From a virus: a stretch of 21,450 nucleotides of DNA. A model generated the notes under the pieces. That model saw only the letters and a list, made by a program, of their open reading frames with translations. It did no database searches and was not told where the DNA came from. The stretch covers positions 1 to 21,450 of IMG/VR virus record IMGVR_UViG_3300037042_000974; one strand, written 5' to 3'. Shown piece after piece: positions 1 through 21,450 of the stretch; the stretch's first letter is position 1, and each line of letters opens with the position of its first letter. The translations under genes and the position numbers were made by a program.

Positions 1-197
1 CGGGCCGTTACGCAATCCCGACCAACGCTGGCGTTGACGTGATGCGTGGCACCACCGATCAGGGCATCGAACTGGTGATGCAGAAGTTCTACGACATCAA
101 CACCGCCATCACGAAGTATCGTATGGATACCTTCTTCGGTGTTCTGAACAAGCAGCCTGAAATGTCGGGCATCATGCTGTTTAATCAGGTTCCCTGA
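1..197 (+). CDS. Major capsid (coat) protein, C-terminal 64 residues (5' end outside window)
   Basis: The open frame enters from the left edge (first full codon at base 3) and stops at TGA 195-197. Its last residues read KYRMDTFFGVLNKQPEMSGI and then MLFNQVP, a C-terminal style I associate with P22-type (gp5-like) coat proteins of podoviruses. The reading is supported by context: the next genes include clear gp4-like and gp10-like tail-assembly proteins, and in P22 coat is directly followed by gp4 and gp10. A GC-rich hairpin follows the stop. The N-terminal part, the HK97-fold core and any inserted domain cannot be seen. The family call rests mainly on gene order, so it is moderately sure. 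Confidence 0.6.
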   Translation, partial: GRYAIPTNAGVDVMRGTTDQGIELVMQKFYDINTAITKYRMDTFFGVLNKQPEMSGIMLFNQVP

Positions 198-209
198 TCT
201 GATAGCATC

Positions 210-231
210 GGGGGCGGGGAAACTCGCCCCC
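210..231 (+). terminator. GC-rich hairpin with GAAA tetraloop after the coat gene
   Basis: Bases 210-218 (GGGGGCGGG) pair with 223-231 (CTCGCCCCC) to give a nine-pair stem with one G-U pair, closed by the GNRA loop GAAA at 219-222. Only two T residues follow, so as an intrinsic terminator it would be weak. It could attenuate transcription after the highly expressed coat gene or stabilise the 3' end of the coat message. Confidence 0.6.
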
Positions 232-258
232 CTTCACCTTTGACAATGGGATAGCACC

Positions 259-429
259 ATGCCGCTGACAAAAGGTTACAGCCGCAAATCCATCGGCAAG
301 AACATCGCGATGGAAGAGAAATCTGGCAAGCCGCGCAAGCAGGCCATCGCCATTGCGCTGAACACCGCGCGCACAGCCGCCATGAAGGCCGGCAAGCCGT
401 CCAAGGCACCGAAAGGCAAGAGCAAATGA
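259..429 (+). CDS. Small basic phage protein (DUF6496-like)
   Basis: This encodes 56 residues starting MPLTKGYSRKSIGKNI and rich in Lys, Arg and Ala, ending in a Lys/Pro-rich tail (KAPKGKSK). The first forty residues (pattern KSxGKNIxxEExSGKPxKQAIAIALNTA) resemble the small basic proteins common in phages and labelled DUF6496; that link is from memory. The role is unknown; the charge would suit nucleic-acid contact or a virion-associated minor part. Its TGA overlaps the start of the next gene (ATGA), so the two are probably translationally coupled. No clear Shine-Dalgarno sequence precedes the ATG. Confidence 0.65.
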   Translation: MPLTKGYSRKSIGKNIAMEEKSGKPRKQAIAIALNTARTAAMKAGKPSKAPKGKSK

Positions 430-653
430 CCACCATGCTCTACAAGTCGCCCGGCCAGTTCAAGCGCAGCGCAAGCGAGACGTTTGATCTGTGCATCGTG
501 GACGACGACGAGATTGAAGCTACCGTCAAAGCCGGCTGGCACTTCACCGTGCGCGAAGCGATCGATGCCGCCAACGGTTCTTCGCAAGATCCTGAACCCG
601 AGGCCGAGGCCAAGCCGAAGCGTGGCCGCACGCGCAAATCTGAGGCTGAGTGA
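426..653 (+). CDS. Hypothetical acidic protein with basic C-terminal tail
   Basis: The 75-residue product has a compact first part (MTTMLYKSPGQFKRSASETF..) with an acidic patch DDDEIEATVKAGW, followed by a low-complexity Glu/Pro/Lys tail ending KPKRGRTRKSEAE. The N-terminal pattern (MYKSPG, then a VDDxEEx..GW.. motif) recurs in short proteins near head-completion genes of other phages, but I know no function for it. It starts inside the stop of the preceding gene (ATGA) and its own stop overlaps the next start (TGATG), so it sits in the middle of a coupled trio between coat and the gp4-like gene. A role in head completion is an inference from position only. Confidence 0.65.
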   Translation: MTTMLYKSPGQFKRSASETFDLCIVDDDEIEATVKAGWHFTVREAIDAANGSSQDPEPEAEAKPKRGRTRKSEAE

Positions 654-1138
654 TGGCATACACCAAGCGCGACATCGTGAACCGGGCATTCGAGGAGATC
701 GGCCTTGCGGCCTATGTCTACGATCTGGCACCGCAGCAGCTTGAGGGCGCGTTGCAGCGCCTCGATGCGATGATGGCAACGTGGAACGGCAAGGGCATCC
801 GCCTGCGCTATCCTCTGCCATCGTCCACGGCGGCCAGCGATCTGAACCAAGACATCGGCGTTCCCGATGACGCGCTTGAAGCCATGCACCTCAATCTGGC
901 GGTTCGCATCGCGCCGGGCTATGGTAAGACCGTATCGCCCGACACGAAGGCCAACGCGCAGCTTGCCTATAAGGCGCTGTTGTCTCGCTCAACCTTCCCG
1001 ACCGAAATGCAGCTTGGCAATATGACGATCCCGAGCGGCCAGGGCAACAAGGGCTGGCGCTATTACAACGACGCGTTCCTGCGTCAACCGATTGACCCGC
1101 TGACGGTTGGACCGGACAGCGCATTGACATGGGACTGA
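653..1138 (+). CDS. P22 gp4-like tail accessory / head-completion protein
   Basis: The 161-residue product begins MAYTKRDIVNRAFEEIGLA and has the pattern of P22 gp4 and related head-tail connectors: an N-terminal helix with 'AFEEIG', then helices around LEGALQRLDAMMATWNGKGI, a Pro-Ser linker, and helices LEAMHLNLAVRIAPGYGK and QLAYKALLSR. P22 gp4 forms a ring under the portal that seals the packaged head and binds the tail hub gp10, whose homologue is the next large gene downstream. A GTG three bases upstream (650) is an alternative start; ATG 653 is preferred because it overlaps the previous stop as TGATG. Family assignment is by size, motif and order. Confidence 0.75.
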   Translation: MAYTKRDIVNRAFEEIGLAAYVYDLAPQQLEGALQRLDAMMATWNGKGIRLRYPLPSSTAASDLNQDIGVPDDALEAMHLNLAVRIAPGYGKTVSPDTKANAQLAYKALLSRSTFPTEMQLGNMTIPSGQGNKGWRYYNDAFLRQPIDPLTVGPDSALTWD

Positions 1139-1142
1139 CGCA

Positions 1143-1589
1143 ATGACCAACATTAACCAGCTTTCTTCGCTTGACACGATCCAGCTTGGCGATCTCCTTG
1201 CTGTCTGGGCGACGAATAACGGCGACACGCGCAAGGCATCGATGAGCCTGTTGCTGTCGTTCATGCAGGCCAATCTGACGCTGCCGGGATCGCTGACAAC
1301 GCAATACGCGGCACCCAGCGCCACAGGGTTTTCAGTCACTGTCGCTCTGGGCGACACCTGGCTTCTGCTGACGCCGACTGCTACCTTCGCGGCTGGCACC
1401 ATCGTGCTGCCGGCGTCTGCCACCGACAAGGCCGAGGTGAGCGTCAACTGCACGCAGATCGTCAGTTCGCTGACTGTCTCAGCAGGTGGCACCACTGTCA
1501 CCGGCGCCCCGACAACCTTGGCCGCTGCCAATGGCTTCTTTACGATGCGGTTCGATGCTGCAACCAGCGCATGGTATCGGGTGGGCTAA
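1143..1589 (+). CDS. Small beta-rich virion-associated protein (head/neck fibre-like N-terminus)
   Basis: The 148-residue product begins MTNINQLSSLDTIQLGDLLA followed by VWATNNGDTRKASMSLLLSFMQ. This opening (short hydrophobic strand, 'GDxxxVW', 'NGDTRKxS', then a helix) is widely seen at the N-termini of phage fibre, spike or neck proteins, where it seems to act as a virion anchor. The rest is Thr/Ala/Val-rich and predicted beta (GFSVTVALGDTWLLLTPTA, then NGFFTMRFDAATSAWYRVG), ending in a strand with Trp-Tyr. It lies between the gp4-like and gp10-like genes, an insertion relative to P22. It may be a small head or neck decoration; that is inferred from position. The stop overlaps the next gene's ATG (TAATG). 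Confidence 0.65.
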   Translation: MTNINQLSSLDTIQLGDLLAVWATNNGDTRKASMSLLLSFMQANLTLPGSLTTQYAAPSATGFSVTVALGDTWLLLTPTATFAAGTIVLPASATDKAEVSVNCTQIVSSLTVSAGGTTVTGAPTTLAAANGFFTMRFDAATSAWYRVG

Positions 1590-2989
1590 TGCAAATACCT
1601 CTGCTGAGTGGGATATTCACGGACAGCACGCCCGACTTTCGGACGGGCTATCCTGTCAACCTTGTGCCTGTGCCGAAATCCACGGGCATCTCGGAGGGCT
1701 ATCTCCGCCCGGCAGATGGCATCGTCAAAACAGGTGACGGGCCTGGACCAAACCGTGGCGGCCTGAACTGGAACGGCGTGCTTTACCGCGTGATGGGAAC
1801 CAAGCTGGTGACTGTCGCGCAAGACGGCACGGTCATAGTGATCGGCGACGTGGGCAGTGGTGGGCGCGTCACGTTCACCTATAGCTTTGACTATCTGGCG
1901 GTCACGTCGGGCGGGCGTCTCTATCTCTATGACGGCGCAACGCTGGCGCAGGTGACTGACCCGGATCTCGGCACGGCTCTGACGGTGGTCTGGGTCGATG
2001 GTTACTTCATGACCACTGACGGCGAGTTTCTCATCATCACGGAACTGAACAACCCCTTCGCCGTCGATCCTCTGAAGTATGGATCATCGGAAGCCGATCC
2101 TGACCCGGTGAAGGCACTGCTGAAGCTGCGCAATGAGATCTACGCGCTGAACCGCCACACCATCGAGGTTTTCGACAACACTGGCACGGCTGGCTTTCCG
2201 TTCCAGCGCATCAGCGGCGCGCAGATGCAGAAAGGCACGCTTGGCACGCACACCTGCTGCGTTTTTGGCGAGAACATCGCCTTCATGGGCAGCGGCACCA
2301 ACGAGAACATCTCAATCTACATTGGGGCCAACGGCACGGTGTCGAAGATCGCCACGCGCGAGATTGAGGAGATCCTGGCCGGATACACCGAGGCACAGCT
2401 TTCCACCTCGTTCATGCAGGAGCGCACCGAGGGCGCCCACCAGTTCCTCGACATCCACCTGCCGGATCAGACCATCGTGTTCGACGCCGCCGGATCTCAG
2501 GCTGTCGGGCAGCCTGTCTGGTTCTTCCTGCGCACGTCGCTGGTCGGTCTCGGTCGGTGGGCTGTCTGCGATGCTGTCTGGGCCTATGATCGGTGGAACG
2601 TCTGCAAGCCTGCTGACACCGACGTTGGCTATCTGGACAAGAGCATCGCCACGCACTGGGGCGAGACCATTGGCTGGGAGTTCGGCACGGCTATCGTTTA
2701 CAACGAAGGGCGCGGGGCGATCTTCCATGAAATGGAACTGGTCAGCCTGACGGGCCGCGTGCAGCCCGGCGCCGATCCGACCGTCTGGACATCGTATTCG
2801 CTTGATGGGCTGACCTACAGCGTTGAGAAGCCGGCGCGCGTTGGCAAGTTGGGCGAATACAACAAGCGGGTGGTCTGGCTTCAGCAGGGCCACATGCGCA
2901 ACTGGCGTTTGCAGAAGTTCCGTGGCACCAGCGAGGCGCAACTTGCGATGGCACGGCTGGAGGCGCGGGTCGAACCGCTGGCATTCTGA
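1589..2989 (+). CDS. P22 gp10-like packaged-DNA stabilisation protein (tail hub)
   Basis: The 466-residue product aligns by eye with P22 gp10 (about 472 residues), a hexameric beta-propeller-like hub that closes the portal and carries needle and tailspikes. Matching landmarks are the N-terminal 'TGYPVNLVPVPK' (gp10 has YLPVNMLATPK), 'SEGYLRPADGI' (gp10 SSGYLRSFPGI), 'YRVMGTKL', 'GDVGSGGRVTF', the 'HTIEVFDNTG' strand, and the end region 'YNKRVVWLQQGHMRNWRLQKFR' (gp10 YDKRVLWKRVGRIRKN..). I chose ATG 1589, which overlaps the previous TAA as TAATG and matches the gp10 N-terminus. An ATG at 1571 would add six unlike residues and a longer overlap. The stop overlaps the next ATG. Confidence 0.88.
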   Translation: MQIPLLSGIFTDSTPDFRTGYPVNLVPVPKSTGISEGYLRPADGIVKTGDGPGPNRGGLNWNGVLYRVMGTKLVTVAQDGTVIVIGDVGSGGRVTFTYSFDYLAVTSGGRLYLYDGATLAQVTDPDLGTALTVVWVDGYFMTTDGEFLIITELNNPFAVDPLKYGSSEADPDPVKALLKLRNEIYALNRHTIEVFDNTGTAGFPFQRISGAQMQKGTLGTHTCCVFGENIAFMGSGTNENISIYIGANGTVSKIATREIEEILAGYTEAQLSTSFMQERTEGAHQFLDIHLPDQTIVFDAAGSQAVGQPVWFFLRTSLVGLGRWAVCDAVWAYDRWNVCKPADTDVGYLDKSIATHWGETIGWEFGTAIVYNEGRGAIFHEMELVSLTGRVQPGADPTVWTSYSLDGLTYSVEKPARVGKLGEYNKRVVWLQQGHMRNWRLQKFRGTSEAQLAMARLEARVEPLAF

Positions 2990-4239
2990 TGGCAGATCCG
3001 ACCCCGCTAAACCGCAACCAGATCGCCGCCTTTGTCGGCAATGACCCTGACGCCATCCGCGCCATCGAGCGGCTGTTCAAGGTCGCTGGGCAGTTGACGC
3101 CTGCCGATATCGTGATCCTCAACCAGTTGATCCTCGACAACAGCTACGCCACAGGATCGGCTGACAATAAGGCCGAGGTGGCTTTGGCCAGCGCGACGGC
3201 TGCCGAAAGGCTGGCCGATCTGATCGCCAAGGGGCCGGTGCCAGAGGCGAACAATTCGCTGCGCACGGATTATCTGGATCTGAACCTTGCAGCGCCGCAT
3301 GTCAGCCGGATCGGTCGGCTGGCGTGGAACGATGCCGATCAGACTGCGGATCTCGGCATGGAATATGGCGTGGTCCAGCAGATCGGCCTGGAGTATTACG
3401 CCCGCGTCGAAAACATGACGGGCGTCATGATCCCTAACGGCACGGTGGTCGGGTTTGCCGGCGTCGGCGCGAACAACGTGCTTTCGGTCACGCCATATCT
3501 GGCAGACGGGTCGCTGTCATCGCTCTACATCCTCGGCGTTCTGACGCATGATCTGCCTGACAGCGGCGAGGTCGGCTATTGCACGGTCTGGGGCCATGTG
3601 CGCGGCATGGACACCAGCGCGTTCTCGGTCGGTGACATTCTCTATGCCAGCCCGACAGTGGCGGGCGGCCTCACCGCGACCAAGCCGACCGCGCCTGATA
3701 ACGTGATACCTGTCGCGGCTGTGCTGGCATCGGACGCGGTCAACGGCGAAATATTCGTGCGCCCGACCATAGAGCAGCAGCAATATTATGGCGAGTTCTC
3801 CAAGACAGGCACGGTGTCGCCAGCCTTGGCCAACGTCGCTTATGCGGTGACGTGGGACAACGCCGACATTTCCAACGGCATCAGCATCGTCTCTGGCACG
3901 CAGCTTACCGTCGTTGACTCTGGCCTGTATCAGTTCGATCTGACGTTGCAGCTTTCGAGCGGAAGCAGCAGTGCCAAAACGGTGCGCTTTTGGTATAAGA
4001 AGAACGGCACCAACGTGTCGAACTCCATGCGCCTCATCACGCTGAACATCAACAACGGATACTCGCCCCTATCAATGGCCGAGTTTTTCAGCCTAGATGC
4101 CGGCGAATACATCGAGTTGTGGTGGATGTCTGACGACACAAACGTGTCTCTGTCTACCGTGGCAGCCGGTGGCACCGCGCCGAATGATTACCCAGCCGCG
4201 CCCGCCGGATTGATGGCGGTTACGCAGGTGCAGCAATAA
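2989..4239 (+). CDS. Tail needle / fibre-like structural protein with probable TNF/C1q-like C-terminal knob
   Basis: The 416-residue product has three visible parts. Residues 1-100 are helical (LNRNQIAAFVGNDPDAIRAI, then an Ala-rich helix ending AERLADLIAKG), an opening common in structural proteins of large and small phages. Residues about 110-265 are a beta domain with 'VENMTGVMIPNGTVVGFAG', 'GHVRGMDTSAFSVGDILYA' and 'NGEIFVRPTIEQQQ', a conserved module of phage fibre/neck proteins. Residues about 266-416 (YGEFSKTGTVSPALANVAYA to the end) have strand patterns of a C1q/TNF-like jelly roll (SGLYQFDLTLQLSSG, RFWYKKNGTNVSNS, DAGEYIELWWMSDD). Following gp10 it occupies the place of P22 gp26, the tail needle; phage Sf6 needle also ends in a TNF-like knob. 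The needle role is inferred from place and fold. Confidence 0.65.
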   Translation: MADPTPLNRNQIAAFVGNDPDAIRAIERLFKVAGQLTPADIVILNQLILDNSYATGSADNKAEVALASATAAERLADLIAKGPVPEANNSLRTDYLDLNLAAPHVSRIGRLAWNDADQTADLGMEYGVVQQIGLEYYARVENMTGVMIPNGTVVGFAGVGANNVLSVTPYLADGSLSSLYILGVLTHDLPDSGEVGYCTVWGHVRGMDTSAFSVGDILYASPTVAGGLTATKPTAPDNVIPVAAVLASDAVNGEIFVRPTIEQQQYYGEFSKTGTVSPALANVAYAVTWDNADISNGISIVSGTQLTVVDSGLYQFDLTLQLSSGSSSAKTVRFWYKKNGTNVSNSMRLITLNINNGYSPLSMAEFFSLDAGEYIELWWMSDDTNVSLSTVAAGGTAPNDYPAAPAGLMAVTQVQQ

Positions 4240-4249
4240 GGAGGCCGAC

Positions 4250-4585
4250 ATGGCAGTGACACCAAAGGTTCTGATCCCGGCCAAGCAGGCCGAGGCTGTG
4301 CAGACCGCGCAATACACCGCCACTGCGGTCAAGGCGATCATCGATAAGTTTACCGTGACCAACACCAGCGCCAACAACGTCACGCTGTCGGTGAACCTTG
4401 TGACTGTTCTTGGGACTGCCGGGGCCAGCAACTTGATCCTGGACGCCCGCGCCATCGCGCCTGACGAGACCTACACCTGCCCTGAGTTGGTAGGCCAGGT
4501 GCTTGAGGCTGGTGGCTTCATCTCGACGCTGGCATCTGCTGCCACGTCGCTCACAATTCGTTGCTCAGGTCGGGAGATCGCATAA
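4250..4585 (+). CDS. Small beta-sandwich-like structural protein
   Basis: The 111-residue product (MAVTPKVLIPAKQAEAVQTA then QYTATAVKAIIDKFTVTNTS) is made of alternating Val/Thr strands and ends with 'TSLTIRCSGREIA'. I have seen this pattern (a 'Q-x-YT..VKAIIDKFTVTN' opening) in short proteins encoded in phage tail regions, without known function. It has the strongest ribosome binding site of the left half: AAGGAGG just upstream at 4238-4244, consistent with many copies per particle. It follows the needle-like gene and its stop overlaps the next start (TAATG). A fibre- or collar-decorating role is possible but not shown. Confidence 0.65.
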   Translation: MAVTPKVLIPAKQAEAVQTAQYTATAVKAIIDKFTVTNTSANNVTLSVNLVTVLGTAGASNLILDARAIAPDETYTCPELVGQVLEAGGFISTLASAATSLTIRCSGREIA

Positions 4586-4956
4586 TGGACGACATGATGA
4601 TTGAGTTTGGTCTTTCGACCAAGAAGATTGTTTCTGCATCGCAGAACCGCAAGAACCGCCAGATGGTCATCGATGAATGGCAGCTTGGGCCGGAAAAAGC
4701 TTCGGTCGATCCGAAAGCCAACAAGGAGTTCTGGACCTCAGTCGGCAAGGCATGGGGCATGGACGAGAAGGAAGCACGCCGGCGCCTTTGCGCCAACTGC
4801 GAATACTTCCAGAACGATCCGATGTTCCAAGCCAAGATGGAGGCTATCCCGCTCGACAAGTTCGACATGGACGGCGGCGGTCGCGGCTACTGCGAAAAGT
4901 TTGACTTCATCTGCCACAACCTGCGCACCTGCCAGGCGTGGGAAGAAGATGACTGA
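4585..4956 (+). CDS. Cys-rich, possibly metal-binding phage protein
   Basis: The 123-residue product is basic and helical in its first two thirds (KKIVSASQNRKNRQMVIDEW, KEFWTSVGKAWGMDEKEARRR) and carries five cysteines near the end: C69-x2-C72 (CANCEYF), C103 (GYCEKFDF), C110 and C116 (CHNLRTCQAW). A CxxC pair followed by spaced cysteines and a Trp recalls small zinc or iron-sulfur sites (HiPIP-like spacing is only rough). ATG 4585 overlaps the previous TAA and has GGGAG upstream; an in-frame TTG at 4561 was rejected. The position among virion genes is unusual for such a protein. Function unknown. Confidence 0.7.
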   Translation: MDDMMIEFGLSTKKIVSASQNRKNRQMVIDEWQLGPEKASVDPKANKEFWTSVGKAWGMDEKEARRRLCANCEYFQNDPMFQAKMEAIPLDKFDMDGGGRGYCEKFDFICHNLRTCQAWEEDD

Positions 4957-4968
4957 GGGCTTGGCAAA

Positions 4969-5508
4969 ATGAAGGATTTACGCGATACTGCCGACGCTGA
5001 GACCAACGGCATCCAGCAGCCATGTTCCGCAGAGGGCGAGTTGGTGCAGGTCAATCACGAAATCGCAGTTGCGACATCGCTCGATCATATCGAGGCGATG
5101 ATGCTTGCTGCGCCTCAGATTGATTGCCCGGTCACCCATCACTTCGGACACGGCATCTATATGCGTGAAGCCTTCTTGCCTGCCGGCACTTACATCATGG
5201 GTCACGCCCACAAGCACGAACACATGAACATCATGCTGAAGGGCAAGATGGCGGTGATCGTCAACGGTGAGGCCAAGGTGATCGAAGGACCGTATATCTT
5301 CACTGGACAGGCTGGCCGGAAGTTCGCCTATATCATTGAGGACACCGTATTCGTAAACGCTTATGCTACTGAAGAAACCGATGTGGATAAGCTGGAAGAA
5401 ATGTTCGTGGACAAAAGCGATGCGTGGAAAAGTGCGCAGGACGCGGCGCTGAACATGCAGGCGATCGACGCTGCGGTTCACAAATATCTTGGGGGATCGT
5501 TCCAATGA
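4969..5508 (+). CDS. Cupin-fold protein
   Basis: The 179-residue product has a cupin core at about residues 60-135. Cupin motif 1 is visible as G73-x5-H79-A-H81-K-H83-E84-H85 and the closing glycine at 92 (LKGKMAVIVNGE follows), giving several metal-ligand candidates. In motif 2 the usual histidine place seems taken by Asn130 (DTVFVNAYATEETD), so the metal site may be atypical. The C-terminal third is acidic and helical (DKLEEMFVDKSDAW). Cupins bind small molecules or metals in many ways, so no reaction can be named. It sits between the needle-like and ejection-protein genes and its TGA overlaps the next start (ATGA). Similar cupin-like genes occur in other phages' structural blocks, as I recall. 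Confidence 0.75.
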   Translation: MKDLRDTADAETNGIQQPCSAEGELVQVNHEIAVATSLDHIEAMMLAAPQIDCPVTHHFGHGIYMREAFLPAGTYIMGHAHKHEHMNIMLKGKMAVIVNGEAKVIEGPYIFTGQAGRKFAYIIEDTVFVNAYATEETDVDKLEEMFVDKSDAWKSAQDAALNMQAIDAAVHKYLGGSFQ

Positions 5509-6194
5509 GTTGGATTGCAGCAGCAGTTATCGGATCATCTGTTGTCAGCGGTGTGGTGCAGTCTAAGGCTGCAAGCAAGGGCGCTGCCGCACAGGTTCAG
5601 GCCGCAGACAAGGGTGTTGAAGAGCAGCGTCGTCAGTTCGACGCCATGCAGGCTTTGCTTAAACCTTATATTGAGACAGGAACGACCGCACTTTCACGAC
5701 AGGCCGCCCTTGTCGGGGCCGGCGGCGAGGAGGCCCAGCGCGCAGCAATCTCTGCTCTGGAGCAGGGGCCAGAGTTCGCTGCGCTGACCCGGCAGGGCGA
5801 AGAGGCAATCCTGCAAAATGCGTCTGCCACAGGCGGCCTTCGTGGCGGCAACGTGCAGGCCGCGCTGGCACAGTTCCGCCCGCAGATCCTGTCTGGCCTG
5901 ATCGAGCAGCAATACAGCCGCTTGGGCGGCTTGGCGACGGCTGGGCAGAACGCTGCGGCTGGAGTTGGGACGGCAGGCATGCAGACTGGGGCAAACATTG
6001 CCAACCTGTATGGACAAGTTGGCGCAGCGCAGGCTGGCGCGGCTTTGGCAAAAGGCCAGACTTGGGGCAATCTTATCGGGGACGCCGGCGCGCTTATTGG
6101 GCGCGGTGCTGCATATCAGGGATATACTCCTAAAGGCGCGACATCGCCGCTCACATTCGGCCAAGGCATGCTCTACAGCGGAGGCGCGTTCTAA
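5505..6194 (+). CDS. P22 gp7-like DNA-ejection (internal virion) protein
   Basis: The 229-residue product matches the layout of P22 gp7, one of three proteins released from the virion to carry DNA across the envelope. Resemblance is clear around GPEFAALTRQGEEAIL.. ATGGLRGGNVQAALAQ (gp7: ..YQSLAAAEATGGLGSTATSNQLA) and the following SRLGGLATAGQNAA..GVGTAG..NIANLYGQVG stretch. It opens with a hydrophobic, signal-like segment (MSWIAAAVIGSSVVSGVVQS); P22 gp7 is known to lose a short N-terminal piece on maturation, which could apply here. The rest is Ala/Gly/Gln-rich and helical. Start ATG 5505 overlaps the cupin stop; its TAA overlaps the next ATG. Confidence 0.8.
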   Translation: MSWIAAAVIGSSVVSGVVQSKAASKGAAAQVQAADKGVEEQRRQFDAMQALLKPYIETGTTALSRQAALVGAGGEEAQRAAISALEQGPEFAALTRQGEEAILQNASATGGLRGGNVQAALAQFRPQILSGLIEQQYSRLGGLATAGQNAAAGVGTAGMQTGANIANLYGQVGAAQAGAALAKGQTWGNLIGDAGALIGRGAAYQGYTPKGATSPLTFGQGMLYSGGAF

Positions 6195-7393
6195 TGGAAC
6201 CGATCAACTATATGCTCGACATCCAAAGCCCTATCCAGCAGGCGCTGAAGGGATATGGGCTGGGTCGTCAGGAAATTGAGCAGAACCAGATCATGGACGA
6301 GCGGTCGCAGATGATGGATCTGCGCGCGGCTCAGGAAGCCCGTGCTGTTGCCCAAGAAGAAGAGCGGCGTGCGACGGCTGCATCTGATCGCGAGGCGGCT
6401 ATAGCAGCGCGAGAGCGTGGCAATGCTGCGATGATGCGGCTGATCGACCTGGGTTCTAATGCGACCACAAAAGACTATTTGATCGCGATCGCGGAGAACC
6501 CTGAGTATCGGGAAAGCCTTGCTACTGTTGCATCCACGTTTGGTGAAGAGCGCAAGCAAAACGAAATCGGGTCCAGTTTGAAAATCTGGTCTGCCTTGCA
6601 ATCAGATCCAGAGGTCGCGCGGTCGTTGATAACAGAGCGGAAGCGCGCGGCTGAAGCCGCCGGCGACAAGCAAACCTACGATGCAATGAGCGCGCTTGAA
6701 CTTCAGCTTGATGGCGAGAATGGCGCGCGAGTGCTGTCCGCAACGCTGGGCAGCGGCCTTGTTGAACTCATGGGCGCGGACGCTTTCAAAGCGGCTGCTG
6801 AGACCCTTGGCATTGGGTCTGGCGAGGGCGAGAAAGAGATATTCGACCGCGAAAAGCAGATCCGCAAAGAATACACCGACCTGACCAAAGATTACAGGAC
6901 GGTGGCTCAGGCTTATGACCGCGTTTCGGCATCTCAAGATACTGGTCCGGGTGATATCGCCCTGATCTTCAACTACATGAAGATGCTTGATCCTGGTTCG
7001 ACTGTTCGCGAAGGCGAATTTGCAACTGCTCAAAACTCCGGCGGCATTCCCACTGCTATCCAAAACCTTTACAACAATGCCGTTGACGGCCAGAGACTGA
7101 CGCCAGAACAGCGCGCACTGTTTAAGAGCCAGGCCGGCGACCTCTTCAAGGCGGCAAGCAAGTCTGAAGAGAGCGCGCGGCTTTCATTGATGCCTGTCAT
7201 CAGCGAATATGGGCTAGACGAAAGCCGGATCTTTGGCGCCCCGAGCGTCACAAGCGGAAATACTGGCGGCGATCTGCCTCAATCTTTCCTGACGAACCCC
7301 AATGTGACCAACGCAGCGACGGCTGCTGGCGTCACAGTCCAAGACATGTGGAATGTGATGACCCCAGAACAGAGGGCGCGCTATGGCGGATGA
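6194..7393 (+). CDS. Internal virion / ejection protein (P22 gp20 position)
   Basis: The 399-residue product is largely helical. Residues about 25-75 form a charged coiled-coil-like stretch (QEARAVAQEEERRATAASDR). A conserved phage module follows at about 235-315 (YRTVAQAYDRVSAS.., 'GPGDIALIFNYMKMLDPGST', 'VREGEFATAQNSGGIP', 'LTPEQRALF'), which I recognise from internal virion proteins of several podoviruses. The protein ends QDMWNVMTPEQRARYGG. In P22 the second ejection protein gp20 (about 471 residues) lies in the same place between gp7 and gp16. It overlaps the next gene by 11 bases. The role as periplasmic DNA-conduit component is inferred from order and the shared module. Confidence 0.72.
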   Translation: MEPINYMLDIQSPIQQALKGYGLGRQEIEQNQIMDERSQMMDLRAAQEARAVAQEEERRATAASDREAAIAARERGNAAMMRLIDLGSNATTKDYLIAIAENPEYRESLATVASTFGEERKQNEIGSSLKIWSALQSDPEVARSLITERKRAAEAAGDKQTYDAMSALELQLDGENGARVLSATLGSGLVELMGADAFKAAAETLGIGSGEGEKEIFDREKQIRKEYTDLTKDYRTVAQAYDRVSASQDTGPGDIALIFNYMKMLDPGSTVREGEFATAQNSGGIPTAIQNLYNNAVDGQRLTPEQRALFKSQAGDLFKAASKSEESARLSLMPVISEYGLDESRIFGAPSVTSGNTGGDLPQSFLTNPNVTNAATAAGVTVQDMWNVMTPEQRARYGG

Positions 7394-9305
7394 AGCGATT
7401 GACCTGAAGGCCATCGCAGCGGTCGCTGCGGCCATGAAGGCTGAAGGCCAAGGCATTCCCGTTGAGGTAATGTCGGAGCCGAGTAAGACCGCTGATCTGG
7501 AGCGCCAACTCGGGCTGACTGCTCGTTATGGCGCGCAGGGATTGGCTGGGACTGTTGGCATTGCATACGACCCGATCGCTGCGGTGCAGAATTACCTGTT
7601 TGGAACCGAAACGCAGCCGCTGCGTGAGCAGGTCAAGCGCGCACTGACCGATCTTGGCGTGCCTGAGCCAGAGACGGCCACCGAGCGTGTGATCGGCGCG
7701 ATCAGCGAAGGCGCTGTGGGTGCTGGCGGTCAGGCTGCCTTGGCACGCGGTGCAGAGCGTGCATTGACTGCTGGAGCGCAGCGCGTTGCTGGCCAGCTTG
7801 CGGCTCAACCAGGCGCGCAGGCTGCGGCTGGCGGTGGTGGTGGCGGCGCGGCACAGGTCGTCGCAGAAGCAGGTGGCGGCCCTGGCGCGCAGCTTGCGGC
7901 TGGCTTGGCTGGCGGCATCGCTGGCGGTCGCTCCGCTGGGCTGGGGATCGAGGCGCGGCCTGCGTCCTTGCCAGCCGCAGTGCGTGAGGCAGAGGATGTT
8001 GGCATTCGTGTGATGACCACAGACGTGCTTCAGCCGACGACATTTGCGGGCCGCTGGCTGCAACGCACTGGCGAGATGATCCCGATGGCTGGAACGGGCG
8101 GCCCGCGTGCTGCACAGCAGCAAGAGCGCATCGATGCGTCTGTTGATCTTCTGCGCAACTATGGCGTCACCGAGGCGTCAGCCGCTGACAACACCATCAT
8201 CTCAAACGTGGCGAAGGATCTTCTGGCCCGTCGCGGCGAGAACCTGACCAAATACACCGGCATGAAGACCGAGGTTATTGATCGCCTGTCTCAACCCAAC
8301 ACCACTGTCCCTGTGGCTAAATCTGTCGCCAAGATTGACGAGGAAATTGCGCGTCTGAACAAAATCAGCCCGACGCAGTTTAAGCCTGTGATCGATCGCC
8401 TGATGACTTGGCGTGACGATCTCACCGGGACGCGCGAAGTCAAACTGCCGAATGGACAGACGCAGACTGTGGTCCAAGGGCAGCCCTTGGCGACCATCGA
8501 GGTCTTGCGGAAGCAGATTGGCGAGGCATTCACTGACCCAAGCCTGGCCGCCGTCCGCAGCGAAGGCGAGAAGGTTCTGAGCCGCATCTACGCGCCGCTG
8601 CGCGAGGATATGTCGGACTATATCAAAGCCAACGGCCAGCGCCGCGATTTCGACAAGTGGAACATTGCCAACAAGCAGCTTGCCAGCATGGCAGGCGAAC
8701 TCGAACTTGGCGCGATGAAGACCGCTCTGGCAAAAGGCGACACGTCTCCTGAAGTTATCCGCACGATGCTTTTCTCGGCCAAGCCAAGCGACATCAAGGC
8801 GCTTTATCGTGGCCTGTCTGCTGAAGGCAAACGCAACGCGCGCACGGCTGTTTTGCAGGAAGCCTTTAACAAGGTCGGCGGAAACTTTGAGAACCTAAGC
8901 CCCGATCAGTTCAAGCGTCAGTTGATCCGCCTTGGATCTCCTATCGGCGTGTTTTTCTCCGGGCAGGATCTGAAGGCCGTTGAGGGGCTGACGCGCGCCC
9001 TCAAAACAACTGAGCAGGCTGGCCGCGCTGGCGTCTCTCCGCCGACTGGCGTTCAGGCGGTTCCTGTGGTTGGCGCGGCGGTCTTGACCGATATCCTCGG
9101 CGGGGCCGGCGCTGGCATTGCTGGCGGCGCAACCATCGGCGGGCTTGCCCGTCTGTATGAGAGCGCGCCCGTCCGCAACGTCCTTCTGAAGCTTCCGCAG
9201 GTTGCTAAGGGCAGCGCGCAAGAGCAGGAACTCATCAAGCAGCTAACTGCGGCACTGCGCGCCGAAAAGTCGGCAGAGGAACAGCCCAAGGCAGCCCCGC
9301 AATGA
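7383..9305 (+). CDS. Large ejection / internal virion protein (P22 gp16 position)
   Basis: The 640-residue product is near the size of P22 gp16 (609), the third ejection protein. Residues about 95-190 are extremely Ala/Gly-rich with a run of seven glycines (AAAGGGGGGAAQV), followed by amphipathic helices (residues 260-500, for example NLTKYTGMKTEVIDRLSQ, EVLRKQIGEAFTDPSLAAV) and a hydrophobic Gly/Ala segment near residues 560-605 (VVGAAVLTDILGGAGAGIAG) that could insert into membrane. Direct homology to gp16 is not obvious by eye; the call comes from gene order, size, and helical, membrane-active composition. It starts within the end of the preceding gene. Confidence 0.68.
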   Translation: MADEAIDLKAIAAVAAAMKAEGQGIPVEVMSEPSKTADLERQLGLTARYGAQGLAGTVGIAYDPIAAVQNYLFGTETQPLREQVKRALTDLGVPEPETATERVIGAISEGAVGAGGQAALARGAERALTAGAQRVAGQLAAQPGAQAAAGGGGGGAAQVVAEAGGGPGAQLAAGLAGGIAGGRSAGLGIEARPASLPAAVREAEDVGIRVMTTDVLQPTTFAGRWLQRTGEMIPMAGTGGPRAAQQQERIDASVDLLRNYGVTEASAADNTIISNVAKDLLARRGENLTKYTGMKTEVIDRLSQPNTTVPVAKSVAKIDEEIARLNKISPTQFKPVIDRLMTWRDDLTGTREVKLPNGQTQTVVQGQPLATIEVLRKQIGEAFTDPSLAAVRSEGEKVLSRIYAPLREDMSDYIKANGQRRDFDKWNIANKQLASMAGELELGAMKTALAKGDTSPEVIRTMLFSAKPSDIKALYRGLSAEGKRNARTAVLQEAFNKVGGNFENLSPDQFKRQLIRLGSPIGVFFSGQDLKAVEGLTRALKTTEQAGRAGVSPPTGVQAVPVVGAAVLTDILGGAGAGIAGGATIGGLARLYESAPVRNVLLKLPQVAKGSAQEQELIKQLTAALRAEKSAEEQPKAAPQ

Positions 9306-9321
9306 CCCTATCCAAACCCTT

Positions 9322-9348
9322 GCATTTCGTGTTAAATGCCACGCGAAA
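9322..9348 (+). promoter_or_regulatory. Leader hairpin(s) before the tailspike start
   Basis: In the 52-base gap before the tailspike, GCATTT (9322-9327) and AAATGC (9334-9339) form a perfect six-pair hairpin with a six-base loop. An alternative pairing joins TTTC-GTG (9325-9331) with CAC..GAAA (9340-9348), which would cover part of the AAAGGA ribosome binding site at 9346-9351. Translational control of tailspike yield is possible but unproven. Confidence 0.35.
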
Positions 9349-9357
9349 GGATGCCCA

Positions 9358-11058
9358 ATGCCGCTGACGCAACTCGCCCCTCCGTATCCGATTTTCACCG
9401 ACAAGAACGGAGATCCGCTCGACGCGGGCTATCTGTATTTCGGCGTGGTGAACCTGAACCCGGAAACCAACCCGATCCAGGTGTATTACGACAGCGCGCT
9501 GACGCAGCCGGCGGCACAGCCGCTGCGCACGTCGAATGGCTACGTCATGCGCAACGGCAGCCCGGCGCTGATCTATGCCAACGCGCAGTTCTCGGTGACT
9601 GTGCGCAACAAGAACAGCGAGTTGGTGATCTACAGCCCGGTCGGCTATGGCATCCTGCCCGGCACGTCGGCCACCAGCACGGATCAGATCACCTACAACG
9701 AAGGATCGACGGGCGCTGTCAGCCGCATCCTGACTGCGCGGTTGCAGGATCGCGTGTCCATTAAGGACTTCGGAGCCGCCGGGGATGGTGTGACAGATGA
9801 TTATGTGGCGGTGCAGAACGCGGCATCCAACGCTGACTCGATCAGCATTGGCGATGCCGAGTTTCTCATTTCGCAGCAGATCGTCATGTCTGTTCCAAAG
9901 TCTTTTGTCGGCGGTGGCGCAACCAGCAAGTTCAAGACCACGCCTGGCTTCACTGGATCGGTCTTCCGCATTGCGCCTGCCGCTGGAACTGATCCGAAGG
10001 GCTGGACGGTTTCTGACTTTGAGATCACCAACAATGGAAGTGCCACTAACGCTTTCCTGTTGGACATTGCGTCGGCTGGGGAATACATCAGCAAATTCAC
10101 CCTGAGCAAAGTTATCTCGAACACGCAGGTTTCGAATTACTTTGTCGAACTCCTTAACAGCATTCCGAATACGGACGGCCTTTTCACGTCATACTTTTCG
10201 GACAACTGGTCCCTCGGCGGGTATTATCTGGAGAACGCTGGCGACAGCATTTATCTGGAGCGCAACACGACCACAGGCGCTGGCGTTGGATACTACGTCA
10301 ATCAGCTTGGAACGGCGGCGAACATTACTATCCGTGATGGCAACTGCACCTCCGCTGGCGGTGCGTTGAACATGGTGAAGGGCGCAAACCTCGTTTTTGA
10401 GAACATGCAGGTCGAATGCCCTGTCGCGTTCACTGGTGTCAACAACGCTGCGGTGAGCATCGACAGGCCGTCGGGCGGTTTGATCTACAACACCAAGATC
10501 ATCAACAACAACATCAACACGCAGGGCAATCCGCTTTATTGCGTTTATTTGGACAATGCCGTCCAAACTGTCATCGATGGCAATGAGTTGTATTGCGATG
10601 TCGGGTCTGGCGCACACATTTACATTGACACCGGCGCGCGTGACACGATCATCGGGAACAACAAGTATTACAACCGGGCCACCGGGGCAGAGGTCGATCC
10701 GATCATCGTGAACAACGGCATCGGAACGACTGGCGTTTGGAACAATGCCACAATTTCCCTCGCAGGATGGACCTCTCAGGGCGCAACGGAAAATGTCCTT
10801 GGATTTTTCAAGGACCGGGATGGCACGGTCTATATCCGTGGCCGCGTAGCAGGAGCCGCAACTGCTCCTGCAACTTTGTTCACGCTGCCTGTTGGGTTTA
10901 GGCCTAAAACAAAGAATATTCAGTTTTCAGCGTTTGGGGCGGTCTCTGCGGTGCGCGGCGAGGTCCAGTTCGTTGTAAACGCTGCCGGCAGCGTTGTGAT
11001 ATTGACCAACAACGCCACTGCGCTTGACCTCAACGGCATTTCGTTCAGCACACGATAA
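9358..11058 (+). CDS. Tailspike protein (P22-type head-binding domain plus pectate-lyase-like beta-helix)
   Basis: The 566-residue product starts with a P22-tailspike-like head-binding domain (residues 1 to about 105: PPYPIFTDKNGDPLDAGYLY, VNLNPETNPIQVYYDSA, PLRTSNGYVMRNGSP, IYSPVGYG). Residues 133-148 (VSIKDFGAAGDGVTDD) are the usual entry into a pectate-lyase-type right-handed beta-helix, which runs to about residue 450 with Asn/Gly-rich turns (NMQVECPVAFTG, IDGNELYCDVG). The last about 110 residues (GVWNNATISLAGWTSQG.. to ISFSTR) look like a trimerising, possibly carbohydrate-binding end domain. Such spikes bind and often cleave surface polysaccharide. A ribosome site AAAGGA precedes ATG by seven bases. 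The enzyme specificity cannot be read from sequence. Confidence 0.85.
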   Translation: MPLTQLAPPYPIFTDKNGDPLDAGYLYFGVVNLNPETNPIQVYYDSALTQPAAQPLRTSNGYVMRNGSPALIYANAQFSVTVRNKNSELVIYSPVGYGILPGTSATSTDQITYNEGSTGAVSRILTARLQDRVSIKDFGAAGDGVTDDYVAVQNAASNADSISIGDAEFLISQQIVMSVPKSFVGGGATSKFKTTPGFTGSVFRIAPAAGTDPKGWTVSDFEITNNGSATNAFLLDIASAGEYISKFTLSKVISNTQVSNYFVELLNSIPNTDGLFTSYFSDNWSLGGYYLENAGDSIYLERNTTTGAGVGYYVNQLGTAANITIRDGNCTSAGGALNMVKGANLVFENMQVECPVAFTGVNNAAVSIDRPSGGLIYNTKIINNNINTQGNPLYCVYLDNAVQTVIDGNELYCDVGSGAHIYIDTGARDTIIGNNKYYNRATGAEVDPIIVNNGIGTTGVWNNATISLAGWTSQGATENVLGFFKDRDGTVYIRGRVAGAATAPATLFTLPVGFRPKTKNIQFSAFGAVSAVRGEVQFVVNAAGSVVILTNNATALDLNGISFSTR

Positions 11059-11068
11059 GGAGAGCGCG

Positions 11069-12709
11069 ATGGCGGACAGATATTGGGTCGGCGGATCAGC
11101 GATCTGGGACGCGACGGCTGGAACAAAGTGGTCTGCGACATCTGGCGGCGCTGGTGGCGCTTCCGTTCCGACTTCGGTTGACGATGTCTACATTGACGCA
11201 AACTCTGGCGCAGTCACTGTGACGGTGACAAACGTAGCAGCCACATGCCGCAGCCTTTCATTCACCAGCCCTTCTGGCAACTTCACTGGAACCTTTGCTG
11301 GGCCTGTGCAAATTACCATATCTGGAAGCCTGACGCTTGTGTCTGGCATGACCCGCACCTTCACGGGCGCTCTGGTGTTTAACGCTACAAACGCCCAGAC
11401 GATCAGATGCAATGGCATTTCTCTTGACAGCCAGATCACATTTAATGGTGTCGCTGGCTCTTGGACGCTTCAGGACAACCTGACGAATGCCGCAGCAAGA
11501 ACCGTCACGTTTACAAACGGATCTCTTGCGCTTGGCGCTAACACGCTTTCGACGGGGATCTTTTCTTCGACCAACACTAACGTCAGAACGCTTGATTTCG
11601 GAACTGGAAAGATTGTTGTTTCTGGGAACAACATAACGGTTTGGAACACTGCGGACGTTTCGACATTGACTGTCGCAGGGTCTAGGTCGGTCGAACTTTC
11701 CTACTCTGGAGCAACTGGCACGAGGACGATCACGGCAAGTTCCGTTGGGTTTTCCGAGGCAAAGGTTTTCGATTTCTCGGTGACTGCCGGAACAGACACT
11801 GTTGGGCTTGGTTCTGCATCGAGATCCAGATCTTTCGTCCTGTCTTCTTTTTCTGGAACGCTATCCAATGGGTCGCGCACGCTTTACGGATCATTCGTTG
11901 TAGGGCCGTCGGTGACTGTTTCCGCAGGAACAAACACGACAACTTTTGCTTCAACGTCGTCTGGCAATCAAATCACCACCAATGGCAAGACGCTTGACTT
12001 TCCTTTGGATTTCAACGGGGCCGCCGGCGTGTGGCAGCTTACGGATGCGCTGACAATCGGATCGACAAGATCGATCACGCTAACAAACGGGCAACTGAAC
12101 GCCAACGGGCAGAACGTCACCCTTGGGTCATTTGCTCTTGGCGCTGGCACAAAGACGCTGACGCTGGGCAGCGGAACTTGGACGGTTGCAGGCAGCGGCA
12201 CGGCGTGGAACGCGAACACCAACGTGGCGAACCTGACCGTCAGCCCGTCGGCTGGTATCATCAGCATGACAAGCGCAAGCGCCAAGACTTTTGCTGGCGG
12301 CGCTCAGGCATGGCCTACGCTTAGGCAGGGCGGCGCTGGCGCGTTGACGATCCAGCAGAGCAATAGCTTCGCCAACATCACCAACAGCGTGCAGCCCGCG
12401 ACCATTACGCTCACTGCCGGCACGACGCAAACGGTCGCTGCCTTCGGCGTGTCTGGCACCGCTGGCAACCTTATCACGCTGAACAGCAGCACGGCAGGCA
12501 CGCGCGCCACGTTGAGCGACAGCATTGGGACGGTTGAGGTTTCCAACGTCTCAATCAAAGACATCAACGCCACCGGCGGCGCGACATGGAATGCGTTTCT
12601 GAAATCTGGTAACGTGGATGCAGGAAACAACTCTGGCTGGGACTTTTTCCCTGCTGTCAGGCAGGTTTTCAGCCAGGTGTTCACGTCAATCTTCCGACCC
12701 ATTTTCTGA
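11069..12709 (+). CDS. Repetitive beta-solenoid adhesin-like structural protein
   Basis: The 546-residue product begins MADRYWVGGSAIWDATAGTK, an opening shared by many phage receptor-binding or virion surface proteins. The body is Thr/Ser/Gly/Asn-rich and beta-helical. Two related units are visible, about residues 60-211 and 253-399: 'GSWTLQDNLTNAAARTVTFT' matches 'GVWQLTDALTIGSTRSITLT', and 'RTLDFGTGKIVVSGN' matches 'KTLTLGSGTWTVAGS'. The end has a module common in phage adhesins (NVSIKDINATGGATWNAFL, SGNVDAGNNSGWDFFP) and a short hydrophobic tail QVFSQVFTSIFRPIF. AAGGAG at 11057-11062 marks ATG 11069; a longer frame from 11024 lies inside the tailspike and was not used. A second host-binding protein next to the tailspike is inferred. 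Confidence 0.72.
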   Translation: MADRYWVGGSAIWDATAGTKWSATSGGAGGASVPTSVDDVYIDANSGAVTVTVTNVAATCRSLSFTSPSGNFTGTFAGPVQITISGSLTLVSGMTRTFTGALVFNATNAQTIRCNGISLDSQITFNGVAGSWTLQDNLTNAAARTVTFTNGSLALGANTLSTGIFSSTNTNVRTLDFGTGKIVVSGNNITVWNTADVSTLTVAGSRSVELSYSGATGTRTITASSVGFSEAKVFDFSVTAGTDTVGLGSASRSRSFVLSSFSGTLSNGSRTLYGSFVVGPSVTVSAGTNTTTFASTSSGNQITTNGKTLDFPLDFNGAAGVWQLTDALTIGSTRSITLTNGQLNANGQNVTLGSFALGAGTKTLTLGSGTWTVAGSGTAWNANTNVANLTVSPSAGIISMTSASAKTFAGGAQAWPTLRQGGAGALTIQQSNSFANITNSVQPATITLTAGTTQTVAAFGVSGTAGNLITLNSSTAGTRATLSDSIGTVEVSNVSIKDINATGGATWNAFLKSGNVDAGNNSGWDFFPAVRQVFSQVFTSIFRPIF

Positions 12710-12721
12710 CAGGAGGCGATC

Positions 12722-13015
12722 ATGCCCGCGACAACCAAAACCCTATCGGCACAGAACACGTTTACCGACGCCATCCTCATCATCGGCGACTTCAACCTGT
12801 CCATCTCTGGAACCTTCGTTGCCACCGTTACGGTGCAGCGTTCGACCGATGGCACTGTCTGGCGCGACGTTGACACCTGGACCATCCCCGCTGAGGAAGT
12901 CGGTTATGACCCGATGAAGAACTTCTACCGGGCCGGTATCAAGACGGGCGCCTACACGTCGGGATCTGCCACGATCACGCTGAACGGTTACGACAACTGG
13001 CCCCCGCGTTACTGA
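12722..13015 (+). CDS. Small beta-strand structural protein
   Basis: The 97-residue product (MPATTKTLSAQNTFTDAILI ..) has alternating strands: 'GDFNLSISGTFVATVTVQRS' and 'DGTVWRDVDTWTIPAEE', then 'YRAGIKTGAYTSGSATITLN'. The pattern 'GxFNLSISGxFVATVTVQRSxDGTVWxDVxTWT' is familiar from small conserved phage proteins of unknown role, probably jelly-roll or Ig-like decorations. A strong AGGAGG ribosome site lies eight bases before ATG. It closes the virion block and is followed after one base by a basic mini-protein. Confidence 0.7.
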   Translation: MPATTKTLSAQNTFTDAILIIGDFNLSISGTFVATVTVQRSTDGTVWRDVDTWTIPAEEVGYDPMKNFYRAGIKTGAYTSGSATITLNGYDNWPPRY

Positions 13016-13016
13016 G

Positions 13017-13175
13017 ATGGCGAAGGGTTTGTATAGCAACATTCAGGCCAAGCGGGCGCGCATCAAAGCCGGATCTCGCGAGAAGATGCGCAAGCCTGGC
13101 ACCAAAGGCGCCCCCACGGCGGCGGCTTTCAAAGCCTCTGCCGTGACGGCCAAGCCGAAGAAGAAGGGAGAATGA
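13017..13175 (+). CDS. Very small basic phage protein (52 aa)
   Basis: ATG 13017 lies one base after the preceding stop and the frame ends at TGA 13173-13175. The product starts MAKGLYSNIQAKRARIKAGS and ends in a Lys-rich tail PKKKGE, with a middle 'EKMRKPGTKGAPTAAAFKAS'. This pattern (LYxNIxxKRxRIxxGSxEKMRKPGxxGAPTxxAF) is one I recognise from many phages. No function is known to me. Pairing with the following gene, which also begins with a Lys/Gly-rich segment, is usual. Confidence 0.7.
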   Translation: MAKGLYSNIQAKRARIKAGSREKMRKPGTKGAPTAAAFKASAVTAKPKKKGE

Positions 13176-13471
13176 TGGCCAAGACGCCAGCCTGGACGCG
13201 CAAAGAAGGCAAGAACCCCAAGGGCGGCTTGAACGCCAAGGGGCGCGCGTCCGCGAAGGCTGAAGGCATGAACCTGAAGGCCCCAGTGAAGTCTGGCGAC
13301 AATCCTCGCCGGGCTTCGTTTCTGGCGCGTATGGGCAACATGCCGGGGCCTGAGTATAAGGACGGCGAACCCACGCGCCTGCTGCTGTCTTTGAAGGCAT
13401 GGGGCGCATCCAGCAAAGCCGACGCCAAGAAGAAGGCCAAGGCGATCTCGGCTCGCAATAAGGGGAAGTGA
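13175..13471 (+). CDS. DUF6321-like small basic phage protein
   Basis: The 98-residue product begins MAKTPAWTRKEGKNPKGGLN and contains the signature 'KSGDNPRRASFLARMGNMPG' and 'TRLLLSLKAWGASSKADAKKK'. These match what I remember of the DUF6321 family, which occurs in many tailed phages near virion or lysis genes. Strongly basic, Gly-rich and without cysteine. GGGAG lies just upstream; ATG 13175 is preferred to ATG 13172 because spacing to that site is better, and it overlaps the previous TGA either way. Function unknown; DNA or cell-wall contact is only a guess from charge. Confidence 0.75.
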   Translation: MAKTPAWTRKEGKNPKGGLNAKGRASAKAEGMNLKAPVKSGDNPRRASFLARMGNMPGPEYKDGEPTRLLLSLKAWGASSKADAKKKAKAISARNKGK

Positions 13472-13473
13472 CC

Positions 13474-14028
13474 ATGAACTATATTGAGATGGCCACCGCT
13501 ATCGCCCGCGAGGAGGGTGTTGACCCCGATCTGTTTCTGCGGCTGATCCAGCAGGAAAGCAGCTTCAACCCCGACGCGGTGTCATCTGCCGGCGCCATTG
13601 GCCTGGGCCAACTCATGCCAGACACGGCGGCAGATCTCGGCGTTGACCCGTATGATGCTGAAGAGAACCTGCGTGGCAGCGCACGATACCTGCGCCAACA
13701 GCTTGATGAGTTTGGCGACACGCGCACGGCCCTTGCTGCCTATAACGCCGGCCCCGGCAACGTGCGCAAGTATGGGGGCATCCCCCCATTTGAAGAAACT
13801 CAGAACTACGTCAGCAAGATCCTCGGCACGGGCGCCGCTGATCGGGCCTTCAATGGTAGATCGGCCAACCTGCCGCTGGCTATGGGCCAGCCTGCCGGCG
13901 AGGACTACGGCATCGCCTCGACGGCTCAGATGCCTATGTTCCGGCTTCCACAATTGCGCAGCACGCAGTCGGATGCACTGGCGGCATACGATCCTTATGC
14001 TATCCTACAGCAGTTCAATTTGAAATAA
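13474..14028 (+). CDS. Lytic transglycosylase (SLT domain)
   Basis: The 184-residue product has the SLT/goose-lysozyme-like core in residues 1-115. The catalytic Glu28 lies in IQQESSFNPDAVSSAGAIGL, followed by GQLMPDTA and the closing AAYNAGPGNVRKYGG motif. The enzyme would cut glycan strands of peptidoglycan with 1,6-anhydro-muramic acid formation. There is no signal peptide or membrane segment. The last about 65 residues (PLAMGQPAGEDYGIAS ..) are proline/leucine-rich and not a known domain; they might dock the enzyme in the virion. It sits between the structural block and the lysis genes, so either an infection-stage (virion) or lysis role is possible. ATG 13474 has AGGGGAAG upstream; GTG 13468 in frame is less likely. 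Confidence 0.87.
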   Translation: MNYIEMATAIAREEGVDPDLFLRLIQQESSFNPDAVSSAGAIGLGQLMPDTAADLGVDPYDAEENLRGSARYLRQQLDEFGDTRTALAAYNAGPGNVRKYGGIPPFEETQNYVSKILGTGAADRAFNGRSANLPLAMGQPAGEDYGIASTAQMPMFRLPQLRSTQSDALAAYDPYAILQQFNLK

Positions 14029-14047
14029 TCTTGCGCCGGGGACTGAG

Positions 14048-14272
14048 ATGGACGTGTTGGAAGCAATCATGAAGTGGATCGTCGCCCCGGTGGCGGCTTT
14101 TGTTTGGGTGCTACATAGCAAGCAGCAAACCCATAGCACGGACATCGAGGTGCTGAAGGCTCAAGCCTCGGCCAACAACAAAGCACACGACCTTGAGATG
14201 AAGAACCTGCAAATTCTGATCCAGAAGGTTTTTGACAAGCTGGACAAGATTGAAGAGAGCCTTCGAAAATGA
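14048..14272 (+). CDS. Membrane-anchored coiled-coil protein of the lysis block
   Basis: The 74-residue product has one membrane helix at about residues 6-22 (IMKWIVAPVAAFVWVLH) and then a long charged helix (DIEVLKAQASANNKAHDLEM, IQKVFDKLDKIEESLRK) with heptad-like spacing. Small proteins of this shape occur beside phage endolysins and resemble XhlA-type holin partners, antiholins or i-spanin-like factors. Its stop overlaps the amidase start (ATGA), indicating coupled translation. With a separate two-helix holin and Rz/Rz1 pair downstream, an auxiliary role in timing or holin regulation seems likely, but this is inference. Confidence 0.65.
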   Translation: MDVLEAIMKWIVAPVAAFVWVLHSKQQTHSTDIEVLKAQASANNKAHDLEMKNLQILIQKVFDKLDKIEESLRK

Positions 14273-14781
14273 GACCGCTGACCGAGATCATCATCCACGC
14301 GACGGCCACGCGGCCTGACTGGTGGTCTCAGCGGTCAACGGCTGACAAGGTGGCCGAGGTCAAACGCTGGCATGTCGAGGATCGCGGCTTCAAAACCATC
14401 GGCTATCACTTTCTGATCGACCGCAATGGTTATACGGTGACAGGGCGCCCACTGGATCAGATCGGCGCGCATACTATCGGAAAAAATGTCGGCACCATTG
14501 GGATCGCGCTTTTCGGCGGCCATGGATCGGCGGCCACCGACAAGTTCGCGGATCACTTCACGCCGGATCAGGATCAATCCTTGCGGGCGCTTCTGGTGCG
14601 CCTGATGAAGCAATACCCGAGCATCAAAACGATCTCGGGGCATAACCAGCACGCGGCCAAGGGCTGCCCAGGTTTCTCTGTGCCAAGCTGGTATGCGAAG
14701 GCAAGACCCCAGCCTGCGCCTGTCGCGCCGAAGGCTGGGCCTTTCGCGGCTCTGTCCGCTTTTCTTGGGAGAACGCTATGA
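14269..14781 (+). CDS. N-acetylmuramoyl-L-alanine amidase endolysin (T7 lysozyme-like, Amidase_2)
   Basis: The 170-residue product aligns well with T7 lysozyme. Zinc ligands are His10 (IIIHATAT), His125 (SGHNQH) and Cys133 (KGCPGF); Tyr46 (GYHFLIDRNG) and Lys131 complete the catalytic set, with the same H-x5-K-x-C spacing as T7. It would cleave the amide bond between muramic acid and the stem peptide. The catalytic domain ends near residue 145; a Pro/Ala linker and a hydrophobic end (FAALSAFLGRTL) follow. There is no signal peptide, so it needs the downstream holin. T7 lysozyme also inhibits T7 RNA polymerase; nothing here suggests that second role, as no phage polymerase is seen. Confidence 0.92.
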   Translation: MRPLTEIIIHATATRPDWWSQRSTADKVAEVKRWHVEDRGFKTIGYHFLIDRNGYTVTGRPLDQIGAHTIGKNVGTIGIALFGGHGSAATDKFADHFTPDQDQSLRALLVRLMKQYPSIKTISGHNQHAAKGCPGFSVPSWYAKARPQPAPVAPKAGPFAALSAFLGRTL

Positions 14782-14942
14782 CTGGTGAACAAATCGCGGG
14801 CGTCGTGCGCGCCATCGTTGCTGCCGTTGGCGGCTATTTCATTGGCCAGGGTCTGGTCGATGCTGAGACTGTGACGGCCATCGGGGGCGCTGTTGCCACG
14901 CTGGCCGCTGCGGCTTGGTCGATCTACTCCAAGCGCGCATGA
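14778..14942 (+). CDS. Small two-helix holin
   Basis: The 54-residue product has two predicted membrane helices, about residues 6-24 (AGVVRAIVAAVGGYFIGQG) and 30-49 (ETVTAIGGAVATLAAAAWSI), a short polar turn with Asp-Ala-Glu between them, and a basic end YSKRA. This fits a class II-like holin that permits the amidase to reach the cell wall. The opening 'TGEQIAGVVRAIVAAVGGYF' is a pattern I know from small putative phage holins. ATG overlaps the amidase stop and its own stop overlaps the i-spanin start (both ATGA), so the lysis genes are tightly coupled. Confidence 0.78.
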   Translation: MTGEQIAGVVRAIVAAVGGYFIGQGLVDAETVTAIGGAVATLAAAAWSIYSKRA

Positions 14943-15157
14943 TCTGGCAGGCGCTGGTCGGCGCTGTCTCGAAGCTGTTTCTTTTTGTCGCCATGCTGGC
15001 AGCAAGCTGGTTTGGCGGCAAAAAGACGGCTCAGGCTGACGCCAAAGTTGAAGGGCTTGAAGATTATGTTGAGACACGCCAACGCATGGACGAGGTGGGC
15101 CGCATGTCTGATGCTGACGCTGCCCGTGACTGGCTGCGTGAGCGTGGCAAGCGGTGA
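14939..15157 (+). CDS. Rz-like inner-membrane spanin (i-spanin)
   Basis: The 72-residue product has an N-terminal membrane helix (ALVGAVSKLFLFVAMLAASW) and then a periplasm-type charged helix (KTAQADAKVEGLEDYVETRQ) ending DWLRERGKR. The topology, its place directly after the holin, and a lipoprotein gene overlapping it in another frame identify it as the i-spanin. It would link the inner membrane to the Rz1-like lipoprotein and fuse the membranes in the last lysis step. It is short for an Rz protein (lambda Rz is 153 residues), but small versions exist. Confidence 0.75.
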   Translation: MIWQALVGAVSKLFLFVAMLAASWFGGKKTAQADAKVEGLEDYVETRQRMDEVGRMSDADAARDWLRERGKR

Positions 15158-15293
15158 GGCGATCTGCGGCGCAACCGAGGCGGCGCGGACGGAACATGCG
15201 GCGGCTCTGGCTGACGATGGCGGGCCGCTTTCTCTGGTCACGGGCGCGCGGCTGATCCGCCTGATCGATGCCGGGTGTGCCAATGACACCTAG
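15066..15293 (+). CDS. Rz1-like outer-membrane lipoprotein (o-spanin), overlapping Rz
   Basis: Read in the +1 frame relative to the i-spanin, the frame from ATG 15066 encodes 75 residues. A hydrophobic signal sequence ends in a lipobox, LPVTGC with Cys24 as the lipidated residue, and is preceded by basic and aromatic residues (MLRHANAWTRW). The mature 52-residue part (VSVASGEAICGATEAARTEH ..) is short, as in o-spanins, though not Pro-rich like lambda Rz1. Overlap of Rz1 with the 3' part of Rz in a different frame is a known arrangement. Longer in-frame starts (14985) would spoil the signal peptide. Its TAG overlaps the start of the next gene. Confidence 0.8.
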   Translation: MLRHANAWTRWAACLMLTLPVTGCVSVASGEAICGATEAARTEHAAALADDGGPLSLVTGARLIRLIDAGCANDT

Positions 15294-16425
15294 ACAACAA
15301 AAGGCCGTCGAGGTGTTCAAGCGCACGGGCAACGTGTCCGAGGCGGCGCGCGAGTTTGGCATCAATCTGCGCGACTTTATCCGGCTGCTAGACCGCGCGG
15401 GCTTTACGCCAGATGTTCGAAAAGATTACCGGATAGATCCCGCCATCGCTGACAGCATGAAGGCCGTTGGCACAAACATGGTCCCGTCGCTGGCTTGGGT
15501 GAAGGTTCCGGCCAAAGACGAGGAGCCTGGCTATTCCGTCATGCTGCGCCCCGAGGCAGAGCAGCCAGAGGCCGTCGCTGATCGCATACGCGCGGCGCTG
15601 GAGGGCATGGTGCCTGCCGAGCCTGTGCCGGCACCTGAAAGCGTCATGGCCGATCTGTGCGCCGTTTATCCACTCATGGACGCCCACGTCGGGATGATGG
15701 CGTGGGGTCGCGAAACAGGCTCACAGGACTATGACCTCGGCCACGCGGCTCAGGACATGCGGCACGCCTTTGGCAAGGTGCTGGCGCTCACGCCTGCCGC
15801 CGAGCAGGCTGTCTTGCTGATCGGTGGCGATTACTTCCACAGCGACGACACCAGATCCGAGACGCCTGCCAACCGCCACAAGCTGGACGTTGACGGGCGC
15901 TTCTGGAAGGTGCTTGACGTTGGCATCGGGATAATCGCAGAGACCATCCACAAGCTGCTCCAGAAGCACGCCAACGTGCTGGTGCGCGTGCTGCGTGGCA
16001 ACCATGATCCGCACAGCAGCATGACGCTCAACTTCGCCCTGGCAGAGCGTTATCGCAATGAGATCCGGGTTTCTGTTGAGAAAGATCCGCGCGATCTGTT
16101 CATGCTGCAATGGGGCAAGTGCGCGATCTTCGCCCACCACGGGGACAAGGGAAAGCCGCAGCAGATGGCGCTCTACTTGTCGGATGTCTGCCCGTTCTGG
16201 TCGCAGACGCGCCATCGGCACTATCTGACGGGCCACGTCCACCATGACCAGGCCAAGGATCTCGGGCCGCTGCGCTATGAGAGCCTGCGCGCATTCTGTC
16301 CGCCCGACGCTTATGCCGCCGGCATGGGATATGGTGGCCGACGTGCTTTGCAGTCTATGACTTTCCACAAAGTGGACGGTCTTGTCATGCGGGCGTTGGA
16401 CCCGATCGATAGGTTTTTGGATTAG
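15283..16425 (+). CDS. Metallophosphoesterase with N-terminal helix-turn-helix
   Basis: The 380-residue product combines an HTH-like segment at residues 10-42 (FKRTGNVSEAAREFGINLRD) with a calcineurin-like phosphoesterase domain at about 125-365. The metal and catalytic motifs are all present: D133-x-H135 (MDAHVG), G182-D183 (IGGDYFHSDD), G239-N-H-D242 (RGNHDPHSS), H285-H-G-D288 and G317-H-V-H320. This set is shared with Mre11/SbcD-type nucleases and other phosphoesterases; phages carry similar proteins labelled as metallophosphatase or putative exonuclease. No SbcC-like partner is in the window. ATG 15283 overlaps the o-spanin stop; an in-frame ATG at 15268 is less likely. It closes the late operon, immediately before the structured element. 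Confidence 0.82.
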   Translation: MTPRQQKAVEVFKRTGNVSEAAREFGINLRDFIRLLDRAGFTPDVRKDYRIDPAIADSMKAVGTNMVPSLAWVKVPAKDEEPGYSVMLRPEAEQPEAVADRIRAALEGMVPAEPVPAPESVMADLCAVYPLMDAHVGMMAWGRETGSQDYDLGHAAQDMRHAFGKVLALTPAAEQAVLLIGGDYFHSDDTRSETPANRHKLDVDGRFWKVLDVGIGIIAETIHKLLQKHANVLVRVLRGNHDPHSSMTLNFALAERYRNEIRVSVEKDPRDLFMLQWGKCAIFAHHGDKGKPQQMALYLSDVCPFWSQTRHRHYLTGHVHHDQAKDLGPLRYESLRAFCPPDAYAAGMGYGGRRALQSMTFHKVDGLVMRALDPIDRFLD

Positions 16426-16426
16426 T

Positions 16427-16527
16427 CGCGAGGGGCGCTAAGGTTAAACCGAGCCGTAGCGCGAACATGGTTATCGACCAACACAAAGCAACCCGTGACG
16501 GTTTCTTGTTTGTGTGCGCCCCTCGCG
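16427..16527. other. Long inverted repeat with nested hairpins at the convergent junction
   Basis: A perfect 12-bp inverted repeat, CGCGAGGGGCGC (16427-16438) and GCGCCCCTCGCG (16516-16527), begins one base after the phosphoesterase stop and ends 14 bases before the stop of the leftward operon. Inside, 16481-16491 (ACACAAAGCAA) pairs with 16506-16515 (TTGTTTGTGT), ten pairs with one bulged G and directly adjoining the outer 3' arm. TGGT/ACCA (16468-16471/16477-16480) forms a small hairpin directly adjoining that one. It could be a bidirectional terminator or processed RNA end, or a small structured RNA. No T-run follows the outer stem in either direction. Confidence 0.6.
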
Positions 16528-16541
16528 GGTTTCGTATCAAA

Positions 16542-16853
16542 TCACCCCTGCGCCTGCAACCTCTTTTGATGCTCGATTTCGTCCAGGGCGCGCTGAATTG
16601 CAGCCTTGCTGGCAGACAGCTTGACCTTGGGTTTGGTTTCGCCGTCGATCACGTCAACCCACACCTTACTCTTCGGGCTGACACGTTGCGGCGAGAACGG
16701 GTGCATGGGCAGCGTGATGCCGAAACGCTCGCAGGCGGATGCGATGCTGGATCTGTGCATTCCGTAGTGGGCCGCTGTGAGTGTAAGATGCCAACCCTTT
16801 TCACGGGCGGCGGTCAGCATGTCTTTGGTGATGTGGCGTCTAGGCGGTGCCAT
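16542..16853 (-). CDS. Small HTH-like protein, last gene of the leftward operon
   Basis: The 103-residue product has a probable helix-turn-helix at residues 10-47 (ITKDMLTAAREKGWHLTLTA, then AHYGMHRSSIASACERFGI) followed by a Lys-rich linker (SPQRVSPKSKVWVDV) and a charged C-terminal helix (SASKAAIQRALDEIEHQKR). It probably binds DNA as a small regulator or a recruitment factor, but I cannot name a family. AAGGA lies eight bases before ATG. It starts within the end of the gene upstream (14-base overlap). Confidence 0.7.
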   Translation of the reverse strand: MAPPRRHITKDMLTAAREKGWHLTLTAAHYGMHRSSIASACERFGITLPMHPFSPQRVSPKSKVWVDVIDGETKPKVKLSASKAAIQRALDEIEHQKRLQAQG

Positions 16854-17013
16854 TGTGTTTTTCCTTGATCTTGTTGATGTCGTCTAAGTTTTGGCTGGCA
16901 AGATATTCCACCAGTTCAAGCTGTTCTTGCGTGACCCACCAGCCCGGCAGCTTGACGTAACCTGCGTCTCGCAGGGCGCGGGCCGCTGGGCTGTCGCTGG
17001 CGGATCTAGTCAT
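16840..17013 (-). CDS. Small hypothetical protein (57 aa)
   Basis: ATG at 17011-17013 (reverse strand) overlaps the previous stop as ATGA and the frame ends TAG at 16840-16842. The product reads MTRSASDSPAARALRDAGYV then KLPGWWVTQEQLELVEYLAS. The 'ALRDAGYVKLPGWWVTQEQLELV' style recurs in short early proteins of related phages, as I recall. The Gly-Trp-Trp element and amphipathic helix suggest a protein-interaction peptide; function unknown. Its upstream AAAGG site lies inside the direct repeat described at 17017-17048. Confidence 0.7.
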   Translation of the reverse strand: MTRSASDSPAARALRDAGYVKLPGWWVTQEQLELVEYLASQNLDDINKIKEKHNGTA

Positions 17014-17204
17014 GTGCCTTTGATCTCTGCGAGGGTGGCGCGGGCTTTGTGAAAGTCGCGATCCTCTGTGTAAAACCCCAAGTCCACTGCAAGACCGTCC
17101 CGTTCCGCCTGCACCTCGGCAAGCTGTGCGCGGAGGGTGGTGATGATTTCACGCAGCTTGCGTTCGGTGTCAGCGAAGGTTTCTTCGTGCTGTGGGTCAC
17201 TCAT
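17010..17204 (-). CDS. Coiled-coil early protein bracketed by direct repeats (64 aa)
   Basis: The product begins MSDPQHEETFADTERKLREI and continues with a heptad-like helix (TLRAQLAEVQAERDGLAVDL) before ending KARATLAEIKGT. An AAAGGAG ribosome site lies upstream of ATG 17202-17204; a longer frame to 17285 would run into the upstream gene. The last eleven residues, KARATLAEIKG, are also present at the end of the upstream gene, encoded by a nearly identical 32-base repeat. Probably a small coiled-coil scaffold or regulator; no family recognised. Confidence 0.72.
   Translation of the reverse strand: MSDPQHEETFADTERKLREIITTLRAQLAEVQAERDGLAVDLGFYTEDRDFHKARATLAEIKGT
17017..17048. repeat. 32-bp direct repeat, copy 1
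   Basis: This copy matches 17213-17244 at 31 of 32 positions (the only difference is G at 17031 against A at 17227). On the reverse strand it encodes KARATLAEIKG at the end of one small gene and includes the AAAGG site of the next. The copies are 196 bases apart. Confidence 0.9.
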
Positions 17205-17502
17205 GGCTCTCTCCTTTGATCTCTGCAAGGGTGGCGCGGGCTTTCGTAACCTTGCGGATTTCCCCCAAAGTTTCTGACAGCACATGGAGTTTGTAATGCT
17301 CTCTTTTCATTGCCATCCCTGACCCTTTAAGGCCTTTCATTTCTTGGTGGTGTTTGATGCGGCGCACCATGAGATCATCAATTGCAGCCAGCTTGGCCGT
17401 CAGGGCTTCGATGCGGTCGGCGGCTTCATACTCAAGGCTGTCGAAACGGTTTCCTTTCTGCCTCTTACTCCGCAGCCGTGCGATCAGTTCTGCGTCAGTC
17501 AT
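17197..17502 (-). CDS. Helical early protein (101 aa)
   Basis: From ATG 17500-17502 (overlapping the previous TGA as ATGA, with GGGGAG nine bases upstream) the frame encodes MTDAELIARLRSKRQKGNRF, then EYEAADRIEALTAKLAAIDD and further charged helices, ending TKARATLAEIKGESHE. The opening 'ELIARLR.. YEAADRIEALTAKLA' is the pattern of many small phage proteins (often beginning with 'AADRIEEL'), with no assigned role. Coiled coil is likely in residues 25-60. It shares its C-terminal KARATLAEIKG with the downstream gene through a DNA direct repeat. Confidence 0.75.
   Translation of the reverse strand: MTDAELIARLRSKRQKGNRFDSLEYEAADRIEALTAKLAAIDDLMVRRIKHHQEMKGLKGSGMAMKREHYKLHVLSETLGEIRKVTKARATLAEIKGESHE
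17213..17244. repeat. 32-bp direct repeat, copy 2
   Basis: This is the partner of 17017-17048. It lies in the 3' part of the gene at 17197-17502, in the same reading frame as copy 1 in its gene, and overlaps the ribosome binding site of the 64-residue coiled-coil gene. Confidence 0.9.
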
Positions 17503-17669
17503 TTCACACAACTCCCCTGCACCCACTGTTTGTCGGCAGCGATGCACTGCTCATACCGCGCCTGACCTCGCTCCCAGTCGGTAAGGATCAGATGACCGAT
17601 GCCGTAGATAAAGAACGCAAGACAGGCGATGCCCGCCAGCGGCAAGATGTTTTTCCAGAAGTCAGTCAT
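17499..17669 (-). CDS. Small single-pass membrane protein (56 aa)
   Basis: GAGGAGG precedes ATG 17667-17669 at a good distance. The product starts MTDFWKNILPLAGIACLAFF and has one membrane helix to about residue 29 (IYGIGHLIL), then a charged segment DWERGQARYEQCIAADKQWV with two cysteines (residues 42 and 54) that could pair in the periplasm. The pattern 'YEQCIAADKQWVQGSC' is known to me from small phage proteins of unknown role. It could modify the host membrane, for example in exclusion, but nothing proves this. Confidence 0.72.
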   Translation of the reverse strand: MTDFWKNILPLAGIACLAFFIYGIGHLILTDWERGQARYEQCIAADKQWVQGSCVK

Positions 17670-17740
17670 TTCGTCCTCCTCAGTGGGCAATCACGCCCTT
17701 GGTTGCAGTCACCGTGACAGGGTGGGCAGGTTTCGCTCAT
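17666..17740 (-). CDS. Cys-rich microprotein (24 aa)
   Basis: ATG 17738-17740 overlaps the upstream stop (ATGA) and the TGA at 17666-17668 overlaps the next start (ATGA), so the short frame exactly fills the gap in the operon. AGGAG lies upstream. The product contains TCPPCHGDCNQGRDCPLRR: four cysteines and one histidine in 15 residues, a likely zinc-binding or redox knuckle. Shortness leaves some doubt, but the double overlap and dense cysteines argue that it is translated. Similar Cys-rich peptides occur in other phages, to my recollection. Confidence 0.6.
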   Translation of the reverse strand: MSETCPPCHGDCNQGRDCPLRRTK

Positions 17741-17931
17741 GGCTCCATCTCCTGTTCAATCGGCAGCACCTCGCAGGTCATGTTGTAATCGTAGTCCAGC
17801 GTGTCGCCGACAGCCGCCTTTGCCGCCTTGCAGGCCTCCTCGGTGACGTAGGGGATGCCGTAGTTGGCACCGTCGAGCGGGCCACTCAATGCGGTGATCC
17901 ACAGGATCGTCATGTAGGTGATTTCGGTCAT
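17737..17931 (-). CDS. Small hypothetical protein with hydrophobic N-terminus (64 aa)
   Basis: The product begins MTEITYMTILWITALSGPLD and continues GANYGIPYVTEEACKAAKAA, ending CEVLPIEQEMEP. The N-terminal stretch is hydrophobic but short; it might be a weak signal or anchor if translation begins at the second Met (residue 7). Two cysteines (positions 34 and 53) fit an exported disulfide-bonded fold, with the 'TEEACKAAK' helix typical of small periplasmic-type phage proteins. GGGAGATGAAG directly precedes ATG, the same leader as in the gene upstream. Function unknown. Confidence 0.65.
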   Translation of the reverse strand: MTEITYMTILWITALSGPLDGANYGIPYVTEEACKAAKAAVGDTLDYDYNMTCEVLPIEQEMEP

Positions 17932-17943
17932 GCTTCATCTCCC

Positions 17944-18210
17944 TCAGTGCTGGGTTTGTGGTTTGCTATCGTGCAGGTCTGCCATCCGGCGCAGTCCCAT
18001 CGAAACCACGCTGCTGTCCAATCCGCGTGTCTGGCCATAGGTGTAGATCGATGCGACCAGGCCAGAAATCACCTCGGCAGCGTCGTCGTGATACGCGCAG
18101 TGGATGGTCAGGGTTAGGGCGCACAGTTCCGCCTCGTCCATCTCATCCGGCAGCGCATCCATCACAGCTTGCAGGTGTTCTTCGGTCATGTTGGGGGATG
18201 GATCGCTCAT
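17944..18210 (-). CDS. Hypothetical early protein (88 aa)
   Basis: The product starts MSDPSPNMTEEHLQAVMDAL and is acidic and helical (PDEMDEAELCALTLTIHCAY), followed by 'EVISGLVASIYTYGQTRG' and 'SSVVSMGLRRMADLHDSK'. No membrane segment or metal motif is clear, and I do not recognise the family. The start overlaps the previous stop (ATGA) and has GGGAG upstream. It may be a regulator or host-takeover protein, but the sequence does not say which. Confidence 0.7.
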   Translation of the reverse strand: MSDPSPNMTEEHLQAVMDALPDEMDEAELCALTLTIHCAYHDDAAEVISGLVASIYTYGQTRGLDSSVVSMGLRRMADLHDSKPQTQH

Positions 18211-18632
18211 TCTTCATCTCCCGGCAAATCAAAACACGTCAGCCGCACAACGCGGAAATCTGCGACCAATTCGGCCAGCTTGGCTGCCACGATGGCGTCA
18301 CTCATGTTGAGATCCTCGGCGATTTCCTCGACGCTGGCGCGACCCTGTTTCAGGTTGTCCAAGATCCAATCGGCCAGTCCGTCCCTGGCTGGCTGTGGCT
18401 GCTGGATCGGAGTGTCGTCGATCAGCTTGACTGCCATCCACGGCGTCTTGTGACCGTGTGTCATGTTCGGCACGACGATGGCCTGCAACCGCTCACCAGG
18501 CCGCACAGGCCGCTCTGCGGTGTTTTTGCTAGGGATGAAGATATTCTGCGTCATGTCGTCTGCCATGACAGCAAAGCTGCTACCAGTGGGCAGCACGTTG
18601 GTGACAATAATTTCGGTTAGGTCATTCTGCAT
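18207..18632 (-). CDS. OB-fold-like plus winged-helix protein (141 aa)
   Basis: Two parts are visible. Residues 5-70 show strands like a cold-shock/OB domain (TEIIVTNVLPTGSSFAVMAD, NIFIPSKNTAERPVRPGERL, AIVVPN). Residues 84-133 look like a winged helix (GLADWILDNLKQGRASVEEI, AEDLNMSDAIVAAKLAEL, then wing strand FRVVRLT). The combination suggests a nucleic-acid-binding early protein that might act on single-stranded DNA or RNA and on operators. I have seen similar OB-plus-wHTH proteins in phage early operons, without a proven role. It starts 11 bases inside the upstream gene. The ribosome site (GGAGC) is weak, so coupling is likely. Confidence 0.72.
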   Translation of the reverse strand: MQNDLTEIIVTNVLPTGSSFAVMADDMTQNIFIPSKNTAERPVRPGERLQAIVVPNMTHGHKTPWMAVKLIDDTPIQQPQPARDGLADWILDNLKQGRASVEEIAEDLNMSDAIVAAKLAELVADFRVVRLTCFDLPGDEE

Positions 18633-18807
18633 TGTCTTGCTCCAGCTTCTTCAATTGGTCTTCGGCGTCTCGGATATAAAATGCCAAAACGGTCGTCTCT
18701 TGTGACAGCCAGGATGGCCTGACACCGCTTCCATATCTCGCCTCAAGATCGGCAAGCTGTTTCTCCTTGGTGGCGATGTATTCGCGGAGTTTGTCTGCTT
18801 CGGTCAT
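18622..18807 (-). CDS. Small coiled-coil protein (61 aa)
   Basis: ATG 18805-18807 overlaps the previous stop as TGATG. The product (MTEADKLREYIATKEKQLAD then LEARYGSGVRPSWLSQETT) has a first helix, a Gly/Pro turn and a second helix (AFYIRDAEDQLKKLEQDN), so it probably folds as a helical hairpin or dimer. A GTG at 18810 would add one residue. No family recognised. Confidence 0.68.
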   Translation of the reverse strand: MTEADKLREYIATKEKQLADLEARYGSGVRPSWLSQETTVLAFYIRDAEDQLKKLEQDNAE

Positions 18808-18998
18808 CACATGATCCCCAATCTGTCCAAGGCGAAGTATGATTTCTTGTAGGACGCGATGAGGCGATCCACGCTGTCAATCTTCGCAGTGATCTGCGGG
18901 TTTGGCGTAGTGTCAGCGACGATGGTCAGCGTCTCGCGATAATCCCACAGCGCGGTCAGCACGATGTGGGTGTCCATTGCTCCGAGTTTTACTGCCAT
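18807..18998 (-). CDS. Small hypothetical helical protein (63 aa)
   Basis: ATG 18996-18998 gives MAVKLGAMDTHIVLTALWDY, followed by RETLTIVADTTPNPQITAKI and VDRLIASYKKSYFALDRLGI. A longer frame upstream exists but lies over another small gene, so the ATG after it is chosen. The product is a compact helical protein with a central Thr-Pro-Asn turn. It may form a dimer through the two helices. No function is recognised; it is linked to its neighbour by TGATG at its stop. Confidence 0.65.
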   Translation of the reverse strand: MAVKLGAMDTHIVLTALWDYRETLTIVADTTPNPQITAKIDSVDRLIASYKKSYFALDRLGIM

Positions 18999-19000
18999 GA

Positions 19001-19105
19001 TTAAAACCCCATAGCATAGCCGATCAGCATCAGGCCCCAGCCGATGGCGAAGATTGCGATACAGGCGAGCAGGTCGGCGATGGCGTCCCGAATGCGGTAT
19101 TTCAT
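19001..19105 (-). CDS. Very small membrane protein (34 aa)
   Basis: ATG 19103-19105 with AAGGAGAACC upstream encodes MKYRIRDAIADLLACIAIFA followed by IGWGLMLIGYAMGF and TAA. A basic start and one long hydrophobic helix give a single-pass membrane peptide. The 'KYRxRDAIADL..FAIGWGL..IGYxMGF' pattern recurs, to my memory, in phages of alphaproteobacteria. It could alter the host membrane or pair with the membrane protein farther down the operon. Two bases separate it from the next gene. Confidence 0.68.
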   Translation of the reverse strand: MKYRIRDAIADLLACIAIFAIGWGLMLIGYAMGF

Positions 19106-19141
19106 TTTTGGTTCTCCTTGTTGATGTTGGCCTTCTGGATG

Positions 19142-19159
19142 CCAGCCCCGCAAGGCTGG
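19142..19159 (-). other. Small hairpin in the 65-base gap
   Basis: CCAGCC (19142-19147) and GGCTGG (19154-19159) form a perfect six-pair stem with a six-base loop, between the gene ending at 19171 and the one starting at 19105. No T-run follows on the reverse strand, so it is more likely a message-stability or attenuation element than a terminator. I saw no gene in this gap. Confidence 0.4.
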
Positions 19160-19170
19160 TCACCGGAACG

Positions 19171-19383
19171 TCAAGCTGTGAAGAGTTCGCCGTCCTGAGT
19201 TTTCTGAATGATGTCCAGCGCAGGATCTGTGCGCGCCATCATCGCGTCGGCAAATGGCACATTTACCGCGTATTCGTGCCGATAGCCGAGATGCAGCGCA
19301 GCTTCCTTGCGGTCGTAGTTGATCCACAGCATCGCATCGCCGCGCGCGCTTTTCAGTTTGTTGATGATTTCCAAGGCTGTCAT
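19171..19383 (-). CDS. Hypothetical early protein (70 aa)
   Basis: From ATG 19381-19383 (AGGAGAACC upstream) the product reads MTALEIINKLKSARGDAMLW, INYDRKEAALHLGYRHEYAV and NVPFADAMMARTDPALDIIQ. A mixed alpha/beta fold is likely. Frames extending to 19725 overlap other genes and were rejected. The 17 bases covering its ribosome site and start are identical to those of the small membrane gene at 19001-19105. No family recognised. Confidence 0.7.
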   Translation of the reverse strand: MTALEIINKLKSARGDAMLWINYDRKEAALHLGYRHEYAVNVPFADAMMARTDPALDIIQKTQDGELFTA

Positions 19384-19397
19384 TTTTGGTTCTCCTA

Positions 19398-19532
19398 TCA
19401 AAACGGCGGATCTTCGCCGGGGTAAGTTGGTTTCCACTGGGGCGGCGCGTAGGCTGCTGCCTGTGTGGCTGGCTTCGGTGGTGCCTGCCGGGGGATGATC
19501 CCCAGCAGGTCGAGGTGGTCGGCGAGGGTCAT
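19398..19532 (-). CDS. Small Pro-rich protein (44 aa)
   Basis: ATG 19530-19532 overlaps the previous TAA as TAATG and the frame ends TGA 19398-19400. The product begins MTLADHLDLLGIIPRQAPPK with a short helix and continues with a Pro/Ala/Gln-rich extended tail ending TYPGEDPPF. The pattern (helix then Pro-rich arm with a C-terminal 'GEDPPF') resembles short proteins in other phage early operons. It may bind partners through the Pro-rich arm. Function unknown. Confidence 0.6.
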   Translation of the reverse strand: MTLADHLDLLGIIPRQAPPKPATQAAAYAPPQWKPTYPGEDPPF

Positions 19533-19738
19533 TAGATGCGAACGTATCCAAAGCAGTCATCGCCCTCTGGCTTGTAAAGGCCTTGCCGCGACAGCGTCGA
19601 AAGATGGGCGCGAAACTCATAAACCGACTGCCCGGTCTGGCGAGCGTTGTCGAGGTAGACTTGGCCCCACTGGTCATCCGTCTTGACTTCCACTTCGGCG
19701 CGGAGCGAGGCGAGGGTTTGTTCAACGGTGTAGGTCAT
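19532..19738 (-). CDS. First gene of the leftward operon, hypothetical (68 aa)
   Basis: ATG 19736-19738 is chosen because AAGGA lies eight bases upstream; ATG 19745-19747 is in frame but has the AAGG immediately adjacent. The product begins MTYTVEQTLASLRAEVEVKT and contains NARQTGQSVYEFRAHLSTLS, ending KPEGDDCFGYVRI. The final half has the feel of a small winged-helix (helix 'SVYEFRAHLSTLSRQGLY' followed by a strand 'CFGYVRI'), so it may bind DNA. As the first gene after the divergent promoter region it could act early as a regulator. This is uncertain. Confidence 0.68.
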   Translation of the reverse strand: MTYTVEQTLASLRAEVEVKTDDQWGQVYLDNARQTGQSVYEFRAHLSTLSRQGLYKPEGDDCFGYVRI

Positions 19739-19869
19739 GTTGGTCATCCTTGTTTGCTAGTTCGTGTAATCACCATACAGCCTACTACACCGCGTGCAAG
19801 CAAATAATTGCACTTGACGCGTCTTTTTTTAAACAATAAGCCTAAACCACCGCAACAAGGAGAACGCCA
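19739..19869. promoter_or_regulatory. Divergent early promoter/operator region
   Basis: This 131-base gap lies between the leftward operon and the rightward repressor-like gene. Leftward, TTGCAC (reverse of 19794-19799), a 16-base spacer and TATGGT (reverse of 19772-19777) make a fair sigma70-type promoter. Rightward, TTGACG (19814-19819) is a -35 candidate but its -10 (TAAGCC near 19837-19842) is poor. GACGCGTC (19816-19823) is an eight-base palindrome followed by seven T. The segment is visibly AT-richer than the genes. Confidence 0.55.
19794..19813. promoter_or_regulatory. Putative operator, GTGCAA-N8-TTGCAC
   Basis: A perfect six-base inverted repeat with eight-base spacing spans 20 bases. 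Its left arm is the -35 element of the leftward promoter, and its right arm abuts the TTGACG of the rightward promoter candidate. This is the right place and shape for a binding site of the adjacent HTH protein. Confidence 0.5.
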
Positions 19870-20088
19870 ATGATGGCTCAAACTCAAATCCGGCTATGGT
19901 GCGCGCAGGACGGGCGCAAACTTGGCTGGCTCGCAAAAAAAGTGCCGGTCGCCAACTCCAGCCTTTCCCGCTGGATGACGGGCCGCGTCGTGCCGTCCGC
20001 AGTTTACCGCCACCGCCTGGCCGACATCACCGGGATCGAGGATCTGCGGTTTGAAGAAGAATGGATCGCAGAAGGAGCAATGTCGTGA
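19870..20088 (+). CDS. Cro/repressor-like HTH protein (72 aa)
   Basis: The product (MMAQTQIRLWCAQDGRKLGW ..) has an XRE-type helix-turn-helix at about residues 17-50: KLGWLAKKVPVANSSLSRWM then TGRVVPSAVYRHRLADITG. The 'LAKK..V.NSSLSRWMTGR..P' run is the recognition unit. Its size suits Cro or a small repressor lacking a dimerisation domain. AAGGAG lies seven bases before ATG 19870; a second ATG follows at 19873. It is transcribed away from the leftward operon over a symmetric operator, so it probably controls the early switch. The stop overlaps the next start (GTGA). Confidence 0.75.
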   Translation: MMAQTQIRLWCAQDGRKLGWLAKKVPVANSSLSRWMTGRVVPSAVYRHRLADITGIEDLRFEEEWIAEGAMS

Positions 20089-20591
20089 GCGAATGGGAGC
20101 CTTCGCAGGGAAAAACCGACGAATGGTTTACGCCGCGTCATGTGTTTGACGCGCTTGGTGTCGCGTTCGACATCGACGTTGCAGCGCCTCACGGCGGCCC
20201 CCGTCATGTCCCATGCACCTCTTACCTGACAGCTTCGCAATGCGGCCTGAAAACTCCTTGGGCCGATTGCTTTGTCTGGATGAACCCACCATTCGGCGGG
20301 CGCAACGGGCTTGTGCCTTGGCTGGATAAGTTTTTCAGCCATGGCAATGGCATCGCGCTGACCCCGGACCGCACCAGCGCGCCATGGTGGCAGGACGCGG
20401 CAAAGCGTGCCGATGCGATCTTGCTGGCCCGTGGAAAGATCAAGTTTGAACGGGCAGACGGATCAATTGGCAAATCTCCCGGCTCTGGCGTCACACTGTG
20501 GGCAGCAGGCGGGAAAGCGATGCACGCACTTTTCACAGCGCAAAAGGCTGGGCTTGGCTCAGTTTGGCTTCAACACAAGGGAACAGCATAA
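20085..20591 (+). CDS. DNA N6-adenine methyltransferase (phage Dam type)
   Basis: The 168-residue product carries the catalytic NPPF at residues 67-70 (VWMNPPFGGRNGL) and a preceding motif 'EWFTPRHVFDAL..FDIDVAAP', both typical of the phage Dam family (DNA N-6-adenine-methyltransferase, Pfam PF05869). It would transfer methyl from S-adenosylmethionine to adenine in phage DNA, to guard against restriction or mark DNA for regulation. The site specificity is not readable. GTG 20085 is chosen as start: it overlaps the previous TGA (GTGA), and GGAG lies at the right distance; an in-frame ATG at 20061 lies within the regulator gene. No matching restriction enzyme is in the window. Confidence 0.85.
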   Translation: MSEWEPSQGKTDEWFTPRHVFDALGVAFDIDVAAPHGGPRHVPCTSYLTASQCGLKTPWADCFVWMNPPFGGRNGLVPWLDKFFSHGNGIALTPDRTSAPWWQDAAKRADAILLARGKIKFERADGSIGKSPGSGVTLWAAGGKAMHALFTAQKAGLGSVWLQHKGTA

Positions 20592-20860
20592 TGAACCGCA
20601 GCGAGATCCTCGACACCGCCAAAGAATACGTCACCAAAGATCGGGCCGACACGCACGGTGACGCCGAAAGCAACTTCGGTCTGATCGCGCTATATTGGTC
20701 AGCGCACCTCGATGCGCTTGTCACCAGCCACGACGTGGCCGTGATGATGACCCTGATGAAGCTGGCACGCATGAGGTCAAACCCGGCGCATGTAGACTCA
20801 GCAGTTGATGCGGCAGGGTATAGCGCGCTGGCAGGCGAGATCGGGACGGGTGAAGGTTGA
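20591..20860 (+). CDS. DUF6378-like phage protein (89 aa)
   Basis: The product starts MNRSEILDTAKEYVTKDRAD and has the well-known phage pattern 'DRADTHGDAESNFGLIALYW', 'HDVAVMMTLMKLARMRSNP' and 'DSAVDAAGYSALAGEI'. I recall this as DUF6378; an alpha-helical, nucleotide-pyrophosphohydrolase-like fold has been considered for similar short proteins, but this is uncertain. The conserved Glu/Asp/His residues (THGDAESNF, HVDSAVDAAGY) could bind metal. ATG overlaps the methyltransferase stop (TAATG). It probably acts early in the infection in nucleotide or DNA metabolism. Confidence 0.78.
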   Translation: MNRSEILDTAKEYVTKDRADTHGDAESNFGLIALYWSAHLDALVTSHDVAVMMTLMKLARMRSNPAHVDSAVDAAGYSALAGEIGTGEG

Positions 20861-21074
20861 GCGATCAAAAGCCGAATGGGAATGCCTGCGCGCTTCGGCG
20901 GGCGGGCACGAACCTTCGCATGCGCAAAAGGTCGCCACGATCATCAGCGTGACAGAACTCAAAGGCTATATGCTGCAACTGCACAAAGAAGGGCGGCTCG
21001 ATGAGGCCGCCCGCTCTGACATCCAGCGACGCCTTTCCGAATTGGAAATCTTCTACGGGCGCAAGCTGGCCTAG
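20850..21074 (+). CDS. Hypothetical early protein (74 aa)
   Basis: From GTG 20850, which overlaps the preceding gene by 11 bases and has GGGACGG upstream, the product reads MKVERSKAEWECLRASAGGH, EPSHAQKVATIISVTELKGY and MLQLHKEGRLDEAARSDIQR. It is helical and charged, without membrane segment. An ATG-started frame from 20805 would lie largely within the neighbour. Its TAG stop shares the CTAG at 21071-21074 with the oppositely directed nuclease gene. No family recognised. Confidence 0.65.
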   Translation: MKVERSKAEWECLRASAGGHEPSHAQKVATIISVTELKGYMLQLHKEGRLDEAARSDIQRRLSELEIFYGRKLA

Positions 21075-21450
21075 TCGCTGGCCGCGATCCAAGCGTGAAG
21101 CGCCTGCCATGCAGCGTCACAGCCCAGCGCCACGCAGGCAAACGCGCCGGCATTCGCGGCAGCCTCAAGATACTCGCGCTGTCCGTCCTGCCAGCGCCCT
21201 TGCGTTGGGTCGCGGCGCTTCAACTCGCAAACAAATGTCACCCGCCCCGGAATGATGATGTCGGCAGCGCCTGACACCATGCCCTCGGCCTTATGCCTCG
21301 CAATCGCGCCAAGCTGCCCGCCAGCGCGCAAGCCCTCGTTTCTCGGGTGGATGGCCAGCGCGCCCCAGGTCGCCCCGTATTCGCGCCGCAATCGCGCGAA
21401 AAACGTGATCTGCTCCTGCGCCTCGGTCGCGCACTTTCCGCGATAGTCCA
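21071..21450 (-). CDS. VRR-NUC-type nuclease, C-terminal part (5' end outside window)
   Basis: The reverse-strand frame is open from the right edge and ends TAG at 21071-21073. Motifs of the VRR-NUC (PD-(D/E)XK-like) family are visible: an N-terminal 'DYRGK..TEAQEQITFFARL', 'LAIHPRNEGLR', 'GMVSGAADIIIPGRVTFVCE' with the metal-binding Asp and the ELKR (E-x-K) pair, and 'QREYLEAAANAGAFACVALG'. These enzymes are structure-specific DNA nucleases, in phages probably for junction resolution or repair. A TTG at 21391 is not a start, since conserved sequence continues upstream of it. The N-terminus lies beyond 21450. Confidence 0.8.
   Translation of the reverse strand, partial: DYRGKCATEAQEQITFFARLRREYGATWGALAIHPRNEGLRAGGQLGAIARHKAEGMVSGAADIIIPGRVTFVCELKRRDPTQGRWQDGQREYLEAAANAGAFACVALGCDAAWQALHAWIAASD

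Follow-up and report, generated by a model that had tools for sequence, protein, structure and literature searches.

A candidate small RNA gene with its own promoter and a three-way-junction fold, found in P22-like phages and a second phage lineage

The packaging RNA (pRNA) of phage phi29 has ends that pair with each other and contains a three-way junction. This junction is named in PMC9305526. Several trans-encoded small RNAs of phages have also been described, including P22 sar (68/69 nt), P1/P7 c4 (77 nt) and lambda PreS (approximately 88 nt), all of which are described as acting on mRNAs (PMC12197685). In phage HK022, the structured putRNA is produced close behind a phage promoter (PMC9378689). 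Trans-acting structured RNAs of phages are few, and most are tied to single model phages.

A further candidate was found in the window (the whole 21,450-nt stretch analysed here), an IMG/VR virus fragment of a P22-like phage as judged from its stabilisation/Hc3 protein (phrog_578). The element quite probably represents an independently transcribed, trans-acting structured RNA gene, and is best read as a member of a not previously described family of stand-alone phage sRNA genes with their own promoter. Like sar, c4 and PreS, it would be a non-coding phage RNA, similarly short and presumed to act in trans. Unlike those RNAs, which belong to single phage groups, it spans unrelated lineages and folds into a closed three-way junction whose apex is conserved, and it lacks a terminator or U-tail. 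The paired ends and three-way junction are shared with phi29 pRNA; however, no Rfam sequence or model match was obtained, and the carriers have P22-type or other terminase and portal machinery. The element lies beside terL and the portal gene in one lineage and at the border of the late and early regions in the other.

The outer stem is a perfect 12-bp inverted repeat (16427-16438/16516-16527), located exactly where the original prediction had placed it. It is the sole perfect non-palindromic pair of 12 or longer in the window with arms no more than 150 nt apart. As had also been noted, the element nearly fills the convergent gap, which extends from the exonuclease stop at 16425 to position 16542, where the leftward gene for the 103-aa protein ends. 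Folding of 16417-16537 gave -48.0 kcal/mol on the plus strand (z -2.9; 2 of 200 shuffles as good) and -45.8 kcal/mol on the minus strand (z -4.1; 0 of 200). Both strands thus beat shuffled sequence, the minus strand by more, and the predicted 95-nt RNA (16524-16430, minus) had a fold z of -2.8. The coordinates of all features are collected in Table 1.

Table 1. Features at and around the predicted RNA gene (positions in the window)
Feature	Position	Strand	Remarks
Convergent neighbour, DNA repair exonuclease (phrog_704)	15268..16425	+	Relatives have endolysin, phrog_8198 or others instead
Predicted structured RNA, 95 nt, +1 at about 16524	16430..16524	-	Pairing statistics, promoter distance, fold z -2.8
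P1 closing helix, 3' arm GCGCCCCUC	16430..16438	-	Stem continues to 16427
P2 arm: GGU/ACC (P2a), AACC/GGUU (P2b), 6-nt bulge AUGUUC, apical GCGC(UACG)GCUC	16442..16479	-	Consensus arrangement
Apical hairpin GCGC-UACG-GCUC	16451..16462	-	Most conserved part of the RNA
P3 hairpin ACACAA...UUGUGU, inner helix closing on AACC/GGUU	16481..16515	-	Fold; 4 of 5 modelled pairs changed on both sides
P1 closing helix, 5' arm GAGGGGCGC	16516..16524	-	Stem continues to 16527
Predicted -10 hexamer TACGAA, 17-nt spacer	16531..16536	-	Promoter pattern in homologues
Upstream neighbour, 103-aa protein, weak HTH_28 match	16542..16853	-	E 0.015, below cut-off; overlaps promoter -35
Predicted -35 hexamer TTGCAG	16554..16559	-	Inside the final codons of the 103-aa protein gene

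Homologues were found at more than 80 viral loci, in which the three-way-junction fold is kept and the sequence is not. In relatives of the flanking exonuclease, the element stands immediately behind the exonuclease gene or is separated from it by a small ORF, and its inner sequence is altered; many further contigs with the element were found by pattern scans. Some loci represent one contig twice; 80 distinct element sequences were aligned to fit the model structure (alignment A3). The structured RNA proposed in the original prediction is strongly supported by the abundant compensatory changes in these homologues, the lack of which had been named there as grounds for refutation. Double changes occurred at 20 of 29 pairs in A3, compared with 9.1 in shuffled alignments, none of 500 reaching 20; many of the homologues are from related, partly clonal phages, and the alignment cells are not independent events. 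Paired cells amounted to 91.3% (35-56% in slid versions), and the covariation score was 0.193, compared with 0.124 for shuffles and at most 0.08 for slid controls. Changes on both sides were seen at 10 of the 12 pairs of P1, and all six modelled pairs of P2b covary. Among the P1 variants are GAGGGAAGC/GCTTCCCTC (L030 and L227), GAGGGAGCGC/GCGCTCCCTC (L228), TGAGAGGCGC/GCGCCTCTCA (L128) and TGATGGGCGC/GCGCCCATCA (L058).

In its general form on the minus strand, the RNA consists of P1 (GAGGGGCGC/GCGCCCCUC and variants), P3, and a P2 arm of the type UUGGU.../...ACCAA. The distal helix of P2 changes freely but in a compensatory manner, and is followed by the 6-nt bulge and the apical GCGC-UACG-GC hairpin. 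At the apex, GCGCUACGGCU did not vary across the 55 sequences of alignment A1, and the loops CACG or UACA were seen solely in divergent members. P3 is highly variable in length, and reliable conservation of the outer stem is restricted to its inner 9 bp. The family ranges from about 72 to 102 nt in length; this range and the lack of triplet periodicity argue against coding. The original three-way plan stood in its parts, since the outer stem, the adjoining hairpin and a further hairpin were all found, but the conserved inner arrangement differs: the long P2 arm closing on the GCGC-UACG-GC apex is evident from the homologues and not from the window alone. The lowest-energy fold of the window sequence has a competing UGGU/ACCA hairpin in place of P2. 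In RNAalifold, a UGGU/AUCA hairpin that is retained in most sequences likewise competes with P2, and a two-state switch between P2 and this hairpin is possible.

Upstream of P1 on the minus strand, every one of the 80 aligned homologues has a sigma70-like promoter, TTGnnn-N16-18-TAnnnn. The distance from the end of the -10 hexamer to the first core base of P1 was 5-9 nt in 80 of 80, and this base was G in 73. Of 39 non-redundant upstream contexts, 38 showed the pattern, the sole miss (L235) being a misplaced anchor, but the contexts with the helix-turn-helix gene share homologous -35 sequence, which leaves about ten truly independent promoter contexts. Controls gave 0 of 44 for the plus-strand flank, 2 of 195 for displaced windows and approximately 1 of 39 for shuffles. 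Pairing was kept at the first core pair in 79 of the 80 sequences and at the three pairs outside it in 68, 47 and 50. Because of the promoter position, this change in pairing at +1 and the fading of sequence conservation over the roughly 9 nt that follow P1, transcription most likely begins at P1, and the mature RNA most likely ends just beyond it.

Other measures also favour the minus strand. Read as that strand, the wobbles comprise 85 G-U and 31 A-C cells. RNAalifold gave the alignment -23.6 on the minus strand and -18.3 on the plus strand, and covariance-model matches scored 37-100 bits as minus compared with 20-26 for the identical places as plus. The wobble count, in which the fitting of A3 also favours the minus strand, and the model scores lean this way since the minus strand served to build the model; the promoter evidence is independent. 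The models (R1 and R2) were built from pattern-chosen sequences, and the E-values of their training members mean little. The predicted functional strand is the minus strand. The original prediction had seen the structure and missed its strand, its promoter and the wider family.

The same observations bear on the reading of the locus as a DNA element that folds when single-stranded, such as an attachment site, a replication origin or a recombination joint. The element does sit at operon borders, and phage modules have been exchanged around and within it. Such an element would have no need for a positioned promoter, however, and the minus-strand reading gives G-U rather than A-C wobbles. An attP site was rejected, as a tyrosine integrase was found in none of 10 related records (the window itself not among them), compared with 14 of 14 controls. 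A role purely as DNA is hardly credible. Two resemblances on the plus strand were likewise discarded. The loop CGTAGCGCAGTCTG, which we took to resemble a tRNA D-arm, is broken in several members (GTTCGCGC, CCGCGCC, CGGCGC) and lies opposite the transcribed minus strand; CTGATGA, suggestive of a hammerhead, occurs in some copies and is not conserved.

The other possibility raised in the original prediction, a bidirectional terminator, which would here act where the late and early operons converge, is very improbable. With intrinsic terminators the element shares a strong GC-rich stem and, in P22-like phages, the position in a convergent gap, and 5 of 29 plus-strand contexts have a T-rich tract behind the stem. 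On the transcribed minus strand, in contrast, no T-tract followed the stem in any of 30 contexts, and no intrinsic terminator was detected within 200 nt downstream of the RNA in any of 78 cases. Within the window, the absence of a T-run that had been remarked upon holds for both sides. Also, the loop is tens of nucleotides long with conserved internal structure, the element carries its own promoter, and in the second lineage it is found upstream of the portal gene and not between convergent genes.

The predicted RNA stands at the start of its transcript and is, like HK022 putRNA, structured and promoter-proximal. It could therefore be a cis-acting 5' leader for downstream genes, either a put-type antiterminator or a translation regulator, and in the terL/portal lineage, L137, L240 and L254 the next gene is indeed on the RNA strand and has a ribosome-binding site. 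This reading is unlikely for the family as a whole, although a cis role is conceivable at those loci. HK022 put acts in cis on early operons, whereas in most members of the present family no gene on the RNA strand follows; the window and most relatives have convergent neighbours, and only antisense of late genes lies downstream. The portal genes of the second lineage have, by eye, a further promoter-like sequence between the RNA and their start codons, and conservation of the downstream sequence ends at about +9.

Two of the features expected of a stand-alone sRNA gene, a dedicated 5' promoter and a covarying secondary structure, were recovered at the level of sequence, and the stand-alone gene is the reading followed here. 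On the comparative evidence, the host-type sigma70-like promoter at 16531-16559 would drive minus-strand transcription from about 16524. The ends of the RNA would pair as P1, enclosing a three-way junction with a variable P3 and a conserved P2 that carries the 6-nt bulge and an apical GCGC-YACR-GC hairpin. Transcription would pass P1, and since no terminator lies downstream, the 3' end would presumably be trimmed back to the GC-rich P1 stem. The RNA would act in trans, as only antisense of late genes is found downstream in the window and most P22-like relatives. Given the conservation of the apex, the P2 apex and bulge may be where a partner binds, a host protein being the likeliest, and the RNA may be a host-takeover or counter-defence effector that is carried like a moron. 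This protein-binding, host-directed step is a tentative proposal. It is similarly conceivable, with no greater confidence, that the RNA is the first member of a class of RNA effectors found in phages alone. Such a compact RNA would use its bulged apical hairpin to bind a conserved host protein (e.g. RNA polymerase, an RNase or a defence factor) and either disarm or hijack it, and would have spread horizontally as a cassette between unrelated phages. An RNA cassette common to lineages with few common genes would point to a host component that all of them encounter. The strong covariation, built-in promoter and presence or absence across unrelated lineages make the RNA directly searchable, expressible and assayable, and the conserved apex provides a concrete handle for a partner search.

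The promoter and fold are both kept in two non-homologous gene settings. In P22-like carriers, the RNA lies where the leftward early region ends, facing the last late gene (exonuclease, endolysins and others), and behind the 103-aa family with its weak helix-turn-helix match or unrelated small genes; a homologue of the 103-aa protein precedes it in most P22-like contexts. In the second lineage, whose terminase has relatives in the Pelagibacter phages HTVC027P and HTVC023P, it lies between terL and the portal gene on the strand of those genes, and at several loci an intrinsic terminator precedes the RNA promoter. Divergent terL/portal copies that had been outside model building were found afterwards in the same place and orientation. 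A second promoter-like sequence was observed 10-40 nt after the RNA and before the portal start in L126, L189, L223 and L256, with the form TTGCTA-N17-TAAGGT in the first three.

One copy per genome was present in 19 of 24 records and none in the other 5. The RNA is absent from some relatives, such as L313 and the 50%-identity relatives L319 and L321. In L301, where the portal gene starts at 2223, only the 3' arm of P1, some 100 nt ahead of that start, AGCGCCCCTCGC, is left between the terminator and the portal gene, an apparent decay in which the rest of the RNA was deleted. Its absence in some relatives, together with this remnant, points to a dispensable cassette.

Searches beyond these loci gave no further carriers. 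In the window, no match to any family of Rfam 15 reached the gathering score (one chance match, E 5.9, lay near the locus), and ARAGORN found no tRNA or tmRNA. No element was detected by DNA similarity in named phages and plasmids, nor with R2 in the scanned parts of the nearest named relatives. With R1, 367 genomes from a single bacterial class, centred on a Rhizobiales record, gave no match, a weak negative because the search had no positive control, and pattern matches in bacterial genome contigs look like chance, none having the P1 stem. No description of the RNA was found in the open literature, although an earlier listing under another name is possible. The promoter style, which we take to be alphaproteobacterial, and the related isolates suggest an alphaproteobacterial host and are the only basis for this assignment.

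Several minor observations were made at and around the locus. Break points lie inside the RNA between L026 and L024 and between L018 and L017, one half (5' or 3') being common and the other different, and phage modules thus seem to recombine through the RNA. The 103-aa protein family is almost confined to these phage contigs, usually beside the RNA; one distant relative is in GenBank (MW202675.1). A DNA methyltransferase (phrog_111; 20061-20591, plus strand) and a phrog_824 protein with no function assigned (21071-21391, minus strand) are also encoded in the window's early region. In the terL-portal interval of one carrier phage, a tRNA-Met (CAT) gene (L305:2792-2866, plus strand) adjoins the RNA a few bases from its 3' side on the same strand, and RNase P could for this reason set the 3' end of the RNA there.
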